A stretch of DNA of 60,000 nucleotides from Aneurinibacillus soli (lineage in GTDB: Bacteria; Bacillota; Bacilli; Aneurinibacillales; Aneurinibacillaceae), in the NCBI RefSeq assembly GCF_002355375.1, contig NZ_AP017312.1, positions 67,501 to 127,500 on the forward strand, given 5' to 3'. Of the stretch, positions 1 to 60,000 are shown in pieces; position 1 is the first letter of the stretch, and every line of letters begins with the position of its first letter. A program made the translations under genes and the position numbers. The notes beneath the pieces were generated by a model. That model was not told the DNA's origin. It saw only the letters and a program-made list of their open reading frames with translations, and ran no database searches.

Positions 1-702
1 ATGCCCAAACGCTACCTCCGTATAAGGTACACAGCGTGCGACCGCTTCCTTTGCTGCACGCAACGACTGTCTCGACGCGTGTGCGACCGTCTGACCAAGA
101 TTAAGCGTGAAGCTCTCCCATTCTTCTTCGGCAACCAAATAATTCAGCATCCCTACATCATATGCTTCCTGCCCTGCAAAAGCTCGTCCCGTAAAAATCA
201 AATCCTTTGTACGGCTCGGGCCAATCACATGTACAAGGCGTTGCGAAAAACGCTGACTGATCGTAATGCCTAACTTGCCAATTGGAATCCCCATCAGCGC
301 ATTCGGCGTCCCAACCCGGATGTCACATGCCAGGGCCAGTTCCAGTCCCGCTCCCATCGCAGGGCCATTAATCGCTGCAATCGTCGGAATCCGGATGTAC
401 TCAAACGCCGTGATAGCTTCTTCCATTGTTACAAATGCATCATTCGCCTCTTCCAGCGACATCTGATGAAAGGCCTTAATATCAGATCCTACCGTGAACT
501 GCGAACCTTCGCCGCGCAAAATAACGGTCTTAATTTTCGGGTTTTTTTCAATGCTGCGCGCAATGTCGGCCAACGCTTTCCACATCTCCGGTGTCATCGC
601 GTTTTTTACTTCCGGGCGCTTAATCGTTACAATAGCCAACCCACCTGTTTCCTGCCAGACAAGCTTCGCCCCATTATCAAATCTCGTGATGTCCACTTTC
701 AT
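1..702 (-). CDS. Enoyl-CoA hydratase/isomerase (crotonase) family protein, partial
   Basis: The reverse strand reads open from an ATG at 702 to the left edge of the window, so the C-terminus is missing (234 codons visible). A GGAGG lies 8 nt before the ATG. The crotonase fold signatures are present: an oxyanion-hole stretch GSQFTVGSDIKAF near residue 66 and NGPAMGAGLELALACD near residue 112, which carries the first acidic residue of the hydratase site. The second catalytic Glu of classical hydratases (PExxLG) is replaced: the corresponding segment reads MGIPIGKLG. The family acts on acyl-CoA thioesters in the cytoplasm, but the missing Glu makes simple hydratase activity uncertain. The gene starts 21 nt after the carbonic anhydrase stop and is probably co-transcribed with it. 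Confidence 0.85.
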   Translation of the reverse strand, partial: MKVDITRFDNGAKLVWQETGGLAIVTIKRPEVKNAMTPEMWKALADIARSIEKNPKIKTVILRGEGSQFTVGSDIKAFHQMSLEEANDAFVTMEEAITAFEYIRIPTIAAINGPAMGAGLELALACDIRVGTPNALMGIPIGKLGITISQRFSQRLVHVIGPSRTKDLIFTGRAFAGQEAYDVGMLNYLVAEEEWESFTLNLGQTVAHASRQSLRAAKEAVARCVPYTEVAFGH

Positions 703-723
703 TGCTTTATCCTCCGCTGCCGT

Positions 724-1278
724 TTATCCTTCTACTACTACGTCTATTTTCCCTGTATCTGGATGAATAACTAATCCATGCACCGCAATATTAGGTGGGA
801 ACAACGGATGCTTCTTAACATTTCGCACCGTCTCCTTCACACTTTCTTCTACACAACTGAATCCCGTAAGCCACGCATCCAGTCCAATCCCGGCGTCTTG
901 AAGAGTATCAATCTTTTCCTGTTTAACTCCATACTCACGTGCTTTTTCCAGTATAGAATCTGGTTTCAAACCCGTCATCCCGCAGTCGTGATGTCCGACA
1001 ACAAACACTTCCCTAGCCTTCAATTCGTATATCGCTACTAGAATGCTACGCATAATACTTCCAAATGGATGTGTTACCATTGCTCCCGCGTTTTTGATAA
1101 TCTTCGCATCTCCATTATGCAGATTCATCGCACGTGGCAAAAGTTCAAATAGACGAGCGTCCATACAAGTAAGAATCACGATTCCTTTATCGGGAAACTT
1201 GGTCGTGCGGAACTCTTCATATTTCCCACTGGCCACAAACTTTTGATTATAATCCATGATTTCTCTTAATGCAGACAT
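724..1278 (-). CDS. Beta-class carbonic anhydrase
   Basis: Predicted 184-residue cytoplasmic zinc enzyme interconverting CO2 and bicarbonate. The beta-class zinc signature is complete: CMDAR supplies Cys38 and the Asp40/Arg42 dyad, and GHHDCG supplies His96 and Cys99. The length fits the short bacterial (YvdA/Rv1284-like) subclass. The upstream stretch reads AGGAGGGAAATC before the ATG, a good ribosome binding site. It is the first gene of a two-gene unit with the crotonase-like gene. The pairing could supply bicarbonate to acyl-CoA metabolism, but that is only a guess from the neighbourhood. Confidence 0.93.
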   Translation of the reverse strand: MSALREIMDYNQKFVASGKYEEFRTTKFPDKGIVILTCMDARLFELLPRAMNLHNGDAKIIKNAGAMVTHPFGSIMRSILVAIYELKAREVFVVGHHDCGMTGLKPDSILEKAREYGVKQEKIDTLQDAGIGLDAWLTGFSCVEESVKETVRNVKKHPLFPPNIAVHGLVIHPDTGKIDVVVEG

Positions 1279-1489
1279 GATTTCCCTCCTACTGATTCCA
1301 TTCCTGAAAAATTTTTATTTTCTTTTTATTTTATCCTACTGTTTGAAATTCCACCACTGCACATCGGCACACTGTGTGCAAAAAGAGATAGGGAAGGGAT
1401 CCAGAAAAACCAAAACAAATCATATGTTGGAATTTTCTATTCATATCAAAAACCTGCTACAATAAAAGATACGGAAAGGAGTCGCTGAC

Positions 1490-1837
1490 ATGACTACTAT
1501 TTACTGCCTCACCCCTGCCTCCTACTGGGCCACATTCGCAGGCAAGAGTGAATATGTGCCGCGTGACTATAAAGAGGAAGGTTTTATCCACGCTACCAAA
1601 GGAGACAATCTGCTCTATAAAGTAGCCAACCGGGTTTATCATAATTTTGATGAAGAACTGCTGCTTCTTGTTATCGATGAAGCACTCGTTACATCCGAAA
1701 TCAAATATGAGCAAGCAAAAGACAAAAATTTATATCCACATATTTATGGGCCACTAAACGTGGATGCGATTGTAGAAGTAAAAACAATGCATCACACTAA
1801 GGAAGGCTGGACATTGAACTTCTCTTCCCGCATATAA
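1490..1837 (+). CDS. DUF952 family protein
   Basis: A 115-residue cytoplasmic protein with the DUF952 hallmarks: an N-terminal TIYCLTP strand, the segment GFIHATKGDNL at about residues 31-41, and YPHIYGPL near residue 84. No biochemical role is established for the family, and its fold is thought to resemble ADP-ribosyltransferase-like proteins. GGAAAGGAG lies upstream of the ATG with normal spacing. The gene is transcribed away from the carbonic anhydrase gene and ends at a strong bidirectional terminator shared with the facing kinase gene. It is probably monocistronic. Confidence 0.8.
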   Translation: MTTIYCLTPASYWATFAGKSEYVPRDYKEEGFIHATKGDNLLYKVANRVYHNFDEELLLLVIDEALVTSEIKYEQAKDKNLYPHIYGPLNVDAIVEVKTMHHTKEGWTLNFSSRI

Positions 1838-1889
1838 AAAGACAGAACCCTTTGCCCGGCAATGACCCGGCAAAGGGTTCCGTCTTTTT
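1836..1889. terminator. Bidirectional rho-independent terminator
   Basis: A long near-perfect hairpin whose arms include AAAAAGAC, GAACCCTTTGCC and the complements GGCAAAGGGTTC and GTCTTTTT. It has A/T tracts on both sides and lies between convergent genes, so it can end both the DUF952 transcript and the kinase transcript. Confidence 0.9.
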
Positions 1890-1904
1890 CGTTTAAACGC
1901 TTGT

Positions 1905-3914
1905 TTAAACCGTATGTCGGACAGGAAGCAAGATATCTACGGTCGTGCCACGACCTATCTGGCTGGAAAAGAGAAGCTCTCCACCATGTTCCTTTATAAA
2001 CTTAAAGCAAATCATCAAGCCGAGGCCCGTTCCTTTTTCTTTTAATGTATAAAACGGCTCTCCTAATCGGGCGATTCGTTCAGCCGGTATGCCACAGCCG
2101 CTGTCTGTAATGCTGATCTTCACTCGTTCTCCTGCCATACGGACCTTTATGGTCACACACCCTCCATCCGGCATAGCTTCCATCGCATTTTTAATAATAT
2201 TAATAAACACCTGTTTAAGTTGATTTTCTTCACATGTAATCATAGGGGTATTCGTATATTCTGTCTTAATCTCAATATTATTGAGCAAAGCCTGTGCCCC
2301 TAAAAGTACGGTGACACCGGTTAAAAGCTGCTGCACGTCACACTCTCGAAATCTCCGAACTTGAGGCTTAGCCAATGCCAAAAATTCATTCGTAATCATC
2401 TCAATCCGCTCTAACTCAGAAAACATCAGTTCGAAATAATGAGTGTGCTCCGTATCTTTCCCCAAAAGCTGAATGAATCCCTTCAGCGTTGTCAACGGAT
2501 TACGAATTTCATGAGCAATTCCCGCAGCCAACTCACCAATAATAGACAGCTTCTCTGATTTTTGCAGCAGTTCTTCCGTTCGTTTTCGCTCGCTTACATC
2601 CCGGCATATAATCAACAAGGATTCGACTTCTCCCTGCTCATCGAGCACTGGCTGTATGCGTGTATCCAGGTACACCCAGACCCCGGTTTTATGATGGATA
2701 CGAAATTCAACTTCTCCCTGCTGCTTTGCTTCTACGCAGTGAATAAATGTATCTTGCAACAACGGTAGATCATCTGGATGAATTAGCTTTCGGCGCTTTT
2801 CCCCTCTGATTTCCTCTATTTCTTCCTGGCTGTATCCAATCATTACTTGATGAGAGGGCGAAGCATATTCGATTCGACCATCCGGCTTACTCACAACAAT
2901 TAAATCTGTTGTATTCTCGGCAATGTATCGATATTTTGCTTCACTCAGACGCAGTGCTTCCTCCTGTTTTTTCCGATTCGTAATATCCAAAGACACGATC
3001 GAAAAGCTAGAAATCTGCTTTTCTTCGTCCCAGATGGGCGAGATCGTGATAGCTACATATCGATGATGTCCATTTTTACACTGTGCAACTGTCTCCAATC
3101 CAATAACCGATTCCCCACCTGATACCCGATCGAATACCTCCTTCATCATCATTTCTTTCTCTGGTAGAATTACCGGAAGCGGGCCCCCTCGAATTTCCTT
3201 CTCCGTCCAGCCGTACAACGTTTCAAACGCACGGTTTACCTGCCGAACATTCCGATTCTGATCGAGAATCATAATCGCATCTGCACTGTACAGAAGAAAA
3301 GCTTCCATCTGATCCTTGGCATTCTGAAGCAAGGTAAGTAAGTCATTCGAGCGTCGCAAATATTCAGCCGCATACAAGACAAGAATGCCACCACTCAGAA
3401 AAATCAAAATAAAGTTGATCCAGATGCGAAAAAACAGCTCTGTATCTTTCATAATAAACAGAAAGATCACGCCATTTTGTATCGCCATGTAGACTAGCAT
3501 AAGGAGACCAGCCACCCAGCGAACAGACAGGCGTCGCCCAATAAACAGACAGACCACCGAGATCAGCAACACACTCCCCATTCCAATAAGTGCCATTAAA
3601 TCCATATCTGTCATCATCAGACGAAACAATCCTACCAGCAAGCCAGCCACAATGGGCGCCTGCCATCCTGTACCATACAAAGTTGCCAGCATAATAGGAA
3701 GTTGACGCATATCTATAAAAATATGAGGGCCAGCTGTAATCGTAAACTGCATCATCACGATCCCCATTATTCCGTATACAATTCCCTCTTTATACGCAAA
3801 TTTAGCACTTTTCTTTGCATTTAAATTACTGAAAATATAATTAGCAATAAACAACAGACTAATAAACACAGCGATATGAATAAATAGTTCACGCAACATC
3901 TGCTTTACGCTCAA
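1905..3914 (-). CDS. PAS-domain sensor histidine kinase with LytS/5TM-type membrane domain
   Basis: A 669-residue membrane-bound histidine kinase. Residues about 8-190 hold five to six hydrophobic segments resembling the 5TMR-LYT sensor module. Two PAS domains follow (about 200-315 and 320-445), the second ending in a PAC-like CRDVSERKR stretch. The HisKA dimerisation helix has the phospho-acceptor His468 in AAGIAHEIRNPL. The HATPase domain shows the N box (IIKNAMEAM), G1 (DSGCGIP) and G2 (GTGLGL). Architecture and HisKA sequence resemble the sporulation kinases KinB/KinE, which feed phosphate to Spo0F. No response-regulator gene is adjacent, as is usual for such kinases. The sporulation role is inferred from family resemblance only. 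Confidence 0.85.
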   Translation of the reverse strand: MSVKQMLRELFIHIAVFISLLFIANYIFSNLNAKKSAKFAYKEGIVYGIMGIVMMQFTITAGPHIFIDMRQLPIMLATLYGTGWQAPIVAGLLVGLFRLMMTDMDLMALIGMGSVLLISVVCLFIGRRLSVRWVAGLLMLVYMAIQNGVIFLFIMKDTELFFRIWINFILIFLSGGILVLYAAEYLRRSNDLLTLLQNAKDQMEAFLLYSADAIMILDQNRNVRQVNRAFETLYGWTEKEIRGGPLPVILPEKEMMMKEVFDRVSGGESVIGLETVAQCKNGHHRYVAITISPIWDEEKQISSFSIVSLDITNRKKQEEALRLSEAKYRYIAENTTDLIVVSKPDGRIEYASPSHQVMIGYSQEEIEEIRGEKRRKLIHPDDLPLLQDTFIHCVEAKQQGEVEFRIHHKTGVWVYLDTRIQPVLDEQGEVESLLIICRDVSERKRTEELLQKSEKLSIIGELAAGIAHEIRNPLTTLKGFIQLLGKDTEHTHYFELMFSELERIEMITNEFLALAKPQVRRFRECDVQQLLTGVTVLLGAQALLNNIEIKTEYTNTPMITCEENQLKQVFINIIKNAMEAMPDGGCVTIKVRMAGERVKISITDSGCGIPAERIARLGEPFYTLKEKGTGLGLMICFKFIKEHGGELLFSSQIGRGTTVDILLPVRHTV

Positions 3915-3993
3915 CCTTCTTTAAAATCATAACATTTTTACGATACCATACCGCAAGCTCCACATCACCCAAAATATCTCCCAGTATACGCAC

Positions 3994-4039
3994 AAAAAAA
4001 TCACCTGCTTCCATATAAATCGGATGCAGGTGATTTTTT
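3994..4039 (-). terminator. Rho-independent terminator after the nitroreductase gene
   Basis: Inverted repeat with arms AAAAAATCACCTGC and GCAGGTGATTTTTT around a short loop. It lies just downstream of the nitroreductase stop and has a U-run on the reverse strand. Confidence 0.85.
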
Positions 4040-4046
4040 CATTATA

Positions 4047-4676
4047 TTAAAACGCATCGATAACTGTTACTTCAGAAACCAGGAAACGGCTGGATGCATG
4101 GGCCGCTTTTGCCGCCTTACCAACTGTAATCACCATAACCGGAAGATAACGATCCGGCACATTGAACGCCTTCTTGCATTGTTGTTTATCAAATCCGCCA
4201 ATCGGGCATGTATCATATCCCTTCGCCTTTGCAACAAGCATAAGCTGCATAGCCGCCAGAGAAGCATTCAAAATCGCTTCATCTCGTGCAATTGTCGGAG
4301 AAGATGCATAGGCACCTTTGATCTGGCTGACAAGTGTGTTCTTTACTTCTTCATTCATGAAGCCACTTTCAACTGCTTCGCCGTATACACGCTCTGCATT
4401 TTTGTCAGCTTCTAGATCACCTAGTACAACTACCGTAAACGAACTATCAACAACCTGCTGCTGATTGTATGCGATTGGAAGCATTTTTTGCTTAGCTTCC
4501 TCTGACTTGATGATAAGAAACTTCCAATGCTGTAGGTTCCAAGAAGACGGAGCCTGAGAAGTTACCGCCAGCATTTCTTCGATTTCCGCATCAGAAATCA
4601 CATGTCCTTTTTCGTACGCACGTACGGAATGGCGATCGTTCATCACTTGTAATACAGGGTTATGTGTTGCTTCCAT
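4047..4676 (-). CDS. Nitroreductase family NAD(P)H:FMN oxidoreductase
   Basis: Predicted 209-residue FMN flavoprotein of the nitroreductase superfamily (YodC/MhqN-like), reducing nitro compounds or quinones with NAD(P)H in the cytoplasm. The N-terminal DRHSVRAYEKG motif binds FMN phosphate, QAPSSWNLQHW near residue 45 is typical, and CPIGGFD lies in the C-terminal half. The ATG at 4676 is preferred over an upstream in-frame ATG at 4742 because AAAGGAGA sits directly before it and the longer start overlaps the marR gene. A palindrome identical to one before marR lies just upstream, suggesting repression by that MarR protein, as MhqR does for quinone-responsive nitroreductases. Confidence 0.88.
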   Translation of the reverse strand: MEATHNPVLQVMNDRHSVRAYEKGHVISDAEIEEMLAVTSQAPSSWNLQHWKFLIIKSEEAKQKMLPIAYNQQQVVDSSFTVVVLGDLEADKNAERVYGEAVESGFMNEEVKNTLVSQIKGAYASSPTIARDEAILNASLAAMQLMLVAKAKGYDTCPIGGFDKQQCKKAFNVPDRYLPVMVITVGKAAKAAHASSRFLVSEVTVIDAF

Positions 4677-4689
4677 GGATATCTTCTCC

Positions 4690-4704
4690 TTTGTATGTAC
4701 AAAT
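4690..4704. promoter_or_regulatory. Candidate MarR operator before nitroreductase gene
   Basis: TTTGTATGTACAAAT, with TTTGTA/TACAAA arms, identical over 15 bp to the site before marR at 5179-5193. It lies 13 nt upstream of the nitroreductase start, where bound protein would block transcription. Confidence 0.65.
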
Positions 4705-4725
4705 ATTAATGAAAAAAGAAGCACA

Positions 4726-5154
4726 TCATGTGCTTTTCTCAAGCTTATGACAGGCGCATGCTACCTCAACAGCCAAACGATTCGCTTCGTCCCGCCCTAA
4801 CACCTCTATATACCGCGCATAAAGACTACGTAGACATTCCTGTATGCGCTCATGCAATGCTTCGCCTTCTTCAGTCAGCGATAGCTCTACATATTTTCCC
4901 TCATTCCTTCGCACAGCATACCCCTGCGTAATCAATTTATCCAGAAAACGTGTGCTCGTTGAGGGTGAAATATGAAGTTGTTCACATAACTCTTTCTGCG
5001 TCAGGCCAGGCCTCTGTTTCAACGCGAGAATGACGTACGCATATGTGGGCGCAATCCCAAGTGGCGCAAATGCTTCTTCCGCCAGCTTATTCATCGCACG
5101 ATGCAGACGCCCTGCGACAAAAAACAGACAGGAATCATAAATGGTTCCGGGCAT
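4726..5154 (-). CDS. MarR family transcriptional regulator
   Basis: A 142-residue winged-helix protein. The MarR core is visible: dimerisation helices at both ends, the recognition region LTQKELCEQLHISPSTSTRFLDKL at about residues 52-75 (written here only as location and character), and a wing containing GYAVRRNEGKYVELSLT. The ATG at 5154 follows a purine-rich AGAAGTAGGG stretch. The gene lies immediately upstream of the nitroreductase gene on the same strand, and each gene is preceded by the same palindrome. This suggests autoregulation plus control of the reductase, with a small electrophile, quinone or nitro compound as the likely inducer. The ligand cannot be read from sequence. Confidence 0.85.
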   Translation of the reverse strand: MPGTIYDSCLFFVAGRLHRAMNKLAEEAFAPLGIAPTYAYVILALKQRPGLTQKELCEQLHISPSTSTRFLDKLITQGYAVRRNEGKYVELSLTEEGEALHERIQECLRSLYARYIEVLGRDEANRLAVEVACACHKLEKST

Positions 5155-5178
5155 ATAGCATCCCTACTTCTCTTTTCA

Positions 5179-5220
5179 TTTGTATGTACAAATAATAGTA
5201 TATAAACAGATTGGTAGCAA
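5179..5220 (-). promoter_or_regulatory. marR promoter with overlapping palindromic operator
   Basis: On the reverse strand a -35 TTGCTA (5215-5220), 17-nt spacer and -10 TATTAT (5192-5197) lead straight into the palindrome ATTTGTATGTACAAAT (5178-5193). Operator and -10 overlap, which fits autorepression by the MarR protein. Confidence 0.6.
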
Positions 5221-5245
5221 GCCCTTTTCGTATGTCATAACAGAC

Positions 5246-5293
5246 AAAAGCACCCAATCACCTATTTACAGGCTCTCGGATGCTTCTGGTGCT
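5246..5293 (-). terminator. Possible ilvA terminator
   Basis: Reverse-strand stem of AGCACC with GGGTGCT across a long loop, followed by TTTTG, just downstream of the ilvA stop. The stem is weak. Confidence 0.4.
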
Positions 5294-5309
5294 GTTGGAC
5301 TCCTAGCTG

Positions 5310-6572
5310 TCAAATCAACAGATTGAAGAGGGACGGGTTATGATTGATCTCCATATAGGAAAAGCTTTTCTGCTCCAGCCGTTCGATAAGCGACGTGTAA
5401 TCTTCCGGCTTTTTCAGCTCGATGCCGACAAGAGCCGGGCCATTATCCTTGTTCGTTTTCTTCGTATATTCAAATCGCGTAATATCATCGGTCGGTCCAA
5501 GCACTTCATCCAGGAATTCACGCAGCGCACCGGCCCGCTGTGGAAAGTTAATAATGAAGTAATGCTTCAATCCTTCATAAATCAAAGAGCGCTCTTTGAT
5601 CTCCTGCATCCGGTCAATGTCATTATTGCCGCCACTAATAATACATACAACAGTCTTGCCTGCAATCTGTTCTTTACAGAACTCAAGGGCTGCGATCGAC
5701 AGGGCACCCGCTGGCTCTGCTACAATGGCATTCTGATTATACAGCTCCAAAATCGTCGTACATACTTTCCCTTCCGGTACGATTACGATGTCGTCAAGAA
5801 GCTCCCGGCAGATCTCATACGTCAGTTGTCCAACCTGCTGAACGGCTGCTCCGTCTACAAATTTGTCAATCTGTCCGAGTGTTACGACTTTATTTTCCGC
5901 AAACGACTGCTGCATCGATGGTGCACCCGCTGGCTCAACTCCAACTACTTTCGTCTGTGGACTGATGCTTTTCACATATGTTCCGACACCCGCAACCAGT
6001 CCACCTCCGCCAATGCCCGCAAACACATAATCAACCGGCTCAGGTATTTCGTTCATAATCTCCATCCCGACTGTTCCCTGGCCCGCAATGACCTTCGAAT
6101 CATCAAATGGATGGATAAATGTCATGCCCTGTTCTTCACAGTACGCCATCGCTTCTGCAAATGACGCATCGAATGTATCGCCAACTAGAATCACTTCGAC
6201 GTACTCTCCACCGAACAGCTTCACCTGCGTTACTTTTTGACGCGGTGTCGTAGTCGGCATAAAAATCTTGCCTGGAATCTGTAGCGCCTTGCAGGAAAAC
6301 GCCACTCCCTGCGCATGATTACCAGCACTCGCACACACAATCCCGTGTGCGAGTTCCTCATCTGTCAGGCTGCGAATTTTATTGTATGCGCCCCGGATTT
6401 TGAACGACCGGACCGTTTGTAAATCTTCACGCTTGAGATACACATTGCAGTTGTACTTTTCTGACAGGACTGCATTGTACTGCAGCGGTGTTTTGTGTAC
6501 AACATCTCGCAAAACATGATGGGCAACGATAATCTCTTCCACGCTTACCTTCTGTGCTGTTTCGTTCATCAT
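5310..6572 (-). CDS. ilvA: Threonine ammonia-lyase (threonine dehydratase)
   Basis: A 420-residue PLP enzyme converting L-threonine to 2-oxobutyrate and ammonia, the first step of isoleucine synthesis. The PLP lysine sits in SFKIRGAYNKI (about residue 58), the phosphate-binding loop reads GIGGGGLVAG, and ISGGNNDI is the conserved Ser-Gly-Gly-Asn stretch. A single C-terminal ACT-like domain (from about 335, PQRAGALREFLDEVLG) matches the Bacillus IlvA type. AAGGAGG precedes tandem ATG codons. The gene stands alone, without ilv neighbours, and is governed by its own T-box leader, so expression should rise when charged tRNA is scarce. Confidence 0.95.
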   Translation of the reverse strand: MMNETAQKVSVEEIIVAHHVLRDVVHKTPLQYNAVLSEKYNCNVYLKREDLQTVRSFKIRGAYNKIRSLTDEELAHGIVCASAGNHAQGVAFSCKALQIPGKIFMPTTTPRQKVTQVKLFGGEYVEVILVGDTFDASFAEAMAYCEEQGMTFIHPFDDSKVIAGQGTVGMEIMNEIPEPVDYVFAGIGGGGLVAGVGTYVKSISPQTKVVGVEPAGAPSMQQSFAENKVVTLGQIDKFVDGAAVQQVGQLTYEICRELLDDIVIVPEGKVCTTILELYNQNAIVAEPAGALSIAALEFCKEQIAGKTVVCIISGGNNDIDRMQEIKERSLIYEGLKHYFIINFPQRAGALREFLDEVLGPTDDITRFEYTKKTNKDNGPALVGIELKKPEDYTSLIERLEQKSFSYMEINHNPSLFNLLI

Positions 6573-6606
6573 ACTTCCTGCCTCCTTCGTTTCATCTATA
6601 TCAAAT

Positions 6607-6900
6607 AAAAAAACTCCCAGCCTGAAACAATGCTCAGGCGGGAGTTCGCGGTACCACTCAGCTTCTCTGTTTTCCTCGCAGAAAACAGACTCATATAAGT
6701 CTCTATCAAGACCTTGCCCAGTAACGTGGGCGTATCCGTTGCTTCTTATTCCGACGGTTATACCGGCGTTTCAGTAGCAAAGCTCAAAGGTGATGTTCAA
6801 AGAAAGATGATGTCCGTCCTCTCAGCCTTGGGACAGCTCTCTGCGCATCAGCGCTTTCTTCTACTTTTCCTTATCTGTGCTTTTTCTATTTTTCTAAACT
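6607..6900 (-). promoter_or_regulatory. T-box riboswitch leader of ilvA, probably tRNA-Ile
   Basis: The reverse strand carries the T-box core GAGTGGTACCGCG (6647-6659), whose TGGT bulge would pair with a tRNA 3' ACCA end. It is followed by an intrinsic terminator (6607-6646, arms AACTCCC...CCTGA and TCAGG...GGGAGTT with a T-run). Upstream, stem I contains GAACATCACC with AUC (6792-6794) placed as the specifier, an isoleucine codon matching the gene's role. Uncharged tRNA-Ile is expected to stabilise the antiterminator. Core motif and terminator are clear; the specifier call is a reading of the stem I loop without folding. Confidence 0.9.
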
Positions 6901-6920
6901 TTCATTCACTTGTGACATCG

Positions 6921-6949
6921 ATTATAGTGCGTCCCTACAACGGTGTCAA
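6921..6949 (-). promoter_or_regulatory. Consensus sigma-A promoter for the ilvA T-box leader
   Basis: Perfect TTGACA (6944-6949), 17-nt spacer and TATAAT (6921-6926) on the reverse strand. The -35 hexamer lies inside the last codons of modC. Confidence 0.92.
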
Positions 6950-7561
6950 TACTCCTCGATCAATTGACAAGATGCGGTCACTTAATTTAGCTGCTTCCGC
7001 TGTATCATGTGTTACGAGCAAAATCGGGATTTTCCACATCCGGTGGAGCTCTAACAGTTCATCCTGACAGCGCAATCGCGTCGCTTCATCGAGCGCAGAC
7101 AGCGGTTCATCGAGCAGCAGCACATCCGGCTTCGTCGCCAGCGCCCGGGCGAGTGCAACTCGCTGCTTCTCCCCGCCGGAAATCTCATGCGGATACGCCG
7201 TAAGTAGGTGTTGAATGCCGAGCACATCCAGGATTGCCTGCACATCGGACATGTCGTTCGATTGCATGCCATAGCCTATGTTTTCTTTCACAGACATATG
7301 TGGAAAAAGTGCATAGTCCTGAAACAAATACCCAACCTTCCGCTTCCGTGTCGGCATCGGTTTCTGTCCCGTCGCAAAAAATACCATATCATGCAGTTGA
7401 ATTCTTCCCGAGTCTGGATGGACAAGACCCGCAACGCTATTGAGCACCGTTGTCTTCCCGGAGCCAGACGGACCGAACAGCACAACAATCTCATCACGCA
7501 CGACAAACTGCACATCTAACGTAAAATGCGTCAACTTCTTCTGTATGTGTACTTCTAGCAT
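6935..7561 (-). CDS. modC: Molybdate ABC transporter ATP-binding protein (short ModC)
   Basis: A 208-residue ABC ATPase with Walker A GPSGSGKTT (about residue 31), Q-loop LFQDYALFPH, signature SGGEKQR and Walker B VLLLDEPLSALD. It energises uptake together with the ModB and ModA gene products encoded just upstream. It is shorter than Escherichia coli ModC and ends soon after the H-loop VTHD, so it lacks the C-terminal molybdate-binding MOP/TOBE domain. Allosteric trans-inhibition by cytoplasmic molybdate is therefore unlikely. The gene begins 13 nt after modB. Tungstate as the physiological substrate cannot be excluded. Confidence 0.9.
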   Translation of the reverse strand: MLEVHIQKKLTHFTLDVQFVVRDEIVVLFGPSGSGKTTVLNSVAGLVHPDSGRIQLHDMVFFATGQKPMPTRKRKVGYLFQDYALFPHMSVKENIGYGMQSNDMSDVQAILDVLGIQHLLTAYPHEISGGEKQRVALARALATKPDVLLLDEPLSALDEATRLRCQDELLELHRMWKIPILLVTHDTAEAAKLSDRILSIDRGVLTPL

Positions 7562-7574
7562 ATACGTTGTCTCC

Positions 7575-8264
7575 TTACTTGGCTCGACTCACATAACGAC
7601 GCATCGTCTTGCGGCTCCAGTAGTTGATCCACATAAGGGCGCTAAAGCCAAGCGCCGCAATCACAATCACCCAGACCCATGCCGTCTTCATATCCCCGGC
7701 TTCTACTGCAAAATAAATCGCCAGCGGTAGTGTATCAGTCTTACCTGGAATGTAGCCTGCGATCATCAACGTCGCACCGAACTCACCGAGACCACGGGCA
7801 AATGAGAGAACCGAACCAGCCAAAATACCCGGCCATGCCAGCGGAAACGTAATCGTGCGAAACACCCGCCATTCTGATGCTCCCATCGTACGCGCCGCCT
7901 GCTCCAGCCGATCATCCACCGTTTGAAAAGCCGCTGAAGCAGATTGATACATAAGGGGGAAAGAAACGACAATAGATGCCAGCACCGCACCGATCCAGTT
8001 AAATACAACCTGGATGCCAAACCAATCCGCAAGCCACGCACCAATCCATCCATTCTTGCCAAACAAGACGAGCAGGCCAAACCCGACCACAGTTGGCGGT
8101 AGCACCATCGGCAGTAAAAACAGCGACTCCACGATGCTTTTGCCTGGAAACTGGCGGCGTGCCAGCAAGCGGGCAAGCACAGTTCCTGTGAGAAATACGA
8201 TAATGGTAGAAATGCCCGCTACTTTTATGGATAAAAGTAGCGGGCCTATGTTTATTTCATTCAT
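7575..8264 (-). CDS. modB: Molybdate ABC transporter permease
   Basis: A 229-residue inner-membrane permease with about five transmembrane helices, starting near residues 10-30. The cytoplasmic EAA loop, which docks on the ATPase, reads EQAARTMGASEWRVFRTI (about residues 122-139), and the preceding FLLPMVLPPTVVGFGLL segment is typical of ModB/CysU-type permeases. It lies between modA and modC in an operon transcribed modA-modB-modC. The start is ATG, and the gap to the modA stop is only about 20 nt. Confidence 0.92.
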   Translation of the reverse strand: MNEINIGPLLLSIKVAGISTIIVFLTGTVLARLLARRQFPGKSIVESLFLLPMVLPPTVVGFGLLVLFGKNGWIGAWLADWFGIQVVFNWIGAVLASIVVSFPLMYQSASAAFQTVDDRLEQAARTMGASEWRVFRTITFPLAWPGILAGSVLSFARGLGEFGATLMIAGYIPGKTDTLPLAIYFAVEAGDMKTAWVWVIVIAALGFSALMWINYWSRKTMRRYVSRAK

Positions 8265-8286
8265 TTTTTTATCCCTGTTTTACTTA

Positions 8287-9063
8287 TTAGAATCCATATG
8301 TTTTTAGCGTAGCTTTTCCTTCTGGACCCGTCAAGTATGCGAGAAATTCCTTCGCTTGCTCAGCATGGGACGAGCCTGCCAGCACAGCAGCCGGATATAC
8401 GATTGGTTTATGCCACTTCGGGTTCGCCGTTGCGACAACTTTTACTTTTTTCGATACACGTGCATCCGTCGCATATACAATCCCCGCTTCCGCACTACCA
8501 GACTCTACATACGACAGCACCTGGCGAACGTCACTGCCAAATACCAGCTTATTTTTTACCTTAGCTGATAACCCGAGGGCATTAAACACTTCCTGTGAAT
8601 AGCGCCCAGCTGGCACACTCTGTGGTTCTCCTACCGCAAGATGAGTAAGCGGGGCTGTGCCAAGCTTCTCAAACGAATCAATCGCTCCTGTACTTCCTTC
8701 TGGTACAATTAAGACAAGCTCGTTGCGGGCAAAGTCTGTGCGCGTCTGAGCCGCAAGCAATTTCTTATCATTTAGCTTATCCATATCTTTTTTACTGGCA
8801 GATAAAAAGACATCGACCGGTGCGCCCTGTTCGATCTGTTGGGCTAGCTTACCCGACCCACCAAAGCTGTATGTCAATGTAATATCAGGATGCCCCTGCT
8901 CGAATTTCGGTTTTAACTCCGTAAGTGCATCTTTGAGACTGGCAGCCGCAGAAATCATGATTTCCGTCTTTTTCACCGGCTCTGCTTTTTGTTGCGGAGA
9001 ACAGGCTGTTACCATAATAATGAGAGCCACCACCATTATGAGAGAAATAATCTTTTTGTGCAT
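8287..9063 (-). CDS. modA: Molybdate-binding lipoprotein
   Basis: A 258-residue substrate-binding protein. The signal peptide ends in a lipobox (VTAC, Cys21), so the mature protein is probably lipid-anchored outside the membrane. ModA features are visible: ISAAASLKDALTEL, the SFGGSGKLAQQIEQGAPVD region and GIVYATDA, the ligand loops that hold the oxyanion. A GGGG ribosome binding site precedes the ATG. It is the first gene of modABC and faces a divergent regulator across a short A/T-rich repeat region. Molybdate and tungstate binding cannot be told apart from sequence. Confidence 0.93.
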   Translation of the reverse strand: MHKKIISLIMVVALIIMVTACSPQQKAEPVKKTEIMISAAASLKDALTELKPKFEQGHPDITLTYSFGGSGKLAQQIEQGAPVDVFLSASKKDMDKLNDKKLLAAQTRTDFARNELVLIVPEGSTGAIDSFEKLGTAPLTHLAVGEPQSVPAGRYSQEVFNALGLSAKVKNKLVFGSDVRQVLSYVESGSAEAGIVYATDARVSKKVKVVATANPKWHKPIVYPAAVLAGSSHAEQAKEFLAYLTGPEGKATLKTYGF

Positions 9064-9090
9064 TCTTCTACCCCTTTTACTTTTTATATC

Positions 9091-9130
9091 TAAACATAAC
9101 TAATTATAACTAAATATAACTAATTATAAA
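9091..9130. repeat. 10-bp tandem repeat between modA and its divergent regulator
   Basis: Four consecutive 10-mers: TAAACATAAC, TAATTATAAC, TAAATATAAC, TAATTATAAA. The period is one DNA helical turn. It lies between two divergent starts and is a plausible operator array for the HTH regulator encoded at 9157. Confidence 0.75.
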
Positions 9131-9156
9131 TAATAAATTTTAATCAGGAGGGTATT

Positions 9157-10086
9157 ATGAGTGATATTTCGTATACCACAGAAGAAATTGCCTCTCTCTT
9201 AAAAGTATCCAAACTTACCGTATATGATTTGATCAAAAAAGGGGACCTTATCGCGTACCGGGTCGGACGGCAGATGCGGGTAGATGCTGCTGATCTCGAA
9301 GCGTACAAGCAGCGAGCACGGGGCGGGGTTTCGCCCATCCGATTGGACCAACCACCATCACAGTCTAGTGTTAGCACTGCGGATCGCGATATTGTCATTA
9401 GCGGGCAGGATATGGCACTCGATATTTTGACACGCCACCTGGAAGGACATGATGGAATCCGTCCACTTCGCTCTTATATCGGAAGCTTAAACGGCCTGAT
9501 GGCGATGTACCGGGGAGAAGCTCATATCGTGAGCACTCATCTGTGGGATGGTGACACAGGCGAATACAACATTCCATATGTGCGTAAAATTCTGGTCAGC
9601 CACCACTATACAATTGTCAATCTTGTATCCCGTCAGGCGGGCCTGTATGTACAAAAAGGGAATCCAAAAAAACTAACGGGGTGGAGTGATCTGGGGCGCG
9701 ACGACATCTCGATTGTCAATCGCGAGAAAGGTTCAGGAGCACGTGTTCTTCTTGATGAGCAGCTGCGTCTGCATCGCATTGCGTCATCTGATGTACACGG
9801 CTATCAAAATGAGGAATCAAGCCATCTTGGAGTCGCTGGGGCAGTCGCCAGTGGATGCGCGGATACGGGAGTGGGCATTGAAAAAGTAGCGTATGTGGTC
9901 GGCGTGGACTTCATCCCTCTCATTCAAGAGCGGTATGATCTGGTGATACTCAAAACACCGGACAATACGATGCTGCTAGACAATCTGCTTCGGACACTAC
10001 AAAGTTCCGCTTTCCAGAGCGAAATCAAAGCAATTGGAGGATACGATCTAACTCATACCGGTAAAATATTGTATGAAAACCGATAA
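9157..10086 (+). CDS. HTH regulator with periplasmic-binding-like effector domain, probable molybdate/tungstate sensor
   Basis: A 309-residue two-domain protein. Residues about 5-52 form an excisionase/MerR-type helix-turn-helix (YTTEEIASLLKVSKLTVYDL, ending AADLEAYKQR). Residues about 85-305 resemble the PBP-like domain family (PF12727) related to ModA-type oxyanion binders, with GSLNGLMAMYRGEAHI and a C-terminal GGYDLTHTGKI. AGGAGGG lies before the ATG. Its divergent position against modABC suggests a one-component sensor that binds molybdate or tungstate in the cytoplasm and controls uptake. This type is not ModE, and the link to molybdate rests on context. Confidence 0.82.
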   Translation: MSDISYTTEEIASLLKVSKLTVYDLIKKGDLIAYRVGRQMRVDAADLEAYKQRARGGVSPIRLDQPPSQSSVSTADRDIVISGQDMALDILTRHLEGHDGIRPLRSYIGSLNGLMAMYRGEAHIVSTHLWDGDTGEYNIPYVRKILVSHHYTIVNLVSRQAGLYVQKGNPKKLTGWSDLGRDDISIVNREKGSGARVLLDEQLRLHRIASSDVHGYQNEESSHLGVAGAVASGCADTGVGIEKVAYVVGVDFIPLIQERYDLVILKTPDNTMLLDNLLRTLQSSAFQSEIKAIGGYDLTHTGKILYENR

Positions 10087-10115
10087 AAAGAGACCGTTCC
10101 ATTCTTCCAGCCAAA

Positions 10116-10149
10116 TAAGGTCGTAACATGCTACACCGTTACGACCTAA
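10116..10149. terminator. Hairpin between convergent regulator and ybaK
   Basis: Perfect 10-bp arms AGGTCGTAAC and GTTACGACCT lie between the converging genes. The flanking T-tracts are short, so it is probably a modest bidirectional terminator. Confidence 0.6.
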
Positions 10150-10155
10150 CATTTT

Positions 10156-10626
10156 CTATTCTTCTTTAGCTAATTTCACTGTACTTCCCTGGGTAATCTT
10201 CACGAGTTTTTGCGGAGAAATCGGTAAAAGCGATTCTGGAATGCCCGCTGCTGTATAAACCACATCAAAACGATGTAATAATTCATCAATATAAATCGGG
10301 ATCTCTTTTTGTAAGGCGAACGGACAAACAGCACCCGGCTTAAAACCCGTCACCTCTTCTACTTCTTCAGCAGAGGCCATTTTTTGCTTCTTGCCACCAA
10401 TAAGGGCTTTTACCTTCTTGGAGTCGATTCGAATATCACCTGACGCTACAAATAAACCATACGCATCGTCATTCGTTCGAAATAAAATGGACTTAGCGAT
10501 TTGTCCAATCTCTACTCCTAAAACGCGGGCAGCCTCTTCCGATGTATGCATTTTCTCCTCATATACAATAGGCTCAATAGTAGCACCGTGCTTTTTAAGA
10601 AATTCTCGTACCCGCTCAATAGCCAT
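10156..10626 (-). CDS. YbaK/EbsC family aminoacyl-tRNA deacylase
   Basis: A 156-residue protein of the YbaK/ProX editing family, which hydrolyses mischarged tRNAs such as Cys-tRNA(Pro) or Ala-tRNA(Pro). Conserved stretches are HTSEEAARVLG (about residue 27), IAKSILFR with the family lysine, GDIRIDSKKV, and PGAVCPFAL followed by IYIDELL. The length matches stand-alone deacylases. It is a single gene with a hairpin behind it, and the neighbours do not suggest a partner. Specificity among YbaK, EbsC and ProX-type enzymes cannot be settled by eye. Confidence 0.87.
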   Translation of the reverse strand: MAIERVREFLKKHGATIEPIVYEEKMHTSEEAARVLGVEIGQIAKSILFRTNDDAYGLFVASGDIRIDSKKVKALIGGKKQKMASAEEVEEVTGFKPGAVCPFALQKEIPIYIDELLHRFDVVYTAAGIPESLLPISPQKLVKITQGSTVKLAKEE

Positions 10627-10796
10627 ATAATAATACCTCCTCTATTTATTTCGACATATTCATTTTACCTAAGAGAGAGCAGATATGGAAGCAAGAGGAA
10701 ACTAAGACAAAGTAACAGCTACCATTCCCTAGCTTCCTCCTTCTCCATCTGCCTGACACCACCATACTTTTCGCCAAACAGATCTACATCTGTTAT

Positions 10797-11984
10797 TTAT
10801 GCTGGAGATGTTGATACAGAAAGCGCTTGAGCAAAATCAGCCTGCAAGTCTGCCGCTTCTTCCAGCCCAACCGAAAGACGGACAAGTCTGCCTGTAATCC
10901 CGATTGCACGACGCACTTCTTCTGGAATACTCGCATGCGACATACGAATCGGATGCGTCAAAATGCTCTCCACTGCTCCTAGACTGACCGCAAGCGCCGG
11001 AATTTTCGTTCGTTCCAGGAAAGATTCTGCTTCTTCCTCTGTATGGAATTCAAACGAAACAATCCCACCGAAGCCAGATGCCTGCCGTGCCGCCAACTCA
11101 TGATCTGGATGATCGGCAAGCCCCGGATAATACACCCGTTCAATTTGCGGCTGTTCCGAAAGCCAGCGGGCCAATTCAAGCGCTGTCGCCTGATGCTGGT
11201 CAAGCCGGATTTTTAACGTCTTCAATCCGCGAAGTAAGAGCCACGAATCCTGCGGACCAAGAATCGCACCGAACGAATTCTGCACAAAATATATCTCTTC
11301 TGCCAGATCTTCTTCCGCTACAACCACAAGACCTCCCACCACATCACTGTGCCCCCCGATGTATTTGGTCGCACTGTGAACAACAATGTCCGCGCCGAGC
11401 GCAAGCGGCTTCTGCAAATACGGGGTCATAAATGTGTTATCTACTACCGTTAGAATCCCATACTGCCTGGCAATTGCCGATACAGCGGCAATATCCGTAA
11501 TTTTCATCAGCGGATTAGATGGTGTTTCGATAAAAATCATTCGCGTCTCCAGCGTGATCGAAGCCGTCACTGCCTCCAGGTCCGTCATATCAACAAACTG
11601 CGGCTCAATGCCAAAGCGTGGAAACAAACGAGTCAGCACCCGATACGTACCGCCATAAATGTCACGGGAGATCAGCACCTTATCTCCCTGATTCAGCAAA
11701 CAAAATACAGAGGAGATTGCCGCCATCCCGGATGCGAATGCGAACCCTGCACACCCGCCTTCCAGCTGTGCAATCGTATTTTCCAGTGCTTTGCGAGTCG
11801 GGTTTCCGGATCGGGAGTAATCAAACAGCCCATCCCCTGCCAGTGCCCGTTGATCAAATGTCGAAACTTGATACACCGGAACATTAACCGCACCATATGG
11901 CTCCGTAATCCCCGTCTGCGCATGGATGAGCCGTGTGCCAAACGACGAATTTCCATCATAAGTGTCAACAGTATGAATAGGCAT
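10797..11984 (-). CDS. metC: Cystathionine beta-lyase-like PLP enzyme
   Basis: A 395-residue Cys/Met-metabolism PLP enzyme, second gene of the SAM-controlled operon. The PLP lysine lies in HSATKYIGGHSDVVGG, with upstream YSRSGNPTR and FASGMAAISS typical of the family. It probably cleaves cystathionine to homocysteine, the step after MetI. AAAGGAGG precedes the ATG at 11984, and the gene overlaps the metI stop by 20 nt, indicating translational coupling. It is clearly paralogous to the gene before it. Cystathionine gamma-lyase or methionine gamma-lyase activity is possible, because family members are hard to separate. Confidence 0.85.
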   Translation of the reverse strand: MPIHTVDTYDGNSSFGTRLIHAQTGITEPYGAVNVPVYQVSTFDQRALAGDGLFDYSRSGNPTRKALENTIAQLEGGCAGFAFASGMAAISSVFCLLNQGDKVLISRDIYGGTYRVLTRLFPRFGIEPQFVDMTDLEAVTASITLETRMIFIETPSNPLMKITDIAAVSAIARQYGILTVVDNTFMTPYLQKPLALGADIVVHSATKYIGGHSDVVGGLVVVAEEDLAEEIYFVQNSFGAILGPQDSWLLLRGLKTLKIRLDQHQATALELARWLSEQPQIERVYYPGLADHPDHELAARQASGFGGIVSFEFHTEEEAESFLERTKIPALAVSLGAVESILTHPIRMSHASIPEEVRRAIGITGRLVRLSVGLEEAADLQADFAQALSVSTSPA

Positions 11985-13113
11985 GAAGGGCCTCCTTTAT
12001 ATCCGCGAGAATATCGTCTACATTTTCAATGCCGACCGACAGGCGAAGCAGACGATCTGAGATGCCAAGCTGCTTCCGTATTTCTTCGGGAATGTCTGCA
12101 TGTGTCTGACGTGCTGGAAATGTAATCAGACTCTCTACACCACCGAGGCTTTCTGCGAATGTGACAAGCTTCAGATTTTCCAGCAAGTACGGAACAAGTT
12201 TCTCCTCTTTCACTGTAAACGACAGCATGCCGCCCGCACCGGATGCCTGCTTCCGGTTCACTTCATACCCCTCATGATTCGCAAGCCCCGGATAATACAC
12301 CGCCTCGATCTGTGGCTGTTTACAGAGCCACTCGGCAATCACCTGTGCATTATACTGTTGCCGCTCCACGCGCAGCGCCAGTGTTTTCAACCCACGCAGC
12401 AAAAGCCATGAATCCTGCGGGCCAAGAATGGCTCCTGTCGCATTCTGAATGAATCTAATTCGCTCACCTAACTCCTCATCTTTCGTCACGACCAGACCAG
12501 CAATCACATCATTATGTCCGCCGAGATATTTAGAAGCACTGTGAATGACGATATCTGCGCCAAGCTCTAGTGGCCGCTGCAAATACGGAGTCATAAATGT
12601 ATTGTCGACAATCGTTAACAGTCCGTGCGCCTGCGCCAGACCGACCACACCCGGAATGTCGCTTATTTTCATCAACGGATTCGTTGGAGTTTCAATAAAT
12701 ATACCTTTTGTTTCCGACTGAATAGCCGTCTCGATCGCTTTCAGATCGCTCGTATCAACGAAGCTTGCCTGCACACCATACACGTTCAGCACTTCCCGAA
12801 GTACCCGATAGGTACCGCCGTACAAGTCTTCTGTTACGATCAGATGGTCACCTGGTGCAAACAGATGCAGCACCGCTGTTACCGCTGCCATACCGGAAGC
12901 AAATGCCGCCGCAGTCGATCCGCGTTCCAGACAGGCTGCCACTTCTTCTAGCGCCGTTCTGGTCGGGTTCGCCGTACGCGAATAATCATATCCCGTACTC
13001 TCCCCAAGTTTCGGATGTGCAAATGTCGCCACTTGATAAATCGGTGTACTCACCGCCCCTGTCTGCGGGTCTTTACCCACGCCTGCACGTACTAATTTCG
13101 TCTCGATATGCAT
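11965..13113 (-). CDS. metI: Cystathionine gamma-synthase/O-acylhomoserine thiolyase-like PLP enzyme
   Basis: A 382-residue PLP enzyme of the trans-sulfuration family, first gene after the SAM-I riboswitch. It probably condenses an activated homoserine with cysteine or sulfide, as Bacillus MetI does. The PLP lysine lies in HSASKYLGGHNDVIAG, preceded by YDYSRTANPTR and FASGMAAVTA. The ATG at 13113 is chosen because GGAGGAGAG sits 7 nt upstream. A longer in-frame reading to 13209 would run back into the riboswitch. The metI-metC order matches Bacillus subtilis. Confidence 0.88.
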   Translation of the reverse strand: MHIETKLVRAGVGKDPQTGAVSTPIYQVATFAHPKLGESTGYDYSRTANPTRTALEEVAACLERGSTAAAFASGMAAVTAVLHLFAPGDHLIVTEDLYGGTYRVLREVLNVYGVQASFVDTSDLKAIETAIQSETKGIFIETPTNPLMKISDIPGVVGLAQAHGLLTIVDNTFMTPYLQRPLELGADIVIHSASKYLGGHNDVIAGLVVTKDEELGERIRFIQNATGAILGPQDSWLLLRGLKTLALRVERQQYNAQVIAEWLCKQPQIEAVYYPGLANHEGYEVNRKQASGAGGMLSFTVKEEKLVPYLLENLKLVTFAESLGGVESLITFPARQTHADIPEEIRKQLGISDRLLRLSVGIENVDDILADIKEALHAYSYC

Positions 13114-13143
13114 GTTTCTACTCTCCTCCATAATAAAGTCCAC

Positions 13144-13328
13144 AAAAAAACACCCTTCACAGATGGAAGGGTGTTGTATGCAGCGGTCCGCTCGTCTGCT
13201 ACCTCTCATCTGTTAGAACACGTATGTCCTACAGGAATTAGCACCGTTCACACAATTGTCTATACAGACCATTCATGTGATGGTTGCCGGGCATCATCGG
13301 GCCAGTCCCTCTGCCTCTCTGGATAAGA
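13144..13328 (-). promoter_or_regulatory. SAM-I (S-box) riboswitch with terminator
   Basis: The reverse strand has the S-box core CTTATCCAGAGAGGCAGAGG near 13327, then GACTGGCCC-GATGA-GCCCGGCAACC, and GTGCTAATTCC further on. It ends in an intrinsic terminator (13144-13176, arms AACACCCTTC and GAAGGGTGTT with a T7 tail). High SAM is expected to stop transcription before metI-metC. Confidence 0.97.
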
Positions 13329-13512
13329 GAATCCAAATATTTTCAATTATCAGCAATCATAAATCAAAAATGTCCATTTGTAAACTGTAAATTCCTTCAT
13401 AACAAAGAATATGCAGAACGCATTTTCATGGGTAACATTAACAAAATAGATTTTCAATATCAGGAGAGATTAATATGTGTACAGCACACTACAAATTTAT
13501 GAGGTGACATTC

Positions 13513-13704
13513 ATGAAAAAGGTAATCGCATTTACACTAGCAGCATGTGTTGCCGGTTTTACACTTCCAGCCTTCGCCGCTACTCATCACGATGATACAA
13601 CGCACAAAGCAAAACATCACCATAAAAAGACGCATGCTAAGCATCATGGGAAAATGCATATTAAGCAAATGCCTAAGACAGGCTATGGTGGCGCAAGCGA
13701 ATAA
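13513..13704 (+). CDS. Small secreted histidine-rich protein with MPKTG motif
   Basis: A 63-residue protein. The ATG at 13513 is chosen because GAGGTGA lies just upstream and a signal peptide follows at once (about residues 1-22, ending PAFA). The mature part holds ten histidines (positions 25-49) interleaved with Lys and Thr, then MPKTG (53-57) and the short tail YGGASE. MPKTG resembles the sortase LPxTG signal, but there is no hydrophobic anchor or basic tail behind it. The next gene encodes a sortase, with only a terminator between them. Possible roles are metal binding at the surface or acting as a sortase substrate; neither is proven. Confidence 0.75.
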   Translation: MKKVIAFTLAACVAGFTLPAFAATHHDDTTHKAKHHHKKTHAKHHGKMHIKQMPKTGYGGASE

Positions 13705-13705
13705 A

Positions 13706-13733
13706 CAAAAAAGGGGGCCTTCCCCCTTTTTTG
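13706..13733 (+). terminator. Strong terminator after the His-rich gene
   Basis: AAAAAAGGGGG-CCTT-CCCCCTTTTTT, a short perfect hairpin with a T6 tail. It should reduce read-through into the sortase gene. Confidence 0.92.
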
Positions 13734-13766
13734 TACTGTTCAATATTAATCAGAGGAGAAAATAAC

Positions 13767-14288
13767 ATGAGAATCCTAATCTGTCTTCTCTTGGCCACGT
13801 TTTTTTTCTTTCCTTGTTCAACGGTTGACGCCCATACCTCAAAGGCATTTATACCCGTTCGTATAGAAATACCTCAGATTAAACTTAAAGCTGCTGTAGA
13901 ACCCGTCCCCGTACTCGCAAATGGACAAATGGGGGTACCAACTTCCTTTGAAAAGGTAGGCGTTCTCATGCCCTGGACAAATCCAGGTGAACCAGGCAAT
14001 GCTGTGATCGCTGGACATTTCGACCACTATACAGGACCAGCTGTATTTTATCACCTAAGAAAATTAAAACGTGGTGATAAAATATTTTTATACAACAGGA
14101 AAAATGACAAGCTTGTTTTTATTGTCAAAGATGTAGAATCATTTATGACTAAAAAAGCACCTTTAAAAAGAATATTCGGGCCTTCATCAACTGCTCAATT
14201 AAATTTAATTACTTGTAGTGGTAAATTTAATAAAAAAACACACGAGCATGCCCAACGTCTTGTTGTATTTGCTGAAATTTCTCCGTAA
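13767..14288 (+). CDS. Small sortase (class F/D-like transpeptidase)
   Basis: A 173-residue exported protein. An N-terminal hydrophobic segment (about 1-22) directs it outside, possibly as a membrane anchor. The sortase catalytic triad is visible: His84 in VIAGHFDHYTGPAVF, Cys150 in LNLITCSG and Arg164 in AQRLVVFAE. The compact size, the MPWTNPGEPGNAV stretch and the lack of a C-terminal membrane helix resemble class F sortases. GAGGAGA precedes the ATG at 13767; an upstream in-frame ATG at 13731 lies in the terminator tail and is rejected. The neighbouring MPKTG-bearing peptide is the obvious candidate substrate. Confidence 0.88.
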   Translation: MRILICLLLATFFFFPCSTVDAHTSKAFIPVRIEIPQIKLKAAVEPVPVLANGQMGVPTSFEKVGVLMPWTNPGEPGNAVIAGHFDHYTGPAVFYHLRKLKRGDKIFLYNRKNDKLVFIVKDVESFMTKKAPLKRIFGPSSTAQLNLITCSGKFNKKTHEHAQRLVVFAEISP

Positions 14289-14330
14289 CTTTTTCATTCC
14301 TTTTACATCCGGTACAAGTAAGCGTCAGAA

Positions 14331-14356
14331 CCTGGCCATGGGCCGGGATTTTTTTA
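14331..14356 (+). terminator. Terminator after the sortase gene
   Basis: CCTGGCC-ATG-GGCCGGG followed by ATTTTTTT, 42 nt behind the sortase stop. Confidence 0.85.
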
Positions 14357-14492
14357 TGGAATATTTTCCACAAACAAAATCAACTCCAATTCATTTATGC
14401 ATTAATCATTACCCAAAAATGAATCGAACTTTCGACAAAAGTCCCTATTTTTCTATTATTTTTAACATTTATTTTTTGGCACACACCTTGCA

Positions 14493-14506
14493 TGTTATAC
14501 ATAACA
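14493..14506. promoter_or_regulatory. Palindrome upstream of the amino-acid permease
   Basis: TGTTATACATAACA, perfect TGTTAT/ATAACA arms, 45 nt before the permease start. It may be an operator; no regulator is identified. Confidence 0.35.
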
Positions 14507-14550
14507 CAGACACAGTTTTGTAAAAAATATAAAACAGTAGGAGGATGAAT

Positions 14551-15957
14551 ATGGAGAAAACACAACAAGCTCAACTTCAAAAGCAGCTTAAGACAAGACA
14601 CATTACCATGATCTCCATCGGGGGCATTATTGGTGCCGGCCTTTTCGTTGGTAGTGGCGCTGTTCTCAACTCAACAGGTCCCGGTGCAGTTCTTTCTTAT
14701 GCTATTGCCGGTTTACTTGTAGTACTACTTATGCGCATGCTTGGAGAGATGGCCCTGGTAAACCCGGATAGCGGTTCATTCGCAACATACGCACGCTTAG
14801 CAATTGGCCCATGGGCTGGTTATACAATCGGATGGCTGTACTGGTTTTTCTGGGTTATTACAATCGCAATTGAAGCGACCGCTGGTGGTGCAATCGTACA
14901 TGGCTGGTTCCCTGCTATACCGATCTGGACCTGGAGTCTTATTCTCACATTATTGCTAACGCTTACAAACATTTTTTCTGTTAAATCGTTTGGTGAATTC
15001 GAATACTGGTTCTCCATGATTAAAGTTGTAGCTATCATCGCATTCATGGGCATTGGCCTTACCATTATTTTCGGTCTGTTCCCAGGCATTCACTCTCCTG
15101 GTATGTCCAACTTCACAGGACGCGGCGGCTTCATGCCACTTGGAATTAGTTCGATCTTTGTTGGGATCGTGACGGTTGTCTTCTCATACTTCGGAGCTGA
15201 AATCGCTGCCATCGCGGCAGGCGAGTCCGAAAACCCTGAAAAAGCCGTTATCGTTGCAATTAAAAGCGTTGTCTGGCGCGTTCTATTATTCTATATCGGC
15301 TCTGTTGCTATCCTTGCGTTCTTGCTTCCGTGGAACTCAACTGAATTGCTGAAAAGCCCATATGTAACGATGCTCGATATGGTAGGAATTAAGGCGGGCG
15401 CTCAAATCATGAACGTCGTCGTTCTCACATCTGTACTGTCCTGCCTGAACTCAGCACTGTATTCGAACTCACGTATGCTGTACGCTCTGGCGAAACGTGG
15501 AGATGCTCCACGCGCACTTCTTAAACTGAACAAGCATGGTGTTCCAATTCTTGCTGTATTTGCTAGCACAATCGCTGCCTACATCTGTGCGATCTTCAGT
15601 TTTGTATCACCAGGCAAGCTGTTCCTGTTCCTCGTAAACGCATCGGGTGCAATTGCACTGCTTGTATACCTGGCAATCGCAATCTCCCAGCTTCGTCTGC
15701 GTCGCCAGACAGAACGTGAGAATCCTGAACTGCTAAAAATGAAAATGTGGATGTTCCCGTACTTGACTTATGTGGTGATTGCTGCCGTTGTCGGCATCCT
15801 CATTTCTATGGCCTTTATCGAATCGGTACGTTCGCAGTTGTACCTGACCTTACTTCTTGCAGCATTCGTAGTCCTTTCTTACTTTATCACTGGTAAGAAA
15901 CATTCGGCCCCGGAACCAACCCTGATCGATGGTGTAGACCCGGCGCAAGATAAATAG
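14551..15957 (+). CDS. Amino-acid permease of the APC/AAT family
   Basis: A 468-residue membrane transporter with about twelve helices. The N-terminal signature TRHITMISIGGIIGAGLFVG and the FSYFGAEIAAIAAGESENP segment (about residue 218) mark the amino-acid/GABA permease group (GabP, ProY, RocE-like). It probably imports an amino acid with protons. Of two close ATGs, the one at 14551 is preferred because AGGAGG abuts the first (14545) and is correctly spaced for the second. It is monocistronic, with a terminator on each side. The substrate is not readable from sequence. Confidence 0.88.
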   Translation: MEKTQQAQLQKQLKTRHITMISIGGIIGAGLFVGSGAVLNSTGPGAVLSYAIAGLLVVLLMRMLGEMALVNPDSGSFATYARLAIGPWAGYTIGWLYWFFWVITIAIEATAGGAIVHGWFPAIPIWTWSLILTLLLTLTNIFSVKSFGEFEYWFSMIKVVAIIAFMGIGLTIIFGLFPGIHSPGMSNFTGRGGFMPLGISSIFVGIVTVVFSYFGAEIAAIAAGESENPEKAVIVAIKSVVWRVLLFYIGSVAILAFLLPWNSTELLKSPYVTMLDMVGIKAGAQIMNVVVLTSVLSCLNSALYSNSRMLYALAKRGDAPRALLKLNKHGVPILAVFASTIAAYICAIFSFVSPGKLFLFLVNASGAIALLVYLAIAISQLRLRRQTERENPELLKMKMWMFPYLTYVVIAAVVGILISMAFIESVRSQLYLTLLLAAFVVLSYFITGKKHSAPEPTLIDGVDPAQDK

Positions 15958-15964
15958 CACTCTC

Positions 15965-15995
15965 AATCCAGAGGACAAGCTCCTCTGGATTTTTT
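15965..15995 (+). terminator. Terminator after the permease gene
   Basis: AATCCAGAGGA-CAAGC-TCCTCTGGATT followed by TTTTG. Confidence 0.93.
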
Positions 15996-16105
15996 GTTGC
16001 CTTATTATCATCACAAATTCACGGTTAATTCATATCCATTTTTATTCATTTATAGTAAAATATATAAGGAAGATATATAAGGTGTGAGGGAGGGGATTCG
16101 TTACA

Positions 16106-17170
16106 ATGATTCGCAAAAAACTGTCCTATTCACTAAAAAATGAGGTACTAGCCGAGAATGTGTACGCAAATAACGATACGTTATTGCTAGAAAAAGGAAA
16201 AAGACTCACCACCTCGGATATCATTCGACTCATAAACATAGACATTGATAGCATTTACGTTGAAGAAGAGCAAAAAAACATTGCCATTGAGGTCGTCAGT
16301 CAAGTCCGTACGCTTTGGAGCCAGGAAGATAAAGATTTTACAGAAATGTACGTTCAAAACCTCGATCAAACTAAAAATTTGTTTACACAAATAGCAGAAA
16401 ACAAAGACATCTCCTTACAATCCTATTTAAATGGATATTCGAACATGCTAGAATCGGTGCTTGAGCATACCTCGATGCTACACACTCTCCATAAAATAAA
16501 AGGTCACGATGATTACACCTATCGACATAGTTTGAACGTAAGCCTGTTGTGTGGTGTGATTGGAAAATTACTCAATCTGTCACTCGAAGAAATTTGGATA
16601 CTTGGCCAATGTGGATTGCTACATGATGTCGGTAAGATCAAAATCCCTGTGAATATTTTACAAAAAAAAGCGCGTTTGACAAATGAAGAGTTCAAACAAA
16701 TGAAGCAGCATAGCTTATTGGGCTATAAAATTTTATGCAATATCGAAGGAATCGAACGGCACCTTCGCGAGGCTGCTCATTATCATCACGAACGACTCGA
16801 TGGATCTGGATATCCCGAAGGACGGAGAGGCGATGAAATTCCTTTCTATGCTCAAATCGTTGCTGTGGCTGATACATACGATGCGCTCTGTTCTGATCGA
16901 TACTACAATCGGCGGATTTCTCCGTACCAAGCCGTTCAAGAATTATTAGAATCTTCGTTCAAAAATCAACTAAACGCAAATATTGTCGTTCCATTTGTAC
17001 AATTTATGCTCTCTGGTTATGCAGGGTATTCGGTTGTGTTAACGGATAAAACGTGTGGCAAGATTGTATTTATTCCTCCAGATGAACCGGATCGTCCTCT
17101 GATTCAAACTGATACGGGATACGTAGATTTGCGTCAACGAAGGAATCTGGAGATTGCGGAAATCATGTAA
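16106..17170 (+). CDS. HD-GYP domain protein, probable cyclic-di-GMP phosphodiesterase
   Basis: A 354-residue cytoplasmic protein. The first 110 residues are a poorly conserved lead domain of the kind often attached to HD-GYP proteins. The catalytic domain has the metal ligands in HSLNVSLL, the HD pair in LLHDVGKIKIP (about residue 175), and HHERLDGSGYPEG, where GYP replaces nothing and the family signature is complete. VAVADTYDALCSDRYY follows. Such enzymes degrade c-di-GMP to GMP or pGpG and favour motility over biofilm. A chemotaxis receptor lies 24 kb away, but nothing local ties it to a target. Confidence 0.9.
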   Translation: MIRKKLSYSLKNEVLAENVYANNDTLLLEKGKRLTTSDIIRLINIDIDSIYVEEEQKNIAIEVVSQVRTLWSQEDKDFTEMYVQNLDQTKNLFTQIAENKDISLQSYLNGYSNMLESVLEHTSMLHTLHKIKGHDDYTYRHSLNVSLLCGVIGKLLNLSLEEIWILGQCGLLHDVGKIKIPVNILQKKARLTNEEFKQMKQHSLLGYKILCNIEGIERHLREAAHYHHERLDGSGYPEGRRGDEIPFYAQIVAVADTYDALCSDRYYNRRISPYQAVQELLESSFKNQLNANIVVPFVQFMLSGYAGYSVVLTDKTCGKIVFIPPDEPDRPLIQTDTGYVDLRQRRNLEIAEIM

Positions 17171-17247
17171 CTCTCACTACATGCTTATTATAATTTGTAA
17201 AAATATTACATTCATATTATCAGCTACATCCAGATTTGTCCAGAAAC

Positions 17248-17291
17248 AAGAAGAGGGTATCCCAATGTTACTTTTGGAATGCTCTCTTCTT
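17248..17291. terminator. Bidirectional terminator between HD-GYP and TPM genes
   Basis: Arms AAGAAGAG and CTCTTCTT with further partial pairing inside (CCCAA/TTGG), between convergent genes. Confidence 0.65.
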
Positions 17292-17299
17292 ATTTCTTA

Positions 17300-18085
17300 T
17301 TACCATCCACGCCCGGCACCTCCACCCCCGGATGAGCCTCCTCGTCCACCCGCGCTTCCACCACCTCCGCCCCCACGTCCACGAAACATTGACAACAAGC
17401 CATACGTAATCGCACCGCCAAAATATTTGAAATCAAGAAACAAGAGCACAGCCACACCAATCCCAATGACAAGCTTTATTCCCCAAGGCAAACTACTCCA
17501 CCACGATAGCTCCTGTACTGGTCTCTGCTCACTCGGTTCATTCGGCATTGGCTTTGCACCATCGACGCCATACCCTGCTGCGATTTCATTTGTCAGCACC
17601 TTATAGGTGGTAAGAATCGCTATATCCATCTGATTGTTTTTCAAATACGGAATGGCATACGTATCAAGAATGCGTCCGACTTTTCCATCTGGAAGCGTTC
17701 CTTCCAATCCATATCCAACTTCTACTCGAATTTTCCGGTCCTGTGTGGCGAGAAACAGTAGCACCCCGTTATTTTTCTTTGGATCTCCTAGGCCAAACTT
17801 ACGAAAGGCCGCTGTTGCGTATTCTTCAGGTGTAGCTCCATGCGTTGTCGGCACAGTCAGAACCGCAAGCTGAGTACTTCCTGTCTTCTGTTCCAGGTCT
17901 CTACCCAAGTTAACCAGTTGTGCCCGCTGCTCCGGTGTCAGCACCCCTGCCGTATCCTGCACATACACATCTCCACGTACAGCTGGGATATCAGCCGGAT
18001 TGACCTGCGCCTGCACATATCCGTCAATCCTTGTAAATAAGGTCAATCCGCATACAATAAGCAGAAATGCTAGCTGCCGAATCAT
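17300..18085 (-). CDS. TPM domain membrane protein with Gly-rich tail
   Basis: A 261-residue exported protein: signal peptide (about 1-26), TPM domain (about 38-170, with VYVQDTAGVLTPEQRAQL and VEVGYGLEGTLPDGKVGRIL), one transmembrane helix near 207-227, and a glycine-rich tail. TPM proteins (YgcG-type, related to chloroplast TLP18.3) include acid phosphatases and respiratory or photosystem assembly factors. It overlaps the upstream lemA-like gene by 4 nt, a pairing seen widely in bacteria. The Gly-Ser tail, richer than needed for a linker, is typical of this family. Confidence 0.88.
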   Translation of the reverse strand: MIRQLAFLLIVCGLTLFTRIDGYVQAQVNPADIPAVRGDVYVQDTAGVLTPEQRAQLVNLGRDLEQKTGSTQLAVLTVPTTHGATPEEYATAAFRKFGLGDPKKNNGVLLFLATQDRKIRVEVGYGLEGTLPDGKVGRILDTYAIPYLKNNQMDIAILTTYKVLTNEIAAGYGVDGAKPMPNEPSEQRPVQELSWWSSLPWGIKLVIGIGVAVLLFLDFKYFGGAITYGLLSMFRGRGGGGGGSAGGRGGSSGGGGAGRGW

Positions 18086-18666
18086 TTTGTTTCACCAAAG
18101 TTAACCTGTGGTACCTGTTTCGCGCGCTCCTCTGCTTTAAAGTAGTCTTTCGCTTTAAATCCACCCATCGAGGCAATGATACTCCCGGGGAACCGCTTAA
18201 TTTCTTTATTAAATGTCTCCACCTGCTTGTTGTAATCCATGCGTGCCGTTGCGATGCGATTCTCTGTACCCGCTAGTTCATCCATCAGCTGCGTGAATTG
18301 TTTATCCGCCTTCAGTTCTGGATAGTTCTCCGAAATAACCAGCAAGCGACTTAGTGCACCACTTAATTCTGCATCTGCATTTGCCTGATCTGTTTTCGTC
18401 TGCGCCCCTGCTAATTTGGCACGGGCATTGGCGATTTGGGTAAGCACTTCTTTCTCATGAATGCTATAGCCCTTAACTGTATTCACGAGATTCGGGATCA
18501 GATCGGCCCGGCGCTGTAGCTGGTTGTCGATCTGAGCTGCGCTCTGATTGACACTCTCTTCTGCATTGACGAAGCTGTTATATTTGCCAGCAAAGATCAT
18601 GCCCAAGACGAGAATGATCCCAACAATTACCGCGATAAAGCCCCAGCTTGTTTTTTTCATGTTCAA
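18082..18666 (-). CDS. LemA family protein
   Basis: A 194-residue protein with one N-terminal membrane helix (about 8-26) and a long alpha-helical bundle. LemA signatures include YNSFVNAEESVNQSAAQIDN, QLQRRADLIPNLVNTVKGY and NYPELKAD. The family is abundant and membrane-associated, but its molecular role is not settled. The start is either TTG at 18666, with AGGAG at ideal spacing, or the ATG two codons later. It is translationally coupled to the TPM gene (ATGA overlap), so the two probably act together at the membrane. Confidence 0.9.
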   Translation of the reverse strand: MNMKKTSWGFIAVIVGIILVLGMIFAGKYNSFVNAEESVNQSAAQIDNQLQRRADLIPNLVNTVKGYSIHEKEVLTQIANARAKLAGAQTKTDQANADAELSGALSRLLVISENYPELKADKQFTQLMDELAGTENRIATARMDYNKQVETFNKEIKRFPGSIIASMGGFKAKDYFKAEERAKQVPQVNFGETK

Positions 18667-18722
18667 ATCTCACTCCTGCTTTTTTTCTTCTTTACCCGTT
18701 CCTTTCTAAGTTTTATTCTTTC

Positions 18723-18842
18723 CTACTCATGTCTATAACATGATTGATCTAAAAAATGACGGTTATGCGACACAAGAACAATGGCGCCAGGAAATCGCTG
18801 AAAATATTTCGCAAGCTCCTCTACACTTTTTCCTTCCGCTAG
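18723..18842 (-). pseudogene. Relic of an ABC-F type ATPase C-terminus
   Basis: The reverse strand reads an open stretch of about 39 codons ending at TAG (18723-18725): SVEELAKYFQRFPGAIVLVS followed by HNRHFLDQ. This is the H-loop region of ABC-F (antibiotic-resistance/translation-factor type) ATPases. No upstream nucleotide-binding domain is present, since the DMT transporter gene ends just before it. It is a decayed gene end. Confidence 0.65.
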
Positions 18843-18855
18843 TAGAATAAAGATG

Positions 18856-19770
18856 TTATATCTGTTTTCGACTGAACATTACACCTACCTTTCCAATCCT
18901 CTGAATAGGAACACTAATACATATAAGTAAGAATGCTATAAAATCAACAATAGTTAATCTTTCCCCTACCATTAAAATAATAAAAAGAACAGTAACACAG
19001 GGCGTAAAATAGGTGAAACTTGCAACAAGCGAAGCAGACGAATATTTTAATGCTCTGATATAAATAAGAAATCCAAGAATAATGTTACTTATGCTTAACC
19101 ATAAAAAACCCGAAAAATCGGCTATTGTTGGTACTTTAAATTGGGAAAAAGTAAACAAACTACAAATGGATAAAATAGAAGCTACGAATGTAATGAAAAT
19201 ATTACTTATTACGATGTCTTTACTATTCTTCTTCGCAAGGTTCGTAAAAAGCCCCCAACATACCGCTGCGAATATAGCCATCAAATCGCCTTCTACATTT
19301 GTAAAGCTAATGTTTGTGAACTTCCCCTTCGTGATCAATAAAACGGTACCAGCAAAGCCTAGACCTATTGATATTACCTTATAAACGTCAAGCCTTTCTC
19401 TATTGATAGGAATAGCAAACAGAACAATAAAAATAGGAAATAGATAATTTAACATGGATGCTTCAATAGCCGGTAAGCGTTCAAGTGCCTTGATATATAA
19501 AAAATCATAAAGAAAAGCGAATACTCCACACAATATCAGTAAAACAAAGTCTTTACTTGTCCACGTTAGCAGTTCTCTCGGCTTAACTTTGACTATAAGT
19601 ATTACAGCATAAACTAAAACTGCAATTCCATACATGTAAAACAAAACTTGATAACTGTCGAGATTTTTTAATAATAATTTACTTGTTGCTGCTAAAGACC
19701 CCCACATTAACAATAAAATAGGCATTAAGATAAATGGATTTTTTGTAGCATCAACTTTTTGATTTTTCAT
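18856..19770 (-). CDS. EamA/DMT family transporter
   Basis: A 304-residue membrane protein with ten predicted helices in two EamA repeats. The N-terminal half contains PILLLMWGSLAATSKLLL and ERLPAIEASMLNYLFPIF; the second half has VEGDLMAIFAAVCWGLFTNL. DMT exporters move amino acids or other small metabolites out of the cell. The gene is visibly more A/T-rich than its neighbours and is flanked by relics of an ABC-F ATPase and an AraC-type regulator, which suggests acquisition by transfer. The ribosome binding site (GGGTG) is weak. The substrate is unknown. Confidence 0.85.
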   Translation of the reverse strand: MKNQKVDATKNPFILMPILLLMWGSLAATSKLLLKNLDSYQVLFYMYGIAVLVYAVILIVKVKPRELLTWTSKDFVLLILCGVFAFLYDFLYIKALERLPAIEASMLNYLFPIFIVLFAIPINRERLDVYKVISIGLGFAGTVLLITKGKFTNISFTNVEGDLMAIFAAVCWGLFTNLAKKNSKDIVISNIFITFVASILSICSLFTFSQFKVPTIADFSGFLWLSISNIILGFLIYIRALKYSSASLVASFTYFTPCVTVLFIILMVGERLTIVDFIAFLLICISVPIQRIGKVGVMFSRKQI

Positions 19771-19860
19771 TTATACACCCATTTCTGAAAGAGATATTGT
19801 AGTCAACTGTTCCTTGATAAACCGGACAGCCTGACGAATGAGCGGGGAAGAAGAAAGCAG
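19771..19860 (-). pseudogene. Relic resembling the start of an AraC-type DNA-binding domain
   Basis: Reverse-strand codons read SSPLIRQAVRFIKEQLTTIS then LSEMGV and a stop overlapping the DMT start. This matches the first helix of AraC-family HTH domains (the family usually reads like SPxxRQAIxYIxxHxxxxISLEEVA). The rest of the domain is absent. Short length limits certainty. Confidence 0.45.
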
Positions 19861-19890
19861 CTTCCCTCTGACAAAAGGAGAAGCTGCTTT
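19854..19890 (-). terminator. Terminator after the MIO-less lyase gene
   Basis: Arms AAAGCAGCTTC and GAAGCTGCTTT; on the reverse strand the stem is followed by TTTCTTCTT. Confidence 0.7.
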
Positions 19891-19903
19891 GCTGTACGTT
19901 TTC

Positions 19904-21463
19904 CTAGAATGACATGCTGCCGATTCTTTCTTCCACAAGCTTGACGAATTCCCCATGGTGAAGCAGATGGCGGATGTATTCGATATCTGGATAAAAATAT
20001 CGGTCTACTTTAACCGTTGGGACCATGCTACGAATTTTTTGGTAGACGGCCTCCGTGACGGGCGATGGCTTCAACGGCTTATGAAAATCCAGTGCCTGCG
20101 CCGCGGTCATCAATTCAATCGCAAGGATGTACTCCACTTTTTTGGAGATGTGATACGCTTTCTTGGCCGCAAAGTACGCCATGCTCACCTGATCCTCCTG
20201 ATTGGCACTCGTCGAAATGTTGTCAACGGTAGAGGGATGTGACAGCACCTTGATTTCCCCGAGAAGCCCTGCTGCCGTATATTGCGGAATCATATAGCCG
20301 TTGTTCAACCCTGGATTGGCTACAAGAAAGCTTGGGAGCTCGCTATGATGATGATTCACAAGCCGATCGATTCGCCGCTCTGCCATTTTTGCCAAATTGG
20401 CCATTGCAATACACATTGAATCACTGTACATCCCCACATAGGTCCCATCAAAATTCCCTCCCATCAGGGCGATGCCATCGTCGTCCTCTGGGTAAATAAT
20501 CGGATTGTCACCGGTCGATGCCATCTCATTCTCAATCACTTCCCGAGCGTCCTTGAGCAGCTTTTTGCAAGCCCCGTGCAGTTGGGGAATACACCGCAAG
20601 CTGAGCGCATCCTGCAGACGGTGGCTTTTGTATGCCTCTGCGATTTCACTGCCTTCGAGGATGTGCAGGATCGTTTTTGCCGTCGCGGATTGTTCGTCGT
20701 GTTTCTTCACAGCATGCAATCGCGGATCGCACGCTTTTATCGTGCCTTTTAATACTTCAAGAGACATCGCCCCCGCCACATCGGCTGTTTTGACGGCTTG
20801 ACTGGCATTGTACAAGGCTAACGTTGCAAAAGCGGTGACCGAGGTGGTCCCGTTGATCAAAGCCAGCCCTTCCTTGCAGCCGAGCTCAATCGGCTGCAAT
20901 CCCGCTCTGTGCAAAGCCTCTTTTCCTGCCAGCAGTTCTCCTTTATACCATGCCTTCCCTTCCCCGATCAGCACAAGCGCCATATGGGCTTCCGGTGCTA
21001 GATAGCCGACAGAGCCTTCGCCCGGTGCAAACGGAGTGATCTCCTCATTGAGTAGGCTGGCGATCAGCTGAAGCACTTCCAACCGTACGCCCGAGTAACC
21101 TTGTCCAAGACTGACCAGGATCATGAACTGGATGGCCCTTACGATCTCCTTCTCCAGAGGCTCTCCGACGGAAACCGCATGTGAGCGAATAATGTTGTGC
21201 TGCAATGTCGTGGCGTCTTCCGGGGAAATCACCTCAGTGACGTTTTCGCCAAACCCGGTAGTTACGCCATAAATAAGCCGATTCTCCCGCAAAAATCGTT
21301 CAATCAGGCTTCTCGATGCCGCCACCCGATCACAGTACTGTTGCGAGAAAGATACTTTTGCCTTGTAGCGGGCCACCGCCACCATTTCTTCAACCGTAAC
21401 AGGGCCCTCACCCAGCACCACGTGTGTAAGCTCGCTTGGATAACAATGCGCTTCTTGTCCCAT
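19904..21463 (-). CDS. Aromatic amino-acid ammonia-lyase homologue lacking the MIO triad
   Basis: A 519-residue protein of the HAL/PAL/TAL family. The fold and most active-site elements are intact: YGVTTGFG (65-72), IRSHAVSVGEP, LINGTTSV, TGDNPIIY, GGNFDGTYVG and SANQEDQVSM. The segment that should contain Ala-Ser-Gly, precursor of the MIO electrophile, reads GSVGYLAPEAHMALV (150-164): relative to [14 protein letters not shown], ASGD is replaced by a single Tyr. Classical MIO chemistry therefore cannot occur. The ATG at 21463 has AAAGGAAGG upstream; the longer in-frame start lacks support. An MFS transporter gene lies directly upstream on the same strand. Function is unknown: an altered enzyme, a binding protein or a regulator. 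Confidence 0.85.
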   Translation of the reverse strand: MGQEAHCYPSELTHVVLGEGPVTVEEMVAVARYKAKVSFSQQYCDRVAASRSLIERFLRENRLIYGVTTGFGENVTEVISPEDATTLQHNIIRSHAVSVGEPLEKEIVRAIQFMILVSLGQGYSGVRLEVLQLIASLLNEEITPFAPGEGSVGYLAPEAHMALVLIGEGKAWYKGELLAGKEALHRAGLQPIELGCKEGLALINGTTSVTAFATLALYNASQAVKTADVAGAMSLEVLKGTIKACDPRLHAVKKHDEQSATAKTILHILEGSEIAEAYKSHRLQDALSLRCIPQLHGACKKLLKDAREVIENEMASTGDNPIIYPEDDDGIALMGGNFDGTYVGMYSDSMCIAMANLAKMAERRIDRLVNHHHSELPSFLVANPGLNNGYMIPQYTAAGLLGEIKVLSHPSTVDNISTSANQEDQVSMAYFAAKKAYHISKKVEYILAIELMTAAQALDFHKPLKPSPVTEAVYQKIRSMVPTVKVDRYFYPDIEYIRHLLHHGEFVKLVEERIGSMSF

Positions 21464-21565
21464 CGTAAACCTTCCTTTCCATTGTAACGATCGGCATTCC
21501 TCTCCTGGCAATGACCTAGAAGAGGACCAAATGATCCTGACTGTTTTTTACATACTCTTTGTTTT

Positions 21566-22909
21566 CTATAAAGGCTGTCCCTCATCGTATAATAGGTTGC
21601 TGGCTTCATCCAAGTCCAATGATTTGGTTTCCGGCGCCCACAGGATTGAGACGATGGCGCCGACCACCAAGACAATTGTCATGGCAATCATAGAAACGCC
21701 AACCCCATATCCGTTTAGCACAACAGGTAGCAAAAACGTACCAATTGCAGACCCGACACGGCTGACTGCGGTGACCAATCCTACCCCGGAAGCACGAATC
21801 TCTGTAGGAAAGAGCTCTGCAGGGTACACGAGCGTCAGGTTGGAAGCCGCCGACATGACAAACGTAAATATGGCAAAACAGATAATCAGAAAAACCTTGT
21901 GCGTGTTGTCTATGATGCCAAGCGGCAAGAGCGTGATGGCCAGAATTGCAAACGTGTAAATCGTAAACCCTCTTCGCGAAAACTTCTCCATCAGCCACAG
22001 CCCCGCGATTCCGCCGAGCAGCAGGAAGCCGTTCAGCAGCAAGTCAATCAGAAAACTTTCCTCATACCCCATGCTGCTGAGGATGATCGGCAAGAAGGTG
22101 TAAATCGCAAAATAAGGAATTACGTTGCAGACATAAAACAGACTGCCAAATGTCGTGCGCCTCCACAATCTTTTGCTGAAGAGATCGCGAAAACCGGGTA
22201 GCTTGTCCAATGGTGTAACGTCTTCGATCACCGCATGCGGACTTACGTATTTCTTCACAATTTGCATTGCTTCTTCCTTGCGTCCCATGCTGATCAGCCA
22301 TCTAGGCGACTCCGGCGTACCGATTCGCAGCACCAATACGATGAAAGCAGGGATGGCAGCACTGGCAAGCATCCAACGCCATGATTCGGGACCCATTTTT
22401 TCCAAATAAAAACCGACCACATTGGAGATCACGTATCCAACCGTCCATATCACACATAACGAGGCAAGCAGGAAGCCTCGATACTTTTTCGGGGAGAACT
22501 CGGCCAGCAGCGTCGAGCCAACCGCATAGTCACCACCAAGGCCGATACCAATCAAGATCCGCAATATGAATAGAGTGAGCGGATCATTGACCCAGAACTG
22601 CAGCAGGGAAGCGACACCAATGATGAGGAAGTTGGCCAGAAATATTTTTTGCCTACCAATCCGATCTGAAAGCCAACCGAGCACCAAGCTGCCGATAAAG
22701 AGCCCAATCAAGGCTGAGCTTCCCAGAAGCCCATTCCACATGGGACCGAGATTCATTTGCGTGCCAAGCAACGTGAGCGCCATACCGATAATGCCAAGGG
22801 CATACCCATCCGAGAAATTAGAACCAAAGGTGAGCGCGGTAATCCGCAGATGAAATTTGTTCAGCGGCGCATCATCCATGAGAAATGATTGCGTGTGATG
22901 TGTGTTCAA
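21566..22909 (-). CDS. MFS transporter (aromatic acid/sugar symporter type)
   Basis: A 447-residue transporter with twelve predicted helices. MFS signatures are present in both halves: GWLSDRIGRQKIF after helix 2 (about residue 79), RILIGIGLGGDYAVG, and ELFPTEIRASGVG near residue 358, typical of the aromatic acid:H+ symporter and sugar porter branches. TTG at 22909 is taken as start, because AAAGGAGGGG lies at correct spacing and the next ATG has no ribosome binding site. It is followed about 100 nt later by the MIO-less lyase homologue, implying that the two share a substrate. A cre-like site lies upstream. Confidence 0.85.
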   Translation of the reverse strand: MNTHHTQSFLMDDAPLNKFHLRITALTFGSNFSDGYALGIIGMALTLLGTQMNLGPMWNGLLGSSALIGLFIGSLVLGWLSDRIGRQKIFLANFLIIGVASLLQFWVNDPLTLFILRILIGIGLGGDYAVGSTLLAEFSPKKYRGFLLASLCVIWTVGYVISNVVGFYLEKMGPESWRWMLASAAIPAFIVLVLRIGTPESPRWLISMGRKEEAMQIVKKYVSPHAVIEDVTPLDKLPGFRDLFSKRLWRRTTFGSLFYVCNVIPYFAIYTFLPIILSSMGYEESFLIDLLLNGFLLLGGIAGLWLMEKFSRRGFTIYTFAILAITLLPLGIIDNTHKVFLIICFAIFTFVMSAASNLTLVYPAELFPTEIRASGVGLVTAVSRVGSAIGTFLLPVVLNGYGVGVSMIAMTIVLVVGAIVSILWAPETKSLDLDEASNLLYDEGQPL

Positions 22910-22974
22910 ACGTACCCCTCCTTTAATGGAATAAAATGTAATTACTTGTTGAAATAATAAATCGATTAAAGGCG

Positions 22975-22988
22975 AGGAAGCGCTTTCA
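22975..22988. promoter_or_regulatory. cre-like (CcpA) site upstream of the MFS-lyase unit
   Basis: AGGAAGCGCTTTCA matches 12 of 14 positions of TGWAANCGNTNWCA, 66 nt upstream of the MFS start. Suggests carbon catabolite repression. Confidence 0.5.
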
Positions 22989-23063
22989 TTGAATCGAAAA
23001 CAACTTTCTTCCTTCGGATTTCCCGATAATTCCCCCAGCTTGTACGCATGTTATTGAGCCGTT

Positions 23064-23107
23064 AAAAAAAAGGTTAAATCCTTATCTTATGATACAAGAA
23101 TTTAACC
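23064..23107 (-). terminator. Terminator of the hutU-hutI-hutG unit
   Basis: Arms GGTTAAAT and ATTTAACC; on the reverse strand the stem runs into T8. Confidence 0.85.
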
Positions 23108-23127
23108 ATAAATTTTCTATGGTAGAT

Positions 23128-24129
23128 TTACTTTTGATGCTGTGCTTTTCGCTGCATAAACCCTGTCAAAAAGGTAAGCATCACATGGACTCCTGCCTTC
23201 ACCGTAACCTGAGCGATATCACGATACGGGTCAAGGCAGACAATATCCATCGCCTGAACAAGCGGATGGCTTCCAGCCAGATAAACCGCTTCAAACAACT
23301 CATCCGTACGCATTCCCCCAGGAGTTGCAGCCGGAACCCCCGGCGCATAAGCGATATCTAGCACATCCATATCGACCGTGAGATAAATGACATCGACTTT
23401 TCCACTCAGATCATCCAATGCAGCTTGAATCGTAGAAACAATACCTTTTTCTCTCACCTGACGCAGGGTGACATACTGAACCCCTTTTTGATCTGCATAT
23501 TCTTTTAATGATTTCGCGTTATAAAAACCATGCAGCCCTACATTCCACACGTCCTCACCAAGGATCGTACCGCTTTCGATCAAATTGCGAATTGGCGTTC
23601 CATTGCTTGGACCGTTATCCTCAAGACTACGTAAGTCAAAATGAGTATCCAACTGCAAAATTCCAATACGCTGCTCGGGATGAGCCTGTTTCCAGCCTTT
23701 CACAAGCATCGCCGTAATCGAATGATCTCCTCCCAGCATAATCGGAAGTGCATGCGCATGATGCTGGCGCATCGAAACCATAGCGTCTGTGATCCACTGA
23801 TGAGAAAGAGGAATATCGGTTACATGCTGGCGTACGTCTCCTAAATCCAAAATACGCAGCGGAGTTAAATCGATATCATACTCAAGATGGTATGGATTAA
23901 ATGCTTTCCATGCCTGGCGCATCGCCTCCGGATTTTCACTTGCCGCTGATGCGCTAATAGATGAACGGGACAGCGGAACCCCGAGGATGGTTACATCCAC
24001 GGAGCTAAAATCCACTGTTTGTTCCTCACTAGAGAGAGTACGAATCCATTCGTTTACTTTTGGCTCCGCCCCTTGTGCGGCGGACCAGCGAAACGAAGGC
24101 GGCTTAAGCTGGGGATACGGATACTTCAT
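23128..24129 (-). CDS. hutG: Formimidoylglutamase
   Basis: A 333-residue ureohydrolase-fold enzyme, the last step of the histidine route: N-formimidoyl-glutamate to glutamate and formamide. Binuclear manganese ligands appear in GGDHSITA (about residue 140), LQLDTHFDLRS and TVDMDVLDIAYAPGVP. It differs from the arginase at 57.6 kb in these motifs and by its N-terminal extension. The gene overlaps the end of hutI by 26 nt, indicating coupling, and it is followed by a strong terminator. Position directly after hutU and hutI supports the HutG call over agmatinase. Confidence 0.92.
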   Translation of the reverse strand: MKYPYPQLKPPSFRWSAAQGAEPKVNEWIRTLSSEEQTVDFSSVDVTILGVPLSRSSISASAASENPEAMRQAWKAFNPYHLEYDIDLTPLRILDLGDVRQHVTDIPLSHQWITDAMVSMRQHHAHALPIMLGGDHSITAMLVKGWKQAHPEQRIGILQLDTHFDLRSLEDNGPSNGTPIRNLIESGTILGEDVWNVGLHGFYNAKSLKEYADQKGVQYVTLRQVREKGIVSTIQAALDDLSGKVDVIYLTVDMDVLDIAYAPGVPAATPGGMRTDELFEAVYLAGSHPLVQAMDIVCLDPYRDIAQVTVKAGVHVMLTFLTGFMQRKAQHQK

Positions 24130-25408
24130 GAGTCAAACTCCCTTTCTGCACCACAATCTTCCCTGCTTTAATAACAGTATCTACAAGATTCACGCCGTAG
24201 TTATACTGCATGTACGAATAGTTCGGTGCGTCAAATACGACGAGATCAGCTACTTTTCCTTTTTCGAGGCTTCCTACCCGGTGCGCCTGTTTAATCGCAT
24301 GCGCCGCATTAATGGTAGCGGCAACGAGTACCTCAGCAGGTGTCATTCCCATCGTTAGACAGCCGAGATTCATGATGAACGGCATCGATTCACTCGGAGA
24401 AGAACCAGGATTCCGGTCTGTAGACAAGGCAACGGCTACGCCAGCGTCAATCATTTTCCGTCCATTGGCAGCCTCTGCCTTCAAAAAGAAGGCTGTACCT
24501 GGCAGCAAGACCGCAACCACTCCTTTTTCCGCCATCTGCCGGATTCCTTCATCAGATGCCCGCAGAAGGTGATCGGCCGACACAGCTCCCAGACGCGCAG
24601 CCAGTTCCGCCCCCTGATACGGTTCAATCTCATCCGCGTGAATTTTCGGAAGCAGGCCATGCTCCATTCCCGCGCGTAAAATTCTCTCGGACTGTTCCGG
24701 TGTAAACACACCGTGTTCACAAAATACATCATTAAACTGAGCAAGGCCGCTTTTTGCAACTTCCGGAATCATCTCATTTACGAGAATATCAACAAAACGA
24801 TCCGGGTCGTGTTTATACTCAGCAGGCACGGCATGTGCGCCCATAAAGGTAGAGACGATATCGATTGGATGCGTATCCTGAAGTCGCTTCGCTACATGAA
24901 GCTGCTTCATTTCATGTTCTAACGTTAAGCCGTATCCACTTTTTGCTTCCAATGTCGTTACACCGTATTGCAAAAAGCGATTGAGACGCTGGTACGCTTC
25001 CTCATATAAATCTTCTTCACTGGCAGCCTGCGTTGCGCGCGTTGTATTATGAATGCCGCCGCCTGCATTCATAATCTCCATATATGTCTTGCCAGCCAGG
25101 CGCATTTCAAATTCATTTTCCCGACTTCCGGCAAATACCAGATGAGTATGCGGATCAATTAGCCCTGGTGTCACTACTTTTCCTGATGCATCGATCACAT
25201 GAGCTTCTTGCATACGATCCCGATAAAAAGCAGTCACAACCTCATCCCGATCTACCATCTGGATGGAACCGTCTTCAATCCAGACGGCTCCATCTTCAAT
25301 AATGTGTAAAGTGCTCATGGCTGTTCCTGTTACCGGTTGTGCAGATGTTCCTTGAAGTGTAACAAGCTGGGCTGCATGACGAAGCAGAATCGGTTTTTGT
25401 TTCATCAT
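24104..25408 (-). CDS. hutI: Imidazolonepropionase
   Basis: A 434-residue amidohydrolase-fold enzyme that opens 4-imidazolone-5-propionate to N-formimidoyl-glutamate. Metal-binding motifs are visible: TPGLIDPHTHLVFAG (about residue 77), a His in GAHAVP, and ALSTDRNPGSSP with the conserved Asp near residue 328. GGAGGATT precedes tandem ATGs, with the first used here. It lies 8 nt after hutU and overlaps hutG, a tight three-gene unit. Confidence 0.95.
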   Translation of the reverse strand: MMKQKPILLRHAAQLVTLQGTSAQPVTGTAMSTLHIIEDGAVWIEDGSIQMVDRDEVVTAFYRDRMQEAHVIDASGKVVTPGLIDPHTHLVFAGSRENEFEMRLAGKTYMEIMNAGGGIHNTTRATQAASEEDLYEEAYQRLNRFLQYGVTTLEAKSGYGLTLEHEMKQLHVAKRLQDTHPIDIVSTFMGAHAVPAEYKHDPDRFVDILVNEMIPEVAKSGLAQFNDVFCEHGVFTPEQSERILRAGMEHGLLPKIHADEIEPYQGAELAARLGAVSADHLLRASDEGIRQMAEKGVVAVLLPGTAFFLKAEAANGRKMIDAGVAVALSTDRNPGSSPSESMPFIMNLGCLTMGMTPAEVLVAATINAAHAIKQAHRVGSLEKGKVADLVVFDAPNYSYMQYNYGVNLVDTVIKAGKIVVQKGSLTHEVSVSPA

Positions 25409-25416
25409 AATCCTCC

Positions 25417-27087
25417 TTAGCTTCGTAACATCGGAATATGAACGCCTTTATTTTTCGCTGTTTCAATTGCCAGTTCATAGCCTGCATCTGCGTGACGAAC
25501 AACTCCCATACCCGGGTCTGAAGTTAATACGCGTTCGAGGCGTTTTTCTGCCGCTTCTGTTCCGTCAGCTACAATAACCATTCCGGCATGCAGGGAGTAT
25601 CCCATACCTACACCACCACCGTGATGGACAGATACCCAGCTTGCGCCACCTACCGCATTAATCATAGCGTTAAGGATCGGCCAGTCAGCTACAGCATCAC
25701 TGCCATCACGCATTGCTTCTGTTTCCCGGTTTGGCGATGCCACGGAACCGGAATCAAGATGGTCACGTCCAATTACAATCGGTGCTTTTAATTCACCGTT
25801 GCGTACCATGTCATTGATGATTTTCGCAAAACGTGCGCGTTCTCCATACCCTAACCAGCAAATGCGGGAAGGAAGTCCCTGGAATGCGATGCGTTCCTGA
25901 GCCATTTTGATCCAGCGGCAAAGGTGCTCATTATAGGCGAATTCGCGTAAGATCACTTCATCTGTTTTGTAAATATCTTCTGGATCACCAGACAGAGCAA
26001 CCCAGCGGAATGGTCCTTTCCCTTCACAGAATTGGGGACGAATATACGCCGGTACGAATCCTGGGAATGCAAATGCATTTTCTACCCCTTCGTCCAATGC
26101 AACCTGACGAATGTTATTGCCATAGTCAAAGGCAACCGCACCTTTTGCCTGCATATCTAAAATGGCCTGAACATGTACAGCCATGCTCGCCTTAGAACGC
26201 TTTACATACTCTTCCGGATCAGCAGCACGAAGCTTCGCCCCTTCTTCCAGCGTCATGTTTGCAGGCAGGTATCCATTTAAAGGATCGTGCGCTGATGTCT
26301 GATCGGTAATAACATCCGGGATAAAGTTTCGCTGAAGCATTTCCGGCAAGATTTCAGCCGCATTTCCTAAGAGACCAATGGAAAGGGCACGCCCTTCTTG
26401 TTTCGCTTTTTCCGCAAGCTCAATCGCTTCATCCAGCGTTTCCACGAGTACATCGCAATAACGAGTTTCGATACGTTTTTCGATGCGTGTGCGATCCACA
26501 TCAATTCCGATCACAACCCCATCATTCATCGTAACCGCTAACGGTTGAGCGCCACCCATTCCGCCTAACCCTGCTGTAACTGTGATGGTTCCTTTCAGAC
26601 TGCCGCCAAAATGCTGTTTCGCACACTCTGCGAATGTTTCATACGTTCCTTGCACAATCCCTTGACTTCCGATATAAATCCAGCTGCCAGCCGTCATTTG
26701 TCCGTACATCATGAGACCCTTTTTATCAAGCTCATGGAAATGATCCCAATTTGCCCAGGCTGGAACTAAATTCGAATTTGCAAGCAGCACACGCGGAGCA
26801 TCTGGATGAGACTTGAACACCGCGACCGGTTTTCCAGACTGTACAAGCATCGTTTCGTCATCTTCCAGGTTTTTCAGTGTGTGAACAATCGCATCGAAGC
26901 TTTCCCAGTTACGAGCCGCTCTTCCAATTCCCCCATATACAACAAGGTCCTCAGGCCATTCTGCAACTTCCGGGTCGAGGTTGTTGAAAAGCATGCGCAG
27001 CGCTGCCTCCTGAACCCACCCTTTTGTATTTAACTCCGTTCCGTGTGGAGCTCGGTATACTCTTTTTTGTCCTGTTGTTTTCTTCAA
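25417..27087 (-). CDS. hutU: Urocanate hydratase
   Basis: A 556-residue cytoplasmic enzyme that hydrates urocanate to imidazolonepropionate using tightly bound NAD as electrophile. Family hallmarks include the N-terminal [18 protein letters not shown], the Rossmann glycine stretch [16 protein letters not shown] (about residue 172), [14 protein letters not shown] and [13 protein letters not shown] near residue 490. The start is TTG, with GGGAGTGA 6 nt upstream. It is the first gene of hutU-hutI-hutG and has its own upstream gap of 143 nt with a strong cre match. Confidence 0.96.
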
Positions 27088-27187
27088 CTTTCGTCACTCC
27101 CTTGTTCTTTTCTTACTCTTATTTTATTAAGAACGACGAATAGAAAGTAGAAGAGTGTTTTTGTAAATCATGAATGATTCAGTATAT

Positions 27188-27201
27188 TGATATCGCTTTC
27201 T
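27188..27201. promoter_or_regulatory. cre-like (CcpA) site upstream of hutU
   Basis: On the reverse strand AGAAAGCGATATCA fits 13 of 14 positions of TGWAANCGNTNWCA. It lies about 100 nt before the hutU start. Catabolite repression of hut genes is established in Bacillus subtilis. Confidence 0.6.
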
Positions 27202-27230
27202 TTTTTTAATTCTGTATATAAACTGGATTT

Positions 27231-28730
27231 TTATTTGTTTTTCTGGATTATCTTTTTATTTCTCCAAAGGCGAGGAGAACAGCCGGTACACTCCTTAAAT
27301 AGGCGGCTAAAATAATTAGGATCATCGTATCCGACCGCAAAGGCAATTTCGCGTACGGTCAGAGAAGTGGATGACAGCAAATGCTTAGCCTGCTTAACGC
27401 GCACATCCATGAGATAGTGGCGGAACGTTTGCTCTCTTTGGGTCGACAGCACATGGCTGAAATAGCTCGGGCTGCGTTGAACATGGCCAGCTACTTCCTC
27501 CAGACTTAGAGTAGAACGATGAAAATGCTCATCAATGTAGCGGAGACCTCTCTCAATAAAGTCACCATGGGCATTCTCCTTCTGACTCTGCGCCTGTTGA
27601 ATAATATCAAAAATAAACAGCAGCACTTCTTGTACAATTCGAAATAGCACCGGCATATGCAAAATGGTTTGGAAAATCTCCTGATAGCGAATTTCCATTT
27701 GCGATATCTTCTGGAGCTGATACGTTTGCATAAAGCGCCGCAAATGAGCAAGAATGCTGGTCATCCGAATCCGTAGCAGTTCAGGTTCGGGAAAACCCTG
27801 CGGAAATTCAGTGAACTGCTCATACATCCAGCGTTTAATGGCTGCTCTGTCTCCTTCTTCAAGCATGGCCATCCATGCCCGCTGTTCAGCAGGGGTTAAA
27901 AAAGGATCGATTTCAAGGAAAGCAGGCGTATCTTGAATTTGCACGATTTGCTGATACCCCTTAAAAAAAATCATGTTTAAAGCCTGTAATGCTTTTTCGT
28001 AGCAACTATGAGCGGTTAAGGAGGAGTACCCGATAGACGAAAGAACAATAAACAATCTACTTTCCTGTCTCCTCGAAGCTTCTCTTTCCATACGTCGTGC
28101 TTCCTGATGCATCATTTCGCTTGTATAAGAAGGTAACAGGCAAACAATATGCTCACGTAATGGCAGGATATACGGCTGCTGTGCAAATGAATAATTCTCT
28201 AACCATTCCGTAAGCTCTTTTATCTCCTGTTTATCTTCCGGCTGCACGATCATCATGCTCATATCGTTACCCATCGTTACTTCCGTATCAAAAAATAGCG
28301 AAGCATACTGCCTTTGCAACGCTTCCTTCTCTATCTCCACGTCTGTTACCATTCGTTCTTTTTTTCGCTGCTTGCGAACTACTTTTGTAATGATGGGTCT
28401 GATTTGATCCGGCGATAATGGTTTGACCAAAAATCCCGCTGCTTGTAATTGAGTTGCTTGCCAGGCTCTTTCAAAAACGGCTTCTGCTGTTACGGCGATA
28501 ACAGCACCTGCATACTTTTCGATCGCCTGTATAAAAACATCCCAACCGGTAGAAGGAATCATTTCAAGCTCTACAAAAAGCACATCCGGCTTATACTCTT
28601 CTAGCTCTTTCATAAGCGATACCATATCTACAGCCTGGCGGATATCCGTAAATCTTATCGAATATGAATTCATCAGCCATTCAATTCCAGTCCGTTCCGT
28701 TGAATCTCTGTCAGCAATAAGCAAACGCAT
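27231..28730 (-). CDS. AraC-type response-regulator-like protein with degenerate receiver
   Basis: A 499-residue YesN-type regulator. The N-terminal receiver (about 1-115) keeps acidic residues D7 and D9 and the conserved Lys in GFLVKPLS, but the phospho-acceptor position is Glu54 (DVLFVELEM) instead of Asp. A long middle domain follows, then a C-terminal AraC double HTH (from about 395) with SLEEVAGHVQRSPSYFSHVL and REIAFAVGYDDPNYFSRLF. No histidine kinase gene is adjacent. It lies within the hut cluster, downstream of hutD, and is a likely local regulator. Glu could mimic the phosphorylated state, or the domain may sense something else. Confidence 0.85.
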   Translation of the reverse strand: MRLLIADRDSTERTGIEWLMNSYSIRFTDIRQAVDMVSLMKELEEYKPDVLFVELEMIPSTGWDVFIQAIEKYAGAVIAVTAEAVFERAWQATQLQAAGFLVKPLSPDQIRPIITKVVRKQRKKERMVTDVEIEKEALQRQYASLFFDTEVTMGNDMSMMIVQPEDKQEIKELTEWLENYSFAQQPYILPLREHIVCLLPSYTSEMMHQEARRMEREASRRQESRLFIVLSSIGYSSLTAHSCYEKALQALNMIFFKGYQQIVQIQDTPAFLEIDPFLTPAEQRAWMAMLEEGDRAAIKRWMYEQFTEFPQGFPEPELLRIRMTSILAHLRRFMQTYQLQKISQMEIRYQEIFQTILHMPVLFRIVQEVLLFIFDIIQQAQSQKENAHGDFIERGLRYIDEHFHRSTLSLEEVAGHVQRSPSYFSHVLSTQREQTFRHYLMDVRVKQAKHLLSSTSLTVREIAFAVGYDDPNYFSRLFKECTGCSPRLWRNKKIIQKNK

Positions 28731-28790
28731 AGAATCATCCTTTCCCCATCTATATCGGAGATTACCGTTTTGGAGGTCTCATTATATTCA

Positions 28791-29411
28791 TTAATAAAAA
28801 ATGCTTGCTCTTATGATACTAGCAGCTAATTCATCGTGATTACATACCTTTACTTTTATGGTTTTGCATAAATTTTCCGCGTTTACAATCATTACGTCAC
28901 CTTTCTCTAAAACCAAAACCTCATTTTCATCAATGATCGCTCGAACGCTTCCATTGACACAATAAAAAGCTTCAGATCTTTTTGCACCTTCCCTACTATA
29001 TGCAGGATCTAACACTTCATTATGGATCCCTTTTTTGATATGAATAGCGTGAAGTTCTCCACTGCACCCTTCTGCTAACATCAAATTAAAGTCCTTTACT
29101 CTACCCATACTTCGGGTTGTCCAGTCCCCGCTAAAGCGATCCTGTTCAAATGGCTTTAAAAGCACCTGATGCTTCCCCTCATGTTGAAGAAACATTTCCC
29201 CCTCCATGATCATAATGATTCTTTGGATGCTTGGAAGAGGCGTAAATACGGATTCTTCCACTTCAACATCTGCGGAACTAATCCGCCATTTGAAATCACG
29301 TTTCGTATAATCCGCATCTTCAGGATAAATTGCAAGTTGGGTTGTGATTCCACCTGACCAAAGGCTTGTTGTTTGTTCATTTTTTCTCATCATTTTTATT
29401 GAATAGGACAA
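28791..29411 (-). CDS. hutD: HutD/Ves family cupin-like protein
   Basis: A 206-residue protein of the HutD family: early SLWSGGITTQLAIYPE, then FKWRISSADVE and IIMIMEGEMFLQHEGKH, the cupin-like core, with FSGDW near residue 104. HutD occurs in hut clusters of proteobacteria, where it is thought to bind formimidoyl-glutamate or a similar intermediate and limit overflow. The start is TTG with GGGGGG 8 nt upstream. It lies 60 nt before the AraC-type regulator on the same strand and has its own upstream region after a terminator, so hutD-araC form a separate transcription unit within the cluster. Confidence 0.85.
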   Translation of the reverse strand: MSYSIKMMRKNEQTTSLWSGGITTQLAIYPEDADYTKRDFKWRISSADVEVEESVFTPLPSIQRIIMIMEGEMFLQHEGKHQVLLKPFEQDRFSGDWTTRSMGRVKDFNLMLAEGCSGELHAIHIKKGIHNEVLDPAYSREGAKRSEAFYCVNGSVRAIIDENEVLVLEKGDVMIVNAENLCKTIKVKVCNHDELAASIIRASIFY

Positions 29412-29452
29412 CTTATTATCCCCCCTTGATACTTTCTGCCATAAATATAGAC

Positions 29453-29493
29453 TTCCATTTGATTATATAGATTATTATTCGATTTCCATTTGA
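29453..29493. promoter_or_regulatory. Direct repeats upstream of hutD, candidate AraC-type operator
   Basis: TTCCATTTGA occurs at 29453-29462 and 29484-29493, 31 bp apart start to start (about three helical turns), 41 nt before the hutD start. Spacing and direct orientation suit AraC-family binding. Confidence 0.45.
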
Positions 29494-29620
29494 GCAGCAA
29501 TACGAGTTGCTATGGAAATACTGTAATTGGCTATTGTAGCTTCTACAGACTTATTTGTACTCCTATAAAATATTCTGTTCCCCTTTTCGTGACAAGTAAA
29601 AACATCCGTTCAACCATAAT

Positions 29621-29654
29621 AAAAGGGCTATGGATTTTCACCAATAGCCCTTTT
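29621..29654 (-). terminator. Terminator after the hut-cluster permease
   Basis: AAAAGGGCTAT and ATAGCCCTTTT arms around a 12-nt loop. It separates hutH-permease from hutD-araC. Confidence 0.85.
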
Positions 29655-29663
29655 GACCAACAT

Positions 29664-31094
29664 TTAATCAGCATTTCCAACAAATTGAGTCGTTTCGATT
29701 TCGTTCGTTGTCTGCTCGCCTTCTTGTTTCTTTTTTATACGTAAGAAGTAGTAGAGGTAGCAACCAGCCATAAATGGAACCCCACAGTATAGAGCCATTC
29801 GTTGCTCTGCATCAAATGCCATGCTAATAATCACAATTGAGCATAATACGGTGCAAAGAATAGGCACGAACGGATAAAGTGGAGTCCGATACTTTAACTC
29901 ATCCAGTTTACCTCCCTCTTCGAGAAAGCGCTTACGAAATAGGTATTGCGAAACACCCACTCCCAGCCACACGACAATACCCGCCAGACCCGCAATCGAA
30001 ACAAGCAAGACATAAAGAGTATCTTCCGCTACAAAGCTGGACAAAAGTGAAAGGCAGGCAACCGCGAGAGTCGTGATCAAAGCGTTAAGCGGTATTTGTT
30101 TTCTGCTTAGCTTTCCTAGGAAAGGACTTGCCATTCCATCACGCGCTAATCCCCATAACATACGTGAACCCGCATAAAGCCCCGAATTCCCTACCGAGAG
30201 TACCGCAGTAAGAATAACAAAGTTCATAAAATCAGCGGCATACGGAATCCCAACTCCATCGAAAACCATGACAAATGGACTTTCGATTACACCGGCCTTG
30301 CGCCAAGGAATTAAACCAACTAGTACAATCATCGAAATCACATAAAAGAACATCGTGCGCCATGCAGTGGCACGGATCGAACGTGGGATCGTTTTTTCCG
30401 GCTTTTCACTTTCACCTGCGGCTACACCGATCACTTCAGTCCCTTGGAACGAAAAAGTAACAGCAATCATTGAAAGAAATACAGCGCTAATTCCTTTTGG
30501 AAACAGCCCACCGTCATTTACAAAGTTGGAAAACATAGGAGCGGGCTGTCCTTTTATAGAGATAAAGCCAAACAATACGGAACTGCCCACTACGATAAAG
30601 AGAATGATCGCAACAACTTTAATACTTGAAAACCAAAATTCTGTTTCAGCAAAACTTTTTGCCGAGAATGCATTCATCAAAAATAACGAGACAGCAAACA
30701 CGATACACCACACCCATACCGGTGTCATCGGAAACCAGCGCTTCATTAACATTCCGGCAGCAGTAAATTCCACGCCCACTGTAACCGCCCAATTAAGCCA
30801 ATACATCCACCCGATCGTAAATCCAGTGGCAGGTCCTATATATTTACTCGCATATGTTTGGAAGGAGCCTGCTACTGGCATAGCAACAGCCAGTTCACCC
30901 AGGCAGAGCATGACAAGGTACATGAGGAGGCCTCCCGCGGCATACGCGAGAACGGCTCCTCCTGGACCTGCTTGATTAATCGTATATCCAGCACCAAGGA
31001 ATAAACCTGTACCGATTACTCCGCCAATCGAAATCATAAATAAATGTCTGCTTTTCATGGTACGCTGTAATTCGTGCTGATTCCCGTTACCCAT
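29664..31094 (-). CDS. Amino-acid permease of the hut cluster, probable histidine permease
   Basis: A 476-residue APC-superfamily transporter with about twelve helices. It shows the AAT-family start [20 protein letters not shown] and [19 protein letters not shown] near residue 220. It is 68 nt behind hutH on the same strand and ends at a terminator, so it belongs to the hutH transcript. Position makes histidine the likely substrate, although family members also carry arginine, lysine or aromatic amino acids. It is a paralogue of the permease at 14.5 kb. AAAGGAG stands somewhat far (about 12 nt) from the ATG. Confidence 0.88.
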
Positions 31095-31162
31095 ATAAAT
31101 ATCATCTCCTTTACCTAATTTTTCTGTATCTATTCCAAAGTGTGCTACTCATTCCGTACGAT

Positions 31163-32686
31163 TTATACAGTGAGTTCCTTAGGAGTTTGTTTGATTACCT
31201 GGTTAACGTCTGTTGCTTTTAAAAATTGGTCAACAGCGTTGATATCCTTAGAAAAAATACGATCTTTTGTCATTGCCGGAGTAACGGTCCGCGCCATTGT
31301 ATGGAATTGCTTAGTTATCGATGCTGTCTTCTCTACACCGCGATACTCAACCGCCTGGAGCGCGCATATTAATTCGATCGCCAGCACCTTACGGCAATTG
31401 AGAATCACTTGATACGCATGACGCGCACCGATCGTTCCCATGCTTACATGATCTTCCTGGTTGGCGGATGACGGAATCGAATCTACGCTGGCCGGATGGG
31501 CGAGTGTTTTGTTTTCAGAAACAAGTGCTGCTGCGCAATACTGCAAAATCATCGCCCCTGACTGTACACCTGGCTGTGGGCTCAAAAACGGTGGCAGATC
31601 ATTCAACTGCGGATTCACAAGTCGCTCGATACGTCGCTCTGAAATATTCGCAAACTCAGCCATGGCAATCGCTAAAAAGTCCATCGCAAAGGCAATCGGC
31701 TGGCCGTGGAAGTTTCCGCCTGAAATCACCTTTTCACCGTCATCAAAAATGAGCGGATTATCTGTAGCAGCGTTGATCTCAATTTCCAGCTTTTCTTTCA
31801 CGTAATTAAGTGCTTGCCAGGATGCCCCATGTACTTGTGGAATGCAGCGAAGCGAATATGCGTCCTGCACACGAAGTTCCCCTTGTCGGGTAATCAGCTT
31901 ACTATCAGCTACGTAGCTGCGAATGCGCTCTGCTACCGCGATTTGCTCCGGATAGCCGCGTACGATTTGTACTTCTTCTGCAAACGCATCGATGATGCCG
32001 CGCAATCCTTCCAGCGTCAGCGAAGCGATTAACTCTGATTGATACGCAAGCTGCTCCGCTTCTAAATATGCCACAACGCCCATCGCTGTCATAGCCTGCG
32101 TTCCGTTAATAAGAGCCAGCCCTTCCTTCGCTGTTAGCACAAGAGGCGTAATTCCTTCTTTCTGTAGTGCAGTGAGTGACGGAACGATTTCTCCTTTATA
32201 AAACACTTCCCCTTCTCCAATAAGAGCGAGAGTCAAATGAGAAAGAGGCGCTAAATCACCACTCGCACCAAGCGATCCTTGCTGAGGCACGACAGGGTGG
32301 ATCTGCTTATTTAACAGGGCAAGCAAGCAGTCAATTACCTGACGACGTACACCGGAGTGTCCTTTAAGCAGAGCATTCGCTCGCAACAGAAGCATTGCCC
32401 GCGATACGATTTCCGGAAATGGTTCGCCAACGCCGCAAGCGTGACTCCGAATCAAATTGAGCTGCAAACTCTCTACATCTTTTTGATCAATCACAACATC
32501 ACTTAGTTTGCCAAATCCTGTGTTAATTCCATATGCTACGCGATTTTCTGCCACAATTTTTTCAACGGCTCGCCGACTAGCATCTACACGTGCTAAACTT
32601 TCTGCTGAAGCTACCACCTTTTCATTATCGTACAAAACGGCTTTCACATCCGCCAATGTGAGTGAATGTCCTTTTACTGTAATCAT
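31163..32686 (-). CDS. hutH: Histidine ammonia-lyase
   Basis: A 507-residue enzyme converting L-histidine to urocanate and ammonia. The MIO-forming triad Ala141-Ser142-Gly143 is intact in [15 protein letters not shown], with YGINTGFG (52-59), [15 protein letters not shown] and [11 protein letters not shown] also present. The ATG at 32686 is chosen because AAGGAGG lies before it and the length then equals the family norm; the longer in-frame reading starts within the terminator tail. It follows a HutP-type antitermination region and leads a two-gene transcript with the permease. It is the canonical counterpart of the MIO-less homologue at 19.9 kb. Confidence 0.96.
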
Positions 32687-32710
32687 CTGTTCCAGCCTCC
32701 TTTTTTTATA

Positions 32711-32805
32711 CAAAAAGGGGACTGCATACACTTAAATAGAGCGAAAAAATCGCTTTCTTTAAGAAATATGCAGCCCCCTGATTTCTACTTACCAACTATG
32801 GGCTA
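32711..32805 (-). promoter_or_regulatory. hut leader: HutP-type antiterminator/terminator region
   Basis: On the reverse strand UAG triplets at 32803-32805, 32796-32798 and 32785-32787, then CAG at 32778-32780, are spaced by 4, 8 and 4 nt; HutP binds NAG triplets with 4-nt spacing. They abut an intrinsic terminator (32711-32781) with arms GGGGGCTGCATA and TATGCAGTCCCC followed by TTTTTG. HutP with histidine is expected to open this terminator and allow hutH expression. Confidence 0.75.
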
Positions 32806-32841
32806 TTCATATTCAATCGTCATACTGTCTAACACAACACA

Positions 32842-32856
32842 CAATGAAGCGCTTAC
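32842..32856. promoter_or_regulatory. Weak cre-like site in hut leader
   Basis: ATGAAGCGCTTACAA holds the central AAGCGCTT core but matches only about 11 of 14 cre positions. It lies between the hutH promoter and the terminator. Confidence 0.3.
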
Positions 32857-32975
32857 AAGACATAGTACATACCACTACTTAGCCTTTTGCAAAACTATTA
32901 TTCTGGACTAACTCCTTATGCAAACGACCAACTTTCTACTGCGTACCATTATCCAACTTCATTATGACTATTTTT

Positions 32976-33004
32976 AATATACAGAAGAGTTATAAAACAG
33001 TCAA
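32976..33004 (-). promoter_or_regulatory. Sigma-A promoter between hutP and hutH
   Basis: TTGACT (32999-33004), 17-nt spacer, TATATT (32976-32981) on the reverse strand, starting just after the hutP stop. This would transcribe the antiterminator region and hutH without hutP. Confidence 0.75.
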
Positions 33005-33016
33005 GTGGTTATTTAT

Positions 33017-33472
33017 CTAAATATGATTAATGCCAAGCCCTAATGTTTCGTGTTCCAATCCTCTAACAGGAGCTCCTATTGTTCCATAGAGCGCAACTGC
33101 AACCCACTCGTCCTCCCGCTCTTGATCATACGGCCTTCCTCTCACAATCGCAAAGTTTAATCCAACAGTACGAAGCACGGTTCCAAGTTGAACCTGTCCC
33201 CTGGTTACCCCTTGCATGGCTTCAAGAATGGCATGGTACAGCGAATGTGTCTCACGGTAGAACGAACCATCAATGATTGTTTTTTTCGCAGCTGTTTCCA
33301 CTGCAGCAACGACCTTATGGGCATCCATCGAGCCTACTTTTCCCTTACAGAACTGGTAACCTGCATGTTTCAACTGTGCTAATAGAAAGCTTTCTGCTTC
33401 ATGATCGCCTTCTTCCAGAAGAGCCAGCTGCATTGCCATCTTCCCTATTCGACGTTCAATGTATAAGGACAT
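33017..33472 (-). CDS. hutP: Hut operon positive regulatory protein (antiterminator)
   Basis: A 151-residue RNA-binding antiterminator. In Bacillus subtilis HutP forms a hexamer that, with L-histidine and Mg2+, binds NAG triplets in the leader and disrupts the terminator before hutH. The length equals the family norm and the C-terminal [20 protein letters not shown] segment, which holds histidine- and metal-binding residues, is clear; [13 protein letters not shown] precedes it. GGGAGTG lies before the ATG. It stands upstream of hutH on the same strand, and a separate promoter lies right behind it. Confidence 0.95.
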
Positions 33473-33616
33473 ATCTGCACACTCCCGCGTTTTGGATTTG
33501 CTTACTTCTTACTCTATTGCCTCAGCCTTTTTTGGTACATATTATAATGTATCTCATCACTTCATTCCATCCAGCATTTATTTCCTATATTCCTTTATTT
33601 TTATCGTAAAACAAGT

Positions 33617-33652
33617 ACAAAAAGCCTCCGATTCGTTTCCGAATAGGAGGCA
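33617..33652 (-). terminator. Terminator after dinB-like gene
   Basis: GCCTCC...ATTCG and CGAAT...GGAGGC arms, followed on the reverse strand by TTTTTG. Confidence 0.88.
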
Positions 33653-33688
33653 GTGAGCGCTACAGTAACAAGCAATCATACACCTTTT

Positions 33689-34171
33689 TCATCTTTCAAC
33701 TTGTTCGATTTTCAGGCCAAAAATCTGAGGCGGTTCGATTCCGTTCATCTGAAGGTATGTGGACAGTTGACCTCGATGATGAATCTCATGTTCTGTCAGT
33801 GCCATCATGATTCTCCAGGAGCTTACTTCATGTCCATGTAAAGTTGGAACCTTTTTTTCCAGGAGATCATTTCCTAAGGTCAATAAGCCATCCATTAATC
33901 TTGTATGACAGGCTTCCATGTACGGAATGATTTCCTCGATATTGTCTCCTTTGCTGCTTTCATGACCGGGGTAGCTCCATTTTCCATGCTCGAATACACT
34001 CAAAAACATAAGCTCAGAGGAAGCTAGGTGGCGCAGTATATCTCCCGTTGAAAATTTATCCTCCGCTGGTTTCCATTCCAGGATTGAATTCGGTACAACC
34101 TTTACATACTTCATGGTACGCTTGCGTAATCCGTCTAGAAACTGTGCAAATTCCTCTACATTATGGATCAT
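33689..34171 (-). CDS. DinB family protein
   Basis: A 160-residue four-helix-bundle protein of the DinB/YfiT superfamily, whose members are metal-dependent, often thiol-transferase-like enzymes. The usual three histidines are present: one in ILRHLASSEL (about residue 47), two in LTEHEIHHRGQLSTYL near the C-terminus. The ATG at 34171 is chosen over a far upstream in-frame ATG at 34213 because GGGAGGG precedes it. The exact substrate is unknown. The last codons of a second copy of this gene type survive as a relic at 47.16 kb. Confidence 0.82.
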   Translation of the reverse strand: MIHNVEEFAQFLDGLRKRTMKYVKVVPNSILEWKPAEDKFSTGDILRHLASSELMFLSVFEHGKWSYPGHESSKGDNIEEIIPYMEACHTRLMDGLLTLGNDLLEKKVPTLHGHEVSSWRIMMALTEHEIHHRGQLSTYLQMNGIEPPQIFGLKIEQVER

Positions 34172-34621
34172 ACATACCCTCCCTATTATAAGGTTGATGA
34201 CACGTATATTCATATTTCAGGCTTTATATCGCAAATCCTTTTTTGCACAGGAAAAAATTTCTCATTACTTTCTTGCACTAATATCCCGCCTGCAAGATAT
34301 GGTCAAGCCAATGGACTTATCTAAGCAAAGTTCGTATTCCCGCATATAGAACGAAGAGAACATGAAACGCAGAAAAATACCAAAGTGGCCTATACAGAAA
34401 TCGACTCAAAATGACAATACTCCAACCAAATAGAAGGATAAAATGGATGTAAGCAAGAACGAAGATGTACAGAACGATACCATTCACAATCATTAATATA
34501 TATAAAAATGATTGTATTTCAAAATTGCCATCTATAAAATATAAATAAAAATAAAAAATAAGCGTATTTTTAATTATAAAAATATCAACTCACGTCTATA
34601 TTACTAAAAAGAGGTGTTATT
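34172..34621. other. A/T-rich gap with inverted repeat before fic
   Basis: No gene is visible in these 450 nt. The only structure is ACAATCATT (34486-34494) and AATGATTGT (34507-34515) around a 12-nt A/T spacer, about 105 nt before fic, a possible operator. The last 120 nt are strongly A/T-rich, as promoter regions often are. Confidence 0.5.
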
Positions 34622-35848
34622 ATGGGATATGAGCTACTATCTAAACTTTATTATAAGGATACAAATAAGTATGCCACCGAGTATGAAAAACGCTTATATA
34701 GTTACGGCACTATAAGGTTGCCCTTTCAGCTTAAACCATATAAAAACAAGGAAGAATTCGTATCTTTTTATGTAAATCATCCTGAACTCGACATACTTCA
34801 TGACCAAATTAGCAAACAAAGCAACCGTATTCAATCTATCGTGAATCAGTTACCTCCTATTGCAGTCCAACAATACATTCGAGCTAAATTAGTCGATGAA
34901 CTTTTAAGCACGAATGAAATCGAGGGCGTTCGAAGCACAAAGGCAGAAATGGAAACCGTACTTGAAATCGTCGTCCGACAAGAAAGCTCCCGAAAACATA
35001 AAGCCAGACACCTTAGCCTGATGAAATCATACGCTGCTCTTTTAACAGAAACCCAAACCACGCTTGAAAGAATTGAACAGATCCGAAGTATATACAATCA
35101 TTTAGTACAAGAAGAAACCGAACCAGAAGATCAACTTGATGGAGAGCTCTTTCGAAAACAGCCTGTCGATGTGGTAACACAAACCAATAAAGTTGTGCAT
35201 CGCGGTGTCCATCCAGAAGAGTCGATTAAAACTCACCTGCGAAACTTGATCCATTATTTGAACGAACATCCCTCTCCTATGCTGTACAAAATTGCAATCT
35301 CGCATTATCTCTTTGGCTATATCCACCCTTTTTACGATGGAAATGGTCGTACATCAAGATATATCAGCAGTATGTATTTGCTCCATGACCTGGACCGACT
35401 TACCGCATTAACGCTGTCTTATTCAACGAACAAAGTAAAACAAGCATATTATGAGGCCTTTACCGAATGTGGCAATCCCCATAACAAAGGAGAGCTAACA
35501 TTTTTTTGCGAGACCTTTTTTCATATTATCGATAAAGCACAAAATGAGGTACTAGCTGAACTCTCAGAAAAAAGGGTACGAATGGAATCTCTTGATCATA
35601 TGGTTCAACAGCTCAACATTACAGATGAAATCAGCGAAAACATCTTTTTCATACTCGGTCAAAATTATATTTTTGGAATTGAAGGAAAGGGAATGACTCT
35701 AAAGGAACTTGTAGCCGCAACAGATAAAACCGAGTACCTTGTTCGAAAATCTCTTGACGAGCTTGATCAAAAAGGGGTACTTGTATTCCTGAAAAGAAAG
35801 CCCATCGAGGTCACGTTGTGTGAAACAGCCGGTGCTCAACTCAGATAA
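34622..35848 (+). CDS. Fic family AMP-transferase-type protein with C-terminal winged helix
   Basis: A 408-residue protein. The Fic core holds the complete signature HPFYDGNGRTSRY (235-247), with catalytic His235. An N-terminal inhibitory helix motif TNEIEG (97-102) fits the class II [S/T]xxxE[G/N] pattern, so the enzyme is probably autoinhibited. A C-terminal winged helix (about 325-400, MTLKELVAATDKTEYLVRKS) is common in stand-alone Fic regulators. Fic proteins transfer AMP or related groups to protein hydroxyls. GAGGTG lies before the ATG. The next gene starts 12 nt after the stop, across a repeat that appears to mark an insertion junction. Confidence 0.9.
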   Translation: MGYELLSKLYYKDTNKYATEYEKRLYSYGTIRLPFQLKPYKNKEEFVSFYVNHPELDILHDQISKQSNRIQSIVNQLPPIAVQQYIRAKLVDELLSTNEIEGVRSTKAEMETVLEIVVRQESSRKHKARHLSLMKSYAALLTETQTTLERIEQIRSIYNHLVQEETEPEDQLDGELFRKQPVDVVTQTNKVVHRGVHPEESIKTHLRNLIHYLNEHPSPMLYKIAISHYLFGYIHPFYDGNGRTSRYISSMYLLHDLDRLTALTLSYSTNKVKQAYYEAFTECGNPHNKGELTFFCETFFHIIDKAQNEVLAELSEKRVRMESLDHMVQQLNITDEISENIFFILGQNYIFGIEGKGMTLKELVAATDKTEYLVRKSLDELDQKGVLVFLKRKPIEVTLCETAGAQLR

Positions 35849-35850
35849 AT
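35829..35850 (+). repeat. Left copy of imperfect 22-bp direct repeat flanking the MocR/HAD/M24 cassette
   Basis: CCGGTGCTCAACTCAGATAA plus AT, spanning the fic stop. It matches 19 of 22 positions of the copy at 38965-38986. The two copies bracket three genes. Confidence 0.6.
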
Positions 35851-35860
35851 TTTTGAAGAA

Positions 35861-37258
35861 ATGAGAGATAGAATGCGTGAGTTTTCTTTAGATCTTTTGT
35901 CCAATCCAAAACCTTTATTTTTTCAAATTTATAGCTATTTCCAAGATGAAATAGTACAGGGCCAATTACAATATGACGCTTTTCTTCCCTCCATCCGAAG
36001 CTGTGCACAATCGCTTAAGGTGAGTAAAAATACGGTAGAGAATGCCTATCACCTTTTAGTGTCAGAAGGATACATATGCAACATCCCCAAAAAAGGGTAC
36101 AAAGTAGTGTATCAAGGCGAAAAGAGCATTCATGATCACGTATCTATTTCAGATGACTCTTATAACCAGCATATACATCTCGATTTTCGTTATGGAAATA
36201 TTGAGCTTGCTGCATTCCCTTTTAATCAGTGGAATAAAGTGCGTAACACATTTGTAGCTAATAATCAAAGTGATTATATGGTAGAAGGGAAATCACAAGG
36301 AGAATACATCTTACGGAAAGAACTATCAAGATTACTGTATGAATCGAGGGGAGTAGTATCTAATCCCGAGCAAATTATTATCGGCTCTACTCCTCAGCAA
36401 CTTGTATCTCTTTTATGCCAGCTTCTAGAAGCAGATAAACATATAATTGGAGTAGAGAATCCTGGATACGATGGGGCAAGGAACACTTTTTTAAACCACG
36501 GTTTCCAGGTTCGTGCGATTCCTTTGACTGCAGACGGAGTTTCCCTAGAAGAACTTGAAAAAAGTCATGCCGATGTTATGTATGTAAGTCCTTCTCAGCA
36601 ATTTATGAATAAGATGGCTATGTCTCAAGAAAAAAGACAACAACTGATTCAGTGGGTCCATTCGAATACATATATCATAGAGGATGACTATGAATGGGAA
36701 TTTAAAGATGAAGATGGTTATGTACCCTCCATTCAAAGTCTATATCCCGAAAAGGTAATTTACATTGGAAGAATTTCAAAAGCGTTATTACCAGTCTCAA
36801 ATCTAAGCTACCTGGTACTTCCTTACGATGCACTTTCCTTATTTTACGCAAAAGTGCCAGAATACGATCAACCTGTTCCGAGACTTGATCAATTAACTTT
36901 TTCACAATATTTATCTGACGGCTATTGGTATAAGCATTTACAAAAGATGCGAAAACAATATGAAGAGAAACGGAAAGCCTTTTTCGAAGCTATATCACAT
37001 AGTATGGGGAATTTAATAGAAATCGAAGGGAAAGATATAGGCCTACACGCTTTCCTAACTGTCAAAACAAATAAAACGGAATCTGAGTTAATCGGGTTAG
37101 GCTTAAAAAAAGGCGTTAAAGTTTATGGAACATCTAGATATTGGTTTCATCGGACAGATAGGTATCCAACTGTACTGCTCGGTTACGGAGCTTTACATTG
37201 TAGTCAGATTTATAACGGCATAAAATTACTAGCGGAAGCTTGGTTTGAATCCGTTTAA
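35861..37258 (+). CDS. MocR/PdxR-type GntR-aminotransferase fusion regulator
   Basis: A 465-residue regulator. Residues about 10-78 form a GntR winged helix (PSIRSCAQSLKVSKNTVENA), and the rest is a fold-type I aminotransferase domain used as sensor. The PLP lysine is in GRISKALLPVSNL (about residue 305), with IIEDDYEWEF upstream. MocR proteins often respond to PLP or GABA-like ligands, and several control vitamin B6 genes. The first ATG (35861) lies 12 nt after fic; a second in-frame ATG at 35873 has a slightly better purine-rich leader. It heads a cassette with HAD phosphatase and M24 peptidase genes. Confidence 0.88.
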   Translation: MRDRMREFSLDLLSNPKPLFFQIYSYFQDEIVQGQLQYDAFLPSIRSCAQSLKVSKNTVENAYHLLVSEGYICNIPKKGYKVVYQGEKSIHDHVSISDDSYNQHIHLDFRYGNIELAAFPFNQWNKVRNTFVANNQSDYMVEGKSQGEYILRKELSRLLYESRGVVSNPEQIIIGSTPQQLVSLLCQLLEADKHIIGVENPGYDGARNTFLNHGFQVRAIPLTADGVSLEELEKSHADVMYVSPSQQFMNKMAMSQEKRQQLIQWVHSNTYIIEDDYEWEFKDEDGYVPSIQSLYPEKVIYIGRISKALLPVSNLSYLVLPYDALSLFYAKVPEYDQPVPRLDQLTFSQYLSDGYWYKHLQKMRKQYEEKRKAFFEAISHSMGNLIEIEGKDIGLHAFLTVKTNKTESELIGLGLKKGVKVYGTSRYWFHRTDRYPTVLLGYGALHCSQIYNGIKLLAEAWFESV

Positions 37259-37359
37259 TTTCAGCTTGTCCTACTCACTTTATCCATTCTGTCCCTTTAA
37301 CCGTAAAGAAGTTCTGTTTACTATGTATGTACATCATACTTATTAAGGTGGGTAGATAC

Positions 37360-38121
37360 ATGAACTTTATTTTTGATATGGATGGAACCATTTGCTTTAA
37401 GGGACAACCCATTTCGAAGAACATTTTAGATCTTTTATTAGAATTACAGGAATCCGGTCATTTTGTTGGATTTGCCTCTGCACGACCTTGCCGTGATATG
37501 CTGCCGGTTTTAGATGACCGATTTAAGAACCATCTTTTAATCGGCGCGAATGGCGCGATGACGTATTACCAAGGAAAGCCCCGCTGCTTTACTCCTATTC
37601 CTACTAAATTAGCTGAAGAAATAGTAAATATACTAGATGATTATCATGCTAAATATCTCATTGATGACAAGTGGAACTATGCTTTCAATTTGAAACAGCA
37701 GCATCCTTTTCTTATGAATGTAGATCCGCATAAGTTGGCTAATCATGTAGCAATTGATCAAATTGAGTCTTTCATTAAAATTGTTGTGTTATCTTGCACT
37801 AACTTTGCAGCATTATCGAAAAGAATGGCACAGTTAGATGTCACCATTCATTATCATTCTGCTGAAAGTATTTTAGATATCACATATAAAGATGTGAATA
37901 AAATGGCCGCCCTAGAGCAATCCGGTCTCTCTCTAGAACCGTTTGTTTGCTTTGGAAATGACATGAACGATCTCCCGTTATTTCAAAAAGCTCACCATTC
38001 AGTAGTAATCGGTGAATATGAACCTCTTCTTATGATAGCAAAAGATCAAATTTTGGCTGATGAAAAAGTCGAACAAAATATTATATCGAAGCTACAAGAG
38101 CTTAGTACCGTATTTGTTTAA
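37360..38121 (+). CDS. Cof-type HAD hydrolase
   Basis: A 253-residue haloacid-dehalogenase-fold phosphatase. Motif I is at the very N-terminus (IFDMDGTICF, nucleophile Asp6), a type II cap follows, and CFGNDMNDLPLF near residue 200 is motif IV. The ATG at 37360 is chosen because AAGGTGGG precedes it, giving a start directly on motif I; the earlier in-frame ATG lies before the ribosome binding site. Cof-type enzymes hydrolyse sugar phosphates, nucleotides or PLP. With a MocR regulator next to it, PLP or a related phosphate ester is a reasonable but untested substrate. Confidence 0.88.
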   Translation: MNFIFDMDGTICFKGQPISKNILDLLLELQESGHFVGFASARPCRDMLPVLDDRFKNHLLIGANGAMTYYQGKPRCFTPIPTKLAEEIVNILDDYHAKYLIDDKWNYAFNLKQQHPFLMNVDPHKLANHVAIDQIESFIKIVVLSCTNFAALSKRMAQLDVTIHYHSAESILDITYKDVNKMAALEQSGLSLEPFVCFGNDMNDLPLFQKAHHSVVIGEYEPLLMIAKDQILADEKVEQNIISKLQELSTVFV

Positions 38122-38157
38122 CAGAGCAATTTTATAATTTACGAGAGGTGAGAGAAA

Positions 38158-38853
38158 ATGATGAATCAGTCCTTGGAGAAAAACCACTTATCCCTGCGCG
38201 ATGCTGAAAAGAAGGCAGAAGAGCTATTCAGAGCAATCGAAGAAAAAGGCATTCTACGTGGTGGTGTAACGGAAAAACAAATCAATCAAGAAATTTATGA
38301 GTTGGCCTTCCATATGTTCGGAATTAAGAAATATTGGCATAAACGCATTGTGCGAGCTGGAAGGAACACCTTATATCCTTATCGTGAAAATCCACCAGAT
38401 TTAACCGTGTCGGAGGAAGATATTATCTTTCTTGACTTTGGTCCCATCTTTGAGGACTGGGAAGCTGATTTCGGTCGGACATACGTTCTTGGAGAAGATC
38501 CAATGAAAATAAAGCTGCGTAATGATCTTGAACAAGCTTGGGAAGAGGGAAAAGCCTTCTTTCAATCCAATCCAACTATTACAGGCAGTGAACTTTTCGC
38601 ATTTGCTTGTGATCTCGCGAAAAAGTATGGATGGGAATTCGGAAGCCCAATTGCAGGTCACCTCATTGGTGAGTTCCCTCATGAACAAGTTCAAGGAGAT
38701 GAAGTTGAAAACTATATTCATCCCGATAATCCAGTTCCCATGAGAGAACCTGATAAGAATGGCCAGCCACGAGATTGGATTCTAGAAATACACTTTATTG
38801 ATCGAAAACTGGAAATCGGTGGTTTCTTCGAGCAGTTATTAACAGTTGAATAG
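38158..38853 (+). CDS. Short M24 family metallopeptidase-like protein
   Basis: A 231-residue protein with the pita-bread fold of methionine aminopeptidase and Xaa-Pro peptidases, lacking the N-terminal creatinase-type domain. The five metal ligands are recognisable: Asp in IIFLDFGP, Asp in WEADFGRTY, His in PIAGHLIGEF, Glu in WILEIHFID and Glu in GFFEQLL. GAGAGGTGAGAG stands before the ATG. It closes the MocR-HAD-M24 cassette and is followed by a hairpin. It may be a peptidase or an enzyme on a small amide; no close functional relative is recognised. Confidence 0.85.
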   Translation: MMNQSLEKNHLSLRDAEKKAEELFRAIEEKGILRGGVTEKQINQEIYELAFHMFGIKKYWHKRIVRAGRNTLYPYRENPPDLTVSEEDIIFLDFGPIFEDWEADFGRTYVLGEDPMKIKLRNDLEQAWEEGKAFFQSNPTITGSELFAFACDLAKKYGWEFGSPIAGHLIGEFPHEQVQGDEVENYIHPDNPVPMREPDKNGQPRDWILEIHFIDRKLEIGGFFEQLLTVE

Positions 38854-38920
38854 ATTGTATAGTTTAGGAAGAATGATAAGAATGACTCTTTATCGAAAAG
38901 CAAGCTAAAATATGTAATCA

Positions 38921-38951
38921 CGATACCTCGTTCGATATTAACGAGGTATCG
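38921..38951 (+). terminator. Hairpin after the M24 gene
   Basis: CGATACCTCGTT and AACGAGGTATCG arms, perfect 12-bp stem, 70 nt behind the gene. The T-tract is weak. Confidence 0.7.
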
Positions 38952-38964
38952 TTCTATGAAATGA

Positions 38965-38986
38965 CTGGTGCTCCACCCAGATAAAT
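38965..38986 (+). repeat. Right copy of imperfect 22-bp direct repeat
   Basis: CTGGTGCTCCACCCAGATAA plus AT; 19 of 22 match to the copy over the fic stop. Immediately followed by the hairpin that, in the relic at 47.1 kb, sits directly behind a fic 3' end. Confidence 0.6.
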
Positions 38987-39004
38987 ATTCACTCTATAAC
39001 ACAG

Positions 39005-39043
39005 ACAACGGTAGACCAGGAAGAGTAGCTGGTCTACCGTTGT
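39005..39043. terminator. Strong hairpin, probably the ancestral fic terminator
   Basis: ACAACGGTAGACCAG and CTGGTCTACCGTTGT perfect 15-bp arms. A related hairpin lies at 47097-47135 behind the fic relic. Confidence 0.8.
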
Positions 39044-39056
39044 GCCGTCATATTCT

Positions 39057-39634
39057 TCATTTTTTTACAAAACGATAGACGATGTATCCAATCAAAACGA
39101 TAAAAACAATCCCCCCGACCTGAGATAATGCTCTCATCGGCTCAAAACTTCTTCCCATTATTCTCTCCCCCTCACTTTGCTTCGGCATGTGAATGGTTTC
39201 TGTTTGCTTATCCCATGTAATCGTAAGCGTCCATTCATCATCTTCCAAAGCTTCTAGTGGACATTTACTACAGCTTCCTCCAGCACGGATTTGAAGATCA
39301 TGGTCCAATGTTGCAAGTCCACTGCTTGATAAAGGAAACTTGTCATTGTTCTTGATTTCATATTGAACCCTGCCAACCTTTTCAGGACTTTGTCCTTTGT
39401 ATGTAATCACGTAACGTTTTGTTCTGTTTTTATCTTCGCTTATCGGCGGGCTAAACTGTAAGACTGCTTCCCAATTTCGACTTTCTCCTCGAAAGACAAT
39501 GCCATTGTCTTGTTTAGAACAAGATGTGAGAAAAACCAGGCTGATACAGAAGAATAAAATATACAGAAGACTACTTCTACCGACAAAAGGCTGGCAGGTC
39601 CCGAATCGAAGCTTAATTTTTTTCTACTAAACAT
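39057..39634 (-). pseudogene. Hypothetical lipoprotein with a -1 frameshift in an A7 run
   Basis: A good ribosome binding site (GGGGAGGG) and ATG at 39634 open a frame MFSRKK, but the lipoprotein frame is -1 relative to it. That frame has a hydrophobic segment and lipobox (LFFCISLVFLTSC), then SKQDNGIVFRGESRNWEAVL, and runs without stop to 39057. It includes GGSCSKCPLEAL and a C-terminal membrane helix near the end. The shift can be explained at A-AAA-AAA next to the start. Joined, the protein would have about 190 residues. It is unrecognised. A true disruption, a sequencing error, or slippage are all possible. Confidence 0.65.
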
Positions 39635-39830
39635 GTGCCCTCCCCATGCATTACTCTCTTCCCTACCTAGAGATAAATAGTTTTAGCAAATAGAAATGGA
39701 AACAGTAAAAAGTTAATACTCCCATCATAATCCAAAAACTAACAAAGAACCAGAAGCAGGAAAAAACAGAGCGCCCAATCATACAGCAAGGACCATACTG
39801 GAACATCCTTTTTTGCACAAAAAATACCCG

Positions 39831-40787
39831 TTATTTTAACGGGTAGAAAATGCCTACAAGCGAGTAAATAATAACTGTCGAAAATAAAATAGTCATATGG
39901 AAAAGCGAAAAAACAAACAGCGCTTTTGCCCATTTCTCCGGGTCCATCCTTTTATAACCGGCAACGCTTAAGACAAGCCATGCCACACTTAAAAGAAGTG
40001 CGACTAGCATAATCCCAACGCTTAAAGAACCAAAAAGAAAACTTACCGCAATTAAAATCACTAAATAAATATTCGTTTGTATATATGTTCGTTTCACACC
40101 TTTAACTACTGGAAGCATAGGGATATTTGCCGCCTCATATTCAGTGTGCTTACGAATCGCTATCGCATAAAAGTGCGGCATTTGCCAGATAATCATAATC
40201 AAAAAAAGCCCAAGAATTGCAGGGTGCGTTATGTCTGGATGAATAGCAGCCCATCCTATGAGAGGTGGCATGGCTCCAGAAATACTTCCCACCTCAGTAT
40301 TATAAATCGTTCGACGTTTACTCCACATCGTGTATGGGACTACATAAAAAAACAAACCGAGAAATCCTAAGAATGCCGCTAGCGGGGTGGCTAGTCCCAA
40401 TACCACTAGTCCAAGAATGCTCATCACGATTCCAAGCCATAATACAGACTTCGGCTTTATTGCACCGGTCACAGTTGGTCTATGCTTGGTTCTCTCCATA
40501 ACCGCATCAATATCACGATCGTACAAGTTATTAAACGCACCTGCCGCTCCCATTACTAACGTCGAGCCAAGCAACGCAAATATGATTTCGGGAAGTTTAG
40601 CAAACAAACTGATCTGATATGTATATAAAGCCAATGTCAATCCTGCAAACATCGGAATCAGGTTTGATTTAATAATCCCGGTTTTAACGGTTTGTGCCAA
40701 GATGTTTGCTGCAGTCTGTTTTGATGTGGGTAGAGAGGCTGTTGGAACATTTGTATCTTTCCTTGCAACACTTTTCAACGGTACCAT
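39831..40787 (-). CDS. ctaB: Protoheme IX farnesyltransferase (heme O synthase)
   Basis: A 318-residue UbiA-family prenyltransferase with about nine membrane helices. It attaches farnesyl to heme b to form heme O. The Mg2+/diphosphate site reads NNLYDRDIDAVMERTKHRP (about residue 86), and the second Asp-rich loop region includes IWQMPHFYAIAIRKHTEYE. It stands alone: no ctaA or cytochrome oxidase genes are nearby, so it may be a second copy. A palindrome occupies its promoter region. A fragment of a related ctaB lies at 47.2 kb. Confidence 0.92.
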   Translation of the reverse strand: MVPLKSVARKDTNVPTASLPTSKQTAANILAQTVKTGIIKSNLIPMFAGLTLALYTYQISLFAKLPEIIFALLGSTLVMGAAGAFNNLYDRDIDAVMERTKHRPTVTGAIKPKSVLWLGIVMSILGLVVLGLATPLAAFLGFLGLFFYVVPYTMWSKRRTIYNTEVGSISGAMPPLIGWAAIHPDITHPAILGLFLIMIIWQMPHFYAIAIRKHTEYEAANIPMLPVVKGVKRTYIQTNIYLVILIAVSFLFGSLSVGIMLVALLLSVAWLVLSVAGYKRMDPEKWAKALFVFSLFHMTILFSTVIIYSLVGIFYPLK

Positions 40788-40832
40788 CTTTCCTTTATCT
40801 TTATTTTAGATTCACAGGAATTTTCTATACTT

Positions 40833-40852
40833 CTTAGAATCTATATTCTAAG
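40833..40852. promoter_or_regulatory. Palindrome upstream of ctaB
   Basis: CTTAGAAT-CTAT-ATTCTAAG, perfect 8-bp arms, 45 nt before ctaB and facing the TetR stump. It may be the operator of the lost TetR protein. Confidence 0.5.
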
Positions 40853-40903
40853 TGGTATATTAATTGTATATGGTACAATTGTAAAGAAAAGGAGAAGAAC
40901 TAG

Positions 40904-40978
40904 CAAGAAACACGACAAATGCTCCTTGAATCAGCTACGGAAACTTTTGCTCAACTTGGTTTTCACGGAGACTCTGGT
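40904..40978 (+). pseudogene. Truncated TetR-family regulator stump
   Basis: Codons read QETRQMLLESATETFAQLGF then HG, the opening helix of TetR-family DNA-binding domains, directly after GGAGAAG. The codon where a start is expected reads TAG (40901-40903), and homology ends after about 23 codons at the terminator of the facing receptor gene. Divergent from ctaB. Confidence 0.65.
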
Positions 40979-40985
40979 AATAAAC

Positions 40986-41025
40986 AGCAAAGGCTGCACC
41001 CTATATATAGAGTACAGCCTTTGCT
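40986..41025 (-). terminator. Terminator of the chemotaxis receptor gene
   Basis: AGCAAAGGCTG and CAGCCTTTGCT arms around a short A/T loop, directly behind the receptor stop. Confidence 0.8.
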
Positions 41026-41027
41026 AT

Positions 41028-42722
41028 TTATGCTAATTTAAAAATGGCCACTTCTTGTTTCAGGCGTGCAGCAATCGTAGATAACTCTGTAGAGCTGGCT
41101 GCAATTTCTTGTACCGTAGCAGACTGTTCTTCAGCTGCTGCCGCAACTTCCTGGGAAGATGCCGCAGCTTCTTCAATAACAAGAGAGATCCCCTGGATAG
41201 AAGTGAATACTTCTTGAGAATTCTGCTGTATTTCTTTAAAAATCTCTTGTACTTGTTTTGTATCTTTTTCGGTTTCTTCTACATTTTTTACAATACGACC
41301 TAACGCATCTCCGCCCCGCTCTATAATGTGTACCTGATGATGAACCGCTTCTAGGTTCTTCTCCATTGTTTCTATCGTCGTAAATGTTTCGGATTGAATA
41401 TGGTTAATCAATTCCGTAATTTGTCCAGCAGCTTTACTTGATTCTTCCGCTAACTTTCGTACCTCATCTGCCACAACAGCAAATCCCTTACCGTGTTCCC
41501 CAGCACGTGCAGCCTCGATAGCCGCATTTAGTGCCAGAAGATTCGTTTGACTTGAGATGTCTGTAATAACCGTAATAATATTTCCGATTTCTTCTGATCG
41601 TTTTCCCAGTTTTTGAATCGAATCTGTAGCAAGCTCTACCGTTTCTGTGACCGTATCTAAATGCTCAACAGCATCACGAATAGCTGTATTTCCCTCATGA
41701 GAAAGCGTGGTAGAAGCGCTGGCGTTTTGCAAGGTTTTTAAGGCTTGCTGATTCCCAATTTCCACCTTCTCCTTTGTAGTATTCATTATTTTTAGAATCG
41801 TACTGGTTTGATCTGCTTGTTGGGAAGCCCCTTCTGCAACATCGTTAATCGTAGCAGCCACCTGTGCAGAACTCTCCCCTGATTGCTGGGCTGCTTCAGA
41901 AAGTTGGAAAGATGTTGCAGATACTTGTTCAGCACTAGCATTAATCGAGGAAACAACCTGACGTAATTTCACTACCATATCGTTAAAATGTGTAGCTAAT
42001 TCACCGATTTCATCACGATTAGCTACTTGGACAGCTTCTAAACTTAAATCCCCTTCAGACACACGCTTCACGTTTCCTGTGACTAATTTAAGTGGACGAG
42101 TAATATTACGAGTCAGCAGTAAGGAAATGGCAAGGCTACTAACAATGGCAACGATCTCTAGAATGATAATTAGCAATTTTCCATTTGTATAAATATCATT
42201 TGCTTCTGTAGCTGCTTTATCAGAACCAGCGTTATTCAGTTTAACGAGCGCATCAAGATCGTTTTGCATCGCAGAGAAAGAGGCAGCAGATTGCTCTCTT
42301 AGTTGTAAAAACAGATTAGTATCTCCTATTTTTGAATTCATGATCTTTTGATGAATATCTTGATAAGCTGCCCATTCTTTTTTTAGGCCCTCAAAGTTTT
42401 TTCGATCTTCATCTAAAAAAATGGTTTTTTCATAACTAGCTAATGTTCCCTCGATTGTAGCCAAGGTTTTGTTCATTTGTTCTGCTAGATTTTTTCTTTC
42501 TTCAGGGTTCGTAGAGTCCATAAACTTTAATTCCTGTGTGAGTACATGCTCAGTTAAAAAGTTAATATTATTGATAGAAGCAACTCCAGGCAACCAGCTT
42601 GTGTTAATTTCATCGGCTTTTTTGTTAATGTCATTCATTCGAAGCAAGGCGTTTACCCCTAAAAATAAAATGATCAAAAAAATAGCCAGTGAAGATAAAA
42701 GTAGTTTTTTCCCAACCGACAT
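41028..42722 (-). CDS. Methyl-accepting chemotaxis protein
   Basis: A 564-residue membrane receptor. Transmembrane helices lie at about 7-27 and 183-204, enclosing a four-helix-bundle extracellular sensor. A HAMP domain follows (about 205-260, [16 protein letters not shown]). The cytoplasmic coiled coil has the highly conserved tip [20 protein letters not shown], which contacts CheA and CheW. The ligand is unknown. It is a single gene with its own terminator. No flagellar or che genes are in the window. Confidence 0.94.
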
Positions 42723-42885
42723 TTCCCTTCTCCCTCTCTCTTATGAATTCATTAGTTTGTATTTTCTATATCTTTAGTATAAAGCTTTTTTCCTAAGATA
42801 AAAGTACCACAAACGAGGAGGTTAATCTTTATTTTTTATTCGTTTTTTTGTTTTTTTATATTTTCTTAACAATATTTTATAAAAT

Positions 42886-42918
42886 TAAAGACTATTCCTG
42901 TACATAGAATAGTCTTTA
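42886..42918 (-). terminator. Terminator of the XRE regulator gene
   Basis: TAAAGACTATTC and GAATAGTCTTTA perfect arms, with T-rich sequence on the reverse strand. Confidence 0.82.
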
Positions 42919-42952
42919 AGTCATATATTCATTACCAGACATGGGTAGATTT

Positions 42953-43786
42953 TCAATGAAGAAGTTGCCATAGCTTCTTCAACGTTTCCTCAGTTTCCGA
43001 CATGTGCACCGTGACGATTAAATCGGGCGCATCACTTACCTGAAATGAGAGATGACCGAGAACGAGTTCTCCTACTTGTGGATGGTGAAGTACCTTTCTT
43101 CCTTCCGGTGTATCCAGCACATCATGTCGCAGCCACCATTCTCGAAACTCTTCGCTCTCTTTCGTTAGTTTATCGATCATTTCCGCCCACCATGGCTCAT
43201 CGATATACCTTCCATAGCCAGCACGAAACTGGGCTAACCGTCTTTGGGCATGTGCCTCCCAATCATCCCCCAGAAGCTTCCTCATGTACGGTGATGTGAA
43301 CGCTCGCCATAGGGAGTTTCGCTCTAACTCCGACATCGTATTATAGTCTCCAAAAACTTTGCACGCAGCCTGATTCCAGGCTACAAAATCCCACTTAAGA
43401 TTCGTCACATAAGCCGGATTTGGGTCCTGATGGTTCAAAAATTTTTGTAAAGCTGGACTTACTTTGCTCGGGTTGTCCGTTTTTTCAAAAGGCATTTGCT
43501 GCCTAGCTAGCAGGAACAGGTGTCGTCTTTCACTGCTACTCAATTTTAGTACCTTCGCCAATTCCTCTAAAAAATGCGCGGATACATTGATATCCCGCCC
43601 CTGTTCCAACCTGGTGTACCAATCTACGCTAACTCTCGCTAACTGCGCTACTTCTTCGCGTCTTAAACCCGCTGTACGCCTCCGACTTCCCGAGGGTAAT
43701 CCAACCTGTTCAGGAAGAAGCCGGGCACGCCTTGTTTTAAGAAATTCCCCCAACTCTTTATGACGCACCGCATCAGGATTTTTCAT
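42953..43786 (-). CDS. XRE-family regulator with MmyB-like ligand domain
   Basis: A 277-residue regulator. Residues about 8-80 form an XRE helix-turn-helix (GLRREEVAQLARVSVDWYTR, then LEQGRD), and the C-terminal part (from about 105) is the MmyB-like domain with WDFVAWNQAACKVFGDY and WWLRHDV. This family is common in actinobacteria and Bacillales, next to oxidoreductase or hydrolase genes that it controls. The second of two close ATGs (43786) is preferred, because GGAGGT sits just before it. It is divergent from the alpha/beta hydrolase gene, a likely target. Confidence 0.88.
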   Translation of the reverse strand: MKNPDAVRHKELGEFLKTRRARLLPEQVGLPSGSRRRTAGLRREEVAQLARVSVDWYTRLEQGRDINVSAHFLEELAKVLKLSSSERRHLFLLARQQMPFEKTDNPSKVSPALQKFLNHQDPNPAYVTNLKWDFVAWNQAACKVFGDYNTMSELERNSLWRAFTSPYMRKLLGDDWEAHAQRRLAQFRAGYGRYIDEPWWAEMIDKLTKESEEFREWWLRHDVLDTPEGRKVLHHPQVGELVLGHLSFQVSDAPDLIVTVHMSETEETLKKLWQLLH

Positions 43787-43938
43787 TACAACCTCCATGT
43801 TGATCTACATAAAAAGCCTAGGAGTAATAATCCTAGGATAAGTCCTTTTCTAGCTACCCTTCTATTCTCATTTTATATTATACCTGCTCCTACTAAATGG
43901 ACGAAAAAAATCAATCTTCGTAAAAGGACGGTAATAAT

Positions 43939-44862
43939 ATGCAAAAGAATTTTACTAGACGGGATATCGAATTCAACGCAGATGGCATCATTCTTCGCGG
44001 GTGGCTCTATGTACCCGAATCCAATGGTCATCAAGTTCCTGCCATCGTAATGGCGCATGGTTATTCCGCTGTGAAAGAAATGTATCTTGACCGTTATGCA
44101 GAAGTATTTGCCCAAGCTGGGCTTGCAGCGTTAGTTTTTGATTATCGCGGTTTTGGCGCAAGTGATGGCACGCCTCGTCAAGAAGTTAATCCTTGGCAAC
44201 AAATTGAAGACTATCGTCATGCTATCACATACGCGAGCATGATGCCTGAAGTAGATAAAAATAGAATCGGCGTGTGGGGATCAAGTTATAGTGGAGGACA
44301 TGTTTTGGTTGTAGCTGCCACAGACCGACGCGTGAAATGTGTAGTTTCTCAAGTACCTACGATCAGCGGTTATCAAAGCGCTCTACGTCGTGTACCTGGG
44401 GAAGCAGTAGAAAAATTGTTACATTCATTTGCGGAAGACCGTGTTCGTCGTATGAAAGGCGAGAAGCCCCAAATGCTTTCTGTAATTCCACATGAAGCAG
44501 ATGGAAACGCGATTTACACGATGCCGGATGCTGTAAAATGGTATTCCGAAGGTGGAGCACTAGCTCCGGGTTGGCGCAATGAAGTGACATTACGTTCTGT
44601 AGAGTTTTCAAGATCTTATGAACCTGGTATCTACGTTTCAAGAATCAGTCCAAAGCCGTTACTTATGATCGTTGGCGAAAAAGATTATGTTACGCCTACT
44701 GATCTGGCCCTCGGAGCTTATGAAAATGCGTTACAGCCAAAAAGGTTAGTATTGTTGTCAGGCGGACACTTTGATCCGTATCTAAATAATTTTGAACAAT
44801 CAAGTACAGAAGCCGTCAAATGGTTTAGTCAACATTTGTTGAAGGAATCATTTACAAATTAA
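43939..44862 (+). CDS. Alpha/beta hydrolase
   Basis: A 307-residue cytoplasmic hydrolase resembling the dienelactone hydrolase/X-Pro dipeptidyl-peptidase-like group. The oxyanion region reads VMAHGYSAVKEMY; the nucleophile elbow is WGSSYSGGH (Ser116 likely, with Ser in place of the second Gly); the acid lies in VGEKDYVTP and the base in LSGGHFDPY. AAAGGACGG precedes the ATG. Divergent from the XRE/MmyB regulator gene, which probably governs it. The substrate is unknown. Confidence 0.85.
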   Translation: MQKNFTRRDIEFNADGIILRGWLYVPESNGHQVPAIVMAHGYSAVKEMYLDRYAEVFAQAGLAALVFDYRGFGASDGTPRQEVNPWQQIEDYRHAITYASMMPEVDKNRIGVWGSSYSGGHVLVVAATDRRVKCVVSQVPTISGYQSALRRVPGEAVEKLLHSFAEDRVRRMKGEKPQMLSVIPHEADGNAIYTMPDAVKWYSEGGALAPGWRNEVTLRSVEFSRSYEPGIYVSRISPKPLLMIVGEKDYVTPTDLALGAYENALQPKRLVLLSGGHFDPYLNNFEQSSTEAVKWFSQHLLKESFTN

Positions 44863-44881
44863 AGACTTGTTAAAAAATGTA

Positions 44882-44910
44882 TTGACACAAAAATAATTAG
44901 GAGCCATACT
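44882..44910 (+). promoter_or_regulatory. Promoter close to the MarR gene start
   Basis: TTGACA (44882-44887), 17-nt spacer, CATACT (44905-44910). The start point would fall at or within a base or two of the ATG at 44917, so the transcript could be leaderless. Confidence 0.5.
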
Positions 44911-44916
44911 ATATGT

Positions 44917-45462
44917 ATGACCAACGATCCTAAAATAATAAATGACAGTACCGCTATTCCCTCGCTTGCACAATCCAAGCGCCAGATTGAACGCTATAAC
45001 CTAGATGTAGATGCACAAGCTATACTCGTCGCGTCTAGGCTAATGGCAGCGGGAGCCAAGCTTGGACATGCTGCGGAGATTCATTTCTCCAGATTCGGTT
45101 TATCAACAGGGCGCTATCGTTTACTGGCGGACCTTGAAGATAACGAAGGAGAAGAATTACCCTCGCAATTGGCGGAGCATCTAGGTGTTACACGTGCTAC
45201 AGTGACGGGTCTTATCGACACGCTTGAGCGAGATGGCCTCGTATCCCGGCGACCAAGTTCACACGATGGCCGTCAGAAATCGGTCATTTTGACGGAGAAA
45301 GGGAGAAAGAAGCTCTGTGAAATGGCTCCTGAGCATTTCGCTCGTCTAGAAGCAATGGTGGGCTCACTCAGTATCGAGGAACGTAGTGTATTTCTCGATC
45401 TGCTAGGCCGAGTTACACAAGGCATCTCGGCACTTACGGATGAACCAGACAAACCAAAGTAA
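44917..45462 (+). CDS. MarR family transcriptional regulator
   Basis: A 181-residue winged-helix regulator with an N-terminal extension of about 30 residues. The recognition region reads LPSQLAEHLGVTRATVTGLI (about residue 84), with the wing RRPSSHDGRQKSVILTEKG. A TAGGAG lies 13 nt before the ATG, farther than usual. It is followed by a terminator, a palindrome and then a two-gene unit of a membrane protein and an NmrA-like oxidoreductase, which it probably controls. The inducer is unknown. Confidence 0.85.
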   Translation: MTNDPKIINDSTAIPSLAQSKRQIERYNLDVDAQAILVASRLMAAGAKLGHAAEIHFSRFGLSTGRYRLLADLEDNEGEELPSQLAEHLGVTRATVTGLIDTLERDGLVSRRPSSHDGRQKSVILTEKGRKKLCEMAPEHFARLEAMVGSLSIEERSVFLDLLGRVTQGISALTDEPDKPK

Positions 45463-45482
45463 TACATCAGTAAAGAGTGAAA

Positions 45483-45504
45483 CGGGCTAGTAAAGCTAGC
45501 CCAT
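45483..45504 (+). terminator. Terminator after MarR gene
   Basis: GGGCTAG-TAAAG-CTAGCCC followed by ATTTTC. Confidence 0.75.
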
Positions 45505-45520
45505 TTTCACTCTCATATAG

Positions 45521-45532
45521 TTAGGAACCTAA
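45521..45532. promoter_or_regulatory. Candidate MarR operator
   Basis: TTAGGAACCTAA, perfect TTAGG/CCTAA arms, just before the membrane-protein gene. A half-site TTAGGAG also lies before the MarR gene itself (44897-44903). Confidence 0.5.
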
Positions 45533-45536
45533 TTAT

Positions 45537-46094
45537 ATGGCGCTAAAAGCAGCTGCTGAACTACTTAAAAGAAGGAGTGAAGAAACAACCAAGATGAACT
45601 ACCAGAATAATATGGAAGGTATTTGTGACGTCAAAGCTGCTGGTTCTAATTCCAAGAATTTTGTGCTGTGGCGTGAAGTTGTAACCGCCTATGCTGCTCC
45701 TGCCATCATGGCAGGGATTGGGGGATTGATCACCGCCGACAAGGGTCTTCAAATAGGAGCATTGACTACGATCGGGGGATCATCGGCCTTGGTAGCCTGG
45801 ATGATTGGCCTTTGGTTGCGTAGCCGAGGAGGACATAAACAATGGATCACCAGCGCACCTCGCTTGATTGTAGTAGGAATGTTCGCATTGACCGGGGCCT
45901 TGTTTGGCCTGTTCGCGGCATGGGTAACATCTGGTTTACTAGAAATTTTTAATCCGAGCAATCACCTGGCCTGGTTCAGTCGTGTCTGGACTGATTTCCC
46001 GCTATCCGCAACGATCGCCAGCACGACAGTAACATGGCGATGGCGTCTTACTGTCACAAAAAATTTTTCAGCTACCGGAGGAGATAGAAAATGA
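45537..46094 (+). CDS. Hypothetical membrane protein
   Basis: At most 185 residues; an in-frame ATG at 45594 (MNYQNN) is an alternative start, and neither has an ideal ribosome binding site. Three to four hydrophobic segments are visible, at about 50-66, 75-92 and 107-132. The middle holds WMIGLWLRSRGGHKQW, and RLIVVGMFALTGALFGLF follows. I do not recognise the family. The stop overlaps the NmrA-like gene start (ATGA), so the two are translated together and probably function together. Confidence 0.7.
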   Translation: MALKAAAELLKRRSEETTKMNYQNNMEGICDVKAAGSNSKNFVLWREVVTAYAAPAIMAGIGGLITADKGLQIGALTTIGGSSALVAWMIGLWLRSRGGHKQWITSAPRLIVVGMFALTGALFGLFAAWVTSGLLEIFNPSNHLAWFSRVWTDFPLSATIASTTVTWRWRLTVTKNFSATGGDRK

Positions 46095-46957
46095 TTGTTA
46101 TGATTGGAGCAACAAGTATAATCGGCAGTGCACTTTTGAAACGTTTGATTGATCTTGGCGTACCTGCGCGGGCACTAAGCAGAGAGCCTGAGAAATTACG
46201 GAGTCAGATCGAGGATTTAGGTCAGTCGACTATCGAGATCGCAGCCGCTGATGCTTCCGATCCTGAATCGTTGCGTCGTGCGTTTACAGGAGCTACCCAG
46301 CTCTTCCTTACAATGTCCAACAGTCCAAGACAGATCGAATTGGAGACTTCGATCATTCGCATTGCCGCCGAAGCTGGAATCGAACATATCGTAAAGATAT
46401 CCAGTCCTGCCTTTGAGAAGAGTTCTCCAGTGGCAGTGGCGGGTTGGCATGGCGAAATTGAGAAAGCTCTATGCGAATCTGGTCTCACCCACACGGTGTT
46501 ACGCCCGTATGCGTTTATGCAAAACTTGCTGCGTTTTGCCCCAACGATCGCAACACAAGATGCTTTTTTCGGCTCTATGGGTGATTCACCATGTAACTTT
46601 ATTGACTGTCGAGATATTGCGGATGTGGCCGCAGAGGTCCTGACTAACCGAGAGGTATCAGGACAAATATATACGCTTACCGGCTCGGAAGTTTTCAGTT
46701 ATCCTCAAATCGCCAGTAAACTATCCGCTCTGCTTAATCGATCGATACGCTACATAGACATGGACCGCCACGTACTGCTCCGCAGTCTAATCGAGCACGA
46801 GCACATGCCTTCTTGGCTCGCGAACCACGTTGTGGAAATTCAAGCCATGTCTACGGTGGTGCCGGAAAGACCTACGGACACGGTAAAGCGCTTGCTCGGT
46901 AGAGAGCCTCGCACGCTAGATGCTTTTCTGTATGAATATGTAGAAAGTTTCCGATAG
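46091..46957 (+). CDS. NmrA-like NAD(P)-binding oxidoreductase
   Basis: A 288-residue short-chain-dehydrogenase-fold protein of the atypical NmrA/HSCARG or quinone oxidoreductase 2 type. The Rossmann glycine motif is at the N-terminus (MIGATSIIGSALLKRL), TVLRPYAFMQNLL and YTLTGSEVFSYPQIA are typical of the group, and no YxxxK pair is evident. Members act as NAD(P)H:quinone reductases or as redox sensors. A quinone-type substrate would fit an upstream MarR regulator, but this is inference. Confidence 0.87.
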   Translation: MIVMIGATSIIGSALLKRLIDLGVPARALSREPEKLRSQIEDLGQSTIEIAAADASDPESLRRAFTGATQLFLTMSNSPRQIELETSIIRIAAEAGIEHIVKISSPAFEKSSPVAVAGWHGEIEKALCESGLTHTVLRPYAFMQNLLRFAPTIATQDAFFGSMGDSPCNFIDCRDIADVAAEVLTNREVSGQIYTLTGSEVFSYPQIASKLSALLNRSIRYIDMDRHVLLRSLIEHEHMPSWLANHVVEIQAMSTVVPERPTDTVKRLLGREPRTLDAFLYEYVESFR

Positions 46958-46997
46958 TAGCGGAGTCTACTGACCTTGAGAACTGGTTACTGTAACA

Positions 46998-47080
46998 AAC
47001 AGAGGAGTCATTCGATTTCGTAAAGAAAAGAAAATCGAGGTAACGTTGTGTAAAATAGCTGGTAACTCAGACAAAAATAT
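46998..47080 (+). pseudogene. Relic of a fic-like 3' end
   Basis: In-frame reading gives KKIEVTLCKIAG, against KPIEVTLCETAG at the fic C-terminus (35.8 kb); the DNA match extends over about 65 nt through the stop region and on to a related hairpin. No upstream fic sequence remains. Confidence 0.75.
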
Positions 47081-47096
47081 TTGCTTCATAACGTCA

Positions 47097-47135
47097 ACAA
47101 CGGTACACCGGAAAGGCTATCCAGTGTACCGTTGT
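47097..47135. terminator. Hairpin behind the fic relic
   Basis: ACAACGGTACAC and GTGTACCGTTGT arms; related in sequence and position to the hairpin at 39005-39043. Confidence 0.75.
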
Positions 47136-47163
47136 TCTGTTATCAGTTTAAAGCTTCTTCACC

Positions 47164-47203
47164 CTTTTTCAACCTGTTCGATTTTTAGATTAGAAATCTT
47201 TGC
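47164..47203 (-). pseudogene. Relic of a dinB-like 3' end
   Basis: Reverse strand reads LKIEQVEKG and a stop, like LKIEQVER at the end of the DinB gene at 33.7 kb, with matching flanking codons. Confidence 0.7.
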
Positions 47204-47207
47204 CTCC

Positions 47208-47252
47208 TTATATTCATAATCGCTATCGTATAAAAGTGAGGCATTTGCGAGA
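47208..47252 (-). pseudogene. Relic of an internal ctaB segment
   Basis: Reverse strand reads QMPHFYTIAI, against QMPHFYAIAI in CtaB at 40.2 kb. About 35 nt of clear DNA similarity, ending at the next gene. Confidence 0.7.
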
Positions 47253-47255
47253 ATT

Positions 47256-47777
47256 TCATTCCCACCCTTTGCGTTCAAGTAAACGTTGAATATGCGCTAA
47301 ATGGTGTTTGCCATGCCAAGCATAAATACCGATATTTCTTTCAACTGTTATAACACCTGAATCTGGATGTATAAATTCTTTTTTCAAATCCGATTCTGTT
47401 AAATTTGATAAAAGTGCTGCCCACTTAGTATGTAAAGCTTCAATTAATTTCAGGGATATTGCTACTGGCAATTTTGAATCGGACAGTTCTGCCCATAGCC
47501 CTTCATCGTATGGTTTGATTGTTGGTCGATTTTCTGTCAAAGCTAGCTTAAATCGGATATAAGCATTCATATGACTGTCTGCAACGTGATGAACGACTTG
47601 CCGAATCGTCCACCCACCATCTCTATAAGGCGTATCTAATTGTACATCACCTAAACCCTCTACTATGTTATGAAGCTCTGTTGGTAAAACACAAATTTCT
47701 TCAATCCACTTATTAACTTGTGTAAAACTAATTTCTTCATCACACCGAAATTGTCCAATCGGGAACTTTACATTCAT
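47256..47777 (-). CDS. BstA/YfiT-like DinB superfamily protein
   Basis: A 173-residue protein resembling Bacillus YfiT/BstA, a metal-binding DinB protein proposed to transfer bacillithiol to electrophiles. Three metal-ligand histidines are evident: one in VVHHVADSHMN (about residue 66), two in YAWHGKHHLAHIQRLL near the C-terminus. The N-terminal FPIGQFRC is typical. AAGGAGGTAAGG precedes the ATG, a very strong ribosome binding site. It stands between gene relics. Confidence 0.88.
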   Translation of the reverse strand: MNVKFPIGQFRCDEEISFTQVNKWIEEICVLPTELHNIVEGLGDVQLDTPYRDGGWTIRQVVHHVADSHMNAYIRFKLALTENRPTIKPYDEGLWAELSDSKLPVAISLKLIEALHTKWAALLSNLTESDLKKEFIHPDSGVITVERNIGIYAWHGKHHLAHIQRLLERKGWE

Positions 47778-47952
47778 TCTGCCTTACCTCCTTTTTCTTC
47801 AAATATATGATTGGATTTTATCACTCTTTCATTGGCAGTACGTAACGGACATCCCTTCAATCGATCATTGCTTTTTGCATCCTATCGACACGCTGAGGGA
47901 TGAAGTCCGCCCACTGGACTTACTGTACGCACAGTGTCCTCTTCAAATTTCT

Positions 47953-48106
47953 TTATTTTTGCATCATCCATCCTAGCTGTTTTTTCGGATTTTTGTCACT
48001 CCAGAGTTCCGTCATCACGGTAAAATATACTTCAAGTTCATCCTTCGTTGGATAATCGGGATTATCCTTAGGTAACTTACGACCTTGCCAGTACTTTTTA
48101 CCGAGA
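47953..48106 (-). pseudogene. Unrecognised C-terminal gene fragment
   Basis: Reverse-strand codons read KKYWQGRKLPKDNPDYPTKD, then about 28 more ending LGWMMQK and a stop. The composition looks protein-coding, but no start codon or upstream part exists, because the AIPR gene ends at 48113. A second short open stretch (WADFIPQRVDRMQKAMID then stop) lies at about 47856-47915. Together with the A/T-rich remainder, these are the only contents of 47778-48112. Confidence 0.5.
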
Positions 48107-48112
48107 ATTTCC

Positions 48113-49903
48113 TTATTTCATTACTGAATACTTATTTTCGAATAAGGCTCTCTTTATTTGTGAATTGAAATTTGAGTCTCGTAAAATACCATCAACGCCC
48201 ACAGAGCCATTTCTTTTCTTAAACTCATGAATTGTGGTATTTACTATATTCTTAGCTTCCACAAATGACCTTATAACGAGTTCTTCATCTTTTTTCAAGT
48301 AGTCAATTATTTTCTTTGCATCTTTTTCTATATCTTTTGAGTTCAATTCATATAACTTAGACTGACCTGATAAAATGAACCTTGCCACCATAATTACATA
48401 ATAACGAATCTTGTAATCATGGTATTTTAGAACTTTTTTATTCTGTAATTCAACAAATTTTGCAAGCAAGTAATTTGATAAATAATATATTTCGGGTTTG
48501 TGATCTTCCTGAAATAATCGTTCACGGCGATTTCTTAGAATATTTGCAGGATTGTTATTGTAAACAACATGCGGATCTAAGAAATATACGCTTGTTACCG
48601 CTCTGATTAAACTATGTAGGTTTACCTGCTGATAACTGAGCAAGGTTTTTTCCTGAAAATTCAATTCTCCTGATCGCCTTTCGTAGTGCAATGAAATGGG
48701 CATTTCACGAGAATAGGTATCAAATAGTGTCTGCAATCGTTTATGGTATTTTTCCAGTGCTATAAAAGCTTCTTCTGGAACAGGCGTTTGTCGATTTGTA
48801 GCTCGTACAATCATCGAGATTAAATCTGGATCAGTTGTATGAATTATTTTCACAGGAATTAGAACTTCACTAATTGTTTCTTTAGCATTAAAAACCTCAT
48901 TGCTTGTCTGGCACCCATTTACAATTTGGAAATCACGCATTTCAAATGCGTTCGATCCAAGTGACTTTAAATGCTTAGCAACAATTGTAACACCGTTATT
49001 TAATAGAATGAATTTGGCTTTCAGATCTTTATCCGTTAATGTTTCGCAGATTTCTTTATTGACGTTGTTATTTGGTCCTTGATAGTCACGAACATTTTCA
49101 TAGAATAGCCTTCGCCTCAAATTACCTTGAGAATCTGTAATGATTTTTAAATATTCATTGCATGGCAAGTATCCAAGGTATGATTGTTCTACTTGTTCAA
49201 TTTTATCTAACGATAAGGTGTTTTTAAATAGAATGTTCACTTCTACTCTGTTTTCCACTTCACTATATGATTCAATTACATGTTCACCACCAAGTAGATG
49301 AATACTAATTGTCTTGACATCTGGAGATATTGTTGTAAATTTCTTCTCCTGAGAAGATACTAAATTAATAATAAATTCATCTTCACATGGTCTTGCCGCA
49401 GTCGCGAAGTATATAAAGACTTCAGGACTGGTTTTTCTTAAGTATTTTGAGTTTGAGTATTTCATTATCTCCTCGTAGATCTCGATTGCGTTCCCTATTG
49501 ATTCATTATTTTTAGGCAGCATAGTTCTATCACCGAAGAAATTCTGAGCAGCTTCAATAGTCTTAAGTATTTTCCCACTATCATATGACTCTTCTGTTTT
49601 TGTTTGAATAAACAAGATTTTCACATCTAGTACTTTTGACTTTGAGTATAATTCAATATCAGCTTTATTGAGTACCAAATTATCATTAATGATAAATGCT
49701 ATCCCATCAATTCCGAATGTTGACCCGTGATCAACATTAATCCTTTCAAGATCACTGACATCGGTGAATGCTTCAGGGTGCATTTTTGAAACAAGAACGT
49801 AATTTACAAGGTATTCATAAGCTTTGCTTTCTGCAAAATCGCTAAAAGAATTCTTTATACAGAATTCTTTTACCATACCACTCAGAATTTTGTTAAGTGC
49901 CAC
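48113..49903 (-). CDS. AIPR-family putative phage-defence nuclease
   Basis: A 596-residue protein of the AIPR (abortive infection phage resistance) family. Signatures are FILLNNGVTIVAK (298-310), QIVNGCQTSNEVF (326-338) and VRATNRQTPVPEEAF (366-380). The N-terminal 110 residues resemble a PD-(D/E)xK nuclease fold: Asp66 in FGIDGIAF and Q100-T-K102 in LFIQTKTEES. Family members are linked to phage resistance and some cleave nucleic acid. The start is GTG with GGAGG 9 nt upstream. Composition is markedly A/T-rich against the flanking glmS, and gene debris lies on its left, both consistent with transfer. It appears to be a single-gene system. Confidence 0.88.
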   Translation of the reverse strand: MALNKILSGMVKEFCIKNSFSDFAESKAYEYLVNYVLVSKMHPEAFTDVSDLERINVDHGSTFGIDGIAFIINDNLVLNKADIELYSKSKVLDVKILFIQTKTEESYDSGKILKTIEAAQNFFGDRTMLPKNNESIGNAIEIYEEIMKYSNSKYLRKTSPEVFIYFATAARPCEDEFIINLVSSQEKKFTTISPDVKTISIHLLGGEHVIESYSEVENRVEVNILFKNTLSLDKIEQVEQSYLGYLPCNEYLKIITDSQGNLRRRLFYENVRDYQGPNNNVNKEICETLTDKDLKAKFILLNNGVTIVAKHLKSLGSNAFEMRDFQIVNGCQTSNEVFNAKETISEVLIPVKIIHTTDPDLISMIVRATNRQTPVPEEAFIALEKYHKRLQTLFDTYSREMPISLHYERRSGELNFQEKTLLSYQQVNLHSLIRAVTSVYFLDPHVVYNNNPANILRNRRERLFQEDHKPEIYYLSNYLLAKFVELQNKKVLKYHDYKIRYYVIMVARFILSGQSKLYELNSKDIEKDAKKIIDYLKKDEELVIRSFVEAKNIVNTTIHEFKKRNGSVGVDGILRDSNFNSQIKRALFENKYSVMK

Positions 49904-50328
49904 TCTGCTATTCCTCCACTTATGGATTTGAATAATTTGGGATATTATTGTCTTTAAAGTCCTTTAATAAATCCTTAAATGGTATTATAAATCATTTTCT
50001 GAGCGTCTGCTCTAAAAATATATTGAAATATTCAGTACACTCCCAAATAAATTAGAAAACAGGCTTTTAACCGCGTGTATGTGGTTTGGTAATTTATAAT
50101 ATAGTTCATTTTTCCTTGTCCATTTTACCCGATACAACAGTATATGGAACTCTCAGCTCAAACCTTTCCTTTACCATCACTTGTGATACGGTTCACCACA
50201 ATTAATCTCAAAATATTTTTGTTACGCAGTTTTCGACTTATTCAACAATCTACTCCTATTCCACTTCCTCAGCCTCCTTTTATCCCCCTTCTCAATTTCA
50301 GATATTCTTTTTCTTTTAATAATAAAAA
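49904..50328. other. A/T-rich gap between AIPR gene and glmS terminator
   Basis: No convincing gene. On the reverse strand a TATAAT near 49983 may be the AIPR -10, without a good -35. The stretch from about 50140 is pyrimidine-rich, and a 69-codon open frame there has low-complexity composition and no ribosome binding site. Confidence 0.4.
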
Positions 50329-50360
50329 CACCCCTTTAGATAATCAGATCTAAAGGGGTG
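50329..50360 (-). terminator. glmS terminator
   Basis: CACCCCTTTAGAT and ATCTAAAGGGGTG perfect arms; T-run on the reverse strand. Confidence 0.93.
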
Positions 50361-50415
50361 AAGCAGTGCTACTTTATTTCAAATCTATAAAAGTCTTTTT
50401 CACACGTACTATTCT

Positions 50416-52218
50416 TTACTCAACCGTCACTGATTTCGCCAAGTTGCGTGGTTTATCGACATCACAACCACGGTGCAGTGCCGCATAATACGAAATCAAC
50501 TGCAATGGAATAACCGATACAAGCGGCGTCAGCATCTCATGCACAGCCGGAAGCACGAAACGGTCGCCTTCCTCCTCCATACCTGCCATACTAATCAAGC
50601 ACGGATTCGCGCCGCGTGCCACTACTTCCTTCACATTGCCACGAATATTTAAGCTTACACTTTCCTGAGTCGCCAGCGCCACAACAGGCGTGTCAGTCTC
50701 AATCAACGCGATCGGGCCGTGCTTCAGCTCGCCACCTGCGAACCCTTCCGCCTGAATGTAAGAGATCTCTTTCAGCTTCAGTGCGCCTTCCAGACATACA
50801 TAATAGTCTACGCCTCGACCAAGGAAGAATGCATTACGATGCGTACCAAGGAACTCATCCGCGATCTTCTTCATCTCATCCTTGCTATCACACAACGTCT
50901 CAATCGCACTCGCTACGATGCCCATTTCCTGCATCAGATCAAAGCCAATATCAAGACCTTTTGCTTTTGCCGTATCCGCTGCGAGAATCGCCAGCACCGC
51001 AATCTGTGCGATGTATGCTTTCGTCGATGCAACCGCAATCTCTGGACCTGCATACAGCGCCAGCGTGTAATCCGCTTCACGCGACAGGGTAGAGCCCGGT
51101 ACATTCGTCAGTGTGAGTGCTTTATGACCCATCTCTTTCACTTTTACAAGTACAGCGCGGCTGTCAGCAGTCTCACCACTCTGCGAGATAAAGATAAACA
51201 GCGGTTTTGCGCTTAGAAGCGGCATATTGTAGCCGAACTCGCTCGCAATGTGTACTTCTACCGGAATCCCAGCCATTTTCTCAATGAACTGCTTCCCTAC
51301 AAGCCCTGCATGATAACTTGTTCCGCAGGCTACAATATAGATACGATCTGTTTCTTGCATCGCACGACGAATATCGTCAGCAAGCTTCAGGTTGCCATTT
51401 TCTTGCTGATACTTCTGAATGATGTTACGAATCACGAACGGCTGCTCGTCGATTTCTTTGAGCATGTAGTGTGGGTATGTACCCTTTTCGATATCACTCG
51501 CATCGATTTCAGCCGTGAACGGCTCACGGGTAATTACATTCCCTTCCAGGTCTTTAATGGTTACACTGTCTTTTTTCAGAATCACCATTTCTTGATCCAT
51601 CAGTTCAAGGAATTGGTCAGTTACTTGTAACATCGCCATCGCGTCACTCGCGACTACGTTACAATCTGAACCAAGCCCAACCAGAAGTGGACTTTTGTTT
51701 TTCGCTACATAGATGACATGCGGGTTCTCCTGGTCAATCAATGCCAGCGCATACGAACCTTTCAGCTCTTGCAGCGTTTTGCGGAAGGCCTCTTCTACAG
51801 GCAGACCTGTCTCAACGAACTTCTCGATAAGCTGCACAATTACTTCTGTATCCGTATCGCTTACGAAAGAAAGGCCAGATAACAAGCTGCGTTTCACTTG
51901 TTCATAGTTCTCAATCACACCATTATGCACAAGGGTAAAACGTGCTGAACGGCTCTGGTGTGGATGGGCATTCACACGGTTCGGAATGCCATGTGTCGCC
52001 CAGCGTGTATGACCGATCCCCACTGTTGCTTTTGTCTGTTCATCTACGATCTCACGAAGTGCTGCGATGCGTCCTTTTTCTTTAAATACTTGCACACCCT
52101 CATCGTTGACAACCGCGATCCCGGCTGAATCATAGCCACGGTATTCGAGCTTTTCTAAGCCTCGCAGCAAAATTTCTTTCGTATCTTGACTGCCAACATA
52201 TCCTACGATTCCACACAT
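50416..52218 (-). CDS. glmS: Glutamine-fructose-6-phosphate aminotransferase (isomerising)
   Basis: A 600-residue enzyme making glucosamine-6-phosphate from fructose-6-phosphate and glutamine, the first committed step of cell-wall amino-sugar synthesis. The glutaminase domain begins with the catalytic Cys2 ([10 protein letters not shown]). Two SIS sugar-binding domains follow ([31 protein letters not shown]). The C-terminus [13 protein letters not shown] is the channel-forming tail. The 5' leader holds a glmS ribozyme, which in known cases cleaves itself when glucosamine-6-phosphate is high. Confidence 0.98.
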
Positions 52219-52344
52219 AATTCGTATATTCCCCTCTCACTTGTACAAAGAAGACATCGGCTGCTTCCATCAGAAACAAGACAGAGCAAAACCCCGCCTC
52301 TCATCGTCCCGTATTCAACTATCGTATAGACTGTACCCACTTAT

Positions 52345-52525
52345 CGGTTTTGGCACCGAAATGGGTCGACCATACTGTCCGTTTGTCCGTTCAGTCTCCT
52401 GAGCGTTTTGTCAGACAGCCCTGCGGCGTCGGTCGTTCACCGGGAGGCATCCGCCGAATCATTCGATAAACCTCCACCTCGTCAACCGCTTCTCTTTTCC
52501 CCGTCCGTGAAGCGGTCCTGGCGCT
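52345..52525 (-). ncRNA. glmS ribozyme riboswitch
   Basis: Reverse-strand elements match the ribozyme core in order: AAAGCGCCAGGACCG at the cleavage site (cut expected between A52525 and G52524), GACGAGGTGGAGGTTTATCG, ATTCGGCGGATGCCTCCCGG and CCGCAGGGC. The 3' limit is approximate. It explains the 465-nt gap between glmM and glmS. Confidence 0.97.
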
Positions 52526-52683
52526 TTCTTATTCATTATCATATGCAACTAAGCTTGCTTATGGTTTCCTTCTCCTTCCACCCCCTTCTTCAATATTGAT
52601 ACCATACCATAAACGTTCTAAGTCAACAATAGAAAAAATAAGGATGCGCAAGAAGTCCCTGCACACCCTGATTTCATCTATAT

Positions 52684-54033
52684 TTATGCAAGTTCTTTTT
52701 CTACTACACTCACGATATGATCGACGTACTGTTTAAGCTCCTCTTCATCAGGACCTTCCGCCATCACGCGAACAATCGGTTCGGTTCCAGACGGACGAAC
52801 GAGCACACGTCCATTTGTTCCGAGCTTCTCTTCAATCGCTTGCACAGCCGTTTGAATCTCGATATTGCCTGTGAGTTTGGATTTATCGGCTACCCGCACA
52901 TTGATGAGAATCTGTGGGAACTGGCGCATCGTTTCTGCCGCAATTTCAGACAGCGGCTTCTTCAATTCTGCCACAACATCAAGCAGTTGCAGCCCACTCA
53001 GCAGACCGTCGCCTGTCGTGTTGTAATCAAGGAAAATAATATGACCGGACTGCTCTCCACCAAGGTTGTAGCCGCCACGACGCATCTCTTCCATCACATA
53101 ACGGTCACCAACAGCAGTCTGGCGCGTTTCGACGCCTGCCGCTTCGAGCGCTTTGTAGAATCCGATATTGCTCATCACAGTTGAAACAACTGTATCGTTT
53201 TTCAGTTTGCCACGGCGCTTCCATGACATCCCACAGATCGCCATAATGAAGTCACCGTCTACGAGCTGGCCTTTCTCATCTACGGCAATCAGACGATCCG
53301 CATCACCGTCAAACGCCAGGCCAAGAATGGCTCCCTGTTCCACGACTGTTTTTTGCAGGATTTCCGGGTGAGTCGATCCGCAGCTTTCATTAATGTTCAA
53401 TCCGTCCGGGTTGCAAGCAATCGTTACGACATCCGCTTCCATATCGGCAAACAACTGGGCTGCCAGTGCAGATGCGGCACCGTTCGCACAGTCTACAACG
53501 ATTTTCAGACCGTCAAAACGGTGTGTAACGGTACTTTTGAGGAACTGCAAGTATTTCTGTGCTCCCTCTTTATAACTGAGGACCGTGCCAATGTCGCCGC
53601 CAATTGGGCGCGGCAGTTCATCTGTCTCGGCATCAAGCAGGCGCTCGATCTCCGCTTCTTTCTCGTCAAGCAACTTGAACCCATCGCCACCGAAAAATTT
53701 AATGCCGTTATCCTGCACTGGATTGTGCGATGCAGAAATCATAATTCCTGCATCAGCTTCCAGCGTGCGCGTTAAATAGGCTACGCCTGGTGTAGAAATA
53801 ACGCCTAAGCGCATAACCTCTGCGCCGATCGATTGAAGGCCTGCGATCAGTGCGCGCTCCAGCATCGGGCCCGAGATACGTGTATCTCGCCCTACAACTA
53901 CTTTTGGACGCTCGTTCTTGCTATTCTGCGTTACAACGTATCCGCCCAAACGACCTAATTTAAATGCGAGTTCCGGTGTTAATTGTGTATTGGCAACCCC
54001 GCGTATACCATCTGTTCCGAAATACTTACCCAT
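52684..54033 (-). CDS. glmM: Phosphoglucosamine mutase
   Basis: A 449-residue enzyme converting glucosamine-6-phosphate to glucosamine-1-phosphate. The phosphoserine loop is [15 protein letters not shown] (about residue 101), the Mg2+ site DGDADR (about 241), the sugar loop GGEQSGH and the phosphate site RPSGTEP near the C-terminus. The ATG at 54033 ([12 protein letters not shown]) is preferred, because GGAGAGGG precedes it and the family starts there. It lies 17 nt behind cdaR. In related bacteria GlmM binds and restrains the c-di-AMP cyclase CdaA. Confidence 0.97.
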
Positions 54034-54050
54034 ACCTTTACCCTCTCCTC

Positions 54051-55355
54051 TCACGACTTCGAAGCCCGGTCACGAATGATGACCGTCGCCTGTAGATTGG
54101 CCGTGTCACTCGCGAGTGACACGCCAGACGGAAGATTAACCTGCACCGAAGCGGTATATTGGCCCGGTGGTTTATTACTCATATCGACAGAAGCAGACAA
54201 TTGAGACTGCTCCACTTGATCGATGGCTTCTTTTGTTCCGATAACGTTAAAGTGGACGCGGCCTGATTCTGGCTTTACGATCTCAGATGTCTGGCTGTCC
54301 GTCACACCGTTTACATACACTGGAATTTCTAGTGACTTACTTACTTGTTGTTCGGAAGCCGTCGGTGTTGTTGCTGGTGGCTTCTCTTGCTTGATACTTT
54401 CTTTTCCTGCTTTAACCGTCACAACTACGGTCACACTCGGGCTGTCAACACGCGTGACGCCTTTTGGAAGGGGAAGCGGTACCTGAACCGTTTTGGATTC
54501 CGTTATTCCATCCACATTCACAGCCGGAACCGGATAGGAAGACAGATGATCCAGCACTTCTTGCGTACCATAGACAGTCACTTCTTTTGGACGCACGTCA
54601 AGACCCGTTACCCCATAACCATCTGCAGGTTTTCCTGTAAAACTCACCTGAAGTGGTACTTGCTTGGATGGTTGTATCGTAAGCGGAACTTGCACATCTA
54701 CAGACGATGGTGAAGTTCTCGCTGACTCGATTGGCTGTCCCCGGCGATCAAGAACACGGATCGGTACAGAAGAGTTCACGGTTTCCGTTGCATCTTCTAT
54801 ATTGACTACAGCTTGTACGAGTCCAATGTTTTTCACTTGGCTTTCCGGCACAGTTACCGTTACGGTACGTGGATTCACGACTACGTTTCCTACTTTAACC
54901 ACGTCGGATGACTGTCCAACAACCGCTACACGTACATCTTTTTGAACCTTTTTGATTCGCTCAATTGTAACGGTGACGACGCTTGGCGTTACCACGACGT
55001 CAAGGCCAGGCGGAAGCCCTTCATACTGAACCGGAACTTCGTAGCGGCCACTCTCATACTTACTCAGATCCACATAGAAGTCAAATTTCTCCCTAGAAAG
55101 CAAGGAAGATAAAGCTAGAATATCACGATTCCCTTTTAGCTCTACCTGGACCGTATCAGGAATATGGACAATGAATTTGCGATCATCGTAACGCGCCTCA
55201 AGCTTGACGGGTGTTACTTGCGAGGTCACCTGAGGCTGTCCCACTACGGCTCCATTCGATGATGTGGAACTGTTTGTCACAATCATCCAGAGCAGAATGG
55301 CCATCACAAGCGACATAACTTTGACAAATGAGTTGTTACTCAACCATCTATCCAT
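54051..55355 (-). CDS. cdaR: CdaA regulatory protein, YbbR-domain
   Basis: A 434-residue extracytoplasmic protein with one N-terminal membrane helix (about 10-27) followed by four YbbR-type repeats of about 80 residues. CdaR modulates the membrane cyclase CdaA from the outside. The gene overlaps cdaA by 8 nt and is followed closely by glmM, the standard order of the cluster. A proline-threonine-rich linker sits between the third and fourth repeats (about residue 318). Confidence 0.95.
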
Positions 55356-56166
55356 TGCTTTTCACCTTCCGCTGCCAGAGGGATGATGATGGCTTCGTCG
55401 GTTTGACCAAGCGCTCAACAAGGAATTCTGTCAGTGTCTCTGGCGTATAATCCCGTGTCAATTCCCCATTGCAGGCAATCGACACCTGTCCAGTCTCTTC
55501 TGATACGACCAGCGCCATTCCATCTGAGACTTCACTAAGTCCAATCGCGGCACGATGTCTTGTTCCAAGCTCCTTGGAGATGGTCGGATTCTCCGACAGA
55601 GGCAAATAACAGCCAGCCGCCATAACCATGTCCTTACGCATGATCACTGCTCCATCATGAAGCGGTGTGTTTGGAATAAAAATGTTGATGAGAAGCTCAG
55701 AGCTGCTCTGTGCGGTGAGACTAATGCCCGTTTCGATATAATCCGACAATCCCGTCTCACGTTCAATAACAATAAGCGCTCCAATCCGGCGTTTTGCCAT
55801 ATAAAACATCGATTTAACGATTCCTTCAATCGTATCAATCGCTGCCTTATCCTCAGGATTAGAACTGCGGGTAAAGATTGACCCACGTCCAATCTGTTCA
55901 AGCGCCCGACGCAACTCCGGCTGAAAGATGACCAGGATGGAAAACATTCCATATGTAAGGGCCTGATTCATCAGCCAGTTCAGCGTTCGCAGGTGTAAAT
56001 ATGAACTAGCCAGCAAGAGAATAATGACCACCAGAATTCCCTTGAACAATTGCAGAGCACGTGTGCCCCGAAGGAGCAGAACAAGCTTGTAAATAATGTA
56101 AGAAACAATCAGAATATCAATCGCATTCGTGATGTAGCTAAGAATATTCCCGGTAAACCCTTCCAC
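55348..56166 (-). CDS. cdaA: Membrane diadenylate cyclase
   Basis: A 272-residue enzyme making c-di-AMP from two ATP. Three N-terminal helices (about 10-80) precede a coiled segment and the DAC domain, with the catalytic DGA (LHDGAVIM, about residue 170) and RHR (LGTRHRAAIGLSE). The start is GTG with GGAGGAG at 7 nt. c-di-AMP controls potassium and osmotic balance and cell-wall integrity. Gene order cdaA-cdaR-glmM is conserved across Bacillales. Confidence 0.97.
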   Translation of the reverse strand: MEGFTGNILSYITNAIDILIVSYIIYKLVLLLRGTRALQLFKGILVVIILLLASSYLHLRTLNWLMNQALTYGMFSILVIFQPELRRALEQIGRGSIFTRSSNPEDKAAIDTIEGIVKSMFYMAKRRIGALIVIERETGLSDYIETGISLTAQSSSELLINIFIPNTPLHDGAVIMRKDMVMAAGCYLPLSENPTISKELGTRHRAAIGLSEVSDGMALVVSEETGQVSIACNGELTRDYTPETLTEFLVERLVKPTKPSSSLWQRKVKSNG

Positions 56167-56297
56167 TCGTACACTCCTCCTTTAGTAGGATGGGAGGTTG
56201 AATGCCTTTCTGGCACTCTTCATTACCCAGTATAGCTGTTTTTGTATATACACGCAAAAAAGACACGACATCGCCGCGCCTTCTTCCTCTTTATATT

Positions 56298-56915
56298 TTA
56301 ACGGTTTACCAGAGAATTGAAAACCTTTTTTACACTGTACCAGACCCATTCCAGTACCTCATGAATCTCTTCTACCTCACCTGAGATATGAGAGGTGGAA
56401 GCCATATATACTTGCCCATCAATCGCGACTACATTGCCCTTTACTTCCCCATCTACACGAATGTTTCCATTCCGGACAACAATATCTCCTTCTACTGTCT
56501 TGCCTGCTGGTACAATGACCGTATGCTTGGATTCATCCACCTGAAGATTCTGAGCCTGTGCCGCCGACATCTCAAAGCGGCCCGCTCCCTGTGTCCATGC
56601 CGACATCGTGCTGCCAGCCATCAAAACGATGAAAAGGGAAGCAGCGACCAGGAGAGGATGGCGCTTAAACTGCTGAGTCCAACGGGTTCTGCGACGCTCT
56701 TGCGGGAGGGCCGACATGACTCGTTCTGTAAATCCCTCCGGTGCTCTTGTGTGAGACAGGCTCTGGACGAATACAAGCGTCCGTTTCAATTCTTGAAAAT
56801 GCTGCTTGCACGCCTGGCAGGAAGCAAGGTGGACACGTAGCTGCATCTCTTCTTCTTTAGTTGCATCGCAGTCGAGATACTGATGCATAAGGCGCACAAA
56901 ATAACGGCAGTCCAT
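56298..56915 (-). CDS. rsiW: Anti-sigma factor RsiW-like
   Basis: A 205-residue membrane anti-sigma factor. The N-terminal zinc-binding anti-sigma domain holds HLASCQACKQH (HxxxCxxC; about residue 30 onward), one membrane helix spans about residues 93-110, and the exterior C-terminus is beta-rich (TVEGDIVVRNGNIRVDGEVK), resembling a bactofilin/polymer-forming repeat. The ATG at 56915 has AAAGGAGA upstream. In Bacillus, envelope stress triggers stepwise proteolysis that frees SigW. The start is 23 nt behind sigW. Confidence 0.92.
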   Translation of the reverse strand: MDCRYFVRLMHQYLDCDATKEEEMQLRVHLASCQACKQHFQELKRTLVFVQSLSHTRAPEGFTERVMSALPQERRRTRWTQQFKRHPLLVAASLFIVLMAGSTMSAWTQGAGRFEMSAAQAQNLQVDESKHTVIVPAGKTVEGDIVVRNGNIRVDGEVKGNVVAIDGQVYMASTSHISGEVEEIHEVLEWVWYSVKKVFNSLVNR

Positions 56916-56938
56916 ACGTATTTCTCCTTTCATTCGCG

Positions 56939-57511
56939 CTACATGAACCGAAGCTTTTTGCGCAAGGCTTCCCTACCGCGATGAATTCTTGTTTTAATCG
57001 TCGAGATTGGCAGCTGTACCACATTGCTAATCTCCTGCAAACTCAAATCTTCAATGTATCGCAACAGCATAACAGCTCGGTATTTCGGATTTAGGCCCAT
57101 AATGGCACCCTGTACCTCGTCCTGCAATTCGTCGGTAAGCACTTCTTCCTCCGGGCTCTTGCCCGGGTCGGCCAGCCGTTCATGCCATTCCATGCCTTCT
57201 GAACCGGTAATTTCCGCATCGAGCGACAGATTAGGCTTCCGCTTACGAATTGCATCAATACTTAAGTTAGAAGCAATCCGGTAAATCCAGGTCGAGAATT
57301 TATACTGTGGGTCATAACTTTCGAGGTTAGAATACACACGCAAAAACGTCTCCTGGGCGACATCTTCCGCTTCCTGCCGATTGCCAAGCATCCGATACGA
57401 AACATGATATACCCTGTCTTTGTAAAGGTTGACGAGTTCAGCAAATGCCTCCCTGTCTCCCTGCTTTGCGCGCTTGATCATCCCCTGCTCGGTGCTGTCC
57501 AATTGGTCCAC
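56939..57511 (-). CDS. sigW: ECF sigma factor SigW
   Basis: A 190-residue group IV sigma factor directing envelope-stress and antimicrobial-defence genes. Region 2 contains LYKDRVYHVSYRMLGNRQEAEDV and FSTWIYRIASNLSIDAIRKR (locations about 30 and 72), and region 4 PKYRAVMLLRYIEDLSLQEI and ISTIKTRIHRGREAL. The start is called at GTG 57511; the ribosome binding site (TAGGAT) is close to it, so a start a few codons later is possible. Its own promoter matches the SigW consensus, indicating autoregulation. Confidence 0.95.
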   Translation of the reverse strand: MDQLDSTEQGMIKRAKQGDREAFAELVNLYKDRVYHVSYRMLGNRQEAEDVAQETFLRVYSNLESYDPQYKFSTWIYRIASNLSIDAIRKRKPNLSLDAEITGSEGMEWHERLADPGKSPEEEVLTDELQDEVQGAIMGLNPKYRAVMLLRYIEDLSLQEISNVVQLPISTIKTRIHRGREALRKKLRFM

Positions 57512-57536
57512 ATCCTAATCTATTCCTATCTAAATT

Positions 57537-57562
57537 TACGTGTGAATTGACGTTTGGTTTCA
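57537..57562 (-). promoter_or_regulatory. SigW-dependent autoregulatory promoter
   Basis: TGAAAC (57557-57562), 16-nt spacer, CGTA (57537-57540) on the reverse strand, the established SigW consensus. Confidence 0.92.
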
Positions 57563-57597
57563 AAAAAATGAACGAGAATGCTCCAGGCACCCTCGTC
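57562..57597 (-). terminator. rocF terminator
   Basis: On the reverse strand ACGAG..TGC..GCA..CTCGT followed by TCATTTTTTT. The U-tract runs directly into the SigW -35 element. Confidence 0.75.
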
Positions 57598-57620
57598 TAT
57601 GTTTCATGTTGTTATTCCTA

Positions 57621-58532
57621 TTATAGTAGCTTCTCCCCAAATACGGAACCCATGAGCCCAACTGCCACACGCGCTGTCTGATTCATTCGATCCAAAATCG
57701 GATTCACTTCTACAAATTCGGCACTTGTCAGTACACCTGCTTCCGCCAGTATTTCCATAGCAAGATGACTTTCCCGATAATTAATTCCCCCAATAACAGG
57801 AGTCCCGACACCCGGACAATCATGAGGGTCAAGCCCATCAAGGTCTAGACTAAGATGAACGCCATCGGTTCTGGCCGTTACGATTTGGAGCGCTTCTTCC
57901 ATTACACGTGCCATGCCCAAACGGTCGATCTCATGCATGGTGAATACTTTGATTCCCCGCTCTTGAATGAATCGTTTCTCTCCCGGATCAAGGGCGCGGG
58001 CTCCAATCAGCACAACATTCTCAGGCATAAGTTTCTGATCGATTCCACCGATTTCTGTTAATCGTTCGTGACCGTATCCCAGGCTAACTGCTAACGACAT
58101 ACCGTGAATGTTACCAGATGGTGACGTATCAGCTGTATTCATATCCCCATGTGCGTCGAACCAGATCACACCCGTATTTGGACGATGCTGCAATACGCCT
58201 GCAATTGTTCCAATCGCAATGCTATGATCTCCACCGATAACAAGCGGAAAACGACCCTTTCCCATCTGAAAGGATACAGCTTCGCATAGTTCCTGGTTCA
58301 CACGCGCGATTTCATCTAAATATTTCAAATGTGTTCCGGGTGTAGCCTGCTGCTTTGGCCGCTGCACAATTATATCGCCTTCATCATGAACCACATAGCC
58401 AAGTGCCTCCAGACGGGCCTCGATCCCCGCATACCGGATCGCACTCGGCCCCATATCGACTCCCCTGCGATCTGCACCCAGATCCATCGGAACTCCAATC
58501 AATGAAACGTTTGGATTAAGTGTCGGATTCAT
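57621..58532 (-). CDS. rocF: Arginase
   Basis: A 303-residue manganese enzyme hydrolysing arginine to ornithine and urea. All ureohydrolase signatures are present: GGDHSIAIGT (about residue 98), WFDAHGDMNT (about 124), LDLDGLDPHDCPGVGTPV (about 228), and the arginase-type substrate loop SGNIHGMSLA. Length matches Bacillus RocF. It is a single gene with a terminator behind it and a cre-like site before it. Together with hutG it makes the window's second ureohydrolase. Confidence 0.95.
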   Translation of the reverse strand: MNPTLNPNVSLIGVPMDLGADRRGVDMGPSAIRYAGIEARLEALGYVVHDEGDIIVQRPKQQATPGTHLKYLDEIARVNQELCEAVSFQMGKGRFPLVIGGDHSIAIGTIAGVLQHRPNTGVIWFDAHGDMNTADTSPSGNIHGMSLAVSLGYGHERLTEIGGIDQKLMPENVVLIGARALDPGEKRFIQERGIKVFTMHEIDRLGMARVMEEALQIVTARTDGVHLSLDLDGLDPHDCPGVGTPVIGGINYRESHLAMEILAEAGVLTSAEFVEVNPILDRMNQTARVAVGLMGSVFGEKLL

Positions 58533-58577
58533 CGCTGTACACCACCCTTTTCGTCGGCTATCTTATTGTAATGCGTA

Positions 58578-58591
58578 TGTAAGCGCTAATG
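58578..58591. promoter_or_regulatory. cre-like (CcpA) site upstream of rocF
   Basis: TGTAAGCGCTAATG matches 12 of 14 positions of TGWAANCGNTNWCA, 46 nt before the rocF start. Confidence 0.5.
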
Positions 58592-58678
58592 AAACTTGAC
58601 AGATTAATGAATGGTTATGCGTAATTTCAGCAAGCCTGTACAGATGATATGAGCACCATTCATTTTATTGAAAATTTT

Positions 58679-58703
58679 ACAATATATACCTCGTATATAT
58701 TGT
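58679..58703. promoter_or_regulatory. 25-bp palindrome upstream of the YcdB-like gene
   Basis: ACAATATATAC-CTC-GTATATATTGT, perfect 11-bp arms. It lies in the promoter region 28 nt before the ATG; an operator is more likely than a terminator, given A/T content and position. Confidence 0.6.
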
Positions 58704-58730
58704 ATACCAGCACAAAATGGAGGTCTGTTT

Positions 58731-60000
58731 ATGAAATATACAAAGAAAATAGTTACTGCATTACTTGCAGGAAGTTTCCTTTCGACCACCCCTGTTTTTG
58801 CCGCTACGCTTCCAGCAACGTCCGTCACTACATCTCCTTCATCCTCTACATTACAAAAAAACATCCAAGAATCCCTGCAAACATTGTATACACTCGTTCC
58901 TGAGTTACGAGACTTTCAATTGAAAGAAAGCAATACATATCAAAGGAATCAAACTTCATTTCAAGTGTTGAGCTATGCAGGAAAAGCTGAGAAAGCAAAT
59001 GCGACAGTCGTATTTAATCTAGACACTGGAGAACTGTACCGTTTTACGATCACACATCCTGACTGGGCTTCTAAAAACAATCCCTCTATTTCTCTCGTGA
59101 AAGCAACAGCAACTGAATTTCTAAACAAGATGCTAGGTGAAAAAGAAGCCGAACACTATCAATTTGATGACGGCGTTGGTTTTATGAGTTCAGGGGGAAT
59201 GGAAGACGGTAAAGAAGTCGTGTTTACCGAAGCGTTTGCTCAATTTAGTCCACTCATACATGGAATCCCATTGGAGTCAAGCTATGACATTAGGATGAGT
59301 GTGAATGCAGCAGGTCGTGTCACCTCATTCAGTAATGAGAACAAAAAAATAAATACAGACCTGTTCCCAGACCCAAGACAGGCAATCTCGAAAGCACAAG
59401 CAGAGGAATTATTCCTTGCCTCACTGAAGCCGGAGCTTATATACGATGAAAAACAACCGACTGCAATAAAAAATTTGGGGGACAGGGAAGGCGAACATCC
59501 CGTATTAAAATACGTTATGGGAAATCCCTCTACTATCAATGCTATAACAGGCACATCGACAACATCGGATGTCCCTCAGGAGCAATGGAACAGAAAAATG
59601 TATACCGTAATACCAAAAGGTCAGACGTTAACAGTTAGGAATGAACAGGAAGCAGCTCAGATACTGAAAAGCGAACTCGGTATGGATGTGTCCGGGCTTT
59701 CTCTATCCAAGAATAAATATGACAATCCATATAATCAGAGAGCTTTGCAAAGCTACACATGGAGTAAAAAAGATGATCATACCGAAGAATATGTTGTACA
59801 GGTAGATGCTCCCGCCAACCGGGTATTGGCTATGGGTATGCATAGACAAGGGGAAATCGATCAAAGTAAGCCTGTTACAAAAAAAATCACAAAAGAAGAA
59901 GCTGAACAAATCGCAGTCAAAACGCTGGAAAAATATCTCCCTACCTCTGTAAAAGAAGTACAAGTAAGCGAAGTATTTAGTATAGGTGAAGATTATATCC
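58731..60000 (+). CDS. Secreted YcdB/YcdC-like repeat protein, partial
   Basis: Open from the ATG at 58731 (GGAGG upstream) to the right edge, 423 codons visible. A signal peptide covers about residues 1-24 (KKIVTALLAGSFLSTTPVFA). The mature part has repeated units of the YcdB/YcdC type (PepSY-like), each with an xxISKxxAExxA helix: ISKAQAEELFLASL and ITKEEAEQIAVKTL are two examples. Such proteins in Paenibacillaceae and Brevibacillus often end in S-layer homology domains, which would lie beyond the window. Function is unknown; surface attachment or protease inhibition have been suggested for PepSY proteins. Confidence 0.8.
   Translation, partial: MKYTKKIVTALLAGSFLSTTPVFAATLPATSVTTSPSSSTLQKNIQESLQTLYTLVPELRDFQLKESNTYQRNQTSFQVLSYAGKAEKANATVVFNLDTGELYRFTITHPDWASKNNPSISLVKATATEFLNKMLGEKEAEHYQFDDGVGFMSSGGMEDGKEVVFTEAFAQFSPLIHGIPLESSYDIRMSVNAAGRVTSFSNENKKINTDLFPDPRQAISKAQAEELFLASLKPELIYDEKQPTAIKNLGDREGEHPVLKYVMGNPSTINAITGTSTTSDVPQEQWNRKMYTVIPKGQTLTVRNEQEAAQILKSELGMDVSGLSLSKNKYDNPYNQRALQSYTWSKKDDHTEEYVVQVDAPANRVLAMGMHRQGEIDQSKPVTKKITKEEAEQIAVKTLEKYLPTSVKEVQVSEVFSIGEDYI

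Follow-up and report, generated by a model that had tools for sequence, protein, structure and literature searches.

The 60,000 nucleotides of the Aneurinibacillus soli genome analysed here (the window) encode a homolog of histidine ammonia-lyase (HAL), called HALx below, from which the MIO-forming Ala-Ser-Gly triad is missing. Judging by its active-site residues and its gene context, HALx is probably a MIO-free trimethylamine-lyase that converts hercynine to urocanate, feeding HutU, HutI and HutG. Hercynine is the precursor of ergothioneine, and no hercynine-degrading lyase was described in the literature searched, from which subscription papers were mostly excluded. The HALx subfamily and its predicted hercynine substrate would be new, while the MIO-less trimethylamine-lyase as a kind of enzyme appears to be already known in ergothionase.

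The HALx reading frame (21463-19904, minus strand) starts with ATG and has 519 residues, a stop codon and no internal stop, so the first-pass annotation was right to call it intact. The DNA at 21016-20984 (ggc tct gtc ggc tat cta gca ccg gaa gcc cat) translates as GSVGYLAPEAH, and both DNA and translation bear out the earlier statement that Ala-Ser-Gly-Asp is reduced to one tyrosine: Tyr154 stands for these four residues of the MIO loop, and Glu158 for Leu149 of P. putida HAL. The source genome, a single contig of 4.12 Mb, has two PF00221 matches, HALx and an ordinary HutH. The latter (31163-32731, minus strand) retains Ala-Ser-Gly in its 14-residue loop segment and is the internal control within the window that the annotation had said it was. 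In P. putida HAL numbering, which is used below unless stated otherwise, all 15 rows of the HALx clade have Tyr at the Ala142 position and gaps at 143-145, and the Brevibacillus protein L039 shows the loop variant GSVAY. The refuting case that had been put forward, in which every homolog would carry Ala-Ser-Gly and the loss would be a local deletion or assembly error, is contradicted by this short loop in 15 of 15 rows. The dN/dS of the gene is about 0.10 against both L004 (0.0152/0.146) and L039 (0.124/1.23), the two pairs on which the ratio rests, dS being saturated against L005 and L040. An assembly error or a pseudogene is excluded by the intact frame, by the same loss in relatives at 97%, 81% and 75% identity, and by this dN/dS.

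The clade of 15 rows (14 distinct, as L005 and L044 are identical in sequence) draws on Bacilli, Lachnospiraceae, Neomarinimicrobiota and one deltaproteobacterium. HALx matched 29 of the 61 genomes comprising the source genome and its relatives, and the only close matches beyond the source genome in that set were L004 (same genus, 97%) and L005 (same family, 75%), both with the short loop. An alignment scan of genome contigs with the loop region returned 12 loci: one in Brevibacillus, six in Paenibacillus, one in Aneurinibacillus, one in a Neomarinimicrobiota metagenome-assembled genome (MAG), two in Lachnospiraceae MAGs and one on a deltaproteobacterial plasmid. The triad was lost in all 12. 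In one of the Lachnospiraceae MAGs (L048, 222-1764) HALx is broken into a pair of frames that overlap (434 and 107 amino acids), probably through a sequencing error of the MAG, and the gene is whole in L049. In an even draw of 398 Bacillota genomes, a match at E ≤ 1e-132 was obtained for 11: the source genome and ten others, whose matches carried Ala-Ser-Gly or Ser-Ser-Gly. The gene therefore appears patchy, since a close relative was found only in the source genome of the 398.

In trees inferred from an alignment stripped of the loop and of six active-site columns, a branch with support 99 set the 15 clade rows apart from all others, and for the 14 distinct rows the support was 100. The ergothionase rows formed a separate group (support 99-100). 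Constraining the MIO-less proteins to one single group gave p-AU values of 0.619 for the first tree and 0.268 for the larger row set, and a single origin of MIO loss across the MIO-less types is neither shown nor rejected. A single group of lyases with the GSVGY loop had support 89, dropping to 48 with more rows. The proposal that HALx is a conserved protein forming a clade with its own neighbors thus found backing in the trees and in the context of major facilitator (MFS) and hut genes in Bacilli, and a chemistry different from that of HAL, PAL and TAL is supported too.

Tyr53, His83, Gln277 and Arg283 are kept in all 15 clade rows and Glu414 in 14, the remaining row being incomplete. Ala-Ser-Gly is absent from every row, and His330 is replaced by Asp in every row; Tyr280 is Leu in 13 (Leu287 in the window protein), with Tyr retained in L033 and L047, and Asn195 is Ser in seven, with Asn kept in the window protein (Asn204). 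Both Tyr280 and Asn195 were found in 44 of 44 MIO-type rows. The first-pass inventory of the active site was correct for the motifs it named (YGVTTGFG, NGT, TGDNP and NQEDQ are all present) but overlooked that Tyr280 has become Leu287 and that seven of the 15 rows have Ser for the Asn of NGT. No new electrophile-forming motif was recognised in HALx, nor is there evidence for a GFP-like cyclisation of its Gly-Tyr-Leu. We take the HAL residues that act on the leaving group, ring, carboxylate and beta proton to have the same roles at the aligned HALx positions; the residues lost are then those serving the amino leaving group and those kept serve ring, carboxylate and beta proton, as would be expected if the leaving group were already a good one. 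An AlphaFold2 model of HALx (mean pLDDT 81.8, pTM 0.87) has the full-length HAL fold, with TM 0.87 to P. putida HAL and 0.81-0.82 to ergothionase, and VIA-align Z scores of 38.6 with 1gkj (488 residues, rmsd 2.9) and 35.7 with 6s7j (477 residues, rmsd 3.4). The model shows a monomer of a tetrameric fold and has low confidence at loops 66-74, 323-337, 375-387 and 418-422, which contain or flank residues of the active site; no detail of that site is gained from it.

The ring pocket of the clade is HAL-like. Met382 and Tyr386 are present in all 15 rows (Met391 and Tyr395 in the window protein), as in 41 and 38, respectively, of the 44 MIO-type rows. Met382 is also found in L035, L113, L110, L111 and L112. 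The four ergothionase rows have Gly, Ser or Cys at 382 and Lys386, which we presume binds the thione. L076 has Ala at position 382 and a thiourocanate hydratase in its neighborhood (1031.1 bits, cut-off 930). L034 has Gln there; the hydratase adjoining it is truncated at the end of the locus and comes closest to the S-methyl thiourocanate model, scoring 840.8 bits where the cut-off is 880. A HAL-like pocket thus seems to accompany urocanase, or other hut genes, wherever a locus shows any, and an altered pocket appears to accompany 2-thio substrates. No urocanase lay within the fetched flanks of L033 and L047.

On the minus strand of the window the gene order is hutP, hutH, an amino-acid permease gene, hutD, a response regulator gene with an AraC-type domain, hutU, hutI, hutG, the MFS gene, HALx and an EamA transporter gene (Table 1). 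The window HutU scored 706.8 bits with the thiourocanate hydratase model, below its cut-off of 930. The hairpin after hutG suggests that the MFS gene and HALx form a transcript of their own, and such sites are weak evidence, as the consensus scan found 12 against 14.5 expected in shuffles. The MFS protein, which may import the HALx substrate, scored best with the NCBIfam models for aromatic-acid/H+ symport (194.6 bits) and cation transport (174.8 bits), both below cut-off, and these scores do not tell its substrate. No OpuAC gene was found in the source genome. The ergothioneine-sulfonate route uses a molybdopterin reductase, and PF00384 had three matches in the source genome, none of them inside the window. 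The EamA gene downstream of HALx (18856-19770, minus strand) has a G+C content of 0.32, compared with 0.47-0.52 in the adjacent genes, and had no BLAST match in the 13 loci compared, a set that does not include L004; it was probably acquired and is probably no member of the HALx unit.

Table 1. Features of the HALx region and the ordinary HutH gene in the window
Feature	Position	Strand	Remarks
HALx, MIO-less lyase, predicted hercynine trimethylamine-lyase	19904..21463	-	519 aa; PF00221 588.9 bits; loop without Ala-Ser-Gly; clade of 15 rows
Loop GSVGYLAPEAH, residues 150-160	20984..21016	-	replaces the 14-residue segment of HutH
MFS transporter (Sugar_tr/MFS_1)	21566..22909	-	directly upstream of HALx; same neighbor in L005, L039-L046
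Terminator-like hairpin after hutG	23072..23107	-	14 pairs, T8; consensus scan
HutG-type formimidoylglutamase (arginase family)	23128..24129	-	Pfam Arginase; TIGR01227 228.9 bits, cut-off 229.15 (0.3 bits short)
HutI imidazolonepropionase	24104..25408	-	TIGR01224 500.9 bits, cut-off 298.15
HutU urocanase	25417..27087	-	TIGR01228 1003.7 bits; sole PF01175 match of the genome (G000)
Ordinary HutH	31163..32731	-	TIGR01225 727.7 bits, cut-off 539.15

The same association was seen in relatives. All eight Bacilli scan loci have genes for the MFS protein, HALx, an AraC-type regulator, HutU and HutI, in this order and on one strand, seven of the eight with hutG between the regulator gene and hutU, and hutH was absent from the fetched flanks of all eight. 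The AraC-type regulators of L005, L040, L041 and L045 were supported by Pfam, and a glutamate dehydrogenase gene follows the L040 cluster. At the Lachnospiraceae locus (L048/L108), a urocanase gene (448 bits, cut-off 375), hutI and a gene with a formiminotransferase-cyclodeaminase domain are near HALx. HutU was tested from the window, L039, L040, L043, L044 and L045: with the hutU model these six proteins reached 995-1015 bits, while with those for thiourocanate and S-methyl thiourocanate hydratase they fell below the cut-offs; G063, G064, G065 and G066 each have a single urocanase match, adjoining HALx. Because the adjoining HutU proteins are urocanases by model, the product of HALx should be urocanate, a conclusion that the context supports well. 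The gene neighborhood points to the product and says nothing about the leaving group. Elsewhere in G068, a second hutU-like urocanase gene (L107, 9069-10826; 73% to the window HutU) adjoins ABC transporter genes that look to be of branched-chain type, and no lyase was recognised across 19 kb.

Of the 13 genomes searched, among which G007 and G066 are apparently one and the same, 10 encode a triad-bearing PF00221 protein at another site. HALx is the only PF00221 match in G070 and in the draft assembly G065, and G067 has ergothionases, broken PF00221 pieces and a protein (L072) with Ala-Cys-Gly in place of Ala-Ser-Gly (GSVGACGDLAP). The pieces, three partial matches in series on contig C183 (2252-4707), are perhaps a broken or recombined lyase gene.

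The first-pass annotation had assumed that all relatives need MIO, and a relative that does without it disposes of this premise: the ergothionase of T. denticola (PDB 6s7j) eliminates trimethylamine from ergothioneine without MIO (PMC13405746). In all four ergothionase rows, 6s7j and three from Paenibacillus, the Ser of Ala-Ser-Gly is missing, residue 280 is Leu, residue 195 is Ser and residue 330 is Asp or Glu. The Paenibacillus protein L079 scored 505 bits with 6s7j and 224 bits with the best HAL, and around it (L101), on the same strand, are genes for thiourocanate hydratase, thiohydantoin desulfurase and the ErtD- and ErtE-type hydrolases that belong to ergothioneine use, all above NCBIfam cut-offs, together with an OpuAC gene. 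The hydratases beside ergothionase in L101, L102 and L103 all exceed the thiourocanate hydratase cut-off. The Paenibacillus genome that carries L079 (G062) encodes a HutH, this true ergothionase with a thiourocanate hydratase (1022.9 bits, cut-off 930), and HALx with a urocanase, and these three paralogs in three contexts suggest that HALx serves a third substrate. Two further MIO-less forms were seen. The Brevibacillus lyase L076 (locus L104), with the loop GSLGV-GDLQPM, is 44% identical to the window HutH and falls outside the ergothionase group in the tree, and an OpuAC gene accompanies the thiourocanate hydratase gene near it; it is perhaps a separate MIO loss. Lyases of Rhizobium pRL12 (L038, 4977-6482; L116, 5950-7455) have the loop GSIGA-ADLAPL, with Arg taking the place of His83 and Val that of Asn195, as well as Ala382 and Lys386, and adjoin a gene annotated as of the ornithine cyclodeaminase family and, in L038, also one annotated as glycine betaine substrate-binding.

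Hercynine has been reported as histidine betaine in a cyanobacterium (PMC3826126). Genes for OpuAC-type (glycine betaine) binding proteins adjoin GSVGY lyases in L034, L035/L113 (Klebsiella) and L111 (Sinorhizobium), with hutU or hutF also adjoining in L035/L113 and L111, which places a betaine transporter at three (L034, L035 and L111) of the five distinct loci that have a GSVGY lyase outside the clade. At L110 (Rhizobium, GSAGY) the transporter is an amino-acid-type ABC transporter, and the flanks of L112, despite its Met382, have by annotation neither a betaine transporter nor hut genes other than the lyase. Beside the lyase at the clade loci no OpuAC gene was recognised, with most unnamed flank frames outside the search. 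The operon on the Klebsiella pneumoniae plasmids (L035/L113) comprises the GSVGY lyase, hutU, hutI, a HutF-like deiminase gene, hutC, hutD and an OpuAC-type ABC transporter. A protein at least 95% identical to L035 occurred in 163 of 895 matching plasmid records, of which the eight among the matches listed were K. pneumoniae, in plasmid collections that are unevenly sampled. PF10017, which we take to be the EgtD family, had no match above cut-off in any of 10 genomes, with weak partial matches below it in three, so hercynine would probably be imported.

HALx would be a beta-eliminating lyase acting on a quaternary-ammonium derivative of histidine whose imidazole ring is unsubstituted, the likeliest being hercynine (N-alpha-trimethylhistidine, histidine betaine). 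With hercynine as the substrate, as we infer, the MFS protein would import the betaine, His95 and Glu423 (window numbering in this paragraph) would bind its imidazole, and Arg290 would bind its carboxylate. Tyr65 would take the beta proton and trimethylamine would depart unaided, so that MIO, Tyr280 and Asn195 (P. putida numbers), whose task is to assist NH2 as a poor leaving group, could be dispensed with. Room and charge for the trimethylammonium group may come from the shortened loop, Leu287 and the conserved Asp339. Urocanate would then be taken to glutamate by the adjacent HutU, HutI and HutG.

Other readings of the same evidence were weighed. HALx could be a MIO-free lyase that forms urocanate from some other activated form of histidine whose imidazole is unmodified, such as one bearing two methyl groups or another alkyl substituent on its alpha-amino group, or a hydroxy analogue in activated form. 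This is unlikely, though it has in its favor that urocanate as the product is better supported than the leaving group, that the Bacilli HALx loci carry an MFS gene and no recognised betaine ABC transporter, and that the transporter at L110 is of the amino-acid type; trimethylamine, however, is what the MIO-less relative of solved structure releases, and the transporters at the Klebsiella and Sinorhizobium GSVGY loci are of the betaine type. We know of no natural dimethyl or hydroxy histidine substrate for these bacteria. A pseudoenzyme, which could act as a sensor or a binding protein or partner HutH allosterically, would fit the loss of MIO and, mostly, of Tyr280, the AraC-type regulator gene next to HALx in Bacilli, and the triad-bearing protein elsewhere in 10 of 13 genomes. 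Such a role is very improbable, given that the catalytic base and the imidazole and carboxylate residues are retained across the clade, that the draft genome G065 has no other PF00221 match, and that ergothionase is active despite the same losses. Nothing was seen in favor of the binding protein, sensor or enzyme with another electrophile that the first-pass annotation had suggested; an eliminating enzyme without an electrophile is favored because the base, imidazole and carboxylate positions are kept and the context is that of hut genes.

HALx was rejected as an ergothionase proper on its residues, separate clade and operon content, and we give a lyase for ergothioneine or S-methyl-ergothioneine as little credence as a pseudoenzyme. 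The active-site losses are of the same kind as in 6s7j, and the GSVGY-loop lyase L034 has beside it the hydratase closest to the S-methyl thiourocanate model, but HALx has Met382 and Tyr386 and low identity to 6s7j, it is urocanase and not thiourocanate hydratase that adjoins it, and G062 holds a separate true ergothionase. Deamination of free histidine, with another electrophile or none, is hardly to be believed: HutH is the top-scoring named family, and in G065 hutU, hutI and hutG lie beside HALx with no HutH match, yet the triad-bearing protein kept in 10 of 13 genomes, the loss of precisely the ammonia-side residues and the want of a recognised new electrophile-forming motif all speak against it.

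A trimethylamine-lyase for hercynine would at present go unnoticed in annotation. HALx scored 579.5 bits and L039 574.4 bits with the NCBIfam hutH model TIGR01225, and because the cut-off of 539.15 is passed, both would be named histidine ammonia-lyase; L049 of the clade (494.2) and L035 (499.4), L111 (465.1) and L034 (427.3) fall below it. We lean somewhat towards an undescribed hercynine pathway hidden by HutH annotation, in which uptake by an MFS or betaine ABC transporter would be followed by a MIO-free lyase and HutU, HutI and HutG or HutF, in Paenibacillaceae and relatives, a few anaerobes, rhizobia and many Klebsiella plasmids, with loss of the triad in PF00221 marking trimethylamine-lyases and residue 382 telling the ring substituent. 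If true, this would give a simple sequence rule separating trimethylamine-lyases from ammonia-lyases, correct a set of HutH annotations, point to a possible source of trimethylamine on Klebsiella plasmids, and provide a natural experiment on the HAL active site in which the leaving-group parts are separated from the ring and carboxylate parts.

Compared with HutH (P. putida HAL, 1b8f, and the window HutH), HALx has the same fold, 38-40% identity, Met382, His83 and Glu414, a hut context and the same expected product, but it is without the MIO triad and has Leu for Tyr280, Asp for His330 and Glu for Leu149, with Asn195 variable in the clade. The GSVGY lyases L035, L113 and L111 share with HALx the loss of three loop residues, Leu280, Met382 and adjoining hut genes; they differ in being 37-41% identical to it, in having Gly or Asn195 and Gly or Ala329, and in carrying a betaine-type ABC transporter where the HALx loci carry an MFS gene. 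With the T. denticola ergothionase (6s7j/6s7q), HALx shares the PF00221 fold, the absence of Ala-Ser-Gly and MIO, Leu280, an acidic residue 330, the conserved Tyr53, His83, Gln277, Arg283 and Glu414 and, in seven of 15 rows, Ser195. The two are only 26.9% identical (HALx against 6s7j), the ergothionase loop (SSIGE-GDIT) is one residue shorter than that of HAL whereas that of HALx (GSVGY---L) is three shorter, Gly382 and Lys386 of 6s7j correspond to Met and Tyr in HALx, and Paenibacillus ergothionase operons encode thiourocanate hydratase where HALx operons encode urocanase.
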